Assembly (NCBI RefSeq): GCF_014117215.1
Contig: NZ_JACGXS010000003.1
Span: forward strand, 248,001 to 312,000
Direction of reading: 5' to 3'
From: Stenotrophomonas tumulicola
Lineage (GTDB): Bacteria > Pseudomonadota > Gammaproteobacteria > Xanthomonadales > Xanthomonadaceae
DNA length: 64,000 nt
In this document: in pieces, positions 1 through 64,000 of the stretch
Layout: each line of letters opens with the position of its first letter
Position numbering within the stretch: position 1 is the first letter of the stretch
Notes under the pieces: model-generated
What the model saw: only the letters and a program-made list of their open reading frames with translations
The model's database searches: none
Told to the model about the DNA's origin: nothing
Position numbers and translations under genes: made by a program

Positions 1-1020
1 TCAACCTGCGGCCATATGGACGCCCACTGCGGGTCCCACGCGCTGCGGAACACGCCCGCTGGCTTCGGCAAGCACGCCTTTCAGTTCCTGCTCCAGCGAC
101 ATGCAGATGCGCGGGAGGGACACGCCGTCGGCACTGCTTTCGAATGGATTGGGCGGACCTTGGCCGGCACGATCAAGCGCCAGGTACAGCCAGGTCACCA
201 ATGCCGACAGCGGCACGATGCACCACGACGCGACGGCTCCCATCAGCGCGTCGTCGAAGATCACCAGCGGTGCCAGGGCATCGAGCAGACCAAAGGGAAG
301 AAACAGCGCGAATACCCAGAGAAGGGCAGCGCCGATGAAGCGGGATTGGCGCGGATGCGAATCTTCCTTCAGCTGCTCCGTGCTTGCCTGCAGCGCCTGC
401 AGTTGTTGCAGCAGGCGGTGCATTTCCAGCGACGATGCAGCGTCCAATCCGCCCTGCGCCACCAGCGCCGTCAGTGCCTTGCCCTGCAGCACCAGCACCT
501 GGCCGGCCTTGTTGTCCGCCCGCAGGATGCACCTGCGTTCCGTTGCATCCACATACCGGCCTAGCGCCTGCGCCAAGGCGGACTCCTTCTCCGGCATCGC
601 ATAGCTGCCGTAGGCGAGATTCGGCCTGTCCCTGGAAGCCTCCCATTCCTGGCTGAAGCGCACCTGGTGGCGCAGCGCTGCCAGCCACGCCAGGTGGCGA
701 TGCACCAGTTTCCCGGCGGCCTGTCCGTCCAGCGGCAGGTTGCAGCTCAGCAGGGTCCAGCTGCGGCTGGCTGCGATGATCGATGCCCAGACGCGCCGGG
801 CATCGGTCGTCCGTCCGCAGGTGCGTACCGCCTTTAGCCCGCTGGTGATCGCCAGCGTGAGCCCCAGCATCGTCAGCAGGCTCCAGGGCAGGCTGATCCA
901 TTGCCCGTCGGACAATCGGTACATCGCGATGATGGCTGCGGCATAACCAATGGCCAGGTACATGGGGCGCCTCGTCGACAGCACGAACTCGCCGAAACCC
1001 TGGGAATTCCGCACGTACAT
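1..1020 (-). CDS. Bestrophin-family (UPF0187/RFP-TM) anion channel-like membrane protein
   Basis: This 339-residue protein probably forms a bestrophin-like anion channel in the inner membrane. Two hydrophobic stretches follow a short N-terminus (about residues 22-38 and 42-60). Two more lie about residues 245-290, the four-segment layout of the family. The start is the ATG at 1020, giving MYVRNSQG; the open frame runs further upstream but that part is not hydrophobic or protein-like. The stop codon is the first three bases of the window, so the gene is complete. Its left neighbour is not visible, and it diverges from the hydrolase gene on the other strand. The family call rests on overall pattern only, so the physiological ion is unknown. 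Confidence 0.75.
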   Translation of the reverse strand: MYVRNSQGFGEFVLSTRRPMYLAIGYAAAIIAMYRLSDGQWISLPWSLLTMLGLTLAITSGLKAVRTCGRTTDARRVWASIIAASRSWTLLSCNLPLDGQAAGKLVHRHLAWLAALRHQVRFSQEWEASRDRPNLAYGSYAMPEKESALAQALGRYVDATERRCILRADNKAGQVLVLQGKALTALVAQGGLDAASSLEMHRLLQQLQALQASTEQLKEDSHPRQSRFIGAALLWVFALFLPFGLLDALAPLVIFDDALMGAVASWCIVPLSALVTWLYLALDRAGQGPPNPFESSADGVSLPRICMSLEQELKGVLAEASGRVPQRVGPAVGVHMAAG

Positions 1021-1301
1021 GGCTGCGTTCTCCTCGGTAGGCAGGCAGCGCAGGTTAGGCCGGGCCACGCACGTCCGGAAGGCAGGGACGCATCTCCATG
1101 ATGTTTCTGCACACGCAACAATCAGCGCCGACATGGCCGAGCCCGAGCCCGCCCCGCAGGCGCAACGCATCCCGCCATTGTTGCGCCGCGCACAACACGG
1201 AGCGTCCCTGCGGCTGCCTACCCGATGGCCCCACGGCGACCTAGATTGCGGCCACACGGGGACCTCCCCGTGCCCCTTCCTTCGCAGAATCGAGGCCCTC
1301 C

Positions 1302-2309
1302 ATGAAACGACACGCGTCCGGCCATGAGGCCGATCCTTCCACCGATCCGATCAAGGGCGTGGACGAAGGCCGGCGGTTGCTGGTCACCGCAGGCATTGCC
1401 GCCGCTGGAGCAGCGGCACTTCCCCTGACCGCCACCTCTGCACCATCACGCCACCTCTCCGTTTCCCCTCCAAGGAAAGACGACATGCAATCGATCACCA
1501 CCACAGACGGCGCCGAAATCTTCTACAAGGATTGGGGCAGCGGCCAACCGATCGTCTTCCACCATGGCTGGCCGTTGTGTTCGGACGACTGGGATACGCA
1601 GTTGTTGTACTTCCTGGCCCACGGCTACCGCGTCATCGCCCACGACCGTCGCGGCCACGGTCGATCCAGCCATACGGCAACAGGCAATGACATGGATACC
1701 TATGCCAGGGATGTGGCGGCCTTGGCCGAACACCTGGACCTGCGTGACGCCATCCACGTGGGACACTCCACCGGTGGTGGCGAGGCCGCACGCTACGTCG
1801 CCCGCCACGGTGCCGGCAGGGTGGCCAAGCTGGTGCTGGTGGGTGCGGTGCCGCCGCAGATGCTGCGCACCCCAGCCAACCCTGGCGGCCTGCCGCGCGA
1901 GACCTTCGATGGCCTGCGCAAGGAACTGGCGGCCAGCCGCGCGGGCTTCTACTGGACCTTCCCGGTCCCGTTCTATGGCTTCAACCGCGCAGGCAATCCG
2001 CTCTCCGAACCAATCCGCATGAACTGGTGGCGGCAGGGCATGATGGGAGGTGCCAAGGCACAGTACGACTGCATCGCGGCGTTCTCGGAAACGGATTTCA
2101 CCGAGGACCTGAAACAGATCACCATGCCCACCCTGGTGATGCATGGCGACGACGACCAGATCGTGCCCATCGCCGACTCGGCCGTACTTTCAGCCAAGCT
2201 GCTGCGCAACGCCACGTTGAAGGTGTACGCCGGCTATCCGCATGGCATGTGCACGACCCACGCCGATACCATCAACCCGGACCTGCTCGCCTTCTTCCGC
2301 GGCGGCTGA
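1302..2309 (+). CDS. Alpha/beta hydrolase of the cofactor-free (non-heme) chloroperoxidase type, with possible Tat leader
   Basis: The core is an alpha/beta hydrolase: HGWP oxyanion region, nucleophile elbow GHSTGG (Ser of the triad), the acid in GDDDQIVP and the His near the C-terminus in YPHGMC. This matches cofactor-free haloperoxidases/esterases, which are usually about 275 residues. The ORF from 1302 gives 335 residues. The extra 61 contain GRRLLVTAG followed by an Ala-rich hydrophobic stretch, which resembles a twin-arginine export signal. An internal ATG at 1485 has an AAGGA ribosome site just upstream and would give the usual 274-residue cytoplasmic form. Either start, or both, could be used. 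It stands alone, divergent from the bestrophin gene. Confidence 0.85.
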
Positions 2310-2493
2310 AGGCTGCCATCAACGGGCGGGGAACCTTGCGCATGGATGCGCCGTGTCGGTCATCGTGCCTCCAATCGGTTCCCCGCCGCCGCCTTGATCA
2401 GCTTACGACCGGCAACAAGCAGGCCGTCCCGCAGGTGTCAGGCTTTCACGCCTGACGCAGGGGCACTTGGCTGCACCCAGGAAAGCAGCCATG
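2310..2493. other. Intergenic stretch without recognisable gene
   Basis: No plausible coding region, RNA or repeat was recognised between the hydrolase and the tRNA-Val terminator. Short ORFs here have no family features. Confidence 0.5.
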
Positions 2494-2516
2494 AAAAAAC
2501 CGGCCAAGGCCGGTTT
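2494..2516 (-). terminator. Rho-independent terminator of tRNA-Val(CAC)
   Basis: Nine-base arms (AAACCGGCC / GGCCGGTTT) with a two-base loop. The run of A on the plus strand reads as a U run on the minus strand. It lies directly downstream of the minus-strand tRNA. Confidence 0.8.
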
Positions 2517-2537
2517 CGTCATGATTCTTCGAATTCG

Positions 2538-2612
2538 TGGTGGGCGGTACAAGGTTCGAACTTGTGACCCTTGCCGTGTGAAGGCAATGCTCTACCGCTG
2601 AGCTAACCGCCC
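2538..2612 (-). tRNA. tRNA-Val (anticodon CAC)
   Basis: The minus strand folds as a 75-base cloverleaf with encoded CCA. The acceptor stem is GGGCGGT paired with ACCGCCC, the anticodon loop TTCACAC sits on a TTGCC/GGCAA stem, and the T-arm has GTTCGAAC. The anticodon CAC reads GTG valine codons. Confidence 0.95.
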
Positions 2613-2677
2613 GATGCTGCTGAGCCGCTCATTATAGGAACTTTTCCGGGAGCGTCAACACTTTCCACGCCCGGTCT

Positions 2678-3031
2678 TCACATGGTGTGGGTCGGCTTTT
2701 CCGAGGCGGTCAGGCCAGCCAGCAGGGCCTCGATCTTGTTGCGCACGGTCTCACCTTCCACGCCATCGGCCAGCTGCATGCCGATGCCGGCGGTGCGGTT
2801 GCCCTGCGCGCCAGCCGGCGTCACCCAGATCACCTTGCCGGCCACCGGCAGCCGCTCGTTGGAATCGGGCAGGGTCAGCAGCAGGAACACTTCATCGCCC
2901 AGGAAGTAGCGCTTCGGCGTGGGCACGAACACCCCGCCATTCTTCACGAACGGCATGTAGGCGCTGTACAGCGCGGCCTTGTCCCTCACGGCAAGCGAGA
3001 GGATGCCTTGTCGGGCGTTGTTGGCACTCAT
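2678..3031 (-). CDS. pilZ: PilZ-domain protein, type IV pilus biogenesis
   Basis: A 117-residue single-domain PilZ protein of the kind needed for type IV pilus assembly in Xanthomonas and Pseudomonas. It begins with a short N-terminus and the core strand FVPTPKRYFLGDEVFLLLTLP. It lacks the RxxxR and DxSxxG motifs that bind cyclic di-GMP in canonical PilZ domains, as in the PilZ prototype, which does not bind the nucleotide. It is the last gene of the long minus-strand cluster and overlaps holB by an ATGA, so it is probably cotranscribed. Length and position after holB match Xanthomonadaceae. Confidence 0.9.
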   Translation of the reverse strand: MSANNARQGILSLAVRDKAALYSAYMPFVKNGGVFVPTPKRYFLGDEVFLLLTLPDSNERLPVAGKVIWVTPAGAQGNRTAGIGMQLADGVEGETVRNKIEALLAGLTASEKPTHTM

Positions 3032-3999
3032 CGATTTCCCCTTGCTTGCTGCCGTTCGTTGACCCTGTTCCAGGCCAGCAACAACTCCACCACGGCCAGG
3101 TCCGCGCGTACGGTGGTGCGCAGCAGGTCGCGGGTCCGGTTGGCAGCGTCGAACCAGGCTGCCAGCTTGTTCAAACGCTCCGGCGCGGTCAAGCCATCGC
3201 TGCTGGCCTGGGCCAGCGCCAGTTCGGCGGCGAACCGCAGCCGCAGCGCGGCGCGTTCATCGCCACACCACTTCTGCGCCAGCGCCACCGCACCGGTGCG
3301 CCCCGCGGCCAGCTGTTCCAGGTCCTTGGCGACCTCCCGGCGCAGCACCAGGCCCTCTTCGCGCAGCCAGCTGTCGGCCAGCCCGGGATGGCCACGTGCC
3401 GCGTCCAGGGCTTCGCGCGCATCGGCGTCGCCGTGCCCCTGCTGCTGCAGCCAGGCCAGGGCCTCGGCATAGGGCGGCAATTTGAACTCCAGCCGCTGGC
3501 AGCGGCTGCGCACCGTCTGCGGCAGGCGCGCCGGATCGCTGCTGACCAGCCACAGGTAACGGCCCGGCTGCGGTTCTTCCAGCGTCTTCAGCAACGCGTT
3601 GCAGGCGGCGCGGTTGATCGCATCGGCCGGATCGACGATGACCACCTGGGCCACGCCGTATTGCGGGGTCAGCGAGAGCTTCTGGCCGATCTCGCGCACC
3701 TGTTCGATGACGATCTCGGTACGCAGCTTGTCGCCGCTCTTGTTCGGGATGAAGCTGATGATCTGCAGGTCAGGATGCGTTCCGGCCGCGATCAGCTGGC
3801 TGCTACGCTCGGCCTGCGCCCCACCGCCCTGCGACAACACATGCAGCGCCAGCGCTTCGGCCACCGCGCGCTGGCCCAGGCCGGCCGGGCCGCAGATCAG
3901 CAGGCCATGGCCCAGGCGACCGGCATCCAGCGCCGCGATGGTCTGGTCGTATGCGCGCTGCTGCCACGGTGAAAAACTGCTGGTCGTCGGCATGCTCAT
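3028..3999 (-). CDS. holB: DNA polymerase III delta-prime subunit
   Basis: Part of the clamp loader that opens the sliding clamp, working with DnaX (encoded in this window) and delta. The 323-residue protein has an AAA+ fold. The P-loop GPAGLGQRA carries Gln where ATPases have Lys, as expected for the non-hydrolysing delta-prime subunit. The SRC arginine-finger motif is kept in RSRCQRLEF, and LLKTLEEPQ is the helix preceding it. No zinc-binding cysteine quartet is obvious. The start is ATG at 3999 (MSMPTTSS), overlapping the tmk stop by four bases, and it overlaps pilZ in the same way. Confidence 0.93.
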   Translation of the reverse strand: MSMPTTSSFSPWQQRAYDQTIAALDAGRLGHGLLICGPAGLGQRAVAEALALHVLSQGGGAQAERSSQLIAAGTHPDLQIISFIPNKSGDKLRTEIVIEQVREIGQKLSLTPQYGVAQVVIVDPADAINRAACNALLKTLEEPQPGRYLWLVSSDPARLPQTVRSRCQRLEFKLPPYAEALAWLQQQGHGDADAREALDAARGHPGLADSWLREEGLVLRREVAKDLEQLAAGRTGAVALAQKWCGDERAALRLRFAAELALAQASSDGLTAPERLNKLAAWFDAANRTRDLLRTTVRADLAVVELLLAWNRVNERQQARGNR

Positions 4000-4661
4000 C
4001 TGCCCTCCCCGGCCTGCAGCCAGCGCTCCACGTGCGCCACCACGTCGGCCGCCACGCACTCCTGTGCCTGCGCGGCGTCGATCAGCGCAAAGCGCTGTGG
4101 ATCCTGCCGGGCACGCTCGCGGAACACCGCGCGTACGCGCTGGAAGAAGTCATCGTGCTCGCTTTCGATCCGGTCCGGCCACAGATCGCGTCCGTTGGCG
4201 CGTGCGCGGCCCACTTCCACGTCCACGTCCAGCAGCAGGGTCAGGCCGGGCAGCAGCCCGACCACGCGCCGCTCCAGGTCGGCGATCCACGCCGCATCCA
4301 GGCCACGGCCCCCGCCCTGGTAGGCGTAGCTGGAGTCGGTGAAACGATCACTGAGCACATAAGCGCCCCGACGCAGCGCCGGCTGGATCACCTGGCGTAC
4401 GTGCTGGGCGCGCGCGGCGAACACCAGCAGCAGTTCGGCTTCGGCACTCAACGGTTCGGCAGCGATCTCCTCGTCCGGCTTCAACACCAGCGCGCGGATG
4501 CGCTCGGCCAGCGGCGTGCCGCCTGGTTCGCGGGTCAACAGCACCTCGTGCCCCTGCGCGCGCAGGCAGGCATGGATGGCGTTGATGGCAGTGGTCTTGC
4601 CAGCGCCCTCGCCGCCCTCAAGGCTGACGAAACGCGGATGGCGCAGAAGCGCTGGACTCAT
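3996..4661 (-). CDS. tmk: Thymidylate kinase
   Basis: Phosphorylates dTMP to dTDP in the cytoplasm. The 221-residue protein has the P-loop GGEGAGKTT near residues 16-24, the DR motif in LSDRFTDSSYAYQGGGRG (thymidylate-kinase signature) and a Lid region with ARANGRD. The start is ATG at 4661 (MSPALLRHP), four bases inside the end of mltG. The order mltG-tmk-holB is the same as in E. coli. Confidence 0.96.
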   Translation of the reverse strand: MSPALLRHPRFVSLEGGEGAGKTTAINAIHACLRAQGHEVLLTREPGGTPLAERIRALVLKPDEEIAAEPLSAEAELLLVFAARAQHVRQVIQPALRRGAYVLSDRFTDSSYAYQGGGRGLDAAWIADLERRVVGLLPGLTLLLDVDVEVGRARANGRDLWPDRIESEHDDFFQRVRAVFRERARQDPQRFALIDAAQAQECVAADVVAHVERWLQAGEGR

Positions 4662-5719
4662 TGCGCTGGGGTCTCCTTGCGGCGGTTCTGGCGCAGCTGC
4701 TGCAGGTAACGCGCCACGGCGGCGTTGTGCTCGGCATAGCTGGCCGAAAATACATGGGCGCCACTGCCATCGCCCACGGCGACGAAGTACAGCGCGTTGC
4801 CCGCCGCCGGCCGTGCAGCGGCCATCAGGGCATCGCGGCTGGGCATGGCGATTGGCGTCGGGGTCAGGCCGACACGGGTGTACGTGTTGTAAGGCGTATC
4901 GGTGGTGAGATGGCTCCTGCGGATGTTGCCGTCGTACGCCATGCCGATGCCATAGATCACGGTCGGATCCGTCTGCAGGCGCATCCCCATCTTCAGGCGG
5001 CGTGCGAAGACGCCGGCGATCTGCGGACGTTCGCTGGCCAATGCGGTTTCTTTTTCGATGATCGAGGCCAGGATCAACAGTTCGTACGGCGAGCTGATCG
5101 GCAGGTCGTCGGCACGCGCTTCCCACGCCGCCGCCAGTGCCTCTTCCATCGCCGCGTGTGCACGCTTGAGCACGTCGGCGTCATTGTCGCCACGTTGATA
5201 GACGTAGGTCTCCGGCAGGAAACGCCCTTCCGGATGCTGTCCATCGAAGCCCAGCCGCTGCATCAACGCAGCATCGTCCAGGTCATCGGTGGTGTGCACC
5301 AGCGGCTGCGCACGCTTCAGCGCCGCGCGTACCTGGCGGATGTTCCAACCCTCGACGATCGTGATCCGGTGCTGCAGCACCCGGCCCTGGCGCATGCGCA
5401 TCAGCAGTTCGCGTGGGGTCAGGTTGGCATCCAGCGCGTACTCGCCGACCTTCAGCTTGCCTGCCGCATCAAGCTGGCGTGCCAGCACCTGCCACTGCGC
5501 GTCCTGGCCTTCGTCGACACCGGCCTGGCGCAGCTTGCCGAGCACGGTATTGAAGCCATCGCCACTGGCGATGACCACGCTCTGCTCGCTGGGGGTCAGC
5601 CGGGTGTCGGCGAACTGCACCTGCTGGTAGTACAACCAGGCACCCGCACCGACCACCACCGCGGCCAGCAGCACCAGCACCGTCACCACCAGCAGACACC
5701 CGCGCTTGGCTCCCGCCAT
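4658..5719 (-). CDS. mltG: Endolytic murein transglycosylase MltG
   Basis: Cleaves nascent peptidoglycan strands at the inner membrane and so limits glycan length. The 353-residue protein has an N-terminal membrane anchor (about residues 7-27), a LysM-like segment, then the YceG catalytic domain with the glutamate in ASIIEKETA and the conserved LQTDPTVIYG motif. The first ATG is preceded by about 120 bases that hold a SMAG half-repeat, separating it from pabB. It overlaps tmk by ATGA. Confidence 0.94.
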   Translation of the reverse strand: MAGAKRGCLLVVTVLVLLAAVVVGAGAWLYYQQVQFADTRLTPSEQSVVIASGDGFNTVLGKLRQAGVDEGQDAQWQVLARQLDAAGKLKVGEYALDANLTPRELLMRMRQGRVLQHRITIVEGWNIRQVRAALKRAQPLVHTTDDLDDAALMQRLGFDGQHPEGRFLPETYVYQRGDNDADVLKRAHAAMEEALAAAWEARADDLPISSPYELLILASIIEKETALASERPQIAGVFARRLKMGMRLQTDPTVIYGIGMAYDGNIRRSHLTTDTPYNTYTRVGLTPTPIAMPSRDALMAAARPAAGNALYFVAVGDGSGAHVFSASYAEHNAAVARYLQQLRQNRRKETPAQ

Positions 5720-5772
5720 GGACTACCTCGAAGAAGAATTCAGGGGTGCAGGATACCGCGTGGCGACAAACC

Positions 5773-5795
5773 GTAGCGCCGAGCCATGCCCGGCG
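5773..5795. repeat. SMAG-type GTAG palindromic repeat (single copy)
   Basis: Begins GTAGCGCCGAGCC and ends CCCGGCG, an imperfect palindrome of the Stenotrophomonas GTAG REP family. It lies in the 120-base gap between mltG and pabB. Confidence 0.7.
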
Positions 5796-5839
5796 AAGGC
5801 AACGGTGCCGGCCAGCGCCCGGCACCTGCCGGGGCGCCC

Positions 5840-7204
5840 TCAGCCCTGCTGCCCCAGCGCGCGCATCAGGCCACGCGCCTTGGCGCGGGTTTCGTCCAGT
5901 TCCTTGTCCGGGTCGGAGTCCACCACGATGCCGGCACCGGTGCGGAAGCTGACCCTGTCGCCGTCCACTTCAGCGGTGCGGATCAGGATGTTCAGGTCCA
6001 GGTCGCCGTCGCGGTTCAGCCAGCCGAAGGCGCCGGTGTAGGCGCCGCGCTCCACCTGCTCCAGCTCGCTGATGATCTGCATGCAGCGCACCTTGGGACA
6101 GCCGGTGATGGTGCCGCCGGGGAACGTGGCGGCGATCACCTGCCCGGGGGTGACGTCATCGCGGAGATGGCCACTGACGTTGCTGACGATGTGGTGCACG
6201 TGGGCGTAGCTTTCCACCGTCATCAGTTCGTCCACCACCACGCTGCCGGGCGTGCAGATGCGGCCCAGGTCGTTGCGCTCCAGGTCGATCAGCATCACGT
6301 GTTCGGCGCGTTCCTTCGGGTGCCCCACCAGTTCCTGGATGCGCGCGGCATCGTCGTCGCCATCGAAGCGTGGTCGCGTACCGGCAATCGGCCGGGTCTG
6401 CGCGTGACCGGCGTGCACCGACACCAGGCGCTCCGGCGAAGAGCTGACCACATGGCGGCCATGTCCGGTGAACAGCCCGGCGAACGGTGCGGGGTTGGCA
6501 CGACGCAGCTGCGCGTAAAGCGCCTGCGGGCACACCGGCGCGGCGAAACGGGCGCACCAGCGGCGCGACAGGTTCACCTGGAACACGTCGCCGGCACGCA
6601 GGTAGTCGATCACCGTGCGCACGCCGTCGGTGAATCGCACCGGCTCATCCTCGTCCACCGCCAGCGGCGGCTGCCAATCCTGCCCCGCCGCTGGCAACGG
6701 CCGCGACAGGTCGTCCTGCAACTTCGCCAGCAGCGCTTCCTGCCCCGCCTCGGCCAGCAGGTAGCTGCGCTGCGCCTGGTGGTCATGCAGCACCGCCGCG
6801 GGGCAGCGCAGCGCAAGCGCCGTGGGCTGGCCGTCACGGCGTGGCATCGGCGGCAGCACCGGTTCAATCTGGCTGGCCACTTCGTAATCCAGCAGCAGCG
6901 CCCAACCGCCCCGGAACGGTAGCGCCCGGTCCGCAGCCGGCGGTAACCGTTCGGCCTGCCAGGCGGCATCCAGCACATCGAGGAAACGACCGTCCTGCAC
7001 ACGGCCGTCGTGGTCGCGCACCCGTCCATCGGCATCCAGACGCAGGAATGCCTCCCCAGCCACCAGCAGCAGGTCCCAGCGCCCCTGCGCGGTGCCTGAT
7101 GCGGTGGATTCCATCAGCAGCGGGAAACGCGCCGGATTGGCCTGTTGCAGGGCAAGCAGGTCCACGGGCGCGGCCAGTGGCTGGATCAGGAGGGCATCGG
7201 ACAT
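5840..7204 (-). CDS. pabB: Aminodeoxychorismate synthase component I (PabB-like)
   Basis: Converts chorismate to 4-amino-4-deoxychorismate for folate synthesis, with ammonia from a glutaminase partner encoded elsewhere. The 454-residue protein has the chorismate-binding domain: DLERNDLGR, FPGGTITGCPK and GAYTGAFGW motifs. An oddity is PIAGT at residues 272-276, where E. coli PabB has PIKGT with a catalytic Lys274; Ala here is the anthranilate-synthase-type residue. TrpE is therefore an alternative. The position between fabF and mltG, where other bacteria keep pabC, favours a folate role. The start is ATG at 7204 (MSDALL). Confidence 0.82.
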   Translation of the reverse strand: MSDALLIQPLAAPVDLLALQQANPARFPLLMESTASGTAQGRWDLLLVAGEAFLRLDADGRVRDHDGRVQDGRFLDVLDAAWQAERLPPAADRALPFRGGWALLLDYEVASQIEPVLPPMPRRDGQPTALALRCPAAVLHDHQAQRSYLLAEAGQEALLAKLQDDLSRPLPAAGQDWQPPLAVDEDEPVRFTDGVRTVIDYLRAGDVFQVNLSRRWCARFAAPVCPQALYAQLRRANPAPFAGLFTGHGRHVVSSSPERLVSVHAGHAQTRPIAGTRPRFDGDDDAARIQELVGHPKERAEHVMLIDLERNDLGRICTPGSVVVDELMTVESYAHVHHIVSNVSGHLRDDVTPGQVIAATFPGGTITGCPKVRCMQIISELEQVERGAYTGAFGWLNRDGDLDLNILIRTAEVDGDRVSFRTGAGIVVDSDPDKELDETRAKARGLMRALGQQG

Positions 7205-7224
7205 GGGCGTGGCATCGAAGGTAT

Positions 7225-7320
7225 GTAGCGCCGAGCCATGCTCGGCGGCTGTTTGCCGGGGCCGCTGCGCTCGCCGAGCATGGCTTGGCGCTACAGCACG
7301 CCTGCATGGCTCTGCGCTAC
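7225..7320. repeat. Paired SMAG repeats plus a degenerate third copy
   Basis: GTAGCGCCGAGCC at 7225 and its inverted partner ending GGCGCTAC at 7294 make a head-to-head dimer able to form a long hairpin. A weaker third half (GCATGGCTCTGCGCTAC) follows to 7320. It fills the fabF-pabB gap. Confidence 0.75.
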
Positions 7321-7387
7321 AACACGGCGGGCAGGGCCCGGCGCTGCAACATCCAAGGCGATGGCCGGACGCCAACCGCCAAAGTGG

Positions 7388-8650
7388 TCAGACGCGCTTG
7401 AACACCAGCGTGCCGTTGGTGCCACCGAAGCCGAAGCCGTTGGACATCACCACGTCCACCTTGGCCTGGCGCGCTTCATTGGGCACGTAGTCCAGGTCGC
7501 AACCTTCGCCCGGCTGCTGGAGGTTGATGGTCGGCGGAATCACGCCGTCCTGCAGCGCCAGCACCGAGAAGATCGCTTCCACGCCACCTGCGGCACCCAG
7601 CAGATGGCCGGTCATCGACTTGGTGGAGCTGACCAGCATCTTGTAGGCATGGTCGCCAAAGGCGGTCTTCATCGCCATGGTTTCGCCGAGGTCGCCCAGC
7701 GGCGTGGAGGTGCCGTGCGCGTTGAGGTAACCGACCTGGTCCGGGTTGACGCCCGCATCCTTCATGGCCGCGGCCATGCAGCGTGCAGCGCCTTCGCCGC
7801 TCTCGGCCGGGGCGGTCATGTGGTACGCATCGGAACTGGCGCCGAAACCGGCCAGCTCGCAGTAGATCTTCGCGCCACGCGCCTTGGCGTGCTCGTACTC
7901 TTCCAGCACAAGGATGCCGGCACCGTCGCCCAGCACGAAGCCATCACGGTCCTTGTCCCACGGACGCGAGGCCTCGGCCGGTGCATCGTTGCGGGTGGAC
8001 ATGGCTTTCATGGCGCAGAAACCGCCCAGTGCGGTTGGCGAAGAGCCGCGCTCGGCGCCGCCTGCAACCATCACGTCGGCGTCGCCGTACTGGATCATGC
8101 GCATCGCGGTACCGATGGAATGGTTCGACGTCGCGCACGCAGACACCGCAGAGAACGACGGGCCCTTCAGGCCGGCGATGATGCTCAGCTGGCCGGGCAG
8201 CATGTTGATGATGGTCTTGGGCACGTAGAAGGGCGAGATCTTCTTGCCTTCGTGGAAGTCGATGGTCTGCTCTTCGATGCCCAGCAGGCCGCCGATGCCG
8301 GCGCCGACGATGGCACCGATGCGATCGGCGTTGCTGTCGTTGATTTCAAGGCCCGAATCGGCCAGCGCCATGAACGAGGCGCCCAGGCCGTAATGGATGA
8401 ACGGGTCCATCTTCTTGGCGTCCTTGCCGGACACCCGATACTTGCCGAACAGTTCGTTGTCGGCGGTGATGTCGAATCCTTTGACTTCACCTGCAATCCT
8501 GGTGGTGAAACGTTCCAGATAGGAGTCCGCAACGTGGGTCAGCGGGCCGATGCCCGAGCGGCCTTCGGTGATGCCCTGCCAACTTGTGGCCAGGTCATTG
8601 CCCAGTGGCGAGACCATGCCCATGCCGGTAACGACGACGCGACGCTTCAT
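7388..8650 (-). CDS. fabF: 3-oxoacyl-[acyl-carrier-protein] synthase II
   Basis: The elongating condensing enzyme of type II fatty acid synthesis, joining malonyl-ACP to acyl-ACP. The 420-residue thiolase-fold protein has Cys172 in [13 protein letters not shown], His in [11 protein letters not shown] and His in [13 protein letters not shown], the Cys-His-His triad. It sits downstream of acpP, as in E. coli, with a gap of about 150 bases that holds no gene. Confidence 0.97.
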
Positions 8651-8797
8651 TGCTATCTCCTGACCCGAAGGTGGTGCGGGTATGACGCGGGGTGTTGCTC
8701 AATTTAACCAGCGCAAATACACAGGGCCGCATGCGCGGCCCCATGGAGTGCCGTACGCGGGGCGTCCATGACGCCGCCGCGCACCAGCCGCCGTACA

Positions 8798-9037
8798 TCA
8801 GGACTTGGTATGCGCCTTGATGTAGTCGATGGCAGCCTGCACGGTGGTGATCTTCTCGGCTTCTTCGTCCGGGATCTCGCACTCGAACTCTTCTTCCAGC
8901 GCCATCACCAGTTCAACGGTGTCCAGCGAGTCGGCGCCCAGATCATCGACGAACGATGCGGTGTTGATGACTTCTTCTTCCTTGACGCCGAGCTGTTCGA
9001 CGACGATTTTCTTGACGCGTTCTTCGATGGTGCTCAT
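8798..9037 (-). CDS. acpP: Acyl carrier protein
   Basis: A small acidic helical carrier of 79 residues. The phosphopantetheine attachment serine is Ser37 in [11 protein letters not shown]. It carries the growing acyl chain between FabD, FabG, FabH and FabF, all encoded here. The start is ATG at 9037 (MSTIEERV), with GGAGCGA upstream on the minus strand. Confidence 0.98.
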
Positions 9038-9187
9038 GGGGTATCGCTCCAGATGGAGTAGTGGTTCAAAAAGACGCCATCGGTGGCGATGGCCGTGGGA
9101 TAGTGTAGTGGAAACCGGTGGCGCCTTGCATGCGTGCAAAATACCATCCAGATCAACCACTTGCGGCGCAGTCCCTGCGCCCCGTGC

Positions 9188-9931
9188 TTACGGCATGTAC
9201 ATGCCGCCGTTCACATGGAGGGTTTCTCCGGTGATGTAGTTGGCTGCCGGGCTTGCCAGGAAGGCCACCGCATGGGCGATATCTTCCGGCGAACCCAGCC
9301 GTTCCAGCGCGATATCGCCGATCAGGGCGGCGCGCGCCTCGTCCGGCAGCGCCTTGGTCATGTCGGTGTCGATGAAGCCCGGCGCGACGACATTCACGGT
9401 GACGCCGCGCGAGCCGATTTCCTTGGCCAGCGACTTGGAGAAACCGATGATGCCGGCCTTGGCCGCGGCGTAGTTGGCCTGCCCGGCGTTACCGGTCACG
9501 CCGACCACCGAGGCGATGTTGATGATGCGGCCCTTGCGTGCCTTCATCATGCCGCGCATCACGGCCTTGCTGGTGCGGAACACACTGGTGAGGTTGGTGT
9601 CGATGATCGACGCCCAGTCCTCTTCCTTCATCCGCATCAGCAGGTTGTCGCGGGTGATGCCGGCGTTGTTGACCAGGATGCTGATCGGGCCGAATTCCTT
9701 GGCGATGTCGGCAAGCACTGCGTCCAGGGCTGCGGCATCGGTGACATTCAGCGCGCGGCCGTGGCCGCCCTGCGCTGCGAGTCGTTCGCCAATGGCGGCG
9801 GCGCCGGAATCGGTGGTCGCCGTGCCGATGACGGTGGCGCCCTGGGCGGCCAACAGATCGGCGATGGCGGCGCCGATGCCACGGCTGGCGCCGGTGACCA
9901 GCGCGATTTCACCCTGCAGGGGCTTGCTCAT
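9188..9931 (-). CDS. fabG: 3-oxoacyl-[acyl-carrier-protein] reductase
   Basis: NADPH-dependent reduction of 3-oxoacyl-ACP. The 247-residue short-chain dehydrogenase has the TGASRGIG cofactor motif at residues 13-20, NNAGIT, and the active-site Tyr-Lys in NYAAAKAG. The start is ATG at 9931 (MSKPLQGE); the frame is open further upstream but shows no extra domain. Confidence 0.97.
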   Translation of the reverse strand: MSKPLQGEIALVTGASRGIGAAIADLLAAQGATVIGTATTDSGAAAIGERLAAQGGHGRALNVTDAAALDAVLADIAKEFGPISILVNNAGITRDNLLMRMKEEDWASIIDTNLTSVFRTSKAVMRGMMKARKGRIINIASVVGVTGNAGQANYAAAKAGIIGFSKSLAKEIGSRGVTVNVVAPGFIDTDMTKALPDEARAALIGDIALERLGSPEDIAHAVAFLASPAANYITGETLHVNGGMYMP

Positions 9932-10013
9932 GTTGATGTCCTCGAAACGGTTCGGTCGCCCGCGCGCGGCAGCGTGCCGGAGCGGCACGCCACCTGCGGG
10001 AAACGGGAAGGGG

Positions 10014-10958
10014 TCAGGCCGACCATGCCTCGCGGGCAGCTTCAAAGTCGCCCGGGGTGGCCAGCGAACGGCCGTCGATGGTCTTGTCGATGCGCTTGAC
10101 CAGGCCGGTCAGCACCTTGCCCGGGCCGCATTCGGCGATACGGGTGACGCCACGCGCGGCCAGCGCCTGCACGCATCCGGTCCACTGCACCGGCTGGTAC
10201 AGCTGCTGCACCAGCGCCTGGCGGATTGCGTCCACGCCGTCATGCACCTTGGCGTCGACGTTCTGCACTACCGGCAGCTGTGGTGCCTTCCAGTCCAGCC
10301 CGGCCATGGTTTCGGCCAGGCGGTTGGCGGCTTCGCGCATCAGCGGGGTATGCGAGGGGACGCTCACCGCCAGCTTCACCGCCTTGCGCACGCCTTTTTC
10401 GGCCAACAGGGCCAGCGCGCGATCGACTGCCGCGGCATCGCCACCAATGACGATCTGGCCGGGGGAGTTGTAGTTCGCCGGCACCAGCACCTGGCTGCCC
10501 CTGGCTTCGGCGCAGACCGACTCCACCAGCGCGTCTTCGGCACCCAGCACCGCAGCCATCGCACCCACTCCGGCAGGCGCGGCTTCCTGCATCAACTGGC
10601 CACGCAGGCGCACCAGGTGGGCGCCGTCACGCAGGGTCAAGGCGCCAGCAGCGACAAGCGCGGTGTACTCGCCCAGGCTGTGCCCGGCCAGCACCGTCGG
10701 CTGCGTGCCACCAACCGCCTTCCATGCACGCCACGCGCCGATACTGGCCGCCAGCAGCGCCGGCTGGGTATATTCAGTGCGGTTGAGCATTTCTTCCGGG
10801 CCGCCCTGGGACAACGCCCACAGATCAACGCCAGCGCCATCGGACGCTTCGCTGAAGGCATCGCGCACCTGCGGGTGCAGCTCGGCCAGCTCGGCCAGCA
10901 TGCCCAGCGACTGTGAGCCTTGGCCCGGGAACACGAATGCAAGAGTGGTGTCGGTCAC
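10014..10958 (-). CDS. fabD: Malonyl-CoA:ACP transacylase
   Basis: Loads malonyl groups from CoA onto ACP. The 314-residue protein has the FVFPGQGSQ N-terminus, the nucleophile Ser94 in GHSLGEYTA, and the His in VPSHTPLM. I chose the GTG at 10958 (VTDTTLAF) because it gives the usual length and has AGGCGGA upstream. A second in-frame GTG at 10988 would add ten residues but lacks a ribosome site. Confidence 0.96.
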   Translation of the reverse strand: MTDTTLAFVFPGQGSQSLGMLAELAELHPQVRDAFSEASDGAGVDLWALSQGGPEEMLNRTEYTQPALLAASIGAWRAWKAVGGTQPTVLAGHSLGEYTALVAAGALTLRDGAHLVRLRGQLMQEAAPAGVGAMAAVLGAEDALVESVCAEARGSQVLVPANYNSPGQIVIGGDAAAVDRALALLAEKGVRKAVKLAVSVPSHTPLMREAANRLAETMAGLDWKAPQLPVVQNVDAKVHDGVDAIRQALVQQLYQPVQWTGCVQALAARGVTRIAECGPGKVLTGLVKRIDKTIDGRSLATPGDFEAAREAWSA

Positions 10959-11073
10959 GCGGTGATCCGCCTGGTTGAATCGAAGCACGCCATGATAAAG
11001 GCGATTGGCGCCTCCCGTCTGTACGTGCGCGTATGCAGGGGCGCGACATCGGCGGCCATCGGTCCGCTTGCCG

Positions 11074-11142
11074 GTAGCGCCGAGCCACGCCCGGCGTGGG
11101 CCACAGACGCCGCCAACAACCGCCGAACATGGCTCGGCGCTG
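11074..11142. repeat. Paired SMAG repeats
   Basis: GTAGCGCCGAGCCACG and the inverted partner GAACATGGCTCGGCGCTGC form a head-to-head dimer with about 25 bases between the halves. It lies between fabD and the kinase-like gene and may mark a transcription boundary. Confidence 0.7.
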
Positions 11143-11154
11143 CGGGATTGCGTG

Positions 11155-11937
11155 TCAGGTCAGCAGTTCCAGGATGTCCAGCTGGCCGTCGGCCAACCAG
11201 TCCACGCAGACTACAAGCACCATCAGCACGCCCAGCGTGGTCGCACCATGCACGATGAGGATGGCATGGGCCAGCGCACGCGCCGACCGCCCCATCTTCA
11301 GCGTGGCCCGGGCGAAGTGCTGCAGGCGGCCGGTCACTTCGTGGGCATGCGCGCGCACCGGTGCCTGCGCACCGTCCATCGCCGTGGCCATCATGGCCTG
11401 CAGTTGCTGTGGGCGATCTGCGTAGTACTTGGCTACGCCGTACCCGAACATCAGCCAATCACGTGCCTGCGCCTGTGCCAGGTCCATGACCTCCAGCGGA
11501 TCTTCCTCGAAATCGATGAACCCGATCTCCTGGCCGTCCCAGGTAAGGTTGCGCGGCAGCGGCTGGCCGAAATACGCGCCACGCGCGTGTGCGGCGGCAA
11601 TGGCACTCATGGCCATGGCCACCAGGCGGTCGCGGCCAGCGTCATCGGCCTGGCGCAGGCAGGTATTGAAGGAACTGCCATTGTCCCCCAGCACCAGCGC
11701 GGCACGGCCGCTGCCCAGCACCGCAGGCACATTGACGCCCTGCGCCTGCAGCTCGGCAAGGCGGCGTGCCTCGGTCTGGCGCGCCGCATCGCCACCACGG
11801 TGTGGTGGTGGGCGCAGGGCGTCGAGATGGAAGCGACGGGCGACGAAATTGAGCAGGCCCAGCGCCAGCGCGCGGCTGCTTTGGCCATATTGCTTCAGCC
11901 AGGCACGCTGGCCTTCGATGGTGATGGGCTCAACCAT
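11155..11937 (-). CDS. Kinase-like membrane protein lacking the catalytic Asp, within the fab cluster
   Basis: A 260-residue protein that resembles the RIO/Kdo-kinase-type protein kinase fold. Lys15 (AWLKQY) could be the ATP-binding lysine and Glu57 its partner. The catalytic loop is FGQPLPRNLTW, with Asn130 kept but Gln125 where the catalytic Asp should be. The metal-binding Asp142 is present in IDFEED. A hydrophobic segment near the C-terminus (ILIVHGATTLGVLMVLVVCV) suggests a membrane anchor. Substrate and activity are unknown; it may be a pseudokinase. It lies between fabH and fabD, separated by a hairpin and a SMAG pair, so it may not be strictly cotranscribed. Confidence 0.7.
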   Translation of the reverse strand: MVEPITIEGQRAWLKQYGQSSRALALGLLNFVARRFHLDALRPPPHRGGDAARQTEARRLAELQAQGVNVPAVLGSGRAALVLGDNGSSFNTCLRQADDAGRDRLVAMAMSAIAAAHARGAYFGQPLPRNLTWDGQEIGFIDFEEDPLEVMDLAQAQARDWLMFGYGVAKYYADRPQQLQAMMATAMDGAQAPVRAHAHEVTGRLQHFARATLKMGRSARALAHAILIVHGATTLGVLMVLVVCVDWLADGQLDILELLT

Positions 11938-11955
11938 GGCGGTTCTCCAGAACGG

Positions 11956-11981
11956 GTTACGGCCCCGAATGGGGCCGTAAC
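11956..11981 (-). terminator. Hairpin downstream of fabH
   Basis: GTTACGGCCCC and GGGGCCGTAAC flank a GAAT loop. There is no clear U run, so it may be an attenuator or RNA-stability hairpin rather than a full terminator. Confidence 0.5.
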
Positions 11982-12011
11982 GACAGATTCACGTAGTCGT
12001 AACTGCATTAA

Positions 12012-12989
12012 TCAATAGCGCAACAGCGCCGAACCCCACGTGAAGCCGCCACCAAAGGCTTCCAGCAACAGCAGTTGGCCACGCTCGACGCGGCCGGAAC
12101 GAATCGCCACGTCCAGCGCCATCGGCACCGACGCCGAGGAGGTATTGCCGTGCTTGTCGACCGTCACCACCACCTGGTCCATCGACATGTCCAGCCGCTT
12201 GGCGGTGGCTTCGATGATGCGCAGATTGGCCTGGTGCGGGATCAGCCAATCCAGGTCGGCCTTGGTCATGCCGTTTGCGTCAAGGGTTTCGTCCACTACC
12301 GAATCCAGCGCCTTGACGGCGTACTTGAATACGTCGTTGCCCTTCATCAGGATCGCGCCACGGGCATTGTCGCCCTCGCCGAAACCGGCCGACACACCGA
12401 CCGGGTTCCACAGCAATTCCTTCTTGCTGCCATCCGAATGCAGGTGCGTGCTGAGGATACCGGTGTCCTCGTCGGCCTTGAGCACGACAGCACCGGCGCC
12501 ATCGCCGAACAGCACGCAGGTGGTGCGCTCGGTCCAGTCGACGATACGGGTCAGGGTCTCGGCACCGATGACCAGCACATGGCGCACGTCACCGGAACGA
12601 ATGAATTTGTCTGCCACGCTCAGCGCGAACACGAAGCCCGAGCAGGCCGCATTGACGTCGAAGGCAGGGCAGCCGGTCGCACCGAGCTTGGCCTGGATCA
12701 GGCAGGCGGTGGACGGGAAAATAAGGTCCGGCGTAGTGGTGCCGACCACGATCATGTCGAGCTGGCTGGCATCGATGCCGGCCGCTTCCAGCGCACGCAC
12801 CGCGGCGTGGTAACCGAGGTCGCTGGTGGTTTCTCCAGCAGCGGCGATATGCCGCTCCTTGATGCCGGTGCGCGACTGGATCCACTCGTCCGACGTCTCG
12901 ACCATTTTTTCCAGGTCGGCGTTGGTGAGCACTTTCTCCGGCAAATAACTACCGGTGCCCGCGATCCTCGAGTAGATCCGCTTGCTCAT
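12012..12989 (-). CDS. fabH: 3-oxoacyl-[acyl-carrier-protein] synthase III
   Basis: Starts fatty acid chains by condensing acyl-CoA with malonyl-ACP. The 325-residue protein has Cys116 in [11 protein letters not shown], His in [12 protein letters not shown] and Asn in [11 protein letters not shown] prefer the ATG at 12989 (MSKRIYS), since AGGA lies six bases upstream; an ATG two codons earlier abuts that AGGA. It lies directly after rpmF; plsX, which separates these two in E. coli, is not present in this window. Confidence 0.97.
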
Positions 12990-13042
12990 CGACATTCCTG
13001 TTTCGCGGGAAACCGTCGCCGGCAACCCGGGGGGACACGACG

Positions 13043-13071
13043 AAGGCCGCTGCCTGGATGGCAGCGGCCTT
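13043..13071 (-). terminator. Hairpin between rpmF and fabH
   Basis: AAGGCCGCTGCC and GGCAGCGGCCTT with a five-base loop form a strong stem just after the rpmF stop. It may set a lower level of fabH transcription than of rpmF. Confidence 0.7.
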
Positions 13072-13079
13072 CGCTCACA

Positions 13080-13274
13080 TCAATCTTCTTCGACGGAAGA
13101 AGTCTTGGTCTGGATGACCTTCTTGCCGCGGTAGAAACCATCGGCAGTGATGTGGTGACGCAGATGCACTTCGCCGGTGGTCGGGTCGGTCGACAGCTGC
13201 TTGGCGCTCAGGGCGTCGTGCGCACGGCGCTGGCCGCGGCGGGACGGGGTAACACGGGATTTCTGCACAGCCAT
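13080..13274 (-). CDS. rpmF: 50S ribosomal protein L32
   Basis: A basic 64-residue ribosomal protein of the large subunit. It begins [17 protein letters not shown], the L32 N-terminus. No CxxC zinc pair is present, so it is the zinc-independent form. It follows yceD as in most proteobacteria. Confidence 0.96.
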
Positions 13275-13389
13275 GGGATTGCTCCAAACTCGGTTCGATT
13301 TGCTTCGTCGTTTCGTCGCACAGGACGCCAGCGCCCAGCACACTTTTCGCTTTCGCCGCAGCCGCCGACGATACCCGGCTGCTGATTTC

Positions 13390-13902
13390 TCAGTCTTTCT
13401 TCTTCAACGCCGCCAACGCCGCGAACGGGTTGACCTTGTCGGTTTCTTCCTGCGTCGGCGCCCACTCGCGGTCCACTGCCTCGCCATAGGGCGACAAGGG
13501 AACCACAGGCACCGCCAACACCAATTCGTCCTCGACCATCTCCAACGGCGCCAGCTGGCCATCTTCGGGCACCAGCAACGCCTCGAAGTCCTCCGGAAGC
13601 GACGATTCCTCGTCTTCGTTCCGGATAAGGCCAAGCTTCTGTTCCATCTTCACCGGCAGCAGGAAACGCTGCATGCTGCGCTGGCAGATCAGCGGCAGCT
13701 CGGTCTCGACGGTCAATGTCGCATAGGATACCCGCAGGATGTCGTCGTGCGCGAATTCCAGCGCATAGGTGCACTGGCCCTCGGTATCGGCAACAAGCCC
13801 TTGCAGGCGGGTAAATTGAGCCAGATCAACCTGGCCGTCGAAGCGCCTTCGCGCTGCGACCATCCGCCAAGCATCCAGCGTTTCGGGCACGTTCGCGGAC
13901 AT
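13390..13902 (-). CDS. yceD: YceD/DUF177 family protein
   Basis: A 170-residue acidic protein upstream of rpmF. In other bacteria and plastids YceD is linked to 23S rRNA accumulation. Visible family features are the CTYALEF and [11 protein letters not shown] segments; the usual Cys pair is reduced to isolated Cys residues. The start is ATG at 13902 (MSANVPET). It is the first gene of the long minus-strand cluster, divergent from maf by about 115 bases, which should contain the promoters of both. Confidence 0.9.
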
Positions 13903-14017
13903 AAGCCGCTGAATGTTAAGGATCACCGGGGCCGCTGTCAAATATCAGCGGCTTCAGGGTTGTCGCAGGCCTTGGCAACGGGCCAGACTGCCCTGCCCCT
14001 TGTCCTGTGAAACCCGC

Positions 14018-14590
14018 ATGAGCGCACTGCTGCTGGCCTCGACTTCCCCCTACCGGCGCGAGCTGCTGCAACGGCTGCGCCTGCCCTTCGACTGCGCGCG
14101 CCCGGCGGTGGACGAAACGCCCCTGCCCGGAGAGGCGCCGGCGGCCTTGGCAGCCCGGCTGGCGGCCGCCAAGGCGACCGAGGTCGCCGCACGCCATCCC
14201 GGGCGCTGGGTGATCGGCTCGGACCAGGCCGCCGACCTGGAGGGCCAGCCGCTGGGCAAGCCGGGTAGCATCGAGTCCGCCTGCGCGCAGCTGGCGCTGA
14301 TGTCCGGCCGCGCTGTCCGCTTCCACACCGCCATCTGTCTCACCAGGGACGGAGATAGATTCGATGCCAATGATGTGACGACGGTCCGCTTCCGTGCGTT
14401 GGCCACTGCGGAGATCGCCCGCTACGTGGCGGCCGAGCAACCATTGGACTGCGCCGGCAGCTTCAAGTGCGAAGGCCTGGGCATCGCCCTGTTCGACGCG
14501 ATCGAGAACCAGGACCCCACCGCACTGGTCGGACTGCCGTTGATCGCGCTGTGCCGGCTGTTGCGCCAGGCGGGCTTTGCGGTGCCCTGA
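14018..14590 (+). CDS. Maf-like nucleotide pyrophosphatase (YceF type)
   Basis: Hydrolyses non-canonical nucleotides; YceF-type members act on 7-methyl-GTP. The 190-residue protein opens LLASTSPYRRELLQRL, the Maf phosphate-binding loop, followed by DETPLPGE, IGSDQAADLEG and KPGS motifs. The start is ATG at 14018, because the ORF upstream overlaps yceD. The substrate subclass is inferred from the loop and the yceD neighbourhood. Confidence 0.92.
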   Translation: MSALLLASTSPYRRELLQRLRLPFDCARPAVDETPLPGEAPAALAARLAAAKATEVAARHPGRWVIGSDQAADLEGQPLGKPGSIESACAQLALMSGRAVRFHTAICLTRDGDRFDANDVTTVRFRALATAEIARYVAAEQPLDCAGSFKCEGLGIALFDAIENQDPTALVGLPLIALCRLLRQAGFAVP

Positions 14591-14651
14591 TCCGGCGCCC
14601 GCTTGCGCAGCGCCGGGCATGGTCCGGCAGGCCGCGCCACGGCGAAGGGCC

Positions 14652-14673
14652 GCCGAGCATGGCTCGGCGCTAC
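14652..14673. repeat. SMAG-type repeat
   Basis: GCCGAGCATGGCTCGGCGCTAC, ending in the GTAG complement. A degenerate partner (CAGCGCCGGGCATGGTCC) lies about 40 bases upstream. It sits between convergent maf and the glycosyltransferase gene. Confidence 0.7.
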
Positions 14674-14681
14674 GGCGGCCG

Positions 14682-16523
14682 TCAGCGCATCGGCACTACG
14701 AACGATTGCTCCTGCCATGTTTCCACGCTGCCGTCGTTGCCATGCAGGCGCAGGCCCAGCCAATGCCGTCCCGGTGCCAGGCCGGAGGTATCGATGCGGG
14801 TGTCGAAGCCCACGTGTGGATGCTGCGCATCGTTTGATTGAGGCCAGGCCGGACGGATGTCGAAGCTGCGCCCATACACGGCGTCGGTGACATGGCGGCC
14901 ATCGACCAGCACTTCGATGCGCGCCAGGCCCACGCCATCCTTGAACGCCCACCCGCTCACCTGCATGTCCACCTCGACACGGTCGCCGGCCGAGGGAGAA
15001 TCCAGCCAGGCCATCGCCGGTGCCACGCAGGCGCCCTCGCTGCGCTGCGCCGGCAGGCGGAACAGCAGGAAACGCTGGAACCCGTGGTCGGTGCTGACCA
15101 CGCGCGGCCCCGGCAAGGGCCCTACCTGGGCGCAGATGGCGTGGTAGCGATCCAGCAGTTCCCGGTACCGCTGGTCGCTGGGCGACAGCACCAGCAAACG
15201 GGGACCATTGCGCCGGCCGTCGTGCAGCAACCCCCACAGGCCGAGTTGCACGCTACGGCCATGCTTGTCGTTGAGCGGATGCGGCAGCACTTCGATATCG
15301 GCGTCCTCCAACTGGAATCCCAGTTCCGCGCCGACCTTGAAATTACCGGCCAGCAGCGTGGTGCCCGGCGGCATCTGCCGCAGTTCATCGCGCACTGCAG
15401 CCGCCAGCGGCTCCCAGCCGGCGAAGTTGCGCGGGTAGTACTTGTACCCGGCCAACTGCTCGCGCAACGCCGGCGAAGACGCCATCAAGTAATAGGCGAA
15501 GGCCAGCGTCAAGCCGACACCAGCGGTCCACCATGCGGTCCGCCGCAGCCAGCGCGGCCAGCCATTCAGCACCACCGGTACCGCCACCAGCATTGCCAGG
15601 TAGCCCGGCAATGGCCAGTGGAAGCTGATCCGCTCGACATCGGTGAAGAAACCGAGCAGGAAGATCGCCAGCGTCGACACCCCACCGACCAGGCCGAAAT
15701 AACGCCATTGCGCGCGCGTGCCATCGCCGGCGCGGGTGCCGGCCACCGCCACCTTCCACATCGCGATGCACAGCAGCGGGGTGACCATCATCGGCTGGAT
15801 CACCAGGAACCACAGCCCGGTCCATTCGAAGTCCCAGGGATGCCGCTCGACCACCTGGAACTTCAGCCCCGCTTCGTGATTGTCCGAGTTCCATGCCAGC
15901 AGCGGCACCCACGCCAACACGCCCACCGCCAATGCCACCCATATGCGCGGATCGCGCAGCATGCGTCGTCCCTGTGGCATCAGCAGAAGGGCAATGAAAC
16001 CCACCGCGATCACCCCGATGAAACGGTAATGGCTGAGCGCGCCCACCATCAGGCCGAACGCCAGCTTCACCGCTGCAGCCGCGTCGACATTGCGCAGCAG
16101 GCGCGCGCCGGCATCCAGGCACAGCACTGCCGCCATCGCCATCGGCACATCCGGCACGGCCATCATGCCCAGCGTGGCCGACAGCGGCATCAGCAGCGTC
16201 AGGCTGCCAGCCTGCCAACCTGCCACGTTGCCGAACCAGCGCGTTGCGATCCGCGACACCGCCCATGGCAACCACGCGCCGATGGCCAGGAACGGCAGGC
16301 GCAGGCCCAGTACATGGTGTCCACCCACTTCCACGCCCAGCCGCGCCAGCCACGCGGTCAGCCCGGGCAGGTCCGAATACGCGGCGGCCAGGTGCTGGCC
16401 TTCCTGCCAATAGAACGCCTCGTCGACGAACAACGGCAGGCGCGCGGCCACGACCAGCTTCGCTGCCGTGACCAGCGTCCATAGACACAGAAATATGGTG
16501 CGTGCGCGTTGTTCGCCCTGCAT
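14682..16523 (-). CDS. Family 39-type membrane glycosyltransferase (ArnT/PMT-like)
   Basis: An inner-membrane glycosyltransferase using a polyprenyl-phosphate sugar. The 613-residue protein has the DEAFYWQEG motif in its first periplasmic loop, where the catalytic Asp of the GT39/GT83 families lies. About ten hydrophobic segments follow up to residue 390. A soluble region follows, ending in an Ig-like beta domain of about 110 residues (from AWLDSPSAGDRV on). The start is ATG at 16523; the open frame upstream is antisense to moxR and is not part of the protein. The acceptor (lipid A, glycan or protein) cannot be told from sequence. Confidence 0.85.
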   Translation of the reverse strand: MQGEQRARTIFLCLWTLVTAAKLVVAARLPLFVDEAFYWQEGQHLAAAYSDLPGLTAWLARLGVEVGGHHVLGLRLPFLAIGAWLPWAVSRIATRWFGNVAGWQAGSLTLLMPLSATLGMMAVPDVPMAMAAVLCLDAGARLLRNVDAAAAVKLAFGLMVGALSHYRFIGVIAVGFIALLLMPQGRRMLRDPRIWVALAVGVLAWVPLLAWNSDNHEAGLKFQVVERHPWDFEWTGLWFLVIQPMMVTPLLCIAMWKVAVAGTRAGDGTRAQWRYFGLVGGVSTLAIFLLGFFTDVERISFHWPLPGYLAMLVAVPVVLNGWPRWLRRTAWWTAGVGLTLAFAYYLMASSPALREQLAGYKYYPRNFAGWEPLAAAVRDELRQMPPGTTLLAGNFKVGAELGFQLEDADIEVLPHPLNDKHGRSVQLGLWGLLHDGRRNGPRLLVLSPSDQRYRELLDRYHAICAQVGPLPGPRVVSTDHGFQRFLLFRLPAQRSEGACVAPAMAWLDSPSAGDRVEVDMQVSGWAFKDGVGLARIEVLVDGRHVTDAVYGRSFDIRPAWPQSNDAQHPHVGFDTRIDTSGLAPGRHWLGLRLHGNDGSVETWQEQSFVVPMR

Positions 16524-16563
16524 TGCTCTATAGAATCGAAGGAAGACCGAGCCAGAGACGACG

Positions 16564-17517
16564 ATGGAATCTTCGCCCCCCACGTTCTGCATGCTAACCG
16601 ATGAGCTGCGCCAGGCACTCCACGATGCACAGGAACAGGTCAACGCCCTGGTGCTGGGCAAATCGCACGAAGTGCGCCTGGCCTTCGTCGCCCTGCTGTC
16701 CGGCGGGCATCTGTTGATCGAGGATCTGCCTGGATTGGGCAAAACCACCCTGGCGCACGCGTTGGCCTGCAGCCTGGGGCTGGGCTTCCAGCGAGTGCAG
16801 TTCACGTCGGATCTGTTGCCAGCCGATGTACTGGGTGTCTCCATCCTGGATTCCGGCAGCCGTGAGTTCACCTTCCATCCGGGCCCTGTGTTCACCCATG
16901 TGCTGCTGGCCGACGAAATCAACCGCGCCCCTCCGCGCACGCAGAGTGCGCTGCTGGAAGCCATGGCCGAACAGCAGGTGACGCTGGATGGCCAGACGCA
17001 TGCACTTCCCGATCCGTTCTTCGTCATCGCCACGCAGAACCCGGTGGATCTGTCAGGTACCTTTCCGTTGCCCGATTCGCAGCTGGACCGTTTCCTGCTG
17101 CGGCTGGCCATGGGCTACCCGAACGTGGATGCCGAACGCGAACTGCTGCGTGGCATCGATCGCCGCGAACTGATCGCGCGTGCCACGCCACGGCTGGACG
17201 ACAGGCAAGTCCGCGAACTGCGACAGGCCGTGCTCGACGTACATGCCAGCGATGCCCTGGTGGATTACGTGCAGGCACTGCTGACGCGCAGCCGCCAGCA
17301 CGCGGGCGTACGCGTGGGCCTGTCGCCGCGTGCCGGACTGGCGTTGCTGCGTGCGGCAAAGGCCCATGCGCTGTTGCTGGGGCGTGCACACGTGGTGCCC
17401 GAAGACGTGCAGACGTTGTTCATCGGCGTGGCCGGGCACCGGCTGGTGGCCGAGGCCGAATCCTCGTCCGGCCCCGCATTGGCGCGTGCCATCCTGCAGA
17501 CGGTGCCGGTGGATTGA
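16564..17517 (+). CDS. MoxR-family AAA+ ATPase
   Basis: A chaperone-like ATPase that usually works with von Willebrand A or DUF58 proteins to mature enzyme complexes. The 317-residue protein has Walker A DLPGLGKTT at residues 54-62, Walker B LLADEINRAPP and sensor ATQNPVD. It is followed without a gap by the DUF58 and transglutaminase genes, the standard moxR-DUF58-tgpA order. It diverges from the glycosyltransferase with 40 bases between. Confidence 0.95.
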   Translation: MESSPPTFCMLTDELRQALHDAQEQVNALVLGKSHEVRLAFVALLSGGHLLIEDLPGLGKTTLAHALACSLGLGFQRVQFTSDLLPADVLGVSILDSGSREFTFHPGPVFTHVLLADEINRAPPRTQSALLEAMAEQQVTLDGQTHALPDPFFVIATQNPVDLSGTFPLPDSQLDRFLLRLAMGYPNVDAERELLRGIDRRELIARATPRLDDRQVRELRQAVLDVHASDALVDYVQALLTRSRQHAGVRVGLSPRAGLALLRAAKAHALLLGRAHVVPEDVQTLFIGVAGHRLVAEAESSSGPALARAILQTVPVD

Positions 17518-17519
17518 AC

Positions 17520-18470
17520 GTGCGCGCGCCTTCGCGTCGGCAACGATTGCTGGCACTGGCCCGGCCACGCCATCCCGAGACGCTGCCGCAACGACTGGAC
17601 CGCCGCCGCATCTATGTGCTGCCGACGCCATTTGGATTGTTCGTCGCGGCGTTGCTGGCGGCCATGCTGCTGGGCGCGCTGAACTACAACAACAACCCTG
17701 CCCTGCTGCTGGCATTGCTGCTGGCGGGCACGGGCGTGGCCAGCATGATCAGCGCACACCTGGCATTGTCCGGGCTGAGCCTGGAGGCGGTATCTGCCGA
17801 ACCGGTTGCCGCAGGGCAGCTGCTGCGGCTACGGCTGGCGATATCCCAGCGCGACCAGCGCCACCGCCCGGGCCTGCAACTGGACCATGCCAACGCGCGC
17901 AGCTGGACATCGCTGCCGGCTGGCGGCCACAGCGATGCCACGCTGGACCTGCCCACCACCCAACGCGGCTGGCTGGACCTGGAGCGGATCCGCATATCCA
18001 CCACCCAACCGCTGGGACTGGTGCGCGCATGGGCCTGGTTCTGGCCCGAACAGCCGCTGCTGGTGTACCCGAAATCGGAAAGCCAGGGCCCTGGCCTGCC
18101 CGAACAAGGCAGCGACCCGTTGCACAGCCGGATGGATCCAGCCGGCGAAGAACTGCACCAGCTACGCCCCTACCGTGCCGGCGATCCGCGCCGCAGCATC
18201 GCGTGGAAACATTCGGCGCGTCGCGACAGCCTGCTGGTGCGCGAATATGAAAAGCCGGTCGGGATAGAAATCGTGCTGGATTGGCACCAGTTGGCCGGAC
18301 TGGGCAATGAAGCCCGCATCGCCCGGCTGGCGCGCTGGGTGGACCTGGCCGAACGCCAGGGACGCCGCTATTCCCTGAAGCTGCCCGGCCAGCCCATGCA
18401 GGGTCCGGGTATCGGCGCCGCCCACCACCACCTCTGCCTGCGCGCACTGGCGCTGCTGCCGCATGACTGA
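17520..18470 (+). CDS. DUF58 domain protein
   Basis: A 316-residue membrane protein with two adjacent hydrophobic segments (about residues 37-75), then the DUF58 domain with YRAGDPRRSIAWKHSARRDSLLVREYEKP, split here only for description as YRAGDPRR and the downstream REYE motif. The start codon is either GTG at 17520, with GGTGGA six bases upstream, or TTG at 17514, which overlaps the moxR stop. I chose GTG for its ribosome site. The function is unknown but is tied genetically to MoxR. Confidence 0.85.
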   Translation: MRAPSRRQRLLALARPRHPETLPQRLDRRRIYVLPTPFGLFVAALLAAMLLGALNYNNNPALLLALLLAGTGVASMISAHLALSGLSLEAVSAEPVAAGQLLRLRLAISQRDQRHRPGLQLDHANARSWTSLPAGGHSDATLDLPTTQRGWLDLERIRISTTQPLGLVRAWAWFWPEQPLLVYPKSESQGPGLPEQGSDPLHSRMDPAGEELHQLRPYRAGDPRRSIAWKHSARRDSLLVREYEKPVGIEIVLDWHQLAGLGNEARIARLARWVDLAERQGRRYSLKLPGQPMQGPGIGAAHHHLCLRALALLPHD

Positions 18471-20406
18471 CGCCACCGCCCTGTTGGACCGCCATGCACG
18501 CGGCTGGACCTTGGCGAGCACGGCACTGGCCCTGCTGCCCTTGCTGCTGCAGCTGCCGGCGATGCTGGCCGGCAGCATTGCCGCCACCGCGCTGCTGACC
18601 GCCCTGGTATCGCGTCGCGGCCTGCTGCCGGTGCCGGTGCGCCTGCTGCTGGTACTGGCGATGCTGGCACTGATCTACCTGCAGATGGGCATCCGCCCCG
18701 GCCGCGACACCGGCTGCGCCTTGTTGGCAGCGATGCTGGCGATCAAGTCCAGCGAACTGCGCACATTGCGCGACGCACGCAGCCTGCTCGGCTTTGCCTT
18801 GTTCGCCCCGTTCGCTGCATTCCTGCTCGACCAGGGCCCCCTGACCACCTCACTGGCCACGCTGGCCGGCATCTGCGCACTGCTGGCCCTGCAACGGCTG
18901 GCACAGGCTGAAGGACAGGCACATCCGCCACCGCTGCGCGTGCAACTGCGCGGGGTGGCACGGCTGGTCGTGCTGGGCCTGCCGCTGGCATTGGCCACGT
19001 TCTGGCTGTTCCCGCGCCTGTCGCAGCCACTGTGGGGGCTGCCCGAGCGCGCCATCGGCCGCCCTGGGCTGTCCGACAGCATGGAACCGGGCCAGTGGCT
19101 GGACCTGATGGCCGACGACACACCGGCACTGCGTGCGCAGTTCCATGGCCCGGCACCGTCCGCCGGGCAACGCTACTGGCGCGGCCCGGTGCTGAGCCAC
19201 TTCGATGGCCGCCGCTGGGAGCGCGACCGGCGCACCGAACAGCGCGCGCCGGAGCATGTCGAACCCGGCACGCAGCGCTGGGATTACACCATCGACTACG
19301 AACCTACTGATCGCCGCCAACTTGTCGCGCTGGACCTGCCGGGCAGCGCGCCGGAAGGCACCCACCTCAGTGCCGACTACAGCCTGCTCAGCGACCGGCC
19401 GCTTGCTGCATTGACCCGCTGGCGCCTGCAATCCGCTCCACCCGAAGTGTTCGCGCCGTCGCTGTCGCCATGGCAGCGCCAGCTCATGCTGGCATTGCCG
19501 GAAGGCTTCAACCCGCGCACGGCAGCGCTGGCACGGCAGTGGCGTGCAGCAGCGGGCACCGACGATGCCGCCCTGGTCCGGCGCGGCCTGGACTGGATCG
19601 GTGCGGAGTTCGCCTACTCATTGGAAACACCGTTGCCCGGCCGCAACGCCGTGGACGAATTCCTGTTCGAGCAGAAGGTCGGGTTCTGTGAACATTTCAG
19701 CTCCGCCTTCGTGGTGCTGATGCGCAATGCCGACATACCCGCGCGGGTGGTCACCGGCTTTGCCGGCGGCGTGCGCAATCCCATCGGCGACTACTGGGTG
19801 GTGCGGCGCATGGATGCCCATGCCTGGGCGGAAGTGTGGCTGGCCGGCCGCGGATGGGTACGCGTGGACCCGACGGCAGCCGTCGCCCCGGAACGTATCT
19901 ACGACACGCTGGAGGACCGTCTCGGCGCCGGCGATGGCGGCATGCAGGGCGCATGGCGGCAGACTGGCCAGGCCATGGACTGGCTGCGGCGCGGCTGGAA
20001 CGACCTGGTGCTGTCCTTCGACGCCAACCGCCAACGGCAACTGCTGCGCCCCTTCGGCCTGCCCGACCTCAAGCCGGGGCAACTGATCGCCGGCTTCATC
20101 ATCATCGCGCTGTTGGCGCTGGGCACCATGGCCTGGGTGCTGGCACGCGGAGAGCGCGAGCGCGACCCGCTGCTGCGCGCCTGGCACCGGCTTTGCCGCC
20201 GCCATGCAAAGCTGGGCCTGGGCCGCGAACCGGCCGAGGCCGCAATGGACTGGGCCCACCGCGTCCATGCCCAGCACCCCGATCCCGCCCTGCTGGCACT
20301 CAGCCAGCGTTTCGTCCACGCGCGCTACGCTGGCACTCACGTCGACCGCGCTGCATTATTGGCCGACCTGCGCAGGCATCGCCCGACTTCCGGAGCCACA
20401 CCATGA
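18463..20406 (+). CDS. tgpA: TgpA-like transmembrane transglutaminase (DUF3488/DUF4129)
   Basis: An inner-membrane protein with a periplasmic transglutaminase-like domain. The 647-residue protein has about six N-terminal hydrophobic segments. The Cys-His-Asp core follows in VGFCEHFSSAF, MDAHAWAEVWL and VRVDPTAA. A final membrane helix (near residues 545-563) and a short cytoplasmic DUF4129 tail end it. In Pseudomonas aeruginosa the homologue is essential. It overlaps the DUF58 gene by eight bases, so the two are translationally coupled. Confidence 0.92.
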   Translation: MTDATALLDRHARGWTLASTALALLPLLLQLPAMLAGSIAATALLTALVSRRGLLPVPVRLLLVLAMLALIYLQMGIRPGRDTGCALLAAMLAIKSSELRTLRDARSLLGFALFAPFAAFLLDQGPLTTSLATLAGICALLALQRLAQAEGQAHPPPLRVQLRGVARLVVLGLPLALATFWLFPRLSQPLWGLPERAIGRPGLSDSMEPGQWLDLMADDTPALRAQFHGPAPSAGQRYWRGPVLSHFDGRRWERDRRTEQRAPEHVEPGTQRWDYTIDYEPTDRRQLVALDLPGSAPEGTHLSADYSLLSDRPLAALTRWRLQSAPPEVFAPSLSPWQRQLMLALPEGFNPRTAALARQWRAAAGTDDAALVRRGLDWIGAEFAYSLETPLPGRNAVDEFLFEQKVGFCEHFSSAFVVLMRNADIPARVVTGFAGGVRNPIGDYWVVRRMDAHAWAEVWLAGRGWVRVDPTAAVAPERIYDTLEDRLGAGDGGMQGAWRQTGQAMDWLRRGWNDLVLSFDANRQRQLLRPFGLPDLKPGQLIAGFIIIALLALGTMAWVLARGERERDPLLRAWHRLCRRHAKLGLGREPAEAAMDWAHRVHAQHPDPALLALSQRFVHARYAGTHVDRAALLADLRRHRPTSGATP

Positions 20407-20927
20407 ACCTCAAACTCCTGCTTCCCCTGGCCGCCTCGCTGGCGTTGGCGGCCTGCGCAACGGCGCCCAAGCCGCTGCAGGGCCAATTCAGTGCAGTAAC
20501 TCCACGCGACTCGGTATCGACCCAGCAGGTCGGCACCCCGGTGCGCTGGGGCGGCCGCATCATCGAAACCCTGCCCAGCCAGGGCCAGACCTGCTTCCAG
20601 CTGATCTCGCGCCCGCTCAACGCCAGTGGCCGTCCGACCACCGCATCCTCCGACGCCAGTGATGGCCGCTTCGTGGCCTGCCGCGCCGGCTTCTATGACC
20701 CGGCGGTGTTCGAGGAAGGCCGTGACGTGACCTTCATCGGCCGCATCGACGGCTACGAGAACACCAAGATCGGCGAGTACGACTACCGTCTGCCGAAGCT
20801 GGCCGCCGACGTCATCTACCTGTGGCCGGAACAGCGCCAGGTCGATGTGGTGCCCTATCCGTATGGTCCGTGGGGCCCGGGTCCGGGCTGGGGCCCGTGG
20901 GGCTACGGCCGCTACGGTTGGTGGTAA
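20403..20927 (+). CDS. Slp family outer-membrane lipoprotein
   Basis: A 174-residue lipoprotein. The signal peptide ends in the lipobox LALAAC with Cys18. The mature part has the Slp fold features (VRWGGRIIET, FIGRIDGYE, YDYRLPKL) and a Gly-Pro-Trp-Tyr-rich tail. Its start overlaps the tgpA stop by ATGA, so it belongs to the same operon. E. coli Slp is induced in stationary phase and by carbon starvation; its role here is unknown. Confidence 0.88.
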   Translation: MNLKLLLPLAASLALAACATAPKPLQGQFSAVTPRDSVSTQQVGTPVRWGGRIIETLPSQGQTCFQLISRPLNASGRPTTASSDASDGRFVACRAGFYDPAVFEEGRDVTFIGRIDGYENTKIGEYDYRLPKLAADVIYLWPEQRQVDVVPYPYGPWGPGPGWGPWGYGRYGWW

Positions 20928-20944
20928 GCAGGCAACAGGGGTAG

Positions 20945-20965
20945 CACCCGGCCGCTGGCCGGGTG
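20945..20965. terminator. Bidirectional hairpin between slp and hinT
   Basis: CACCCGGCC and GGCCGGGTG with a three-base loop, between two convergent genes. It lacks a long U run on either strand. Confidence 0.6.
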
Positions 20966-20975
20966 ACCTTGCCCA

Positions 20976-21335
20976 TTACTTGCCTGGCGCGCCGAAATGG
21001 CCCAGTGGCGCACCTGCCAACAGGTGCATGTGGATATGGAACACCGTCTGCCCAGCATGTTCGCGGCAGTTCATGACGATGCGGTAGCCGTCCTCGGCCA
21101 GGCCCTCCTGGCGCGCATAGTGCGCAGCGGCCAGCGCCAGCTTGCCGACCAGCTGTGCGTTCCCAGGCTGCAGATCGTCCAGGGTAGGGATGATCTCGTT
21201 CTTCGGAATGAACAACACATGCACCGGCGCCTGCGGCGCGATGTCCTTGAAACCCAGCACTTCTTCGTCTTCGTAGACGATGGTGGCGGGTATCTCGCGA
21301 CGGATGATCTTGCTGAAAATGGTCTCGCTGCTCAT
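20976..21335 (-). CDS. HIT-family hydrolase (HinT-like)
   Basis: A 119-residue histidine-triad purine nucleotide phosphoramidase. The triad is HIHMHLL near the C-terminus, with upstream NCREHAGQ and the N-terminal FSKIIRREIPA of bacterial HinT. The start is ATG at 21335 (MSSETIFS). It stands alone between slp and recR. Confidence 0.95.
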   Translation of the reverse strand: MSSETIFSKIIRREIPATIVYEDEEVLGFKDIAPQAPVHVLFIPKNEIIPTLDDLQPGNAQLVGKLALAAAHYARQEGLAEDGYRIVMNCREHAGQTVFHIHMHLLAGAPLGHFGAPGK

Positions 21336-21427
21336 GGAGTTCCCTCGCTGTTGCCTGGCTCTTGGTCGGTACGCTTCGGTACGCTGATCGTGACGACCAA
21401 CGGTCGCCACCGACCGGGCGTCGCCGG

Positions 21428-22027
21428 TCATTCCTGCACTTCGTTGCGCGAACCGAAGGCATGCGACAGCGTGCCACGATCGACGAACTCCAGTTCGCCT
21501 CCCAGTGGCAGGCCCTGCGCCAGGCGACTCGGCCGTACCTGCCGTGCACGCGCCAGTTGCGCCAGGTAATGCGCGGTCGCCTCGCCTTCCACGGTGGCAC
21601 TGGTGGCGATGATCATTTCGCCGATCTCGCCCTGGGCCAGGCGCTGGTCCAACTGCTCCAGGCCCAGCTCGCGCGGGCCGATGCCATCCAGCGGCGACAG
21701 CCGCCCCTGCAGCACGAAGTACACCCCGCGGAAACCGGTGGCGTTCTCGATCGCCAGGCGATCTGCCGGCGATTCAACCACGCACAACTGGCTGCGCTCG
21801 CGGCTGTCGTTGGCGCAGGTCGGGCATAGATCGGTTTCGCTGAAATCGCGGCACTGCGCGCAGTGGCCGATGCGCTCCATTGCCTGCGCCAACATGTCGG
21901 CCAGTCGCGTGCCGCCTTCGCGTTCGCGCTCCAACAGGTGGTAGGCCATGCGTTGGGCCGTCTTCTGGCCCACGCCGGGCAGCACCCGCAACGCATCGAT
22001 CAACTGTTCAAGCAAGGGCGCAGACAT
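21428..22027 (-). CDS. recR: Recombination mediator RecR
   Basis: Works with RecF and RecO to load RecA at gaps. The 199-residue protein has a helix-hairpin-helix N-terminus ([13 protein letters not shown]), a four-cysteine zinc finger (CxxC at residues 56-59 and LCPTC) and a Toprim domain ending [11 protein letters not shown]. Two ATGs are adjacent; I take the second at 22027, and the other adds one Met. It is downstream of dnaX and ybaB, the classic recombination-replication operon, with a short REP between. Confidence 0.96.
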
Positions 22028-22037
22028 CATGTGGCTC

Positions 22038-22062
22038 GGTAGAGCGGGTCCATGACCCGCTG
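22038..22062. repeat. REP-like palindrome upstream of recR
   Basis: GGTAGAGCGGGTCCATGACCCGCT, a GTAG-headed palindrome with a different core (GCGGGTCCATGACCCGC) from the main SMAG type. A matching core occurs near 38995. Confidence 0.6.
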
Positions 22063-22103
22063 CATTGCCTCGGTGGAACGGGCCAACGGCCCGCTGCCCT
22101 GGT

Positions 22104-22424
22104 TCAAAACGGCAGCTTCATCCCCGGCGGCAACTGCATGCCGGCGGTGGCCGAACCCATCCGGGTCTTCGACTCGGCATCGATCTTGTTCGACGCATCA
22201 TTGAATGCTGCAGCCACCAGGTCTTCCAGCATCTCCTGGTCACCCAGCAGCGACGGATCCAGACGCACCTTGCGGCACTCCTTGGCACCGGTCAGCGTGA
22301 TGCTGACCATGCCACCGCCGGCACTGCCGGTGACTTCCAGCTTGGCGATTTCTTCCTGGGCCTTCTGCAGGTTCTCCTGCATCTTCTGGGCCTGCTGCAT
22401 CATCTGGGCGATATTGCCGCGCAT
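22104..22424 (-). CDS. ybaB: YbaB/EbfC nucleoid-associated protein
   Basis: A 106-residue DNA-binding protein. It starts with a Met/Gln-rich helix ([20 protein letters not shown]) and contains the [16 protein letters not shown] core and [12 protein letters not shown] helix typical of EbfC. It lies six bases after dnaX and before recR. Confidence 0.95.
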
Positions 22425-22430
22425 CGTTGA

Positions 22431-24419
22431 TTACTCTTCAAAAGGACGGATGGAATCGGACACGAGCCGGGCGCCGTGCTGTTGCATCAGCACCTGCACT
22501 TCCGGATCGGCCAGGAACATGGCCTCGGCAGCCTGCTGCCGTTCGCCGCGCTGGCGGTCGGAACGCTCATGCAGGGTTTCCGCTGGCGGCGCCTGCGTGG
22601 TTTCCACCACGATCTTCGGCGGCGAGCCCAGCGCCTTGGCCAGCATATCGGACAGCGCGGACATCGCACCCTCCGATTGCAGATACTCAAATCCGGGCGA
22701 AAGGCCCAATTTCAAGGTGCCATTCCTGCAGCTGATGAACGCAGCGTTGGCCGCCAGCAACCGCGAGGGCCCGGTCAACCTGCTGTTGGCCACCAGGTCC
22801 AGCCAATCCTCGGCACAGGCCAGTTCGGCCACCGCAAGGCTGGACGCACCCGCAGGTACCACCGGCGCGGACGGGGAAATGGCGATGCCTTCAGCGCGGA
22901 ACGGTTTTTCCGCCACAGGCCGTGGAGTGGATGCTGGCCGCGGCTCCGGTACCGCCGGTGGCGGCGCCAGCATCGCTGCATCCGGACCCGCCAGTTCAAC
23001 GGCCAGCGCTTCGTCGCGATCATCGCGGCCCTCGGCCGCTTCAATTTCCCACGGCGGCAGGTCATTGCCATCAGCCACTGGCTGCGCGGCTGGTGCAGGA
23101 GCCACGGCGGGCTCTGGCTTTGGCGCGGCCGTGGCTACGGCAGATTCGGGCGCAGGCCTGGCAGGCATCGGTACGCTTTCAACAGCATGGGCCGGGCGAG
23201 GCACGACACCATTGCCGGCCTGCGTGCTGGCCGCAGCCGCCATGCCGGCCTGGCTGGCGCCACTGCCCAGTGATCCTGCCGCCCCGCCTGCAGCCGTGCC
23301 CTCACCATCATCCGGCGTGCGTGGAACCGGCGGCACGGCGACCGCCGGACGGAAAGCAAGCATGCGCAGCACGGCCATTTCGAAACCGGCGCGCGGGCTC
23401 GGCGCCAGCGGCAGGTCGCGACGGCCATTGAGCGCCATCTGGTACCACAGCTGCACCACCTCCGGCCGCATGCGCGCTGCGAAGCCCGCCACGTCCAGGC
23501 CTTCCTCTGCAGCGAGCGCGCCCGGCACCAGCTGCTGCACCTGGATACGGTGCAGCGCCTCCGCCAGCGCTTCCAGCACACCACTCCAGTCCGGAGAAAA
23601 TTCGGCCAGCGCCGACACCACCTGCAACAGACGCGCGCCGTCACCCTCGGCCAGGGCATCCAGCATCGCCCCCACCTGGGTGCGGTCGACCGTGCCCAGC
23701 ATGGTGCGCACCACGTCTTCGCGCAGCGCGCCGCCGGCATAGGCGATGGCCTGGTCCAACAGCGAAAGACCGTCGCGCAGGCTGCCGTCGGCAGCCTTGG
23801 ACAACTGCACGATGGCGCTGGCATCGGCCTCGATTTCTTCAGCGGCCAGGATGCGGGTCATCTGTCCCTGGATCTGGTCTTCGTCCAGGCGCTTCAGGTT
23901 GAACTGCAGGCAGCGGCTGAGCACGGTGACCGGCAGCTTCTGCGGATCGGTGGTGGCCAGCAGGAACTTCACGTGCTCCGGCGGCTCTTCCAGCGTCTTC
24001 AGCAGTGCATTGAACGCCGCCTTGGACAGCATGTGCACTTCGTCGATCAGGTAGACCTTGTACTTCCCGCGCGAGGGCATGTACTGCGCGTTCTCGATCA
24101 CCTCGCGGACATCGTCCACGCCGGTGTTGGACGCCGCATCGATCTCCAACAGGTCGATGTAGCGGCCGGAATCGATGTCCAGGCAGGCCGGGCACTGGCC
24201 GCACGGGTCGGCGCTGGTGCCCTGTTCGCAGTTCAGCGACTTGGCGAAAATGCGCGCGATGGTGGTCTTGCCCACGCCGCGGGTGCCGGTAAACAGGAAC
24301 GCATGGTGCACACGGCCGCTGTCCAGCGCATTGCTGAGCGCCCGGACCACGTGTTCCTGGCCTACCAGCTCGGCAAAACGCTTTGGACGCCACTTGCGGG
24401 CAAGGACGAGATAGGACAT
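22431..24419 (-). CDS. dnaX: DNA polymerase III tau/gamma subunit
   Basis: The clamp-loader motor. The 662-residue protein has Walker A GTRGVGKTT (residues 45-53), a zinc module with Cys64, Cys73, Cys76 and Cys79, Walker B VYLIDEVHML, LLKTLEEPPEHVKF and the SRC motif LSRCLQF. From about residue 380 a long Pro/Ala-rich linker leads to a C-terminal tau domain that binds the polymerase. I see no A-run slippery site like that of E. coli, so production of a short gamma form is not evident. The start is ATG at 24419 (MSYLVLARKW). Confidence 0.96.
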   Translation of the reverse strand: MSYLVLARKWRPKRFAELVGQEHVVRALSNALDSGRVHHAFLFTGTRGVGKTTIARIFAKSLNCEQGTSADPCGQCPACLDIDSGRYIDLLEIDAASNTGVDDVREVIENAQYMPSRGKYKVYLIDEVHMLSKAAFNALLKTLEEPPEHVKFLLATTDPQKLPVTVLSRCLQFNLKRLDEDQIQGQMTRILAAEEIEADASAIVQLSKAADGSLRDGLSLLDQAIAYAGGALREDVVRTMLGTVDRTQVGAMLDALAEGDGARLLQVVSALAEFSPDWSGVLEALAEALHRIQVQQLVPGALAAEEGLDVAGFAARMRPEVVQLWYQMALNGRRDLPLAPSPRAGFEMAVLRMLAFRPAVAVPPVPRTPDDGEGTAAGGAAGSLGSGASQAGMAAAASTQAGNGVVPRPAHAVESVPMPARPAPESAVATAAPKPEPAVAPAPAAQPVADGNDLPPWEIEAAEGRDDRDEALAVELAGPDAAMLAPPPAVPEPRPASTPRPVAEKPFRAEGIAISPSAPVVPAGASSLAVAELACAEDWLDLVANSRLTGPSRLLAANAAFISCRNGTLKLGLSPGFEYLQSEGAMSALSDMLAKALGSPPKIVVETTQAPPAETLHERSDRQRGERQQAAEAMFLADPEVQVLMQQHGARLVSDSIRPFEE

Positions 24420-24564
24420 CAGGCCACCGGCTTCATCGGGACGTCCATTGTGCCATGCCTGTCCAGCCCCCCTGCCCGTCACCATGGGCGCTTGTGTCCT
24501 TCCGTCCAGCCAGCTAGAATCTGCGACCCCTGCAGCGGCATTGAAGCCGGTTCGGGGGAAATCC

Positions 24565-24657
24565 GGAGAGGTGTCCGAGTGGTTGAAGGAGCACGCCTGG
24601 AAAGTGTGTAAGCGTCTAAACCGCGCTTCGGGGGTTCGAATCCCCCTCTCTCCGCCA
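24565..24657 (+). tRNA. tRNA-Ser (anticodon GGA), island insertion site
   Basis: A 93-base class II cloverleaf. Acceptor GGAGAGG pairs with CCTCTCC, the anticodon loop CTGGAAA carries GGA (reads TCC), a long variable arm follows, then GGTTCGAATCC and an encoded GCCA end. Its last bases form the left attachment core of the island. Confidence 0.96.
24641..24655 (+). other. Left attachment core (attL) of the genomic island
   Basis: The 15 bases TCCCCCTCTCTCCGC in the tRNA 3' end recur exactly at 36542-36556. The two copies bracket the integrase gene and all foreign-looking cargo, about 11.9 kb apart. Confidence 0.85.
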
Positions 24658-24665
24658 GACTCTGC

Positions 24666-24689
24666 AAACCCCTGAGAAATCAGGGGTTT
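24666..24689 (+). terminator. Terminator after tRNA-Ser supplied by the island
   Basis: A perfect ten-base stem AAACCCCTGA / TCAGGGGTTT with a GAAA tetraloop, followed by TGCTTTT. It replaces the tRNA's own terminator, now displaced to 36555-36610. Confidence 0.85.
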
Positions 24690-24713
24690 TGCTTTTCTGG
24701 GCCTACCAAGGGG

Positions 24714-24734
24714 CAGGACACAAATCGGGACACA
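24714..24734 (+). other. Putative integrase arm-type sites at the left end
   Basis: GGACACA occurs at 24716-24722 and 24728-24734, twelve bases apart. The same pair with the same spacing, within CAGGACACAAATC, occurs near the right end (36471-36489). Confidence 0.55.
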
Positions 24735-24739
24735 TCCCG

Positions 24740-26149
24740 ATGAGAGTTCCCCATCACTTGATCAAGACGCCAGCAGGCTTTTCGTTCCGCCAGCGCGTGC
24801 CCGTCGACCTCCAGCCCCTTCTGGGCTGCCGAATTCTCAAGCGAAGCCTTCGAACACGCGAAATGCGCAGCGCCCAGGCTTGCGCCCTGGTGCTGGCCGC
24901 CCGCTATGCTGAGGTCTTCAGCGCCATCAGGAAGAACGGCATGGGCGAGAAGACGGCAGAGCAATGGCTCCAGGAACTTCGGGGACAACAGCTCCACGAC
25001 TACACCCTGGAACGAGATGCCAATGGCACCCTGCGTATCCAAGCGGAGCCAGGCGAAGACACCGAGGCACTGACTCGCGCCATTGAGAGCATCGGACGGG
25101 TCAACCCTGCGTTCTTCGGCGCGGTAGCCGCCCCGGCAGTCCCCTCCAAGCCCCAGCCCAGCAAAGTCCTGTCGCTGATGGAAGCGCGCGATCTTTGGCT
25201 CAAAGCTATTGCCCCAGACACCATCCCCAAGACCTACAGCATCAAGAAGTCGGCCATTGACGGGTTCGTGCGCACCACCGGCCCTGACTACCCTTTGCCC
25301 AGCATCAACCGGATCGACCTGTCGAACTTCTATCAGTCGCTCGCCGATGCTGGCATCTCAACCCCGACCCGAGTGAACAAACAGTCCTACCTGGGCGGCT
25401 TCTTCGACTGGTTGATTGCCGCTGGCTACTACACAGACAGCAATCCGGCCCGAAGCCATGTCTCATACGGAAATAGCGCCAAGCGTAAGCGGCGCAAGCT
25501 GGGCTTCAAGGCCTTCGACCTGAAGCAGATCAGCCTCCTCTTTGCTCCCTCGGCCTTTGCTAACTTGTCACACGCCGCGCGCTGGGCAGCCTTGTTGGGC
25601 CTGTATACGGGTGCCCGCGCCTCTGAAGTTGGGCAGCTGCTGGTGAGCGATGTGCAAACGGAGGGAGGCGTGGCCTACATCCATATTAATGACGATGGCG
25701 AGCACCAGCGCCTCAAGAGCGAGGCCAGCATCCGGACTGTCCCGATCCACGCTGACCTGATGGCCCTGAGCTTCGGCGACTATGTTGCCAGCCTGCCCAC
25801 CTCAAGCCGTCTCTTCCCCCAAGCGAAGGCCAATGCCGTCAATGGCGCGGGGAACTGGATCTCCAAGGCCTTTACCCGCCACCTTGCTGAGCATGGGAAG
25901 GCCTGGCCCAAGGCCAAGCGCGGTTTCCATTCCCTGCGCAAGACGGTCATTCAGCAGATGCAGGGCTTCGGTGTCGCCTCAGAAATGCGCGCCCAGATCG
26001 TGGGCCACGAGCTTGATGATGAGCACCATCCCGTCTACAGCCGCGAATTCACCCCGGCAGAAAAGCTCAATGGGCTGGTCACTCCTGAATTCAAAACAGC
26101 GGGCCTGTCATCCCTGAGCTTCGATCTTGAGCTCGCTGCACTGAAATAG
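24740..26149 (+). CDS. Tyrosine-recombinase integrase
   Basis: Catalyses island integration into and excision from the tRNA-Ser gene. The 469-residue protein has an N-terminal DUF6538-like segment (VPHHLIKTPAGFSFRQRVP), a SAM-like core-binding region and a C-terminal catalytic domain. The catalytic residues are seen as Arg in YTGARASEVGQL, HSLRK, GHEL and the Tyr nucleophile in VYSREF. I take the ATG at 24740 as the start, since the upstream extension comes from the terminator hairpin. It lies directly beside attL, as expected. Confidence 0.95.
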   Translation: MRVPHHLIKTPAGFSFRQRVPVDLQPLLGCRILKRSLRTREMRSAQACALVLAARYAEVFSAIRKNGMGEKTAEQWLQELRGQQLHDYTLERDANGTLRIQAEPGEDTEALTRAIESIGRVNPAFFGAVAAPAVPSKPQPSKVLSLMEARDLWLKAIAPDTIPKTYSIKKSAIDGFVRTTGPDYPLPSINRIDLSNFYQSLADAGISTPTRVNKQSYLGGFFDWLIAAGYYTDSNPARSHVSYGNSAKRKRRKLGFKAFDLKQISLLFAPSAFANLSHAARWAALLGLYTGARASEVGQLLVSDVQTEGGVAYIHINDDGEHQRLKSEASIRTVPIHADLMALSFGDYVASLPTSSRLFPQAKANAVNGAGNWISKAFTRHLAEHGKAWPKAKRGFHSLRKTVIQQMQGFGVASEMRAQIVGHELDDEHHPVYSREFTPAEKLNGLVTPEFKTAGLSSLSFDLELAALK

Positions 26150-26302
26150 TTGCTGGGATAGCGGGTCTCCGCGCCAGGAAAATTACATGGAATGTCTAGG
26201 AGTATCTCTAACGGGGCAACATTTGCACTGACAAGCGCCGCAACTATTGCGATCAACGCAAATGATGGTTTTATGAAAGCTCCCCTACCTTAGGAGCTTC
26301 AT

Positions 26303-26599
26303 GTGCCGTTAGAAAGAAAGCTGGCTATCGCTAGTCGAGTGCTGTGCCCATTGATCGCGCAAGACCGGACCCGAGACACCCAGGAGCGGATAGAGGACAT
26401 CATTCATGCCCTCGAAATTGCCGATGAGCTGATCAACCGATGCATGGCTCCAAAACCACCGGCTGACGACCACACACTGAAACCCACAGTGAGAGTCAGG
26501 GAGAGCCTAGTAGAGCGCGATCAGGTGCAGCTGAGCGACATGATCTCAGAGCGCCGTGGCGCGGCATCCAAGCCCACTCGCGGACCTACCTACCACTGA
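26303..26599 (+). CDS. Small hypothetical island protein
   Basis: An unrecognised protein of 98 residues, charged and predicted mainly helical, with an Arg/Asp/Glu-rich centre (DRTRDTQERIEDIIHALE). The GTG start at 26303 has a good TTAGGAG ribosome site about six bases upstream, which supports the ORF. It follows the integrase by 150 bases and precedes a UUCG-loop terminator. It could be an excisionase or regulator by position only; no helix-turn-helix is clear. Confidence 0.6.
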   Translation: MPLERKLAIASRVLCPLIAQDRTRDTQERIEDIIHALEIADELINRCMAPKPPADDHTLKPTVRVRESLVERDQVQLSDMISERRGAASKPTRGPTYH

Positions 26600-26625
26600 A
26601 TTTGCGAAACCAGAGGTGGGCTAAA

Positions 26626-26643
26626 GCCCCGGTTCGCCGGGGC
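26626..26643 (+). terminator. Terminator after the 98-residue ORF
   Basis: GCCCCGG / CCGGGGC with a TTCG tetraloop, followed by CTTCGCTTGTTT. It is placed between two convergent small genes. Confidence 0.75.
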
Positions 26644-26656
26644 CTTCGCTTGTTTA

Positions 26657-26977
26657 TCAGTGCAACCGCGCTCCGGGCTCCTTGCTCTGCTTCATCACCA
26701 GTAAGGCATCAGCCGAAGTGGACGCTGCAGGAGCGTCAGTGGGCGCGTCCTCCAGTACCGGATATCTCCGAAGCAACACTTCGCTCCAATTCTCCAGCTG
26801 TGAGAGGGACTCATCTGTTCGACGGTTGTAGTCTTCCTGGGCATTGGGACCGGTGGCTGCGTGAGCGCGTTGATACTCCTCGCGCCTCAGCTCAACAGCC
26901 CTGACCCGTTCGCTCATCGAGGATGAGAAGGCCTGCGCGATAGGCCGCTGCAGCGGTGGATGCATGCCCTTGGGCAC
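26657..26977 (-). CDS. Small hypothetical island protein
   Basis: A charged protein of up to 106 residues with Arg/Glu-rich helices (ERVRAVELRREEYQRA) and a low-complexity Ala/Pro/Thr tail. The first codon would be GTG at 26977, and an ATG at 26965 gives a 102-residue form. It has no family resemblance, and only the intact reading frame and its placement against a terminator support it. Confidence 0.45.
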   Translation of the reverse strand: MPKGMHPPLQRPIAQAFSSSMSERVRAVELRREEYQRAHAATGPNAQEDYNRRTDESLSQLENWSEVLLRRYPVLEDAPTDAPAASTSADALLVMKQSKEPGARLH

Positions 26978-27052
26978 GGCTGAAGGTCTTTACTCTGGTG
27001 TGATAAATGGCCATTGATGCTCCTTGTTTTGACCCCGCACTTGCCTTTATGC

Positions 27053-27457
27053 CTACGATTTAGGCTTTGGCAAGCGCTTTTCTAGGGGGTCAAGGGGCAC
27101 AGCCTCTTGCGCACGCATTGCCCGCAGGGCAATGCCTAAGTGCGCTCTTGCTATCGCCTTTCTGTCTGCTTTGGCCCCCGTCCAGACGCGTCTTGCCAAG
27201 TCTGGCCACGCCGAACGGCACGCGACGACCCACCCAAAAAATGTGACCACCATCAAACTATTGAATAGATGAGTTGCCTGAGGCAGGATCTCATGACTGA
27301 AGGGCGTATCAGCCAGGGAATTTTCAGGGGGGAGGTAAACATTCGCAGGAGGCTTCAAGAAGCCCGGCAGATATCTGTCAGGATGATAATTGTCGCGCAG
27401 GGTGAAAAACGGCCAATAAATATGCCGACATCTACGCGCGCGAGAGAGAATGAACAT
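27053..27457 (-). CDS. Hypothetical single-pass membrane protein
   Basis: A 134-residue ORF with one hydrophobic segment in the middle (NSLMVVTFFGWVVACRSAW) and a basic Arg/Lys-rich C-terminus. The ATG at 27457 lacks a strong ribosome site. It diverges from the helicase across about 90 bases. Coding status is uncertain. Confidence 0.4.
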   Translation of the reverse strand: MFILSRARRCRHIYWPFFTLRDNYHPDRYLPGFLKPPANVYLPPENSLADTPFSHEILPQATHLFNSLMVVTFFGWVVACRSAWPDLARRVWTGAKADRKAIARAHLGIALRAMRAQEAVPLDPLEKRLPKPKS

Positions 27458-27546
27458 CTCACGTCAGCCGCTGCTGACCAATGCGACGCAGGGAGAATGC
27501 GCCGCCCAACTTCGCATGAGCAGAATACGTATCTAGGAGAAAAAGC

Positions 27547-29343
27547 GTGTCTAGCCCGTTCCAAGATGTCGCACCCCGAATTACTGGAAATCCGAAGGTC
27601 AGAGAGCCGCAACAAGGAGCCTATGAGGCGCTAGCACAGCATGTAGCTGACGGCGTGGACATAAGAGAAGTTAGCGTAGTACTGCCCGTGGGATGCGGGA
27701 AGTCAGGAACTATAACGCTGACTCCATTTGCATATAAATCGAAACGAGCATTGATCGTCGCTCCTGGCGTTGCGATTGCGACGCAGCTGGCAGCTGATTT
27801 CGACTTTAGTAGCGAGAAGCTATTCTATGCCCGCTGCGATGTGATGGATGGTCCTAATTATCCAGAACCGGTGGAAATAAGAGGCACCGATGCAAATCGA
27901 AGTGACCTTGATGCCGCGCACGTTGCGATTACAAACATCCAGCAGATTTCCGGCGATGGCAACAAGTGGTTGCGAACCCTTCCTGCCGACTACTTTGACC
28001 TAATTATTTTCGACGAAGGCCATCATAGCGTTGCAGCAACCTATGAGGCCCTCAAAGCGAAATTCCCTGCAGCCTCGGTCGTGAACTTCAGCGCCACGCC
28101 TCTTAGAGCGGACGGCCAGATGATGAGCGGCCCCGTCGTTTACTCATACCCAATCTTCAAGGCGATCAGGGCAGGCTATGTTAAACAGCTCAAAGCAATC
28201 CAACTCAACCCGAAGACCTTACGCTATGTCAGGCGACCAGGCGATTCGGAGGTGGAAGTCTCCCTCGATGAGGTCCGTCGCCTAGGTGAGGAGGACGCGG
28301 ATTTCCGCAGAAGCATCGTAACGTCCGAAGAAACACTGAATACCATTGTTGACGCGTCCCTCCGGGAGCTCGACCGGCTCCGTAACTTGACGGGGGAACC
28401 ACGCCTAAAGGTAATCGCCTCGGCGTTGAATTATGAGCACTGCATTCAGATTGTGGAGGCTTATCGCGCACGGGGACGGAAGGCCGACTTTGTGCATTCC
28501 CGTGAGAGTAAGAAGAATGACCAAGTTATGCAAAAGCTGGCGAATCATCAACTGGATGTAATCGTACAGGTTAGAAAACTTGGCGAGGGTTTTGATCATC
28601 CATTCCTGTCGGTGGCAGCGGTCCTTAGCGTGTTCTCCAACCTGTCTCCGTTCGTCCAATTCGTTGGGCGAATCATGCGCGTAATCAAGCAAGATGCGCC
28701 CGGGGACGTTGTAAACCAGGGGAGTGTGATTTTTCATGCTGGCGGCAACATTGCTGCCAGGTGGGGAGACTTCCAGCAATTCAGCGAAGATGACCAGTCC
28801 TTCTTCGACCAGCTTCTTCCTCTAGAGGGCTTGGATCCAGCAGATCCCACGGAGTTCCGTGAGTATGCACCTCGCGACACCGTCAATGGCAAGCCCGAGG
28901 TCAAAGAGCAGTCCGAGGTGGAACTGCAGGAAATCCACCTCCTAAAGCAGGAAGAGGAAGACGCCATTCGCCTGTTGAAGGAGAGCGGAATTATCCCTGC
29001 AGACTTTGATCCTACCACCCAAGCGCTCAAGCCCATCGCTGTTCCTAAGGCAGCAAAACGACAGGCCGCCAGAGACGCTCTTAACGAGCTTATTCAACTC
29101 CACGCAGGCCGAATTCTCAATGAGCGCGGAATTAAGCATGTCGGGCGAGAGTTGGATCACAGACGGCTTGGTCGCGACAATTACGTCGTGGTAGTCACCT
29201 CTCTCAACGAGGCAGCGAACACCTTGGTCGGCCGGAAGCCCGGGGAAAGAAGTGAGATGTCACAGGCAGAATTGGACACTATTCGAAGGCAATTTGATGC
29301 CCTAACAGCAAGCGTTTGCAGGAAGCTGTTCGATGGCGACTAA
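27547..29343 (+). CDS. DEAD/DEAH-type superfamily 2 helicase
   Basis: A 598-residue ATP-dependent nucleic-acid translocase or helicase. Motif I is LPVGCGKSGT (about residues 46-55), motif II DEGH (near 156), motif III SATP (near 182) and motif VI QFVGRIMR (near 372). The C-terminal 170 residues hold a Glu-rich helical stretch and an unidentified domain. The GTG at 27547 is chosen because AGGAG lies eight bases upstream. No nuclease or methylase motif is seen within it, so it is not a complete restriction subunit by itself. It overlaps the next small gene by eleven bases, implying cotranslation. Confidence 0.9.
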   Translation: MSSPFQDVAPRITGNPKVREPQQGAYEALAQHVADGVDIREVSVVLPVGCGKSGTITLTPFAYKSKRALIVAPGVAIATQLAADFDFSSEKLFYARCDVMDGPNYPEPVEIRGTDANRSDLDAAHVAITNIQQISGDGNKWLRTLPADYFDLIIFDEGHHSVAATYEALKAKFPAASVVNFSATPLRADGQMMSGPVVYSYPIFKAIRAGYVKQLKAIQLNPKTLRYVRRPGDSEVEVSLDEVRRLGEEDADFRRSIVTSEETLNTIVDASLRELDRLRNLTGEPRLKVIASALNYEHCIQIVEAYRARGRKADFVHSRESKKNDQVMQKLANHQLDVIVQVRKLGEGFDHPFLSVAAVLSVFSNLSPFVQFVGRIMRVIKQDAPGDVVNQGSVIFHAGGNIAARWGDFQQFSEDDQSFFDQLLPLEGLDPADPTEFREYAPRDTVNGKPEVKEQSEVELQEIHLLKQEEEDAIRLLKESGIIPADFDPTTQALKPIAVPKAAKRQAARDALNELIQLHAGRILNERGIKHVGRELDHRRLGRDNYVVVVTSLNEAANTLVGRKPGERSEMSQAELDTIRRQFDALTASVCRKLFDGD

Positions 29344-29563
29344 ATCCTTGATAGTTTCGACAATGGTAGACAGGGCGAAGAAGGCCCACAACTGCCAGGC
29401 TAACAGTAAACATAGGATCGAACGCGGAGACATTCGACTAGGCGTGCGAAAAGACCGGGGCTGGGATCGATACTGTGTTGCTTGTGCGCAGAGCATGATT
29501 GAGCGCGGTCTATTGCGACTGGGAGAACTCAGCAAGTTGGAGCCGCTAGAGAACGGAGTCTAA
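29333..29563 (+). CDS. Small zinc-knuckle protein resembling half of a PARP-type finger
   Basis: A 76-residue protein whose ATG lies inside the end of the helicase gene. It contains AKKAHNCQANSKHRIERGDIRL and then RYCVACAQSMIERG (two separate blocks). Cys, His and CxxC are spaced as in PARP-like zinc fingers, with the typical I-x-x-G-D-x-R-L stretch. Such fingers bind DNA ends or nicks, so it may guide or sense DNA for the helicase; this is an inference. No catalytic domain is present. Confidence 0.7.
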   Translation: MATKSLIVSTMVDRAKKAHNCQANSKHRIERGDIRLGVRKDRGWDRYCVACAQSMIERGLLRLGELSKLEPLENGV

Positions 29564-29576
29564 AGCGCAGCGTGCG

Positions 29577-29603
29577 CCCATCCTTCCGCGCAGGGAGGAT
29601 GGG
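29577..29603. terminator. Hairpin between convergent island genes
   Basis: CCCATCCT and AGGATGGG with an eleven-base loop, between the zinc-knuckle gene and the minus-strand membrane gene. Confidence 0.5.
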
Positions 29604-29648
29604 GCACTCTGCCTTTCTGCCTAGCTGCATTCGCAGGCACTGAGGTGC

Positions 29649-30185
29649 TTAGGTAGTGCGCGCCTCAATAAGCCAAGCTTTCATCCTAGCGAACCACTCA
29701 TCCCTCTCAGTCTCATTGACAGCTGTGCTCTTGAGCCAACGGTCAGAGTGGCGCACGAAGGGAACCAGCCAGAACGGGTTAACAACGTCCCGCACCTGGA
29801 CTTCCAAGCGGTGCGTGACGATGCCTTTGTAGTTGTATTCCCCAGTGCGGATAGCGAGCACTTCAGCCCGCCGCAGGTAGCGCTCGCCCTTCACGGGGTC
29901 CCGAATCCAGATGGTGTCCCTGCCCAGGTCCAAGGCTATGTGGTCATGGGAAATCGTGGGCTCAAACTCTTCAGGCCTATGCTTCTTGAATTTGGGCGTT
30001 CGGCGACGGAACAACCACGGCAAGCCCCACAGCAACGCAAGGGGCCAAAAGACAACCTGGCCGAAGAGCATGAGCCCGAATACTGCCCCTTCAGCGGTAG
30101 TGCCCTTCTCAAACACCACGCTGCAAAGCCACCACAGTGCCGCGCCCGTGATGAGCCAACGCACTACGTTGAACAAGGTCCACAT
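29649..30185 (-). CDS. Two-pass inner-membrane protein of unknown function
   Basis: A 178-residue protein with two hydrophobic segments (about residues 8-26 and 34-56), then a soluble domain of about 110 residues rich in Arg, Trp and Asp. I do not recognise the domain; its pattern is loosely that of bacterial PH-like or DUF membrane domains. It is the third gene of a minus-strand unit with the lipoprotein and the secreted protein. Confidence 0.65.
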   Translation of the reverse strand: MWTLFNVVRWLITGAALWWLCSVVFEKGTTAEGAVFGLMLFGQVVFWPLALLWGLPWLFRRRTPKFKKHRPEEFEPTISHDHIALDLGRDTIWIRDPVKGERYLRRAEVLAIRTGEYNYKGIVTHRLEVQVRDVVNPFWLVPFVRHSDRWLKSTAVNETERDEWFARMKAWLIEARTT

Positions 30186-30220
30186 ACGAGCTTCCTAGCT
30201 TTAGTTGGCGAAGCTTGGGG

Positions 30221-30520
30221 TTAGCGACGATCTACGACAATCCAAGTGCCGTCAACTTTGTCGATGACGAAAGTGCCGACAAGCTGCTGTTGCTCAGTGC
30301 GAGTGCCCAGCTGATACCGCGCAGTCCCAGTGACACTGCAGGCATAGCCAGGACTGTCCCCTCGCGAGCACTCGCCTACCTTGAGACGCTCAAAGGTCAT
30401 CGTCGTTCCCGTCGCTTCCTTGAAATACGCGGTCAGCGCTTTCTCAACATCGCCACTACCAGGGCCACCCGAGCAGGCGGCCAGCAGCACTGCGGCGGAA
30501 ACCATCCAAAGCTTCTTCAT
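30221..30520 (-). CDS. Small lipoprotein
   Basis: A 99-residue protein with signal peptide MKKLWMVSAAVLLAAC, a lipobox LLAAC with Cys16, and a mature Gly/Ser-rich linker plus a small globular domain with two Cys (ECSRG and YACSV). It lies ten bases after the secreted protein gene. Function unknown. Confidence 0.7.
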   Translation of the reverse strand: MKKLWMVSAAVLLAACSGGPGSGDVEKALTAYFKEATGTTMTFERLKVGECSRGDSPGYACSVTGTARYQLGTRTEQQQLVGTFVIDKVDGTWIVVDRR

Positions 30521-30530
30521 GTGTGTTCCT

Positions 30531-31010
30531 TCAGTCGATGAGCAAGCAGTGCTTGCCCGGGTTGAGGCTGGCGCCAGGTAGGACTTCGCTATCGATCACT
30601 GACCCAGCTTTGTTGATGACGATGAAGATCTGGCTAGGCCGGGCGGACGAGTCTTCATCGCGCTCTCCCAAATAGGCCAAGGCAACGGCACCCCCGAAGT
30701 CGTAGACCTTGCCGAAGCCGACCACGCTATGCGCTTCGGTAGGCAGCAGCACCAGCTCGCCGTCGAGCTTGAGCATCCGTTTGTAGTCCGGCCCATCTGC
30801 AGGGTCGATGCGGCCAATGCTGGTTCGGATGGGGCCGGTGGGAGTAGCGGAGCCGTGTCCGGTGGCCCAGATGAAAGCGGAGACCTTGGGCTTCCCTCCC
30901 CCACCCGCCTTGAACTGGCCGCTCTGCAGTTGGCACGACAAGCTGGGCGCAGCCCCAGCAGAGGCAGCGAACGCCAAGAGACCCACCAATGCCCAGCACC
31001 TCATATCCAT
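30531..31010 (-). CDS. Secreted hypothetical protein
   Basis: A 159-residue protein with a signal peptide (MRCWALVGLLAFAASAGAAP). The mature part has one Cys near each end (SLSCQLQ and GKHCLLID), probably a disulfide. The ATG at 31010 or 31004 may be the start. It is the first gene of a three-gene envelope unit that diverges from the XRE regulator, with a palindrome between them. Confidence 0.65.
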   Translation of the reverse strand: MDMRCWALVGLLAFAASAGAAPSLSCQLQSGQFKAGGGGKPKVSAFIWATGHGSATPTGPIRTSIGRIDPADGPDYKRMLKLDGELVLLPTEAHSVVGFGKVYDFGGAVALAYLGERDEDSSARPSQIFIVINKAGSVIDSEVLPGASLNPGKHCLLID

Positions 31011-31049
31011 ACGACTGCCTCCCGATCCAATTTTGCGTTGAACGAAAAT

Positions 31050-31071
31050 GACCGGATAAGCTTATGCGGTC
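31050..31071. promoter_or_regulatory. Palindromic operator between the XRE gene and the envelope unit
   Basis: A 22-base near-perfect palindrome: arms GACCG and CGGTC flank ATAAGCTTAT, with one mismatched base on each side. It lies 36 bases upstream of the XRE start and 40 bases from the start of the divergent gene. It is a likely binding site for the XRE protein; this is inferred from position and symmetry. Confidence 0.65.
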
Positions 31072-31106
31072 AAACTTCGGAGAGTCAACGTGTTTGTTTC
31101 TACCGG

Positions 31107-31439
31107 ATGCCCGCCGCTCAACCTACGCCCACAGTCCTTGGCCAACGCCTACGCGCCGCACGCGTCGCCAAAGGCTGGACGCAAGCTCAGCTAGGCGAAA
31201 TGCTCATGGGAGTGGATGACTCAAATACGACGGCGCCTCGCATCAGCCGATATGAGCGGGGGATGCACAAGCCGGACTTGGAGACCATTGAGAAGTTGGC
31301 GGAACTGCTGAATCTTCCAGCGGCCTACTTCCTTGCTGCTTCGGACACAATGGCTGAAGCCATCCTAGTGCTTTCCCAGCTTGATGCCAGGAAGCAGAAG
31401 GAAGCACTGGCACTGCTAAAGCAACTTGCGGGACTTTAG
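31107..31439 (+). CDS. XRE-family transcriptional regulator
   Basis: A 110-residue Cro/CI-type helix-turn-helix protein. LGQRLRAARVAKGWTQAQLGEML is followed by APRISRYERGMHKPDLETIEKLAELLNLP, the XRE recognition and dimerisation helices. The ATG at 31107 has no clear ribosome site. It is likely to repress itself and the divergent envelope genes through the palindrome. Confidence 0.88.
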   Translation: MPAAQPTPTVLGQRLRAARVAKGWTQAQLGEMLMGVDDSNTTAPRISRYERGMHKPDLETIEKLAELLNLPAAYFLAASDTMAEAILVLSQLDARKQKEALALLKQLAGL

Positions 31440-31679
31440 CCTGTCATCACACATCTGGGGCTGGAACGTATCCGGAGAACTGGCTTGGAGAAGAAGCAAG
31501 CGCCTCCCACTTTTTCAGTTGCCTGACAGTGGCACTTTCTTCTAAGACCAGCCGCCACGCAGCTCCATTAGCGCCTGCGGCCAGAAAATCCATCAGAAAA
31601 AGCCTAAGTCTGGCGGCGCGATTGACGAAGCATGGAATAATCTAGAAGCATCGGGAACGAGTCACAGGGGACTTGAAGG

Positions 31680-32540
31680 ATGCAAGAAGCTCTGGATCGA
31701 AGAACCAATCACGAATACACCGCTTTAGAGATTTCACAGCTCACGGACTCTCATCGTGAGGCCTTTAGGGGCCACCTGAAGTGCTTGGGCTGTGAATCTA
31801 CCGCTCACTTTCGCCGGGAAACTGACTCAAGTCCGGGAAGAAGGGGACGAATTGCGCACTTCTATTGTCGGCCTCATGCGGCCAACTGCAGCCTCATCCA
31901 GCGGAACGCAGACCCATGGGAGACAAATGAGAGCGATGCGACCGTCGCCGAATGGGTGGAACGCAATCAGACACTGATTGTCCGGATTCAGACGCCAGTC
32001 GAATCTTCGGAAGTGAATTCTGAAGAAAGCGAAGATGCTGACGAAGGCAGCAGAGCTGGCGGAGGCTCGGCATCCCGGACGCGCCGTTCGACGACTATAT
32101 CTCGCGGGCCGCAGCGCTTGCTTGAACAATTGGTTCACTGGCCGAGCTTCAAAACGAGCGCAGTGCGTATACGGCTTCCAGATCCTGCCCAGACGGAGGT
32201 TCCAGTCCACTACGCATTTGTACGGTTCGAGGATGCCCAAGTTGCTCTACATACGGAGCGATGGCTTGGATTCTGGGGGATAGTGCGCCCCTTTAGTTTC
32301 TGGGCTCAAGGTGGAAGCTACTACTCTAACTTCGGCACTGAGAATAGCAGCTTCCGAATCTCAATCCATCGAACCCATGCCGACGCCATAGTGCAAAGGT
32401 ATCGGCTAGGAAGCATTCATGACCTGGTTGGCCACTACCTCTTGCTCTTCGACCGTGCTCGCGAATCTGCGTCAGGGCGATTCACCGCCGACGTAAACTC
32501 GGTTCATCATGTTGGATTTGTCCGCAATACGGATCAATAA
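31680..32540 (+). CDS. Unknown island protein with N-terminal zinc-ribbon-like cysteines
   Basis: A 286-residue protein. The first 75 residues hold a CxxC pair (LKCLGCES) and a second cluster FYCRPHAANC, an arrangement that could bind zinc. An acidic, Ser-rich linker (about residues 108-140) is followed by a C-terminal domain of about 140 residues containing YAFVRFED and ERWLGFWG. I do not recognise it. It is separated by 240 bases from the XRE gene and 310 bases from the next gene, so it may have its own promoter. The base composition is lower in GC than the chromosome. Confidence 0.6.
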   Translation: MQEALDRRTNHEYTALEISQLTDSHREAFRGHLKCLGCESTAHFRRETDSSPGRRGRIAHFYCRPHAANCSLIQRNADPWETNESDATVAEWVERNQTLIVRIQTPVESSEVNSEESEDADEGSRAGGGSASRTRRSTTISRGPQRLLEQLVHWPSFKTSAVRIRLPDPAQTEVPVHYAFVRFEDAQVALHTERWLGFWGIVRPFSFWAQGGSYYSNFGTENSSFRISIHRTHADAIVQRYRLGSIHDLVGHYLLLFDRARESASGRFTADVNSVHHVGFVRNTDQ

Positions 32541-32849
32541 GAAGAGGTCGTCAGGCTCGTGACCGCGAGCAGGTGTTGCGACAGATGGTCACCAAGCTTC
32601 GCTAGCACTTGAAGATTGTGACGTCGGTCGCAATGCCTAAATGCCATTAGTGTAAGAAAGCACGCTTAGGCGTAAGCACACTCAAAATCGTACAGTACAT
32701 AGATAACTTGATGGTTTAAGCACTGACCGTGTCTACATTCCCATTGGTTCGATGAAACTAGCCCAGGGGATCAATTAGTCAAGCCCCGCCTGATTGCGAC
32801 GGCAATCTCCAAAACGACCAACCCCAGATCATGACGCCAGGAGTTCCTC
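32541..32849. other. AT-rich island intergenic region with a small palindrome
   Basis: There is no convincing gene. GCTTA-GGCG-TAAGC at 32664-32677 is a perfect five-base inverted repeat in an AT-rich setting, a possible operator or promoter-linked site for the following two-gene unit. Confidence 0.45.
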
Positions 32850-33488
32850 GTGGTTGAGAAGAACATCACAAGCTTCGTCAATGAAAGGACCCTTGAGTAC
32901 AAGCTGGTCCCAGACCTCCAGAAAGCACTGGCACCCTACTGCAACGCAGCGATGCCAATGTTCTTCTGGAAAACCAGGGAAGGCGGCATTCGCTCAAGAG
33001 CGTCTTTTCTTGGAGAGTCATTCAAAGTCATTGCAATGTTCGCAAGAAGACCAAAGGTCCACGACAAGAGCAATGCGCTGTATGCCACGATCAACGATGA
33101 GCTACTCATCTTTGCTGAGCACGCTATAAACATGGGGGTACCTACACTTGGCGGCTTCTGTGCAGCGCGAAACCTCGGGGAGATCACTTCCGCTCACTCC
33201 ATCTGGATACCGTTGTTGAAATCAGATGAGTCAATGAATCTGCTTCGCTGGAGTGAATCCGACTCATCAGGAGGCTCTCTTTCAACCTATGACTCAAAGG
33301 CCGCCTCAATTAAGACTAGAGAGCTTCCAGAGGTAATACTGCCGCGATGCGAACGGATGTCCTTCGGCGCAGCAATAGACACAATGGATCGCCTACGCTC
33401 GGTACTGAATCGAGAGGCAGTCCGTCCCTACTACTACGGGAGTTCATACAAGCCCGTATATATGCTTATTGAAGGCAGTCAGCTATGA
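32850..33488 (+). CDS. Unknown protein upstream of the sce7726-type nuclease
   Basis: A 212-residue soluble protein with no recognised domain. The GTG start at 32850 has AGGAG seven bases upstream, good support for a real gene. There is a Lys/Arg-rich N-terminal region, GVPTLGGFCAARN in the middle and YYYGSSYKPVYMLIEG at the end. It precedes the nuclease gene by 55 bases on the same strand, so the two probably form an operon. Confidence 0.65.
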   Translation: MVEKNITSFVNERTLEYKLVPDLQKALAPYCNAAMPMFFWKTREGGIRSRASFLGESFKVIAMFARRPKVHDKSNALYATINDELLIFAEHAINMGVPTLGGFCAARNLGEITSAHSIWIPLLKSDESMNLLRWSESDSSGGSLSTYDSKAASIKTRELPEVILPRCERMSFGAAIDTMDRLRSVLNREAVRPYYYGSSYKPVYMLIEGSQL

Positions 33489-33543
33489 ATCGCGCCAAAG
33501 AAATGGCACAATGAAATGAGCTTTTTCGAAGAAAAAAACATAA

Positions 33544-34167
33544 ATGTATGCCGACGACATAAAAGTAATGATTGTATCGGCGCTATTGCCTACGCTCGAC
33601 TTCGATGAAGTCTTGGGATCTGAGGTGCGATTCGGCGATGGGAAATACAGGGCAGATTTGGTTGTTTCCTCGCCTACTCGGCTGAGCGCAATCGAAATTA
33701 AAGGACCACGTGACAACTTCGACAAGCTTGATGAACAAGCGCGGGGTTACGGTTCCATGTTTCTCGACTTTTCTGTGGCCACCACCGCCAATTGGCTGCC
33801 ACTGTTGCGGTCGCGCTTACCCCGCTCAACAGGTTTGATCACCCTTGACGAAGATGGCATCCAGTATGTGCGCAAGCCCCAGCAGCGAAACACGCTTTCA
33901 ACTGACGCCTCACTCAAATGGCTGCGCTCTAATGACCTCAAACGGTTGATGCTTCTACACGATCTTCCCCAAACGGGACTACATGAAGCGTTAGCTGAAA
34001 AGGCCCTAAAGCTATCCAGAAATTCGCTTTCCGAGTTCACATTGGCAGCGATACACGAGCGACTGGCGACCAGGTTCGAATCGTTTAGATCAGAACTAGG
34101 TAGCACAGTCACTCTGGACGACGTGCGGATGCTGACACTAAGTGAGAGAATTATCGGGAAACTCTAA
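33544..34167 (+). CDS. sce7726-family protein, predicted PD-(D/E)xK nuclease
   Basis: A 207-residue protein with a restriction-endonuclease-like core: Glu27, Asp38 in YRADLV and Glu51-x-Lys53 in AIEIKG, followed by DKLDEQARGYGSMF. This EIK...D..QxxxY pattern is that of the sce7726 family as I remember it. No function is established for that family to my knowledge; nuclease activity is inferred from the motif. A C-terminal helical region (residues 115-207) is separate. The last 17 bases overlap the end of the convergent Beta-family gene. Confidence 0.75.
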   Translation: MYADDIKVMIVSALLPTLDFDEVLGSEVRFGDGKYRADLVVSSPTRLSAIEIKGPRDNFDKLDEQARGYGSMFLDFSVATTANWLPLLRSRLPRSTGLITLDEDGIQYVRKPQQRNTLSTDASLKWLRSNDLKRLMLLHDLPQTGLHEALAEKALKLSRNSLSEFTLAAIHERLATRFESFRSELGSTVTLDDVRMLTLSERIIGKL

Positions 34168-35176
34168 CCACTTGCCTGGAGATATGGAAATTGACCCGGT
34201 TAGAGATCCAGAATGACGGGCTTCGTCCGATAGCTTCACCATCGGCAGTTTTGCGGATGTTGTCGACCGCCCAACAGCCGAGAGGCACAAATCGCGGATC
34301 CTTGATTGCGCGCTGCGCGCACTTCACGTAGCCGCCCTCGGTTCTACGATAGCGGTGATAGAAGAAAGACCTATCCAGCATGACATCGATTCTGGGAACC
34401 CAGTTCGTGACAGTACCCGAAAAATCCATTGGATGGATTCCAGCGTAGTCGCTGTAGTCCAATCCTGAAAATCTTTTGGAGAGATCACTCCAAAGTTCAA
34501 CTTCAGTGAGATTGAATTCCCCCTCTTCATCCCCGCCTCCGGCAGAGACGACGCTGATAGGGAAAGAGCTGGCAGCAATTGATTTAGCAAAAAAATCGAT
34601 GCCGTCAATTGTGCCAAGCATCTCAGCAAGGCGGGCGTTAGCCCCCGAAAGCCCCTTTAGGGAGACGTAAGCCGCATCCAAAATTAGGACAACATCCTCG
34701 GTTCGCCCAAACATATTCGGGAGATTTCCAACCAGCTCATCAAAATCAGAATAGTTAGTCGGGACCCGGACGGCGAATTTTGTGAACTTTTCCCTCAATG
34801 AAGCTATTTGACGCCGAAAAGAAACAGCATCAAATGGCTCCAAAAGATGGACTACAGGGACGCAGTGTGCGGGAAGATTCTCTACCGCAAAGTCAGTCCA
34901 GTATGAGAACCCATTCTGGTCATCAAGAAAATTATCAAATTCTGTATTTTGCTGACTTTCAAGGGAGGTAAGATCTACGATAAAAGGCTGCTCGCCCAAT
35001 ATTTCGAGGACAGCTTCAACACTTTTCGCAACATTGCCCGCTGGATTCTTTGACGTTCTACGTGATTTCGTCAATTCAATGATAGGCAGCAACTTAAGCC
35101 TCGCATCCTGCGACAGTTCCTTTAGGCCGCGCAATTCGGCCGCACGGGATCGGACAATAGGCAAATATCTTGTCAT
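34151..35176 (-). CDS. Beta-family (sce7725-like) protein
   Basis: A 341-residue protein opening YLPIVRSRAAELRGLKEL and then LLPIIELTK, the signature of the Beta-protein (PF14350) and sce7725 families. Later segments RVPTNYSDF and VVLILDAAYVSL fit a TIM-barrel-like repeat. The biochemical role is unknown. In other genomes sce7725-like and sce7726-like genes are neighbours; here they are also neighbours but convergent. It overlaps the ImmA/IrrE gene by ATGA and the nuclease gene tail to tail. Confidence 0.78.
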   Translation of the reverse strand: MTRYLPIVRSRAAELRGLKELSQDARLKLLPIIELTKSRRTSKNPAGNVAKSVEAVLEILGEQPFIVDLTSLESQQNTEFDNFLDDQNGFSYWTDFAVENLPAHCVPVVHLLEPFDAVSFRRQIASLREKFTKFAVRVPTNYSDFDELVGNLPNMFGRTEDVVLILDAAYVSLKGLSGANARLAEMLGTIDGIDFFAKSIAASSFPISVVSAGGGDEEGEFNLTEVELWSDLSKRFSGLDYSDYAGIHPMDFSGTVTNWVPRIDVMLDRSFFYHRYRRTEGGYVKCAQRAIKDPRFVPLGCWAVDNIRKTADGEAIGRSPSFWISNRVNFHISRQVVRVSR

Positions 35177-35703
35177 TGGTTAACCCTGTAGCCCAAGTTC
35201 TGAACCCTATATTTCATTGCCAGAGCAGACACACCAAACTCTGCGGCGAGCCCTGAGAGGGTCGTATTTCCCGAAGAAATCATTTGCCTGACATCAGCCT
35301 CAGGCATCAGAAGCTCAGCAGCGAAACGATCCGCTTCGCGCTCCATAGGATTTGGATCATCGTTCCTGCGGGCAAACGTTTGATCATGGAAGCTCTTTTT
35401 CTGCCCAGAATGGAGCACGAAATGCGCAATCTCGTGAGCAATTGTAAATCTCTTTCGATTGCGGTGATGGAGCGAATTCACGCCAACAACCCAAGAGCCA
35501 GAGCGCACTTCGAGATAGCCGGAGAGATCATCTGCCATTGGCTCCTCAACGACCTCCAAGCCCAGGAATTCCGCTATTGCCACGACGTTTACGGGCACGC
35601 GCAAAAGACCCGCATCGGATAGGCGTTGGCGCAGGTCAACCTCGCGTTGAGCACTCATTGCAGAGGTTCTCACAGAGGAAACTTTTTTTCTTACAACCGC
35701 CAT
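35173..35703 (-). CDS. ImmA/IrrE-family metallopeptidase
   Basis: A 176-residue zinc peptidase. The HEIAH motif is at residues 90-94 and the third ligand lies in EREADRFAAELLMP. Members cleave repressors to relieve silencing of mobile elements or stress genes. A C-terminal LAAEFGVSALAMKYRVQNLG helix is the usual DNA-binding-like tail. The start is ATG at 35703, one base into the stop of the preceding membrane gene; a GTG one codon earlier is possible. Its natural target could be a regulator in the island, but the XRE gene is in a separate unit. Confidence 0.9.
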   Translation of the reverse strand: MAVVRKKVSSVRTSAMSAQREVDLRQRLSDAGLLRVPVNVVAIAEFLGLEVVEEPMADDLSGYLEVRSGSWVVGVNSLHHRNRKRFTIAHEIAHFVLHSGQKKSFHDQTFARRNDDPNPMEREADRFAAELLMPEADVRQMISSGNTTLSGLAAEFGVSALAMKYRVQNLGYRVNQ

Positions 35704-36350
35704 CACCTATCCTCAGTCAAGTCTGAAACCACATCCCCATCAAGATCTTCGTCATCACTACTCAGGAGTCTACTCTTACGTCGCTTCTTCAAGCTTTCTT
35801 TGATGCTATCAAGATCTTTTTCTAATCTTTCCAACTGATACGCCAAGCCGGTTTCCTCGATTGCATATTTTACGCTATCGCCAAACTGGCGAGTCTCAAG
35901 GTAATGAGCCATCGCCTCTTTCGCGGCACCGTGAGCAATATCTTCAGCCGCTGATTTCGATAAAAACCTCAAAGTTAATACTGCCAATATTCCTATGAGG
36001 CCCAGCAAGACCCCCATCATCGTAATAATCGTCTGATAGAAGCTGCTAAGTGCAGAAACAACTTCGCCGTCACTCCATCGGTCCGGCTTCCTTTCCGGAA
36101 TAGAAGCAGCCGGGGAACTCTCAGGCGCCTTGTCGATGACTCGCACCGGATTTTTTATCTTTTCCGCGACTGGGATCTGCGATTCGAATTGCTTTTGGAG
36201 ATCGAATGCATGAACCCTCCAGACCTGGGCGAAGAAGAGGAAGAAACATATGACTATCAATGAGATGAGGACCCGGCGCTTGAGTCGAAGATTGGGGTCC
36301 GTCTTCCATGAGCTACTCATATCAAATTCCGGTCTCGTATGATGAGACAT
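35703..36350 (-). CDS. Two-pass membrane protein with coiled coil
   Basis: An unrecognised protein of about 215 residues. There are hydrophobic segments at about residues 27-46 and 108-130 with a periplasmic Pro/Ser-rich loop between. The C-terminal cytoplasmic part is a charged coiled coil (YQLERLEKDLDSIKESLKKRRK) ending in an acidic tail. The start is uncertain: ATG 36350, a TTG at 36359, or ATG 36320, which has GGAA six bases upstream. It is the first gene of the unit with the peptidase and Beta protein; membrane-coil proteins often act as sensors or effectors in such units. Confidence 0.65.
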   Translation of the reverse strand: MSHHTRPEFDMSSSWKTDPNLRLKRRVLISLIVICFFLFFAQVWRVHAFDLQKQFESQIPVAEKIKNPVRVIDKAPESSPAASIPERKPDRWSDGEVVSALSSFYQTIITMMGVLLGLIGILAVLTLRFLSKSAAEDIAHGAAKEAMAHYLETRQFGDSVKYAIEETGLAYQLERLEKDLDSIKESLKKRRKSRLLSSDDEDLDGDVVSDLTEDR

Positions 36351-36359
36351 TGTGGACAA

Positions 36360-36541
36360 TTGAATAACTTTTTGCTAGCCAGCCCTAGCTCGCACGCTGG
36401 AGCACCCGCTCGCCATGGGCACTTCAGCTTTGGCACTGTGGCGCTGAAAGCACGGTTCAGCTAGCATCCGGGACACACCACAGGACACAAATCCGGTTTG
36501 TGGACGCCTGCGGAGCTAGGCGGGACGGTCAAGGTACTGCT
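36360..36541. other. Right-end non-coding region of the island with arm-type repeats
   Basis: No gene is seen. GGACACA occurs at 36471-36477 and 36483-36489 with the same twelve-base spacing as at the left end. CAGGACACAAATC (36481-36493) is identical to 24714-24726. Confidence 0.6.
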
Positions 36542-36556
36542 TCCCCCTCTCTCCGC
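36542..36556 (+). other. Right attachment core (attR)
   Basis: An exact 15-base copy of the tRNA-Ser 3' end (TCCCCCTCTCTCCGC), here without the rest of the tRNA. The following bases continue into the terminator hairpin that originally lay behind the tRNA. Confidence 0.85.
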
Positions 36557-36610
36557 AGGACAAAACAAAACAGGCCACCCGACGGGGTGGCCTGTTTTGT
36601 TTTGTCCTGC
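36555..36610 (+). terminator. Displaced terminator of tRNA-Ser(GGA)
   Basis: A perfect 26-base inverted repeat with a GACG loop; the arms run 36555-36580 and 36585-36610 and read GCAGGACAAAACAAAACAGG onward. The layout matches the hairpin behind tRNA-Ser(CGA) at 42321-42387. This marks it as the original 3' flank of the interrupted tRNA. Confidence 0.8.
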
Positions 36611-36635
36611 AGAAGGGCGACAGATGAGAAGCCCC

Positions 36636-36742
36636 GCCGGGGTTCGACGGTTCTGCAGGAGCAGAACCGGACAGCCGAATGGCTGGCCCTGCAGCGCGCA
36701 GCGCGGTAGGGCTGGGCGCATGGATGCACCCAGAAATCCCCC
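36636..36742 (+). repeat. Structured repeat behind tRNA-Ser (copy A)
   Basis: About 105 bases closely matching, in the same orientation relative to the tRNA, the block at 42198-42306. It contains two hairpins: GGTTCTGC-AGGA-GCAGAACC (36649-36668) and GCTGGGCGCA-TGGA-TGCACCCAG (36711-36733). ORFs through it are not conserved in frame, so it is probably non-coding. Confidence 0.75.
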
Positions 36743-36825
36743 CAACTCCTCACTACCTTCGCGACCAACGCATCACCAATCCTGAACCACCCCACTGCCA
36801 CGAATAGACAACCTACCAACAGTAA

Positions 36826-36840
36826 GTTACTAATGGTAAC
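36826..36840. promoter_or_regulatory. Putative operator upstream of the flavoprotein gene
   Basis: GTTAC-TAATG-GTAAC, a perfect five-base inverted repeat 24 bases before the start of the oxidoreductase. The TetR regulator encoded just downstream is the likely binder. Confidence 0.55.
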
Positions 36841-36864
36841 CACAAATTCCGTGGATACCCCAAC

Positions 36865-37461
36865 ATGCATGCCCTGATCGTCGTCGCCCATCCCACCCCC
36901 ACCTCCCTCACCCACGCGATCGCGAGCCGGATCGCGGAAGGCATCACCGGTTCCGGTCCGGGAAACACCGCCGAGATCGCCGATCTCGCCGCCGAGCGCT
37001 TCGATCCCCGCTTCAATCCAGCCGACATCGCGCGGTTCGAGAAGCGCGCTGCTGCGCCGACCGATGTCGCCGCCGAGCAGGCACGCATCGACCGCGCAGA
37101 CACGCTGGTGCTGGTGTATCCCATCTACTGGTGGTCCTTTCCTGCCCTGCTGAAGGGGTGGATTGATCGCGTCTTTACGCAGGGCTGGGCTTATGAAGAC
37201 GGTGCGGATGGCAAGGTCAGCAAAAAGCTGCAGCGCCTGCAGGTACATCTGGTTGCCAATGGCGGTGCGGACCAGGGCACGATGGATCGGCATGGTTACG
37301 CCAAGGCGATGACGACCCAGATCGACCATGGCATCTTCGACTATTGTGGTGCGCGTGTACTGAGCTCCAGCCTGCTGCTCGCCTCCGATCCCGGCTTCCC
37401 CGCCGCGCATCTGGATACCGCGCTGGACATCGGGCGCCGCATCGTTTCAGCAGAGGATTGA
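36865..37461 (+). CDS. NAD(P)H-dependent flavin oxidoreductase (quinone reductase/MdaB-like)
   Basis: A flavodoxin-like fold enzyme of 198 residues reducing quinones or similar electrophiles. It has the N-terminal VVAHPTPTSLTHAIA FMN/FAD phosphate loop, then LVLVYPIYWWSFPALLKGW and the VANGGADQGTM segment of the family. The TTG-started TetR gene follows after four bases, so they form an operon. Together with the upstream palindrome this suggests induction by quinone or electrophile stress. Confidence 0.88.
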   Translation: MHALIVVAHPTPTSLTHAIASRIAEGITGSGPGNTAEIADLAAERFDPRFNPADIARFEKRAAAPTDVAAEQARIDRADTLVLVYPIYWWSFPALLKGWIDRVFTQGWAYEDGADGKVSKKLQRLQVHLVANGGADQGTMDRHGYAKAMTTQIDHGIFDYCGARVLSSSLLLASDPGFPAAHLDTALDIGRRIVSAED

Positions 37462-37465
37462 ACCC

Positions 37466-38086
37466 TTGTCCAAACGCGCCACCACCGCCAATGCAACTGC
37501 AGCGTCCAGTGCGCGTCGTCGGCTGCCGCGCGAGGAGCGCACGCGCCAACTGCTCGATGTCGCATGGAAATTGATCAACGATGAAGGCACCGATGAGTTG
37601 ACCCTTGCGCGGCTTGCTGAGGCGGCAGGCGTTACCAAACCCATCACCTACGATCATTTCAGCACCCGTAATGGCCTGCTGGCCGCGCTGTACGAGGACT
37701 ACGACACACGGCAGACCGCCATCTTCGACGCCGCTATCGAGGCCGCACGATCTACGCTGCAGGAAAAGGCACGCGTGATGGCATCAAGCTACGTCGATTG
37801 CGTACTGACCCAGGGACGTGAGATTTCCGGTGTACTGGCCGCGCTCTGCGGTTCACCGGAACTGCTTGAAGTGAAACGCAGCTACCAATATGCCTTCATC
37901 GAAAAATGCCAGGGCATCTTCGCGCCCTTCGCTGGCCCACAGGGTGTCGCACCGGCCGGCATGTGGGCAATGCTCGGTGCCGCCGATGCGCTTTCCCAGG
38001 CGGCAGTTGACGGCGATGTCACCGACACGCAGGCCAAGGAAGAGCTGCAGCAAGCCATCGTGTCGATGGTGAAGCGAAGCAGATAA
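37466..38086 (+). CDS. TetR-family transcriptional regulator
   Basis: A 206-residue repressor. The N-terminal helix-turn-helix is seen in TRQLLDVAWKLINDEG, LTLARLAEAAGVTKPITYDHFSTRNGLL (two blocks), with a variable ligand-binding C-terminal half. The start codon is TTG at 37466. It probably regulates its own operon and the preceding oxidoreductase. Confidence 0.88.
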   Translation: MSKRATTANATAASSARRRLPREERTRQLLDVAWKLINDEGTDELTLARLAEAAGVTKPITYDHFSTRNGLLAALYEDYDTRQTAIFDAAIEAARSTLQEKARVMASSYVDCVLTQGREISGVLAALCGSPELLEVKRSYQYAFIEKCQGIFAPFAGPQGVAPAGMWAMLGAADALSQAAVDGDVTDTQAKEELQQAIVSMVKRSR

Positions 38087-38107
38087 GCAGGCTGCAGCCA
38101 TCCGGAA

Positions 38108-38425
38108 TCAACTACTGGACAGCTTCATCAACACCAATCCACAGACGATCAGCACCGCCGCGCCAATCCGCATCGCGCTCACCTGCTCACCCAGGAACAG
38201 GATGCCGACCACGAACGCGCCGACCGCGCCGATGCCCGTCCAGATCGTGTAAGCGGTGCCCAATGGCAGCGTGCGCATCGCCACGGCCAGCAGCCAGAAG
38301 CTGGCAATCATGCCAACCAAGGTGATGATCGTAGGGGTCAACCTGCTGAAGCCTTCGGACTGTTTCATCGAAACAGCCCAGACGATTTCCAGCAGGCCAG
38401 CAAAGAACAGCGCAATCCAGGCCAT
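38108..38425 (-). CDS. sugE: SugE/Gdx small multidrug-resistance-family guanidinium exporter
   Basis: A 105-residue protein with four hydrophobic helices; Glu13 in AGLLEIVWAV is the essential carboxylate of the SMR family. SugE/Gdx-type members export guanidinium in exchange for protons. The guanidine-II riboswitch directly upstream makes that role nearly certain here. The start is ATG at 38425, with AAGGAGG upstream; it is convergent with the TetR gene. Confidence 0.95.
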   Translation of the reverse strand: MAWIALFFAGLLEIVWAVSMKQSEGFSRLTPTIITLVGMIASFWLLAVAMRTLPLGTAYTIWTGIGAVGAFVVGILFLGEQVSAMRIGAAVLIVCGLVLMKLSSS

Positions 38426-38443
38426 GGCGGCCTCCTTTGTAGG

Positions 38444-38497
38444 GGCCAGGCCGTCCTGGACAGTAGAACCCGATATGGGGGAGGCCGTTCCTCCGGG
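38444..38497 (-). promoter_or_regulatory. Guanidine-II (mini-ykkC) riboswitch
   Basis: On the minus strand two short hairpins each expose an ACGG loop: GGAGG-AACGG-CCTCC (38480-38494) and CCAGG-ACGG-CCTGG (38446-38459), with a linker of about 20 bases. Paired ACGR-loop hairpins before a SugE gene define the guanidine-II class. The second hairpin lies close to the AAGGAGG ribosome site, consistent with control of translation: guanidine binding should expose the site. Confidence 0.93.
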
Positions 38498-38711
38498 CTG
38501 GGATTCTAGCAACGGCAAGCGCGTTGGGGCATTGCTGCAGATGGGGGGTTACAACCGATTCAGCGCGCGCGTCTGGCTAACGCTCCCCCGCATGCGCTAG
38601 AATGCACGCCTGCCATCGCCCAGCGATGCGCAGTCCGGACGTGGTCTCTGGCGCGATGCGCCGCTTCCCTGCTCCGCGAACTGGCCACCTCCACCGTGGC
38701 CACGTCTCTAT

Positions 38712-38819
38712 GGCGGCCCCGTCGGCCCCTCGCGACGCTAGATCGAAAATCCCGCCAGGGCCGGAAGGCAGCAACGGTATCGATCGACGCGGGCGCCGAG
38801 GTCAGCCGGCGGGGTCGCC
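38712..38819 (+). ncRNA. ffs: 4.5S signal recognition particle RNA
   Basis: Contains the conserved SRP apical domain GCCAGGGCCGGAAGGCAGCA, with the GGAAGGCAGC asymmetric loop. The 5' end GGCGGCCCCGTCGGC pairs with the 3' end GCCGGCGGGGTCGCC to give a rod of about 108 bases. A T-containing stretch (CCTTTTCAGG) follows as terminator. It binds Ffh for membrane-protein targeting. Confidence 0.93.
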
Positions 38820-38864
38820 ACCTTTTCAGGCCCTGGAAAAGCATGGATGGCCCTCGCCCTCCAT

Positions 38865-39012
38865 GGCGTCGGGCATGCCCGGCAGTGCATCAGCGTTCGT
38901 GACACCAGCGGGACACGCCGCCCGGCATGGCGCGGCGCTACAGGTACGACACCCGACACCCGTGACGGGCATGGCCCGTCACTACCTACAGCGCGGGTCC
39001 ATGACCCGCTTC
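38865..39012. repeat. Cluster of REP-like palindromes
   Basis: Several GTAG-type half-elements: GCCCGGCATGGCGCGGCGCTAC near 38920-38941, GACGGGCATGGCCCGTCACTAC near 38964, and GCGGGTCCATGACCCGC near 38993. They separate the SRP RNA from the convergent metallohydrolase gene. Confidence 0.6.
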
Positions 39013-39783
39013 TCCAGTTGCAGGATCGTGCATCGGCACCTGCATCGCCGTCGGTGATGCCAGCGGCACGCACTGCCCCGGTTCGGCCACGCGATGCCCC
39101 CGCGCACGCAGCGCATTGCCATCGTCCACGCTGGCGTAGTGGTACAGCATCATCCGTGAGCGCAGTTCGGCACTGTACTCGCGCTCCAGATCATCCACCC
39201 CGGTATGCGAGGGGTTGCCGTGCAGACCACAGTCATGGGCGATCAACTCGTTGTCGCCGGCAAACCGGGCCAGCATCTCGGGAATCGGACGGGTATCGCC
39301 GCTCCAGGTCACTGCCCCCTTCAGGCGCAGCCCATATGCCGTCTCCGGCCAATGATGCCGCGCGGGAAACACCTCCAGCCGCACGCCCTCATGCCAGAAC
39401 GCCTCGCCGACCACGACCAGTTGGAATGCATCCCAGAAATTGGCACCGCCTTCGGCCAGCACGTTCGGGTAATCACCGATGCGCTTGTGCAGCAGCGGTA
39501 CCACCGGTGCAGGCACGTACAGGCGCACCTTGCCACGCCGTTGCGCATTGAAATAGGTATCCACGAACAGGCGCTCGAAGCCCGCCACATGGTCCAGATG
39601 CACATGGGTGACGAACAGCGCCTGCGGCATATGGCCGTAGTGCGCATGGAAAGCGGTCAACCCTTCGCCGCCGCAGTCGATGGTCAACCATGGCTGGCCG
39701 TCGCGCTCGATCACCGACATCGGCGAACCCAGTTCCACCGCCGATGCATTGCCGACGCCCAGGAAACGCAGCGACCAGTCCAT
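38986..39783 (-). CDS. MBL-fold metallohydrolase (RNase Z-like)
   Basis: A 265-residue metallo-beta-lactamase-fold enzyme. The metal ligands are HVHLDH (near residues 60-65), ARHHWPE, SGDTRP and the Asp-His in IAHDCGLHG. The layout matches RNase Z-like or phosphonate-type hydrolases, but the substrate is not clear. The stop reads into a REP-type repeat. It overlaps kdkA by one base, so it is in one unit with it. Confidence 0.85.
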   Translation of the reverse strand: MDWSLRFLGVGNASAVELGSPMSVIERDGQPWLTIDCGGEGLTAFHAHYGHMPQALFVTHVHLDHVAGFERLFVDTYFNAQRRGKVRLYVPAPVVPLLHKRIGDYPNVLAEGGANFWDAFQLVVVGEAFWHEGVRLEVFPARHHWPETAYGLRLKGAVTWSGDTRPIPEMLARFAGDNELIAHDCGLHGNPSHTGVDDLEREYSAELRSRMMLYHYASVDDGNALRARGHRVAEPGQCVPLASPTAMQVPMHDPATGEAGHGPAL

Positions 39784-40532
39784 CAGGTTCCCCGGTTCCA
39801 GGCCATGTCGTAGGCACGGCGCAGCCGGGCGAAGTCTTTTTCCACTTCATCCACGCTGCGCTCGCCGCGCAGCTTCAACAGCGACCGCAGCAGGCGCTTG
39901 AGGTTACGTTCGCGCCAGGCCGTGGCCGGGATGCGCTGCACGCCACGATCAAAGTCGATCAGCCAGCCGTGCCCGTTGCCGTCGAACAGGATGTTGTGTG
40001 CGTTGAGGTCGGCATGGTCCAGCCCCGCGCGATGGAAACGAGCGATCAGCCGACCCGTCTCTTCCCATGGGGCCCCCCGTCCGGCCACCAGCGCGCGGTC
40101 GGCCAGCGAGCGCACCGCCTCGATACGCTCCATCAGGATGGCGCAGCGATAACGCAGGCCTTCACGCATATAGAACGCGGCAATGGGCCGCGGCACCGGC
40201 AGCTTCAGCTCGCGCAGTGCGCGCATCAGGCGAAATTCGGCAAAGCTGCGGGTGTGCTCCGAGCCGCGCCATAGGTATTTGTCCTGTACCAGCTTGGCCA
40301 CCAACCCGCCGCGACGGTAGTGCCGCAGCACACTGGCGCCAAACGGCGCGTCCACGAACCAGGCACTGCCGCGCCCCCCCTCGTCCACCGGCCGTGCACG
40401 GTCGCCCCAGTGCTGCGCGGAGAACAGGCTGGCGTCTGCTTGCCGCAGCCGCTCGCGGTCGAACAGAATGGCACCCATGCCGCGTCCATCGCGGCAGGGC
40501 GTCAGGGCTTCATTGGCGTCGAATGCGACCAT
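39783..40532 (-). CDS. kdkA: 3-deoxy-D-manno-octulosonic acid kinase
   Basis: Phosphorylates the Kdo residue of lipid A-Kdo in the inner core. The 249-residue protein has a kinase fold with ATP-lysine region [11 protein letters not shown], catalytic loop [11 protein letters not shown] with the Asp present, and metal-binding IDFDRG. It is divergent from the heptosyltransferase gene across about 20 bases. Unlike the kinase-like gene at 11.2 kb, all key residues are retained. Confidence 0.93.
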
Positions 40533-40553
40533 TCTCTCGAGTCTAACAACACC

Positions 40554-41600
40554 ATGGCATCAACGTCCTCTTCCCTGTGCCTTTTGCGTTTGTCCGCGCT
40601 CGGGGACGTGACCCATGTGGTGCCGCTGGTACGCACCCTCCAGGCCGCACATCCAGGCATGCCCATCCACTGGGTGATCGACAAGGTCGGCCTGAAACTG
40701 CTGGATGGATTGCCCGGCGTTACCTTCCATGCCTATGACAAGAAGACCGGCCTGGCCGGCATGCGCGCCCTGCGTGCCGCGCTGCCGGCAGGGCGCTTCG
40801 ATGCCCTGCTGCAGATGCAGGTGGCCTTCCGCGCGAACGTGCTGTCGGCCTTCATACCAGCCCGCCGCCGCATCGGTTATGACCGCAGCCGCTCCAAGGA
40901 CCTGCATGGGTTGTTCATCAACGAACGCATCCCGGACCGCCCCGGCATCCACGTGCTGGATGCCATTGGCAGCTTCTGCGAACCCCTGGGGCTGGAACAG
41001 ACCGAGGTCAGCTGGGATCTTGCAGTGCCGCAGGCGGCCCATGATTGGGCGCAGGCGCAGTGGCAGGATGACGGTCGCCCGGTGCTGATGATTTCGCCCT
41101 GTTCCAGCCACGTGCGCCGCAACTGGTATCCCGACCGCTATGCGGCCGTGGCAAACCATGCCACCGCGCGCGGCTGGCAGGTAGTGCTGTGCGGCGGCCG
41201 CAGCACGCTGGAACGCGACACGACCGATGCAATCCAGGCCCAGCTTGCCCAGCCGGCACTGGACCTGGTAGGCAAGGACACGTTGAAGCAGCTGCCTGCC
41301 CTGCTGGCGCGCGCGGCGCTGGTGATGACGCCCGATTCCGGGCCAATGCACATTGCCAATGCGATGGGCAGCAAGGTGCTGGGCCTGCATGCGGCCAGCA
41401 ATCCCCACCGCAGCGGCCCCTACTCTGATCGCCGTTACTGTGTCGACCGTTATGACGATGCCGCGCAGAAGTATCTCGGCAAGCCAGCCAGCGCATTGAA
41501 ATGGGGCACCAAGATCGAGTTCGACGACGTGATGCAATTGATCACGGTGGAAGATGGCATCGCCGCGTTCGAACGGTATGTGGCCGATCACCTGGCCTGA
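40554..41600 (+). CDS. Glycosyltransferase family 9, lipopolysaccharide heptosyltransferase
   Basis: Adds ADP-heptose to the lipopolysaccharide core at the inner membrane. The 348-residue protein starts [19 protein letters not shown], the GT9 N-terminal motif. It ends with the donor site [21 protein letters not shown] and [14 protein letters not shown]. It resembles heptosyltransferase I (WaaC-type). The start is ATG at 40554. Adjacency to kdkA supports a core role. Confidence 0.9.
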
Positions 41601-41660
41601 GTACGCCGCTGCGTTCGCCGGGCAAGGCTCGGCACTACCGCCACTACCCGCGTCCAGGGA

Positions 41661-42062
41661 TCAGCGAGCGTTGTAATCCTTGTATGACTTCTCTTCTACG
41701 TAGGCCGAGCCCAGCGCCAGGTTGATCGCCTTCTTGATCCGCGCGCGCTCGTCGTTCTGCAGGTAGACGCTGCGCGCCAGCTCGATGAATGCCGGACCAA
41801 AATCACCGCCCCTGTCCTTCAGCCGGATGTTGTCTTCGATGTCCCACAGCCGTTCGTTGACGGCCTTCAGGTCGGCGCGCAGCTGGGCGATATCCTTGCC
41901 GCCCGCCGGGTGTTCCATCCAGGCCCGCTCCAGCGCAGACAACTCGGTGCGCACGTTGGCCAGCTTGGCCTCGTCGCTGATGCGCTCGGACTTGATCTGC
42001 AGGATGGATATCTTGTCCAGCAACTCGCCAAAGGCGACCGGGACGAGGATTTCAGCGGTCAT
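41661..42062 (-). CDS. DUF6165 family protein
   Basis: An uncharacterised 133-residue protein, mainly helical, starting MTAEILVPVAFGELLDKISIL, cited here in two parts as MTAEILVPVAF and GELLDKISIL. It has the ELSALERAW and YLQNDERARIKKAINL helices. Such proteins are found next to lipopolysaccharide or glycan genes in proteobacteria. An alternative ATG three codons upstream (42071) is possible. Confidence 0.75.
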   Translation of the reverse strand: MTAEILVPVAFGELLDKISILQIKSERISDEAKLANVRTELSALERAWMEHPAGGKDIAQLRADLKAVNERLWDIEDNIRLKDRGGDFGPAFIELARSVYLQNDERARIKKAINLALGSAYVEEKSYKDYNAR

Positions 42063-42197
42063 GGGGGGCATCCGTTAAGTGAGACCGGCATTTTAGCGGA
42101 CGTGGCGTGTAACGCCGGTGGTCTGCACGCCCAATGGAGGCACAAGCCCCTCTGGGGGCTGCCCCGACAGGGGCGGGGAGAGGCAGGCAAAGGAGAG

Positions 42198-42306
42198 GGG
42201 GGATTGCTGGGTGCATCCCTGCACCCAGCCCTGCGCGCCGCGCGCTCCGGGCCAGCCATTCGCTTGTCCGGTTCTGCTGCTGCAGAACCGTCGAACCCCG
42301 CGTGGG
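42198..42306 (-). repeat. Structured repeat behind tRNA-Ser (copy B)
   Basis: Reverse-oriented copy of the 36636-36742 block. Hairpins: GCTGGGTGCA-TCCC-TGCACCCAGC (42206-42229) and GGTTCTGC-TGCT-GCAGAACC (42270-42289). Bases between the hairpins (CGAATGGCTGGCC on the minus strand) are also shared. Confidence 0.75.
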
Positions 42307-42320
42307 TTCTCTCCTGCCTG

Positions 42321-42387
42321 CTCTCCGCCAGACAAAAAGAAAAGGGCCACCCGTTGGGTGGCCCTTTTCTTTTTGTCTGGCGGAGAG
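42321..42387 (-). terminator. Long perfect hairpin terminator of tRNA-Ser(CGA)
   Basis: A 32-base perfect inverted repeat with a three-base loop; arms run 42321-42352 and 42356-42387. The tRNA-proximal ten bases are the tRNA's own 3' end including CCA. The distal arm thus carries a complement of the acceptor strand. Confidence 0.8.
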
Positions 42388-42468
42388 GGGGGGATTCGAA
42401 CCCCCGAGGCGCTATAAACGCCTGCCTGATTTCGAGTCAGGTACATTCAACCGCTCTGCCACCTCTCC
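42378..42468 (-). tRNA. tRNA-Ser (anticodon CGA)
   Basis: A 91-base class II cloverleaf on the minus strand. GGAGAGG pairs with CCTCTCC; the loop CTCGAAA carries CGA (reads TCG); there is a long variable arm, GGTTCGAATCC, and an encoded GCCA. Confidence 0.96.
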
Positions 42469-42629
42469 GGTTTCCCCGGCGAACCGGGGACGCGCATGAT
42501 ACGAGGATGCGCGGTCATCCACAAGCCTCCACCCCTGGAAGATGAAATCTTCCTGAGCCGGGCGCTTGCCGGATGTCCGGGGCACCGCGATGATGCCGTT
42601 CTCCCTGCAATACACCCTTGCCCCACCCC

Positions 42630-43334
42630 ATGATCGAATTCGGACACCTCACCCACCCCGGCCTGCGCCGCGCGCTCAACGAGGACACCTACTACGGTGA
42701 CGGAGAGCTGTCGCTGTGGCTGGTGGCCGACGGCATGGGGGGCCATGCCTGTGGCGAGGTGGCCAGCGCGCTGGCGCGCGAGACCATCGTCCGGGAGATC
42801 CGCCGTGGCGCATCGCTGGCGCAGGCCATCCGCACCGCCGACGAGGAGATCATCCGCGCTTCGCGCCGGCGTAACGACACCCTGCCCATGGGCACCACGG
42901 TGGTCGCTGCACGCGTGCAGGGCAACCGCTATGAAGTGGCCTGGGTCGGCGACAGCCGCGCGTACCTGTGGCGCGACGGGCAACTGGCCCAGCTCAGCCA
43001 GGACCATAGCGTGGTGCAGGAAATGATGGCGCAGGGCAACCTGACCCCGGAACAGGCGCGCGCGCATCCGCACCGCAACGTGGTCACCCAGGCACTGGGG
43101 GTCACCGACCCGGCACACCTGAACGTGGCGACCACCGCCGGTGAACTGCGTCCCGGCATGCAACTGTTGCTGTGCAGCGACGGCCTGACCGAAGAACTGG
43201 ATGACAGCGGCATCTCCCGCACCCTGGCCTTCGACGATGCCAGCGCCCAGGAATGCGTCGACACCCTCGTAGCCGCCGCCCTGGACGGCGGCGGCTCGGA
43301 CAACATCACGGTAATCCTGGTGCGCTGCCACTAA
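42630..43334 (+). CDS. PP2C-family serine/threonine phosphatase
   Basis: A 234-residue metal-dependent protein phosphatase. Motifs in order are NEDTYYGDG, LWLVADGMGGHACGE, AWVGDSRAYLWR, LCSDGLTEEL and GGSDNITVI. It is a single-domain Stp1-like enzyme that usually counters an Hanks-type kinase. No active kinase partner lies beside it. The start is ATG at 42630 (MIEFGHL). Confidence 0.95.
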   Translation: MIEFGHLTHPGLRRALNEDTYYGDGELSLWLVADGMGGHACGEVASALARETIVREIRRGASLAQAIRTADEEIIRASRRRNDTLPMGTTVVAARVQGNRYEVAWVGDSRAYLWRDGQLAQLSQDHSVVQEMMAQGNLTPEQARAHPHRNVVTQALGVTDPAHLNVATTAGELRPGMQLLLCSDGLTEELDDSGISRTLAFDDASAQECVDTLVAAALDGGGSDNITVILVRCH

Positions 43335-43379
43335 GCGCTGCCGGGGTTCGTTGCGCGTCTGGAGGAAAGCCCCCCTGGA

Positions 43380-44108
43380 TCAGGCGACGGCGGCTTCTTC
43401 GGCCTTCGGGCCATCCCACAGCGCGTGGCCAGCCTTCTTGCGCAGGCGCTCCAGCCGCGCCGCATGGGCTTCCAGCTCCGATGCGGTGGCCTGCACGCGC
43501 GGACGCGGCAGCAGTTTGGACGGATCGAACCCCTGCATGGCAGCAGCACCCGCCCCTCCCTCCTCGCCCAGGTCGAAGCCCAGGTCATCCTGGCCGGAGG
43601 TCAGCGCGATATAGACATCGCCAAGGATCTGCGCATCGAGCAGGGCGCCGTGCAACTGACGATGGGAGTTGTCTACGCCCAGCCGCTTGCACAGCGCGTC
43701 CAGTGAATTGCGTTGCCCCGGGAAGCGCTCGCGTGCCAACGCCAGGGTGTCCACCACGGTGCAACGGTCGGCGATGCGGCCGTATTGGGGGCCCAGCCGC
43801 GCCAGTTCGCTGTCCAGGAAGCCCAGGTCGAACGCGGCGTTGTGGATGATCAGCTCGGCACCGTCAATGAAGGCCAGGAACGCGTCGGCCACCTGCGCGA
43901 AATCCGGCTTGTCGGCCAGGAAATCCAGGGTCAGCCCAGTGACTTCCTGCGCCCCGGGCTCGAAGTCCACGTCCGGCTTCAGGTACTGGTGGTAGTTGTT
44001 GCCACTGGGCCGTCGCTTGAACAGCTCCACGCAACCGATTTCAACGATCCGGTTGCCCTTCTGCCAGGCCAGGCCGGTGGTTTCTGTATCAAGGATGATC
44101 TGACGCAT
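43380..44108 (-). CDS. dnaQ: DNA polymerase III epsilon subunit (proofreading exonuclease)
   Basis: The 3'-5' exonuclease of the replicase. The 242-residue protein has ExoI ILDTETTGL with Asp-x-Glu, ExoII IIHNAAFDLGFLDSEL and ExoIII HGALLDAQILGDVY, and a C-terminal tail for binding the alpha subunit. It is cotranscribed with rnhA (four-base gap); in E. coli the two genes are divergent. Confidence 0.96.
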   Translation of the reverse strand: MRQIILDTETTGLAWQKGNRIVEIGCVELFKRRPSGNNYHQYLKPDVDFEPGAQEVTGLTLDFLADKPDFAQVADAFLAFIDGAELIIHNAAFDLGFLDSELARLGPQYGRIADRCTVVDTLALARERFPGQRNSLDALCKRLGVDNSHRQLHGALLDAQILGDVYIALTSGQDDLGFDLGEEGGAGAAAMQGFDPSKLLPRPRVQATASELEAHAARLERLRKKAGHALWDGPKAEEAAVA

Positions 44109-44112
44109 GCGC

Positions 44113-44568
44113 TCAGTTTACCGCCACGCCGCTGTCGCGGACCTGCATGGCCGCATTCCGCGCCAGCGTATCCACGCGCTCGTTGTCCGGGTCACCGGAA
44201 TGCCCCTTCACCCAGCGCCAGTCGATCTGGTGGCGCAGGGTGGCGGCATGCAGGCGCTCCCACAGCTCACGGTTCTTTACCGGCGCACCGCCGGCGGTCT
44301 TCCAGTTCTTGCGGATCCAACCCGGCATCCATTCGGTCAGCCCCTGCCGCACATACTGTGAATCGGTATAGAGCACGATCTGGCACGGCTCGCTCAGAGC
44401 CTCCAAACCGGAAATGGCAGCCATCAGCTCCATCCGGTTGTTGGTGGTGTGCGCTTCGCCGCCGCTCAACTCGCGTTCGTGCGCCTTGTAACGCAGCAAC
44501 GCCGCCCAGCCGCCGGGGCCGGGGTTACCGAGGCAGGAGCCGTCGGTGTGTACTTCAATGGTCTTCAT
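44113..44568 (-). CDS. rnhA: Ribonuclease HI
   Basis: Degrades RNA in RNA-DNA hybrids. The 151-residue protein has the DEDD metal residues in [30 protein letters not shown] and DNERVD, with the His loop GHSGDP. It overlaps the methyltransferase gene by 14 bases at its start. Confidence 0.97.
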
Positions 44569-45238
44569 TCGTTTCCAGGATCGATCGGGTCATGCCGGGC
44601 GTGGGCATCGGCCCGCGCCAGCGCATGCGGACGGGCGTGGGGCCCGGCAGTGCAAAGGTTCGCTTTTCAGCGCTGAACAGGCAGGCAGCACGCAGCGCCG
44701 CCAGGTTGAAGCGGCGACGCGACGCGGCCGGCCACATGGGCCCGACATAGCGCGTGTCATCGCACTCCAGCCCTACCCTCTCCAGCAACTGGCGCAGGCG
44801 CTGCGGGGTGCGCACCACCATGCCGTGCCGGCGCCATTGCGCGCGGTAGGGACTGAAAGGATTGAGGCTGCTGAGCAGCAATCGCCCGCCGGGCATCAGC
44901 ACGCGCTCACATTCGGCCAGCAGCGCGGCCGCATCTGCAGCGGTGACATGCTGCAGGATCACCACGCGGACACTTTCGTTGGGCAGCGGCAGCGGCAGCG
45001 CGCAACGCGCTTCCCCGGCATACCCCTGGCCATCGCGGAACAGGCGCAGCCCCCGCCCGCCGAGCAATGCCCCGTCCAGCCAACGGGCGCTGGGCGTGAT
45101 CCACAGCCAAGGTGGGCCTGGCAGCGTCGGCAACTGCGGCAGCAGCAGTTGCTGCTCCAGCAGGAACAGTTCCTGCGCCGGTTCACTGTCGAACCAGGAG
45201 GTGGGTGTCGCTTGACGGAGGCTTGGCAGCGCGGGCAT
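44555..45238 (-). CDS. SAM-dependent methyltransferase-like protein
   Basis: A 227-residue class I methyltransferase-like protein. It has the C-terminal part of the fold ([32 protein letters not shown]). The N-terminal SAM-binding glycine motif is weak. The same gene is commonly found before rnhA in Gammaproteobacteria. The substrate is unknown. It diverges from gloB by 11 bases. Confidence 0.85.
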
Positions 45239-45249
45239 GGTCCGATTCT

Positions 45250-46014
45250 ATGCGACTGACTGCCCTGCCCGCATTTGCGGACAACTACATCTGGTGCCTG
45301 AGCGCCGACGACGGCGCTGCCGTGGTCGTCGATCCGGGCGATGCCGCGCCGGTGCTGGCTGCGGTCGACGCCGGCCTGCGCCCGCAGGCGATCCTGCTCA
45401 CCCACCACCATGACGATCACATCGGCGGGGTGCCGGCACTGCAGCAGCGATTTCCCGGCATCAGGGTGATCGCGCCGCGCGAAACGCGCATTCCGACAGC
45501 CACCGAGCGCGTCACCGAGGGTGAACGCGTTCAGGCACTGGGGCAGATGTTCCACGTAGTATCCGTGCCCGGGCACACTCTCAGCCATGTCGCGTTTCAC
45601 ACTGATGAACATCTTTTCAGTGGTGACGCATTGTTCAGCCTGGGCTGTGGGCGCCTGTTCGAAGGTACGCCGTCCCAGTTGCTGGCCACCATGCGCAGCC
45701 TGGCGTCCCTGCCGGCGCAACTGCTTGTCTGTTGCGCGCACGAATACACCGTGTCAAATGCCGTCTTCGCGCGGCATGTCGACCCCGCCAACGCTGCCAT
45801 CCGGCAGCGCCAAGAGGAGGCCTTGGCCATGCGCCGCGATGATCGCTCCACCCTGCCGGTTACGCTGGCACAAGAACTGGACGGCAATCCGTTCCTGCGT
45901 ACCCACACCGCGCCGATCCGTGCGGCGGTGTCGGCTCACCTGGGGCGGGAGGTCACCGACGATGTCGACGTAATGGCCGGACTTCGGCACTGGAAAGACG
46001 GCTTTCGCGCATGA
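45250..46014 (+). CDS. gloB: Hydroxyacylglutathione hydrolase (glyoxalase II)
   Basis: Hydrolyses S-lactoylglutathione, the second step of methylglyoxal detoxification. The 254-residue MBL-fold enzyme has [37 protein letters not shown] and CCAHEYTV in the family order. The mltD gene starts inside its stop. Confidence 0.96.
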
Positions 46015-47216
46015 AGCGCCGAACTCTGTCGCTGGCCCTGGGCATCCTGCTGGGGCTCGCCGGAACCGCCAACGCGCAACCGCTGGGTGCGGGCATCACC
46101 CAGAACATGGCCGGCTTGACCGCCCTTCCGCTGGAGGCCGGCACGTTGCCGCCGCCCAGCGTACGCAACGGCCAGGACATCTTCGCCAGCTTCCGCGCCG
46201 GCCTGGCCGAGCCTACCTGTGACATCGAGGCCACCAGCCCGCGCTGGCGGAAGCAGTTCGCGCATGCACCGGCGCGGCTGGCCAACCAGAATGACGACGC
46301 GCTGGTGCTGTTCGGCTATGTGGTCGAAGAGCTGCGCAAGGCCAGCCTGCCCACCGAATTCGCACTGATCCCGTTCGTGGAAAGTGGCTACCGCCCCAAT
46401 GCACGCAGCAATGCCGGGCCGGCCGGCCTGTGGCAATTCATCGCCACCACCGCCCGCAACCATCGGGTGCCGATGAGCGAGGGCTACGATGGGCGGCTGT
46501 CTGCCGTGGATTCCACCCAGGCTGCCGTGCGTTACCTGAAGACGCTGCATGGCATGTTCGGCGGCGATTGGCGGCTGGCCACCATGGCCTACAACGCCGG
46601 TGAATACCGGGTGCTGCAGAGCCTGCGCAAGGCCGGCATGAACTCCAGCAATGCACGCCCTTCCGATCTGCCGGGCCTGTCTCCGATCACCTATGCCTAC
46701 GTGGAGAAGCTGCACGCGCTGGCCTGCGTGCTGGAAAACGCCGAAGAACAACCTTCGGTGATGGCCTCGCTGGACCGCACCGTGCCGGTACTGAAAAGCC
46801 ACACCCTGCCCGCCGGTACCAGCGTGCAGCAGTGGGCCGCGCAACGCGCGCTGGATCCTGCCCGCATCGCCCGCCTGAACCCCGCTGCCTCCAACAGTGG
46901 CGCACGCCCGAAAGGAGCGCCGGTGCGCCTGCTGGCACCGGTGAATCCGATGGCAGCGACTGCAGCCGTCGCACAGGTCGGCAGCGGTACGGCAACAGCC
47001 GCGGTGGCGACTGTACAGCCAGCGCCGGATGCGACGCACACCGTAGCCAGCAGCGCTGACCGGCCACGTAATCGCCGCCATACCGTGCGCAGTGGCGAGT
47101 CTGCCTGGACCATCGCCCGCCGCTACGGCATGCCGGTCAAAGCCCTGCTGAGCCTCAACGGCCTGAGTGGCAAGAGCGTACTCAAGCCCGGTGCGGTGTT
47201 GCGCATCGAGGATTGA
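46011..47216 (+). CDS. mltD: Membrane-bound lytic transglycosylase D-like
   Basis: Cleaves peptidoglycan in the periplasm. The 401-residue protein has a signal peptide (residues 1-22), an SLT domain with the catalytic Glu in [26 protein letters not shown] and [11 protein letters not shown], then a low-complexity Ala/Thr stretch and one C-terminal LysM domain ([19 protein letters not shown]). The mature N-terminus has no lipobox, so it is probably soluble or bound through LysM. The gloB-mltD overlap also matches E. coli gene order. Confidence 0.93.
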
Positions 47217-47250
47217 TCGACCCGGCGCCGTAGCGTGCGTGCAGACAGAA

Positions 47251-47278
47251 AAAGGCCCGGCATCGCTGCCGGGCCTTT
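47251..47278. terminator. Bidirectional terminator between mltD and ppiD
   Basis: Stem AAAGGCCCGGCA / TGCCGGGCCTTT with a TCGC loop, with A and T runs on the two sides, between convergent genes. Confidence 0.85.
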
Positions 47279-47300
47279 TCGTTCACCGTTCAACCAACCT

Positions 47301-49259
47301 TTACAGGTTCGCTTCAGTGGTCTGCACCAGGAAGCGCTTGCGGGTGGACTTGATGAACGCGTCCGCCGCCGCCATGCCGTCGATCTGGCTCAGCTGCTGC
47401 TTGAGCTGCTGGCGTTGTTCGGCGGTCACTTCCTTGACGTCACCCGGGCTGACCTTGGTCACCGCGAACACTACCGTGCGGCCCTGCACGTCCACCTTGC
47501 CGTAGCTCGGCTTGCCTTCTGCCGGCAGCGGCGCGCTGAACACGGCCTGGTTGACCTCCACGGTCGGCACCGGCTGGGTGCGTGGCAGCCCCGGCATCGG
47601 GCTCACCTGCAGCTTCTCGACCTGTGCCAGGCCCTGCAGGGTCTGGCCTGCGTTCAACTTGGCCAGCAACGCGTCAGCCGCCTTTTCCGTCGCTTGGCGC
47701 ATGCGGTCGGCACGAATGGCGGCGATCACCTGCTCACGCGCCTTGTCCAGCGGAATCGCCTGTTCCGGGGTGTGTTCGGCCACGCGGATCACGACACTAT
47801 GGTTGCCGGCGGCATCCAGTTCGATCGGGTCGCTGGAGGTGCCATCCTGGACCAGGATGTCGGAGAACGCCGCGCGCAGCACTGCCGGATTGGCAGCAAT
47901 GCCCGTGGCGGTCTGTCGCGAGAACGGCCCAACCGTCTGCAGCGGCAGATTGACCGCCTGCGCCGCAGCCGCCAGGTCGCTCGGGCTCTTGTTGGTGGCA
48001 TCCACGACACGGCCGGCCAGTTCGTTGTAACCACGCTCACCATCGGCCTTGATCTGTTCGGCCAGCAACTGGTCGCGCACTTCCTCGAACGGCTTGCCTT
48101 CACCGCCACGCACTTCGCGCACCTGGATCACGTGATAGCCGAAGTCCGACTTCACCGGGCCGACGATCTCGCCGGCCTTGGCCGCGAATACCGCGTCTTC
48201 GAACGGCTTGACCATGGCACCATGTTCCACCCAGCCCAGGTCGCCGCCCTGCTCCTTGGAGCCGGTATCGGCCGAATTGGCCCGGGCCAGTGCCGCGAAG
48301 TCGGCACCGGCCGCCTTGGCCTCGGCAGCCAGCTTGGCCGCCTTCGCTTCGGCACCGTCGCCGTTTTCGATCAGGATGTGCGAGGTCAGGCGCTGTTCCG
48401 GCGTCGCAAAGCGTGCCTTCTCGTCGTCATAGCGCTTGCGCAGCGTGGCCTCGTCCGGAGCGGCCGGCGGCGGCAGCGCCGTACCGTCGATATCCACGTA
48501 CTCCAGCGTGACCATCTCGGCCTGGCGGAAGTCGCGGGTGTGGCCGTCATACCACTGCTTGATCTGCGCGTCGGTCACCGGCGCGGTATCGGCCGGCTGC
48601 TCGGGCAGCATGGCGATCTCGACGTCACGGGTTTCGCCCAACAGCTTGAGCAGGCGTTCGGTCTCGGCTTCGGTGACGAAGCCGGAATTCTGCAGGGCAC
48701 TGGGAATGATCGACTGCTGCAGGCTGGTGCGCACCAGTTGCTCGAACATGGCCGGGGTACGCGGCGGATTGCCGCTGGCCAGCGCGATGCGGTACTGGTC
48801 GCCGTTGAACTTGCCGTCGGCCCCCAGGAAAGCCGGGATGGTGGCGATGTAGTCGCGCACGGCGGCATCACCGATCACTACGCCGGACTGCTCACCGGCC
48901 AGGCGCACCACTTGTTCGTCGACCAGCTGGTCCAGCACGGCCAGCTTGTTCTCGGCGCTTTCGAAGGCGCGCGGATCGAAGTCCTCGCCCTGCTGCTGGC
49001 GCACGCGCGCGCGCTCCTGCTCGAACCGCTCGCGGAATTCCTGCGAGGTGATCTCATGGTGCTTCCACAGCAGGCGCGCCGGCCACCAGGAAGGAGCGGA
49101 CGTCCACCAGCTCGGCGGCGCCGACACTTTGGCCACGTTCTGCGCACCAACGCCACCAAGGTAGCTGTTGTCGATGACGAACAGGAACGGGATCATCAGC
49201 AGCCCCAGGATCACGGTGACGATCCAGCCCGAGGTCTTGTCGCGAAGTTTCTGCAGCAT
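47301..49259 (-). CDS. ppiD: PpiD-like periplasmic peptidyl-prolyl isomerase chaperone
   Basis: A 652-residue inner-membrane-anchored periplasmic chaperone. There is a single anchor near residues 12-31 ([19 protein letters not shown]), a SurA-N-like region, and a parvulin domain ([39 protein letters not shown]). PpiD helps proteins leaving the Sec translocon. The hupB-ppiD neighbourhood downstream of clpP-clpX-lon matches E. coli. The start is ATG at 49259. Confidence 0.94.
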
Positions 49260-49372
49260 GGGAAAAATCAAGGCCTGATTGGCGAGCCCGGCAGTGTAAC
49301 CCGCTTCGCGGCAGGCTCCAAAAGCCGCGGCGCCGAAAGCCAGGCCGCTGGCCCAGCCCGGGACCGCCGGAA

Positions 49373-49408
49373 CAAAAAAAAAGCCCCTGGCTTTCACCAG
49401 GGGCTTTC
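49373..49408 (-). terminator. Terminator after the tRNA-Asp cluster
   Basis: AAGCCCCTGG / CCAGGGGCTT with loop CTTTCA, next to a run of nine A on the plus strand (U run in the minus transcript). Confidence 0.85.
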
Positions 49409-49414
49409 CATTCG

Positions 49415-49491
49415 TGGCGGAGCGGACGGGACTCGAACCCGCGACCTCCGGCGTGACAGGCCAGCATTCTAACCAGCTGAACTACCGCTCC
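49415..49491 (-). tRNA. tRNA-Asp (anticodon GTC), copy 1
   Basis: A 77-base cloverleaf with acceptor GGAGCGG/CCGCTCC, anticodon loop CTGTCAC and encoded CCA. It is identical in sequence to the two following copies. Confidence 0.96.
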
Positions 49492-49597
49492 GCGTTGAAA
49501 CTTTGCAGGCGCACATTCTATCCGAAGATGTCCTGGTTGCCCAGCCTGATGAACACTTTTTTCAGGAGTTTTTCACGAGGCCTTACCATATCTGCAG

Positions 49598-49674
49598 TGG
49601 CGGAGCGGACGGGACTCGAACCCGCGACCTCCGGCGTGACAGGCCAGCATTCTAACCAGCTGAACTACCGCTCC
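49598..49674 (-). tRNA. tRNA-Asp (anticodon GTC), copy 2
   Basis: Identical 77-base tRNA, in the same orientation; the spacer sequences differ from those of the other copies. Confidence 0.96.
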
Positions 49675-49759
49675 GTGCTGCAAAACCCACGCTCCCTCCG
49701 CAGCCATGGCCCTGGAGAAAACAAAGCCCCCAGGATGAACCCGGAGGCCTCTTTGAAAA

Positions 49760-49836
49760 TGGCGGAGCGGACGGGACTCGAACCCGCGACCTCCGGCGTG
49801 ACAGGCCAGCATTCTAACCAGCTGAACTACCGCTCC
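49760..49836 (-). tRNA. tRNA-Asp (anticodon GTC), copy 3
   Basis: Identical 77-base tRNA, the first of the three to be transcribed. All three and tRNA-Val probably form one transcript reading toward ppiD. Confidence 0.96.
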
Positions 49837-49862
49837 ACATTTCAATCTTTACTGCGGTGCTG

Positions 49863-49937
49863 TGGTGGGTGCTGAGGGTTTCGAACCCCCGACCCTCTCC
49901 GTGTAAAGGAGACGCTCTACCACTGAGCTAAGCACCC
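49863..49937 (-). tRNA. tRNA-Val (anticodon TAC)
   Basis: A 75-base cloverleaf on the minus strand: acceptor GGGTGCT/AGCACCC, anticodon loop TTTACAC on a TCTCC/GGAGA stem, GGTTCGAAACC and encoded CCA. It is a second valine acceptor besides the CAC type near 2.5 kb. Confidence 0.95.
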
Positions 49938-49948
49938 CAGCGAGCCGC

Positions 49949-50221
49949 TTAGTTTACAGCATCCTTCAGGGCCTTGCCAGCCTTGAACGACGGATTCTTC
50001 GAAGCAGCGATCGCGATGGTGTCGCCGGTCTTCGGGTTGCGGCCGGTGCGTGCAGCACGGTCACGGACCTGGAAGGTGCCAAAGCCGACCAGCGTCACTG
50101 CATCGCCACCCTTCAGTGCCTTGGTGACGGCAGCAACGACGGCATCGACAGCACGGGCGGACTCGGCCTTGGTCAGGTCAGCGGTCTCGGCAACGGCGTC
50201 GATCAATTCGGTCTTGTTCAT
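49949..50221 (-). CDS. hupB: HU-family DNA-binding protein
   Basis: A 90-residue nucleoid protein. It has the N-terminal helix [12 protein letters not shown], the [21 protein letters not shown] arm (the last part with the DNA-intercalating Pro), and C-terminal [16 protein letters not shown]. It has its own promoter (50349-50377), with lon upstream on the same strand. Confidence 0.97.
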
Positions 50222-50348
50222 TCTCTACAGCTCCTTATAGCGGGGGACCCGCGGATATAGCCAGGGAAGCCATCATTCGTTGCAGCACGAACGATGACAC
50301 TACGGATCGATTCGGCGAATCCCTTGCAGCTGATTCGCGAGTGCTGCT

Positions 50349-50377
50349 TTTATACCAGTGGCCCTACCCCCGCGCAA
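50349..50377 (-). promoter_or_regulatory. Sigma-70 promoter of hupB
   Basis: On the minus strand TTGCGC (50377-50372) and TATAAA (50354-50349) are separated by 17 bases, about 130 bases before the hupB start. This is a near-consensus vegetative promoter. Confidence 0.65.
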
Positions 50378-50426
50378 GCCGAAAACCCAGCAATGACGCG
50401 GGTTTCGGCCGTTTGTAAAGCACATC

Positions 50427-52901
50427 TCAGTGCTTGACGCGCGTGGTGGAAGGTGTCTTGCCCTTGCTGCGAACCGTGACACGCTGCGCCGTCTTGCGCA
50501 CCTTCTTCGGCGTGAGCGGACGCTCGAGCGCCAGGTCGAGTACTTCCTCGATGTATTTCACCGGCACGATCTCGATGTCCCGGGTGACATTGGCCGGAAT
50601 ATCCGCCAGATCCTTGCGGTTCTCCTCGGGGATGATGACCGTGCGGATGCCACCGCGCAGCGCCGCAAGCAGCTTCTCCTTCAGGCCACCAATGGCGGTG
50701 ACACGGCCGCGCAAGGTGATTTCGCCAGTCATGGCAACGTCGGCACGCACCGGCACCTTGGTCAGGATGGATACCAGCGAGGTGACCATCGCCGCGCCCG
50801 CACTGGGGCCGTCCTTGGGCGTGGCGCCATCGGGCACGTGCACGTGCACGTCCTGCTTCTGCAGGAAGCCGACGTCGATGCCCATCTGTGCGGCACGCGA
50901 ACGCACCACCGACAACGCGGCGGAAGCGGATTCCTTCATGACATTGCCCAACTGGCCGGTCAGGATCAGCTGGCCCTTGCCTGGCACCAGCGTCGATTCG
51001 ATCTGCAGCAGTTCGCCACCGACCTCGGTCCAGGCCAGCCCGGTGACCAGGCCGACTTCATTCTCTTCTTCGGCACGGCCGAAATCGAAGCGGCGCACGC
51101 CGAGGTACTTGTCCAGGTTGCTGGCGTCGACCACCACCAGTGCCTTCTTCTTCGCAGCCGCCTTCCTGCCGGCCTTGGCAGCCTTCGCCGGCTTGGCCAG
51201 GCCTGCGGGGCCAGCCAGGGCGATTTCCTTCACCACCTTGCGGCAGATCTTGGCCACTTCGCGCTCCAGGTTGCGCACGCCGGATTCGCGCGTGTAATAC
51301 CGCACGATATCGACGATGGCCTCGCTGGCGATGTCCAGCTCTTCCGCCTTCAGGCCGTTGGCCTTCAACTGCTTGGGTACCAGGTAGCGCATGGCGATGT
51401 TGAGCTTCTCATCCTCGGTATAGCCGGGGATGCGGATCACTTCCATGCGGTCCAGCAGCGGGCCCGGAATGTTCAGCGAGTTCGAGGTGGCCACGAACAT
51501 CACTTCGGACAGGTCCAGGTCCACTTCCAGGTAGTGGTCGTTGAAGGAATGGTTCTGTTCCGGGTCCAGCACTTCCAGCAGCGCCGAGGACGGATCGCCA
51601 CGGAAATCCATCGACATCTTGTCGATTTCGTCGAGCAGGAACAGCGCGTTCTTGCTGCCGACCTTGTTGAGGTTCTGCACGATGCGGCCCGGCATCGAGC
51701 CGACGTAGGTGCGGCGATGGCCACGGATTTCGGCCTCGTCGCGCACGCCCCCCAGGCTCATGCGCACGAACTTGCGGTTGGTGGCCTTGGCGATGGACTG
51801 GCCCAGGGAGGTCTTGCCCACGCCCGGCGGCCCGACCAGGCACAGGATCGGGCCCTTCATCTGCTTCACGCGCGACTGCACCGCCAGGTATTCCAAGATG
51901 CGGTCCTTGACCTTGTCCAGGCCGTAATGATCGGCATCCAGCGTGTCCTGCGCGGCCTTCAGATCCTTGCGCACCTTGGTGCGCTTCTTCCACGGCACGC
52001 CCAGGATCCAGTCGAGGTAGTTGCGCACCACGGCCGCCTCGGCGGACATCGGCGACATCTGCTTTAGCTTGCCCAGCTCGGCCTTGGCCTTGGTTTCCAC
52101 CGGCTTGGGCATGCCCGCCTCGGCGATCTTGCGCGTCAGCTCTTCCATCTCGCCCGGCGCATCGTCCAGGTCACCCAGTTCCTTCTGGATGGCCTTCATC
52201 TGTTCGTTGAGATAGTACTCGCGCTGGCTCTTCTCCATCTGCGACTTCACGCGGCCGCGGATGCGCTTTTCCATCTGCTGCACGTCGATCTCGCCGTCGA
52301 CCAGGCCGACCAGCATTTCCAGGCGCTCACCGACGGGCAGCACTTCCAGCAGCCGCTGCTTGTCGGCCAGGCGCACGCTGATGTGCGCGGCGATGGTGTC
52401 GGCCAGGCGCGCCGGCTCTTCGATGCCCGCCAGGGTCTGCAGCAGCTCCGGCGGCAGTTTGCGGTTGGTCTTGACGTACTGTTCGAACAAGGACATCAGC
52501 GAACGGGCGATCGCCTCGATCTCGCGTGCCTCGCGATCATCGTCGGCCTGTATCTCCACGGCCTGGCCCTGCAGGGCGCCATCACGTTCGCCCACCTGCG
52601 TCACCTGCACGCGCGACAGCCCTTCCACCAGCACCTTGATGGTGCCATCAGGCAGCTTCAACAGTTGCAGCACCTGGGCCAGCGTGCCGACCTGGTACAG
52701 GTCGGATTCCTGCGGATCGTCGGTCTCGGCCGACTTCTGCGCCACCAGCAGGATGCGCTTGTCGGCCTCCATCGCCTTTTCCAGTGCGTGCATGGACTTG
52801 TCGCGGCCGACGAACAGCGGGATGACCATGTGCGGGAACACCACCACGTCACGCAGCGGCAGTACCGGCAGGTCGAGAGTCTCAGTTGGGGAACGGGCCA
52901 T
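50427..52901 (-). CDS. lon: ATP-dependent Lon protease
   Basis: The 824-residue cytoplasmic AAA+ protease. Domains: N-terminal substrate domain (to about 300), AAA+ with Walker [12 protein letters not shown] and Walker [11 protein letters not shown], and a C-terminal protease with Ser-Lys dyad in DGPSAGAAM and [11 protein letters not shown] Lys/Ala-rich insert (encoded near 51130-51215) lies between the AAA+ lid and the protease domain. The C-terminus is basic (about the last 25 residues). It is a heat-shock gene by homology; no sigma-32 promoter was confirmed. Confidence 0.97.
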
Positions 52902-52954
52902 GGGGGCTCCAGGAAGGGGGGAATACCGCCTCCGGCACTGGCTGGGCCGGAGAC

Positions 52955-52989
52955 AAAAAAGCCGATGGCCCCGTTATGGGGCCATCGGC
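52955..52989 (-). terminator. Terminator between clpX and lon
   Basis: GCCGATGGCCCC / GGGGCCATCGGC with loop GTTAT; the A run on the plus strand is the U run of the minus transcript. It ends the clp transcript before lon. Confidence 0.88.
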
Positions 52990-53043
52990 ATCAGGATGCA
53001 AGCTGTCTTGAGAAAGTTCTTTCAATTCAACAAATTGAAAGAA

Positions 53044-54333
<1,290 letters not shown>

Positions 54334-54459
54334 GCTTCGCTTACCCAGTTACCCCACCCGTGCGACGGGGGTTCAATTCGAGAATAACACAGGGTCCGGA
54401 GGGCACCAGCCCTACCCGACCCTGCAAGTCCAGTCGGAAATCCGACCATGTAGCTGTCA

Positions 54460-55086
54460 TCAACCGGCCTGGATCGACTCATCCGGGCGACGCTCCAGTA
54501 CCTGGTCGACCAGGCCATAGGCCTGCGCTTCCACCGCACTCTTGAAGTTGTCGCGCTCGGTATCGCGGGCGATGGTCTCCAGCGACTGGCCGGTATGCCG
54601 TGCCAGCACCTCGTTCAGGCGCGCACGCAGGGTCAGGATTTCGCGGGCGTGGATGTCGATATCCGTCGCCTGGCCCTGGAAGCCGCCCAGCGGCTGGTGG
54701 ATCATCACGCGGGAGTTCGGCAGCGCATAGCGCTTGCCGGCCGCACCGGATGCCAGCAACAGAGCGCCCATCGAGGCCGCCTGACCGATGCAGATGGTGG
54801 CCACGTCCGGCTTGATGTATTGCATGGTGTCGTAGATCGCCATGCCGGCCGTGACCACGCCACCGGGCGAGTTGATGTAGATGCTGATGTCCTTTTCCGG
54901 GTTTTCCGCTTCCAGGAACAGCAGCTGCGCCACCACCACGTTGGCCATGTGATCATCGATCGGGCCCACGAGGAAGATCAGGCGCTCCTTCAACAGGCGC
55001 GAATAGATGTCGTAGGCGCGCTCGCCACGGGCGGTCTGCTCGACCACCATCGGAACCAGATTGAGGGCTTTGGTTCGGTTGTCCAT
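54460..55086 (-). CDS. clpP: ClpP protease subunit
   Basis: The 208-residue serine protease ring, working with ClpX. The triad is Ser105 ([10 protein letters not shown]), His130 (MIHQPLGG) and Asp179 (TERDN). The start is ATG at 55086 (MDNRTKAL); a GTG four codons upstream is possible but has no ribosome site. Confidence 0.97.
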
Positions 55087-55157
55087 ATCGTGAGGCACCT
55101 ATGTAGAGGGAGGAACTACCCCGCACCTTGCGGCACGGGGTCCGACTTCGGCATCAC

Positions 55158-56453
55158 TCAGCCGCGGATGGCGTCCTGGAAGGACAGCGTCTCCTCGGTG
55201 TGCTGGGCGCGCTCGGCGATCCAGTCGATCACCTGCTCTTCCATCACGCGGTTCTGCAGACCCGACATGAGCTGGGGGTCATTGCGGTACATCTCAATGA
55301 CCTGCTCCGGCTCTTCGTAGGTCGAAGCAATCAGGCGCATGGTTTCGTTCAGACGCTTCGGCTCCAGCTTCAGGTCGTTGATGCGGGCCACTTCGCCGAC
55401 CAGCAGGCCAACCAGCACGCGCTTGGCAGCAGCGTCCTTGAAACCTTCGTGGGCATCGGCCGGCACCTGGCCCGGGTCACGGCCACTGCGGCGGATCTGC
55501 TCGACCTGCTGGGCGAGCATGGCGCGGGCCTCGTTCTCGACCAGGCGCGGCGGCAGTTCGACCGAGGAATAGGCGGCGATCAACTGCTCGCCCACTTCGC
55601 GGCGCAGGCGGTTCATCAGCGCGCCCTTCAGTTCGCGCTCCAGGTTGGCGCGGATGTCCTTGCGGAACTGCTCCACGTCGCCCGCCTTGACGCCGAAGCT
55701 CTTGATGAACGCATCGTCGACTTCCGGCAGGGATTCCTCGGACACTTCGGTGACCTTGACCGTGACCTGCACGGTCTTGCCGGCCAGCGCTTCAACGCGC
55801 CAATCCGCCGGAAAATCGACGTCCAGGGTCTTTTCCTCACCCTTTGCCAGGCCGACCAGCGCCTTTTCGATGGTTTCGAACATCATGTTCTGGCCGACGA
55901 TGATCGTGCCCTTTTCGGTCCCTTCAGCCGGCAGGCGTTCGTCGCCGGCCTGCGAGAAGGTTTCCAGCGCAACCAGGTCACCTTCCTGGGCGCCACGTGC
56001 TACCGGCTCCCAGGTGCGGCGCTGCTGGCGCAGGTTCTCGATCATCTGGTCGATGTCGGCGTCGCCGATCTCGGCCACGTGACGCACCACGCTCAGCTTG
56101 GCAACGTCGATCTCGCCAAATTCCGGCACCAGCTCGACAGTGGCCACGAACGACAGATCGCCCTGCTCGCCCGGATCGATGCGGGGGCTGCCGACAACAC
56201 GCAGATCGTGCTCACGGATCGCGGCATCAAAGGTTTCGCGCAGCAGGCCATCGACGGCCTCGCCACGGACCTGGGCCCCGAAGCGCTGCTCGATCACCTT
56301 TGCCGGCACCTTCCCCGGGCGGAAGCCCTTGATGCGCGTGGTGCGGGCGATTTCGCCCAGACGGCCACTGATGTGGGTCTGCAGGCGGTCTTCCGGCAGC
56401 GAGAAGCTCAGGCGGCGTTCCAGGTTGCCGGTGGATTCGATCGAAGCTTGCAT
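55158..56453 (-). CDS. tig: Trigger factor
   Basis: The 431-residue ribosome-bound chaperone. It has the ribosome-docking signature [10 protein letters not shown] near residue 45, a central FKBP-like domain ([10 protein letters not shown]...DVDFPADW) and a C-terminal helical cradle. The order tig-clpP-clpX-lon-hupB-ppiD is the same as in E. coli. Confidence 0.97.
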
Positions 56454-56643
56454 GTTGACTCCTGCCACCGGCGGCCCCTGGCCACCGGCTCGATGTGATG
56501 GACGAAACGGTTGAAGGACGCGGCATCATGGACGCGCATGCCCGCCGCAGCCCTTTAGTTTGGACGATATCGGGCCACACTGCCAGCGGGGCCGGCCTGG
56601 CATCCGCCAGGGGGAAGCCCCCTGTCACGGGCAAGCCGGCCGA
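56454..56643. other. Region upstream of tig
   Basis: About 190 bases with no gene, holding the tig promoter by position; no strong consensus was recognised. Confidence 0.4.
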
Positions 56644-56728
56644 TGGTGCGAAAGGCGGGACTCGAACCCGCACGCCTTGCGGCACTGGAACCTAAATCCA
56701 GGGCGTCTGCCAATTCCGCCACTTTCGC
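56644..56728 (-). tRNA. tRNA-Leu (anticodon TAG)
   Basis: An 85-base class II cloverleaf; acceptor GCGAAAG/CTTTCGC, loop TTTAGGT on CTGGA/TCCAG, long variable arm, GGTTCGAGTCC and encoded ACCA. Confidence 0.96.
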
Positions 56729-56827
56729 AGGGCCGACCTGCGTATTGTCGCAGGGTACGACTGCCTTTTGGTAGAGCCGGGCCATGTCCCGCAGTGACGC
56801 GCCTGGCCCGTCATGACCGGTCGGACA

Positions 56828-56862
56828 AGAAAAAAGCCACCAGGGATTTCCTGGTGGCTTTC
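56828..56862 (-). terminator. Terminator after tRNA-Lys copy 1
   Basis: AAGCCACCAGG / CCTGGTGGCTT with a short loop; the A run reads as U in the minus transcript. Confidence 0.85.
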
Positions 56863-56865
56863 GTC

Positions 56866-56941
56866 TGGTGGGCCGTCAAGGATTCGAACCTTGGACCTAT
56901 TGATTAAGAGTCAACTGCTCTACCAACTGAGCTAACGGCCC
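56866..56941 (-). tRNA. tRNA-Lys (anticodon CTT), copy 1
   Basis: A 76-base cloverleaf; acceptor GGGCCGT/ACGGCCC, anticodon loop CTCTTAA, encoded CCA. Confidence 0.96.
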
Positions 56942-57028
56942 GAAATCGGGGGGCGAATTATGGCCTGGACGCCAACAGGGATGCAAGCACTTTTGAGCGG
57001 GGGCGCGGAACCGGAACCCAGCCAGGAA

Positions 57029-57062
57029 AGAAAAAAGCCACCAGGGATTTCCTGGTGGCTTC
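57029..57062 (-). terminator. Terminator after tRNA-Lys copy 2
   Basis: The same hairpin as at 56828-56862. The tRNA-Lys plus terminator unit is thus repeated in tandem about 200 bases apart. Confidence 0.85.
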
Positions 57063-57066
57063 TGTC

Positions 57067-57142
57067 TGGTGGGCCGTCAAGGATTCGAACCTTGGACCTA
57101 TTGATTAAGAGTCAACTGCTCTACCAACTGAGCTAACGGCCC
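57067..57142 (-). tRNA. tRNA-Lys (anticodon CTT), copy 2
   Basis: A 76-base tRNA identical to copy 1. Confidence 0.96.
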
Positions 57143-57225
57143 CAAAAACTAGACGAATATTCTAACGCGCGATCCGTCCTGCTGCAATGGCCGGTTCGCT
57201 TTCGGCAAACCCGCCTGGTAACCAG

Positions 57226-57303
57226 TGGGGTGGCTGAGGGGATTCGAACCCCCGACCACCGGAATCACAATCCGGTACTCTAACCAACTGAGCTACAGCC
57301 ACC
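57226..57303 (-). tRNA. tRNA-His (anticodon GTG)
   Basis: Acceptor GTGGCTG/CAGCCAC with an encoded extra 5' G (position -1, at 57303) opposite C73, the histidine identity feature. Loop TTGTGAT on CCGGA/TCCGG, encoded CCA. Confidence 0.95.
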
Positions 57304-57769
57304 ACTGAAACACCCATTCCCCTGCTGGAAAGCGGCAGGAAGAACTTCCAATCTTCTGGACGTGTCATCGAGCAGATGCCCCGACCAAGTCCGACATTTT
57401 TACGGAGTCAGGAAGGAAATGCAAGCCTTTCTTCACGCAGAAGATCGCTTGCCGCATGCGCCGCACTGCCCATGATCACGACCTGCCGCGCCCGCCCAGC
57501 AACCAGGCGTTGTCGCCATCCACCCGTGCAGGCGCGCGTTGTCCATCGCGTCCCGCCATGACGGCAGCCACAGACATCTCCTGCGTCGAAGCGATGCGCA
57601 GCAAGCCTTGGCGGCCCTCCTGGCGCACAGGAACCGGCAGGCATCCCCTCCACTGCGATTGACCAAAGCAATTGCAGATTCCGGCTAACAACATGACCAC
57701 CAATCGTCATTTGGAGCCAAGCAGCACGACATGTCAGCTTGGGCCTTCCATGGTCTGACTTAGTCACGC
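57304..57769. other. Gene-poor region beside tRNA-His
   Basis: About 465 bases with only overlapping short ORFs that show no family features. It may be a remnant of a mobile element, given the phage-like genes that follow. Confidence 0.4.
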
Positions 57770-58192
57770 ATGAACAAGTTTATTCCCGTGCGCATCCGGT
57801 CCCAGCTGACGCTGGCCGCGCGATCGAACGTCCGCAGCCCCCTGCCGGAAGTGGCCAATCGATTGGACCAGACCTTCCATGGCGGTACACCCAACGCGAG
57901 CTGGCTGCTGGGCAGGATGATCGCGCAGAGCAACGAACTGGATGCACTGATCAACCAACTACGTCGCGAACGACGGATCCTGCCCACCCGGCGGGGACAA
58001 CCTCACTGGCGTCCGCCGCATTGGCTGGAGGCCACATTGTCACCCGACCTGGTCCGCGACGAGTACGACGCACTCATCTCTGCCCTCAGTGCGCGACAGG
58101 CGGATCTCGGCCGCACCTATATTCCTCTCATGAACGCGGTCTCCACAGGCAAGCCGGTTCCGATCGCCGTCGCCGCCGTCGTAGTGGCCTAG
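57770..58192 (+). CDS. Hypothetical protein
   Basis: A 140-residue ORF with a helical centre (SNELDALINQLRRERRIL, cited as two parts ELDALINQ and RRERRIL). No family is recognised. Its last 150 bases overlap the convergent helix-turn-helix ORF, so one of the two may be shorter than shown. The ribosome site is weak. Confidence 0.5.
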   Translation: MNKFIPVRIRSQLTLAARSNVRSPLPEVANRLDQTFHGGTPNASWLLGRMIAQSNELDALINQLRRERRILPTRRGQPHWRPPHWLEATLSPDLVRDEYDALISALSARQADLGRTYIPLMNAVSTGKPVPIAVAAVVVA

Positions 58193-58438
58193 CTGCCGCC
58201 CCCGTTGCCTGGCTGCCACATCGCGACCGCCGCCGTCCGCGGGACCGTGCTGCGCACGTTGCAGACCGGCCAGCGCGATCAGCGCGGAACCCAGCTCGAA
58301 CGAGACAAACCTTTGCTTGTTTCGTTTCAACCGGTGGATCGTGGACTGCGACGTGCCGCAAGCGGCCCCGATACGGGCTTCGGTCCAGCCTGCGTCAACC
58401 AAGGTCCGGACAGCGTGTCGAGGGCATGGAAGATTCAT
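58040..58438 (-). CDS. Small helix-turn-helix protein (Cro-like position)
   Basis: A 132-codon ORF whose first 60 residues look real: VRTLVDAGWTEARIGAACG and then TSQSTIHRLKRNKQ form a helix-turn-helix. The remaining Gly/Asp/Arg-rich half overlaps the convergent ORF and may be an artefact. It diverges from the CI-like repressor across 84 bases, the usual repressor/antirepressor arrangement of phages. Confidence 0.5.
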   Translation of the reverse strand: MNLPCPRHAVRTLVDAGWTEARIGAACGTSQSTIHRLKRNKQRFVSFELGSALIALAGLQRAQHGPADGGGRDVAARQRGRQLGHYDGGDGDRNRLACGDRVHERNIGAAEIRLSRTEGRDECVVLVADQVG

Positions 58439-58491
58439 GCGACGACCCTATTCCTGAAGTAATAGAAAGTCCAATACATAAATGAACTATG

Positions 58492-58509
58492 CCCCTTTGC
58501 TGTAAGGGG
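58492..58509. promoter_or_regulatory. Putative operator between the divergent regulators
   Basis: CCCCTT and AAGGGG flank TGCTGT in the 84-base AT-rich gap, overlapping the region just before the repressor start. It is a candidate operator by symmetry. Confidence 0.45.
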
Positions 58510-58522
58510 AAATAATTCGTAT

Positions 58523-59248
58523 ATGAATAAAGTGACCACCAATCTCCGCCAACTGGTGCGTGCACATCCCACCAGCGAGAACGAGCTGTCCCGCAACACC
58601 GGCGTACCGCAGCCCACCATCCACCGCATCCTGGCCGGTCGCGTGGCAGATCCCCGCGACGGCACCCTGCGCCCATTGGCCACATGGTTCGGGGTCACCG
58701 TGGAACAACTGAGAACAAGCCTCCCTGGCGAGGACGGCGGCAGCCAGGACCCGGTGATTTACCCGGTCCGGACCGCCAAGGGCCTTGTGTTGGGTGAGCC
58801 CGTGCACGACATCGCGATCAGCGAAGTCCGTGCCAGAACCACCTGCACGGCAGGCCGCCCTCGGGCAGAGCTGGTCGCGACAGGACAACGCCGTTCCTAC
58901 CCGACCCACTGGTTTACACAACGCGACGCCGCACCTGCGGACGTGCGACTGATGAGAGTGCACGGCGATGGCATGGAGCGGACATTGTTCGACGGCGACC
59001 TGGTGGCCGTCATGCTGGGGGCCGACGGTATCGTTGATGGGCGCGTGCACGTCTTTGCCAGCGGTGGCGGCAGCGAACCGGACGTGAAGATCAAACGGCT
59101 GTTCAAGACATCCGATGGCAGGCTGCGCGTAGTCAGCGACAACCCTGACAAAGCACTGTATCCCGACGAACTGCTGAGCCCGGAGGATATGGCCAATGTA
59201 CTGGTGATCGGAAGGGCGATCGATCGCTGCGGCCGCGGCGGCCTCTGA
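58523..59248 (+). CDS. CI/LexA-like repressor with a substituted S24 nucleophile
   Basis: A 241-residue phage-type repressor. The N-terminal helix-turn-helix (LVRAHPTSENELSRNTGVPQ and TIHRILAGR) is followed by an S24-like domain from about residue 140. The motif that normally reads GDSM, with the Ser nucleophile, is GDGM here (Gly150). The Lys of the dyad region is present (VKIKRL, about 189-191). It should therefore fold as a dimer but not self-cleave. It is isolated from other phage genes. Confidence 0.85.
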   Translation: MNKVTTNLRQLVRAHPTSENELSRNTGVPQPTIHRILAGRVADPRDGTLRPLATWFGVTVEQLRTSLPGEDGGSQDPVIYPVRTAKGLVLGEPVHDIAISEVRARTTCTAGRPRAELVATGQRRSYPTHWFTQRDAAPADVRLMRVHGDGMERTLFDGDLVAVMLGADGIVDGRVHVFASGGGSEPDVKIKRLFKTSDGRLRVVSDNPDKALYPDELLSPEDMANVLVIGRAIDRCGRGGL

Positions 59249-59275
59249 AACAGCACAGGCCGCCTGACGATGAAG

Positions 59276-59352
59276 TGGCGCGCCCGACAGGAATCGAACC
59301 TGTAACCGCCGGCTTAGAAGGCCGGTGCTCTATCCAGTTGAGCTACGGGCGC
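59276..59352 (-). tRNA. tRNA-Arg (anticodon TCT)
   Basis: A 77-base cloverleaf; acceptor GCGCCCG/CGGGCGC, loop CTTCTAA on CCGGC/GCCGG, GGTTCGATTCC and encoded CCA. Confidence 0.96.
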
Positions 59353-59394
59353 CCGAACCGGTTGGACCAACCCGCTCCCCGGAGGGCGACGGAT

Positions 59395-59471
59395 TGGTCG
59401 GGGTAGAGGGATTCGAACCCCCGACATCCTGCTCCCAAAGCAGGCGCGCTACCAGACTGCGCTATACCCCG
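59395..59471 (-). tRNA. tRNA-Pro (anticodon TGG)
   Basis: A 77-base cloverleaf; acceptor CGGGGTA/TACCCCG, loop TTTGGGA on CCTGC/GCAGG, GGTTCGAATCC and encoded CCA. Confidence 0.96.
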
Positions 59472-59677
59472 GCGATGCATCCTGCCGGGGCCGGGCCCAC
59501 GAGCAGGCGGGAATTGTGAACAACCGCGCGCCCTTCTGTCAACGCGCAATGTTGCTGCGCGATGGTTCCGGGGCACGCGCAGATGCGCGATCCCCGGCAG
59601 TTGTCGTCACCATCGATCCGCTATGCTGCAGTCAACGGCCGGATGGCCGTCCCCCCTCTTCCGCATGGAGATCGCAG

Positions 59678-60448
59678 ATGCGCAGCGGCAACCCGGCTCT
59701 TTCCGAATCCACCTTCCTTGACCTTGGCAGCGGCACCGTATCGGCCCGCAGCGACCAGGCCATGACCCTCAACGGCACCGTCAACAAGACCGGCATCCTG
59801 CTGCTGTTGACCGTGCTCACTGCAACGTTCGCCTGGAACCAGGCGCTGGTAGCCAGCGGAGAGATGGCCGGTACGCTGTCACCGGCCGGCATGGGATACG
59901 CGCTCGGCGGCGCCATCGGTGGGCTGGTCCTGGCCTTGATCACCGTGTTCAAGAAGACCTGGGCCCCGGTCACCGCACCGATGTACGCGCTGGTTGAAGG
60001 GCTGTTCCTGGGCGCCATCTCGGCAGTGTTCGAACAGCGCTTCCCCGGCATCGTGTTCCAGGCGGTGCTGGCCACGTTCGGCACCCTGGTCGCCCTGCTG
60101 CTGGCGTACCGCAGCGGCCTGATCAAGGCCACGGAGAACTTCAAGCTGGGCGTAGTGGCAGCCACCGGTGGCATCGCCCTGCTTTACCTGGCCTCGATCG
60201 TGCTCGGCTTTTTCGGCGTGAACGTGCCGGTCATCCACGAAGCCAGCGGCTGGGGCATCGCCTTCAGCGTGTTCGTGGTGATCGTCGCCGCGCTGAACCT
60301 GGTACTGGATTTCGACTTCATCGAAACCGGCGTCGCGCAGGGCGCGCCGAAATTCATGGAGTGGTATGGCGCGTTCGGACTGATGGTGACGCTGGTCTGG
60401 CTGTACGTGGAATTTCTGCGCCTGCTGGCGAAAATCCAGCAACGCTGA
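59678..60448 (+). CDS. Bax inhibitor-1/YccA-family membrane protein
   Basis: A 256-residue inner-membrane protein with about seven hydrophobic segments after a 35-residue polar N-terminus. The C-terminal LNLVLDFDFIETG with its conserved acidic residues, and EWYGAFGLMVTLVWLYVEFLRLL, are the family signatures (split here). The start is ATG at 59678 (MRSGNPAL); the open frame upstream runs into the tRNA region. In E. coli YccA modulates FtsH. Confidence 0.93.
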   Translation: MRSGNPALSESTFLDLGSGTVSARSDQAMTLNGTVNKTGILLLLTVLTATFAWNQALVASGEMAGTLSPAGMGYALGGAIGGLVLALITVFKKTWAPVTAPMYALVEGLFLGAISAVFEQRFPGIVFQAVLATFGTLVALLLAYRSGLIKATENFKLGVVAATGGIALLYLASIVLGFFGVNVPVIHEASGWGIAFSVFVVIVAALNLVLDFDFIETGVAQGAPKFMEWYGAFGLMVTLVWLYVEFLRLLAKIQQR

Positions 60449-60457
60449 GCAGGCCCG

Positions 60458-60534
60458 GTAGCGCCGGGCCATGCCCGGCGGTTTTCACCGATACGTGCAC
60501 GATCATTGCTTCGCCGAGCATGGCTCGGCGCTAC
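60458..60534. repeat. Paired SMAG repeats
   Basis: GTAGCGCCGGGCCATGCCCGGCG and its inverted partner GCCGAGCATGGCTCGGCGCTAC flank about 30 bases, head to head, forming a long imperfect hairpin. (Each is given here by its start; cores are GGGCCATGCCC and GAGCATGGCTC.). Confidence 0.8.
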
Positions 60535-60583
60535 CGTGAAGCATCGCGCGGGCCGCACAGATCGTCGCCGTACCCACCAACGC

Positions 60584-60609
60584 AACGAGGCGCCCGAAGG
60601 CGCCCCGTT
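60584..60609 (-). terminator. Terminator of the isocitrate dehydrogenase gene
   Basis: On the minus strand AACGGGGCGCC-TTCG-GGCGCCTCGTT, an eleven-base stem with one mismatch and a UUCG loop, about 28 bases after the stop. Confidence 0.8.
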
Positions 60610-60636
60610 GCTACTGCATGACCGTAGCGCTGCCGC

Positions 60637-61641
60637 TTACAGGCGACTGGCGATGGCCTGGGCGAAGCCCATGGTGTTGCCGTTGCCGCCGAGATCGCCG
60701 GTCAGCGAATCCTTGGCTTCCAGCGTGGCCACGATGGCCTTGCGCAGGCGCTCGGCATTTTCCGGCTGGCCGATATGGTCCAGCATCTGCGCGGCTGCCA
60801 GCAGCAGCGCGCACGGATTGGCCTTGCCCTGGCCGGCGATGTCCGGTGCAGTGCCGTGCACGGCTTCGAAGATCGCCGCGTTCTCACCGATGTTGGCGCC
60901 CGGGGCCAGCCCCAGGCCGCCGACGAGGCCGGCGCACAGGTCGGAGATGATGTCGCCGAACAGATTGGTGGTGACGATCACGTCGAACTGTTCCGGACGC
61001 ATCACCAACTGCATGCAGGTGTTGTCGACGATCATTTCCTGGAACTCGATGTCCGGGTAGTTGGCCGCCACTTCGCGTGCCACGGCCAGGAACAGGCCCG
61101 AGGTCGACTTGATGATGTTGGCCTTGTGCACCGCAGTGACCTTCTTGCGGCCGGTGCTGCGGGCCAGTTCGAAGGCATAGCGCACGATGCGCTCGGAGCC
61201 CTTGCGGGTGATGCGGGTACCCGAGAACGCGGTTTCGCCATCGGCCGACACTTCCTGGCCTTCGGCCAGGTAGGCGCCTTCGGTGTTCTCACGCACCGTG
61301 ACCAGGTTGACGTTGTCGAAGCGCGACTTGGTGTTCGGGAACGTATGTGCCGGACGGACGTTGGCATACAGGTCGAAATGACGACGCAGGCTGACGTTGA
61401 TCGAGGTGAAGCCACCACCGACCGGCGTGGTCAGCGGGCTCTTCAGTGCAACCTTGTTGCGCGCGATCGACTCCAGCGTGGAAGCCGGCATCAGGTCGCC
61501 GTGCTTTTCCAGCGCGACCAGGCCCGCATCGGCGTCTTCATACTCCAGGCCGACGTTGAGCTTGTCGAGGACGTACAGCGTAGCGTCCATGATCTCCGGG
61601 CCGATGCCGTCGCCGCGGATGACCGTGATTTTCTGCGTCAT
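60637..61641 (-). CDS. NAD-type isocitrate dehydrogenase
   Basis: The oxidative decarboxylase of isocitrate in the citric acid cycle. The 334-residue protein is of the short homo-oligomeric NAD type seen in Xanthomonadaceae. It has GDGIGPEIM, NVSLRRHFDLYANVRP, VRENTEGAY, and the metal-binding FGDIISDLCAGLVGG and HGTAPDIAGQGKANP segments. Isopropylmalate and tartrate dehydrogenases share these; the NVSLR substrate loop favours isocitrate. It stands alone between two SMAG pairs. Confidence 0.9.
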   Translation of the reverse strand: MTQKITVIRGDGIGPEIMDATLYVLDKLNVGLEYEDADAGLVALEKHGDLMPASTLESIARNKVALKSPLTTPVGGGFTSINVSLRRHFDLYANVRPAHTFPNTKSRFDNVNLVTVRENTEGAYLAEGQEVSADGETAFSGTRITRKGSERIVRYAFELARSTGRKKVTAVHKANIIKSTSGLFLAVAREVAANYPDIEFQEMIVDNTCMQLVMRPEQFDVIVTTNLFGDIISDLCAGLVGGLGLAPGANIGENAAIFEAVHGTAPDIAGQGKANPCALLLAAAQMLDHIGQPENAERLRKAIVATLEAKDSLTGDLGGNGNTMGFAQAIASRL

Positions 61642-61764
61642 TGATCGATATTCCGAACAGGGGGAAAAGCGCCGTCCGGGGGTGCCCGGAGCGCCGGCGC
61701 GAGGGAAGTTTCACCCGCAATTATGCCTGAGCCGGGGCCGAGGTCCCAAATAGACCATGGTCCG

Positions 61765-61839
61765 GTAGCGCCGGGCCATGCCCGGCGGCGGGTACCATGA
61801 GATCTGAACGAAGAACCGCCGAGCATGGCTCGGCGCTAC
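61765..61839. repeat. Paired SMAG repeats
   Basis: GTAGCGCCGGGCC at 61765 and the inverted GGCTCGGCGCTAC ending 61839, head to head, between the isocitrate dehydrogenase and CMD-family genes. Confidence 0.8.
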
Positions 61840-61846
61840 CAACCGG

Positions 61847-62233
61847 TCAGTGTTCGTGCGCGTCGGGGGCTTCGGCGCCGGCTTCGAGCTGGTCCAGGAA
61901 ATCCACCGCGCGACGCAGGTGCGGGATCACGATCGACCCACCAACCACCAGCCCGACCGAGAACGTCTCGAAGAACTCGTCACGGTTCACGCCGGCTTGC
62001 TTGCACTGTGCTACGTGGTAACTGATGCAGTCGTCGCAGCGCAGCACCAGCGAGGCCACCAGGCCCAGCAGCTCCTTGGTCTTCACGTCCAGCGCACCGG
62101 CCTGGTAGGTCTGCGTGTCCAGCGCGAAGAAGCGCCGCACCACCTGGTTGGGCTCGGCCAGGATCCGCTCGTTCATCTTCTTGCGGTAGGCATTGAACTC
62201 GGCCAGGCGATCGCTCTCGTCAGCTCCGCTCAT
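61847..62233 (-). CDS. Carboxymuconolactone decarboxylase (AhpD-like) family protein
   Basis: A 128-residue helical protein with the CxxC-x3-H motif in LRCDDCISYHVAQC, the redox-active site of AhpD-like proteins. Its start overlaps the glutaredoxin stop by ATGA. Pairing with a glutaredoxin suggests a peroxide- or thiol-linked function rather than aromatic catabolism. Confidence 0.88.
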   Translation of the reverse strand: MSGADESDRLAEFNAYRKKMNERILAEPNQVVRRFFALDTQTYQAGALDVKTKELLGLVASLVLRCDDCISYHVAQCKQAGVNRDEFFETFSVGLVVGGSIVIPHLRRAVDFLDQLEAGAEAPDAHEH

Positions 62234-62526
62234 GCCTGCGCCTGCCCAGCCAGCAGCGGCTCCAGGCGGCCTTCACGGTGCATGGCGATCAGGTCGTCAT
62301 AACCCCCCACGTGGACGTCTCCAACGAAGATCTGCGGCACGCTGGTACGCCGGGTCAGCGCCATCATCTTCTCGCGCTCGGCCGGGTCCAGGTCGATGCG
62401 GACTTCCGTCCATTGCTGGCCTTTGCTCTTCAGGAAATTCTTGGCCGCCACGCAGTACGGGCACACGGCGGTGGAATAGATGGTGATGGCGGGGGTGCCA
62501 CCAGCAGAGGGATCAATCTGGCTCAC
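62230..62526 (-). CDS. grxC: Glutaredoxin 3-type
   Basis: A 98-residue thiol oxidoreductase with a CPYC active site (STAVCPYCVAAK), the TSVPQIFV cis-Pro loop and GGYDDL glutathione-binding end. I take the GTG start at 62526, since GGAG lies about six bases upstream. Confidence 0.93.
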   Translation of the reverse strand: MSQIDPSAGGTPAITIYSTAVCPYCVAAKNFLKSKGQQWTEVRIDLDPAEREKMMALTRRTSVPQIFVGDVHVGGYDDLIAMHREGRLEPLLAGQAQA

Positions 62527-62667
62527 GGGAAACTCCACGACGGAACGACGGTCTGTATATGGTAGCCGTGCGCTGGAATTTCCATGCCATGGCCGCAACA
62601 CTGTGGATTAACGATAGGTTTCCCCGCCGCCTGCCACGCTGCGGGATGCTGCCCGAGGAACGACTGC

Positions 62668-64000
62668 TTGCGACCGCTGCTGCTCTCCGCTGCCTTGACC
62701 CTTGCGCTGGCCATGCCGTTGGCCAACGCCCAGGATTCGTTGCCGGACATCGGGTCCTCGGCAGGTGAACTGCTGACCCCGGCCCGCCAGGCCGAATATG
62801 GCGGGATGATGCTGCGCGAACTGCGCAACTATGGCTACCTGCTGGATGACCCGATGGTCACCGAGTGGCTGCAGGGTATCGGCGCCAGGCTGGGTTCCAA
62901 CAGCGCCCAGCCGCGGCAGTCCTACACGTTCTTCATGATGAAGGACCGCCAGATCAACGCCTTTGCCACGCTCGGTGGCTATATCGGCGTCAATGCCGGC
63001 CTGGTGCTGACCGCCGAACGCGAGGACGAGGTGGCGGCGGTGCTGTCGCATGAAATCGCCCACGTCACCCAGCAGCATGTGCTGCGTGGCGTCGAACGGG
63101 CACAGCGCGACCAGATCCCGATCCTGCTTGGCATGCTGGCCGCCATCGTCGCGGCCCAGCAAGCAGGGGGGAACTCCTCCGGTGACGCCACCATGGCCAG
63201 CATCGCCTCCGGCATGGGCCTGATGCAGCAGCGCCAGATCGACTACACCCGTTCCAATGAGTCCGAGGCCGACCGCCTGGGCATCCGCACGCTGGCCCGC
63301 AGCGGCTATGACGTGGATGCGATGGCCGGCTTCTTCGAGCGCATGAGCGCGTCCATGCGCGGCAACGATGGCGGCTACAACGTGCCGGACTTCCTGCGCA
63401 CGCACCCGGTCAACACCACCCGCATCAGCGAGGCCAAGCTGCGCGCCGAACAGATGAAGAAGGACACCGTGGTGCTGACGACCGAGGTACCCGGCGGAGT
63501 GCGCCGGGAGCGGGTCAATCCCAGCGACCCTGCCCTTTCCGAGCCCCTCACGCGGCGCCTGAACCTGCTGCTGCCGCCCGGCATGCAGGTATCGGTGGGC
63601 CAGCTGAGCCGTGGCGCCAGCGGCCAGTTCGACTGGGCGCGCGAGCGCCTGCGGGTGCTCAGCGCCACCACGCCATCGGAACTGACCCGCGAATACCAGG
63701 GGCTGGCGCGCAGCCAGAAGGGCGGCCTGAGCCCGGCCCAGCGTTATGGCCAGGCCCTGGCGCAACTCAATACCGGCACCGGCGGGGCCGCCGGGGCAGC
63801 GCGGGCGCTGGCCGAACTGAACGATGCAGATCCGGAAAACCTATGGGTGGCACTGGCCTTGGGCGAAGCTGAATCGCGCTCGGGACAGGCGGCGCGGGCC
63901 AACGAACGGTTCGAACAGCTGCTGCACCAGCATCCGGGCAGCCGACCGGTCGCCTTGACGTACGCGCAGATACTGAACGAGCAGGGAGGACCCGCCGCCG
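62668..64000 (+). CDS. M48 metalloprotease with TPR tail, BepA/YfgC-like (partial)
   Basis: A periplasmic zinc protease that checks outer-membrane protein assembly. A TTG start at 62668 with GAGGA six to eight bases upstream gives a signal peptide (LRPLLLSAALTLALAMPLANAQD, cited as LLLSAALTL and AMPLANAQ). The M48 motif HEIAHVTQQH and third ligand ESEADRLG follow, then helical repeats (PENLWVALALGE). The gene runs off the right edge, so about the last part of the TPR region is missing. No upstream ATG is in frame. Confidence 0.88.
   Translation, partial: MRPLLLSAALTLALAMPLANAQDSLPDIGSSAGELLTPARQAEYGGMMLRELRNYGYLLDDPMVTEWLQGIGARLGSNSAQPRQSYTFFMMKDRQINAFATLGGYIGVNAGLVLTAEREDEVAAVLSHEIAHVTQQHVLRGVERAQRDQIPILLGMLAAIVAAQQAGGNSSGDATMASIASGMGLMQQRQIDYTRSNESEADRLGIRTLARSGYDVDAMAGFFERMSASMRGNDGGYNVPDFLRTHPVNTTRISEAKLRAEQMKKDTVVLTTEVPGGVRRERVNPSDPALSEPLTRRLNLLLPPGMQVSVGQLSRGASGQFDWARERLRVLSATTPSELTREYQGLARSQKGGLSPAQRYGQALAQLNTGTGGAAGAARALAELNDADPENLWVALALGEAESRSGQAARANERFEQLLHQHPGSRPVALTYAQILNEQGGPAA

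Follow-up and report, generated by a model that had tools for sequence, protein, structure and literature searches.

RecQ-like superfamily 2 (SF2) proteins, RadD included, possess zinc-binding regions after their motor domains, which have been proposed to aid DNA binding, and the same report presents RadD (YejH) itself as an SF2 repair protein whose own chain holds two zinc fingers (PMC9049331). In the reported RqlH/RqlI pair, the partner gene comes after the helicase gene, close to it or overlapping with it, and RqlI binds RqlH; RqlH is a member of the RecQ family with a PRTase domain, and RqlI has a length of 400 amino acids (PMC4670107). A two-gene anti-T7 system composed of an ATP-dependent helicase and a DUF2290 partner has been reported in phage satellites and prophage hotspots (PMC9122126, in the part available), and Hachiman (HamA/HamB) is another two-gene unit with an SF2 helicase, in which HamA is a DUF1837 protein.

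Our study describes a pair of overlapping genes in the window, by which we mean the whole stretch of 64,000 nucleotides of Stenotrophomonas tumulicola DNA that was analysed; all coordinates refer to it, and all features lie on its forward strand unless stated otherwise. The first gene (27547..29343, GTG start) encodes a predicted SF2 helicase of 598 amino acids with a RadD/XPB/HsdR-like motor, and the second (29333..29563, ATG start, in a different frame from the helicase) encodes a protein of 76 amino acids that is predicted to be a treble-clef zinc finger. The initial annotation had placed the two open reading frames at these positions with an overlap of 11 nt (29333..29343), and we find them there. 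The pair resembles RadD in its SF2 motor, in its nearest solved fold and in having a zinc module associated with the motor; however, the zinc fingers of RadD are in-chain according to the available text (PMC9049331), whereas here the helicase has no zinc ribbon and the partner is a separate, predicted treble clef. With RqlH/RqlI it shares the gene order, and it differs in that the helicase has no Pfam match to a PRTase domain. The helicase plus DUF2290 system is similar in composition but its partner is a DUF2290 protein, and the small protein has no DUF2290 match; likewise, one Hachiman system adjoins the pair at locus L105, but the pair has no DUF1837 domain and PADLOC gives no hit for the small protein. 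By analogy with the helicase plus DUF2290 system, a helicase with a small partner can be regarded as a known kind of unit. No description of this particular pair was found in the titles and abstract openings that made up our literature search, with preprints and most subscription papers outside its scope. IbfA (PMC12111858), considered as a relative, was rejected as unrelated, since the available part of its report describes an ATPase/TOPRIM protein.

The helicase and the start of the small gene

The helicase matches the Pfam families ResIII (5.3e-23) and Helicase_C (1.9e-6), and its solved relatives by PDB profile search include XPB, the type I R subunit, SauUSI (7clg) and RadD. RadD is also the nearest solved fold to the helicase model (Foldseek, 8.5e-15; model mean pLDDT 76.8). 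Pfam, alignment and Foldseek all place an SF2 core with its motifs, as in RadD, in this protein. In an alignment of 15 sequences, the window copy among them, the SF2 motifs are invariant or nearly so; their names are those that we take to be in general use. Motif I (Walker A; PVGCGKSG, residues 47-54, 27685..27708) and motif III (SATP, residues 182-185, 28090..28101) are invariant in 15/15, as are D156, E157, H159 and H160 of motif II (DEGHH, residues 156-160, 28012..28026). In motif V (GEGFDH, residues 346-351, 28582..28599), G346 is kept in at least 90% and residues 347-351 are invariant in 15/15, and motif VI (QFVGRIMR, residues 371-378, 28657..28680) is invariant in 15/15 except at residue 376. 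The only cysteines of the window helicase are at positions 50, 97, 299 and 591. A CxxC is absent from 28 of 29 helicases, the window copy included, and the sole exception (L009, position 297) does not lie after the motor; no RadD-type same-chain zinc fingers were found after the second motor domain in any of the 29. Against the NCBIfam RadD equivalog, the window helicase scores 28.9 bits where 720 are required. Judged from its sequence, the large protein belongs to the ATP-driven SF2 DNA helicases or translocases of the RadD/XPB type and has no built-in zinc ribbons.

The small gene begins inside the 3' end of the helicase gene, where a Shine-Dalgarno-like word, AGGA, occupies positions 29320..29323. 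Among 32 copies of the pair, the overlap is of 8 nt in 15, 11 nt in 8, 14 nt in three, 1 nt in three and 20 nt in two, with a gap of 4 nt in one; that is, 23/32 copies have an overlap of 8 or 11 nt. It is important to note that this count uses the corrected start of L023, which entered the alignment and the mirror tree described below with a start six bases late; the L010 finger entered some alignments two codons late. A Shine-Dalgarno-like 4-mer is present just upstream of the finger start in 30/32 copies, compared with 159/960 control windows inside helicases. The proposal that the helicase is coupled to a separate zinc knuckle is borne out by the conserved overlap together with this internal word. 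In a comparison with a copy that has 95% identity in the helicase DNA, the finger shows a dN/dS of 0.116 and the helicase one of 0.039, values that indicate purifying selection on both genes of the pair. The small open reading frame is confirmed as a real gene and not a product of chance.

The small zinc-finger protein and its likeness to PARP fingers

The small protein has the ligand pattern C-x5-H...C-x2-C, with ligand codons 21 (29393), 27 (29411), 48 (29474) and 51 (29483). In agreement with the expectation that its Cys/His pattern would be conserved in homologues, C21, H27, R35, C48 and C51 are invariant in 24/24 core fingers; H19 and G32 are kept in 22 of the 24. The net charge of the core fingers over residues 1-60 ranges from +2 to +10, with a mean of +6.5. 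The confident AlphaFold2 model of the small protein (mean pLDDT 91.2) shows a short strand and a beta hairpin, followed by a helix that starts at the second CxxC; the predicted fold is that of a treble clef. The initial annotation had described it as lacking a catalytic domain, and Pfam recognises none; apart from a weak match to zf-PARP, no Pfam family matches it at E 1 or better.

The same annotation had called the protein PARP-like, a label that at best fits the predicted fold and is not supported for the family. With regard to the fold, 22 of the 25 best Foldseek ranks for the finger model are fingers of PARP1 (Zn1 or Zn2) or DNA ligase III, but nothing lies below E 0.001 and these PARP and ligase-III matches have an E of 0.25 or worse. 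PARP1 or ligase-III fingers also make up 16 of the 18 VIA-align rows with Z of at least 4.5, rows that were taken from Foldseek's own list. For example, the PARP1 chain with Zn1 (8g0h) gives Z 5.8 and 6.4 A over 62 residues, and PARP1 Zn2 (3odc) gives Z 5.3 and 3.2 A over 58 residues, but all Z values are below 8 and the RING finger ZNRF1 reaches Z 5.5 and 3.3 A over 56 residues. In the models, the PARP finger thus appears to lead the structural neighbours, with a RING finger tied. Among the first 13 viral structure matches to the finger, two carry PARP-type or zf-PARP names. There is a further likeness to the PARP1 and ligase-III fingers in the predicted treble-clef arrangement and in the invariant Arg after the first knuckle.

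With regard to the family, the profile search against PARP-type zinc fingers that had been suggested as a check did not support it. The small protein scores 15.8 bits (E 0.024) with Pfam zf-PARP (PF00645), whose cut-off is 39.3 bits; only 2/20 finger members match the family, with a best E of 0.0079, and unrelated families match single members as well or better, as Churchill does with an E of 0.0014. A PDB profile search with the finger returned no PARP finger, hhalign against a zf-PARP profile of four sequences only gave a probability of 0.5% with 14 misplaced columns, and a search of the window's whole genome for zf-PARP gave nothing at E 1 or better. The ligand order is also different, since the four solved zf-PARP sequences have C-x2-C...H-x2-C where the small protein has C-x5-H...C-x2-C, and no profile-level homology is seen. 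Membership of the zf-PARP family is not supported by Pfam, the PDB profile search, the whole-genome search, hhalign or the ligand order; the PARP label fits, at best, the fold.

Two divergent forms of the partner were also identified. The fingers of L101 and L102, which are distant relatives, have two CxxC and are probably homologous to the core fingers (hhalign against the core, 72%, E 3.5e-5). In the lineage formed by L100, L105, L032 and G720, the second C-x2-C has been lost and the gene has been kept, and wherever its position was measured it overlaps the end of the helicase; because the protein is retained without its second CxxC, zinc seems to be dispensable in this lineage.

Conservation of the pair and its mobile carriers

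One scan of genome contigs identified 11 helicase relatives with 50-59% identity, in records labelled Nitrospirae, Chlorobiaceae, Acidobacteriaceae, Alphaproteobacteria, Firmicutes, an actinobacterium and an uncultured bacterium. A homologous small frame with the same Cys/His pattern is present at the helicase end in 11/11 of these loci. The record of L013 has breaks in both frames and yielded no finger start, and this locus was omitted from later alignments. The finger is also encoded in 10/10 close viral-contig loci (two near-duplicate pairs among the ten), a check that leaves out the weak matches L036-L097; the contig of L029 stops before the helicase end. Among plasmids, the finger occurs in all of the 30 best records listed for the helicase, beyond which there are 170 weaker ones; 26 are close and 4 are distant with a divergent finger. 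In the reverse search, 30/30 plasmid records matching the finger of a Salmonella plasmid contain the helicase, in some as a broken copy, and in the sampled genomes the three finger matches outside the window's genome (G004, G141 and G720) each lie behind a helicase frame. The prediction that the small frame would stand beside homologous helicases is therefore upheld in genome contigs, close viral contigs and the listed plasmid records. The small gene is missing from the annotation of several plasmid records (L016, L100, L101, L102 and L103), in which the helicase is named 'DEAD/DEAH box helicase'.

The pair is rare in the sampled genomes: counting the window's own genome each time, the finger is found in 2/101 relatives, 2/369 genomes of the class and 2/398 of the phylum. 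Record counts exceed the number of independent events because of near-duplicates (L018/L024/G004, L020/L021, L025/L104, L032/L105 and the 5.9-kb enterobacterial plasmids). In a mirror-tree comparison, helicase and finger distances correlate with r = 0.80 in 29 pairs, some near-duplicates included, and with r = 0.72 in 24 core pairs; 0/2000 permutations reach the observed r in each set, and L107 and L108, with broken helicases, were omitted. This correlation indicates co-inheritance and not contact, because shared descent alone, from which correlated divergence is also expected, gives the same result. The pair also decays together: in a Zymomonas plasmid the helicase is broken and residue 21 of the finger is F, and in Erwinia pETR005-b 32 stops interrupt the helicase frame and the finger is broken as well. 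By these sequence comparisons, the helicase and the finger form a real, widely conserved, cross-phylum two-gene unit of islands and plasmids.

Several searches mark the boundaries of this distribution. No such finger is present within 1.5 kb of helicases L028, L030, L031 and L033, which have 30-33% identity in their best segment. Separately, ORFs of about 110 amino acids follow the helicases of L028, L030 and L031 and look alike by eye. The pair of the Salmonella plasmid has no DNA match in 5,426 E. coli genomes, and among 50,697 phage records no helicase match covers 80% of its length and the finger has no match at all, so that the viral homes of the pair are those seen in IMG/VR contigs. A viral-contig scan with the L010 finger gave no match. 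The lone finger-only viral-contig match, L112 (27 residues), was dropped, having no frame with the Cys/His pattern.

In the window, the pair lies within an island of 11.9 kb whose G+C content is 0.54, compared with 0.67 and 0.65 in its flanks. The integration target is a tRNA-Ser(gga) gene identified by ARAGORN (24565..24657); a direct repeat of 20 nt that covers its 3' end (24641..24660) is the putative attL, and a right copy 90% identical to it (36542..36561) is the putative attR. An island tyrosine integrase is encoded at 24689..26149 (Pfam Phage_integrase 2.3e-8, DUF6538 8.9e-15). L018, L024 and G004 share the block at 27145..31420 (no strand assigned) at about 89% DNA identity by blastn; there it lies in an island at the ssrA site, where the tmRNA gene adjoins a different integrase. 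The check for the same gene pair in other islands thus had a positive outcome, both in islands and in plasmids. The pair is found on conjugative and mobilizable plasmids, and on the contig of L019 together with a phage terminase. An ImpB/MucB/SamB-type polymerase gene lies upstream of the pair in L019. The smallest carriers are MOBP plasmids of 5.9-6.2 kb in which the helicase overlaps the preceding gene. In the Salmonella plasmid L014, the preceding gene is the replication initiator, which the helicase overlaps by 11 nt in the order rep-helicase-finger, and L017 has the same layout with a preceding gene annotated as hypothetical. These observations establish the pair as a module of mobile elements.

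Defence genes were identified in the fetched flanks of at least 12/29 distinct loci. Restriction or modification genes occur near the pair in L006, L009, L010, L101, L103 and L106; in L010, 37 nt separate the end of a BsuBI/PstI-type enzyme gene from the probable ATG of the helicase, and genes for a methylase and a DpnII-type enzyme stand just upstream of the pair in L103. Other neighbours are Hachiman in L105, Shedu in L102, AbiEi in L007, a PtuA-like gene in L003 and PDC-M02B in L104. The PADLOC matches in the window are 'beta', capP and 'cll'. The 2023 PADLOC models contain no described system of the pair's composition; the helicase gives partial matches to PbeA, to type I, III and IV enzymes and to DpdF. 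The defence count is a lower bound because the pooled scans give only the 25 most-matched families; neighbouring ORFs were called by a greedy longest-ORF script, and 128 of 242, mostly of at least 140 amino acids, were pooled for scanning. The 29 loci were grouped by the author, with L098 (short flank) and L108 outside, and the fetched flanks differ in length. As a count made without a matched control, the neighbourhood is suggestive only. Plasmids and islands are in general rich in defence genes, and two of the smallest carriers have a RelE-type toxin-antitoxin pair and nothing else of this kind.

Proposed function and rival explanations

Our tentative preference, held at a little below even confidence, is that the finger is the helicase's separately encoded accessory subunit and that the pair is protective cargo of mobile elements. 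Translation of the finger from the overlapping gene, at a ribosome-binding word of its own, most likely serves to supply it in step with the helicase. It may bind the helicase and act as a DNA-contact or loading subunit, as the in-trans counterpart of the zinc-binding region that RecQ/RadD-type helicases hold in-chain, and the pair would guard the mobile element or the cell that carries it from foreign DNA, for example through action on incoming DNA at ends, nicks or forks, alongside restriction enzymes. A DNA-contact role in trans is suggested because a helicase without its own zinc module is paired with a basic zinc-finger protein; the rarity, cross-phylum spread and mobility of the pair, and its frequent position next to defence genes, lead us to favour a protective role. 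A more daring version, which we consider improbable, describes a new two-gene anti-invader system, carried across phyla by mobile elements, in which an SF2 translocase would be delivered to foreign-DNA ends, nicks or forks by a tiny PARP-finger-like sensor, after or together with neighbouring restriction enzymes, and degradation would be left to host nucleases. In such a system the partner would be exchangeable between a Cys/His treble clef, a two-CxxC form, a form without the second CxxC and, in distant relatives, perhaps an unrelated protein of about 110 amino acids.

The main rival is element maintenance, which we judge to be somewhat unlikely: as a portable RadD, the pair would aid element replication, fork restart or damage survival and would not serve in defence. 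The gene order of the small plasmids speaks for it, with the replication initiator preceding the pair in L014 and a hypothetical gene in the same place in L017, as do the polymerase gene of L019 and the fact that the nearest solved fold, RadD, belongs to a protein that the available parts of two reports assign to repair (PMC9049331, PMC8887467). However, no replication gene adjoins the helicase in the remaining annotated plasmid regions inspected, the pair is kept in chromosomal islands, and none of five strict LexA-box patterns is present in up to 300 nt upstream at 31 loci. Next comes a toxin-antitoxin-like or regulatory pair, in which the finger would restrain a helicase that is harmful when free, as RqlI does with RqlH. 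The interaction of those two proteins and the downstream, often close or overlapping, position of the partner gene offer a precedent in the accessible text (PMC4670107), and obligate pairing and joint decay fit this reading too, but we regard it as quite unlikely: RqlI is a partner of 400 amino acids, the toxicity of RqlH is located by the same source in the PRTase domain that Pfam does not find here, and two or three decaying loci are too few to tell which gene breaks first. That the small protein is a true bacterial zf-PARP homologue recognising nicks and double-strand ends is very unlikely; the ranks of PARP1 and ligase-III fingers in Foldseek and VIA-align, the weak Pfam match and the PARP-named viral structures argue for it, but they are opposed by the sub-threshold and unspecific profile scores, the hhalign result, the silent genome-wide search, the other ligand pattern, the poor Foldseek values and the tied RING finger among rows drawn from Foldseek's list.

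As a strongly conserved mobile pair that crosses phyla, the helicase and the finger are well suited to a screen for roles in defence or plasmid biology. Should the finger be the DNA-contact subunit, as in the accessory-subunit reading that we prefer, the pair would represent a RecQ/RadD-type zinc module working in trans, and it would provide a minimal system for studying how a translocase is aimed at DNA structures.

Variant, unannotated and decaying finger genes

Among the loci with a related helicase, the finger ORFs of L100, L105, L032 and L117 form a lineage that keeps C21 and H27 and has lost the second CxxC (C48/C51), with YSxxxA in the place of YCxxCA; their position is still the end of the helicase frame. 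In the plasmid records L016, L100, L101, L102 and L103, the helicase is annotated and the finger gene is absent from the annotation. Decaying copies of the pair were identified in two further plasmids, Zymomonas pZZM404 (L107, 6789-8231) and Erwinia pETR005-b (L108, 1905-3859), both with a disrupted helicase frame and with a finger that is likewise altered or broken.

Frames behind the distant helicases

Open frames of about 110 aa lie 3' of the distant helicase relatives of L028 (2395-2730), L030 (9931-10263) and L031 (9928-10260). These frames are similar to one another as judged by eye, no zinc pattern was found in them, and they are possibly an exchanged partner of the helicase.

Companion genes and a possible second unit in the island

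The 4.3-kb block common to the window and the ssrA-site island carriers L018, L024 and G004 contains the pair, three ORFs (one short and membrane-type, one lipoprotein-like, and a third) and an XRE regulator; these companions of the pair occupy 29649-31010 (-) and 31143-31439 (+) of the window. The remaining four loci in the blastn comparison have only the helicase region in common with the window. Elsewhere in the window's island, at 34151-35706 (-) and 33544-34167 (+), a beta-protein gene overlaps an ImmA/IrrE-type peptidase gene; PADLOC gives matches at this site to 'beta' (4e-50), PD-Lambda-2_C (4e-15) and capP (7e-34), and an adjoining gene matches 'cll' (9e-15). The site looks like a second unit of defence type in the same island as the helicase-finger pair.
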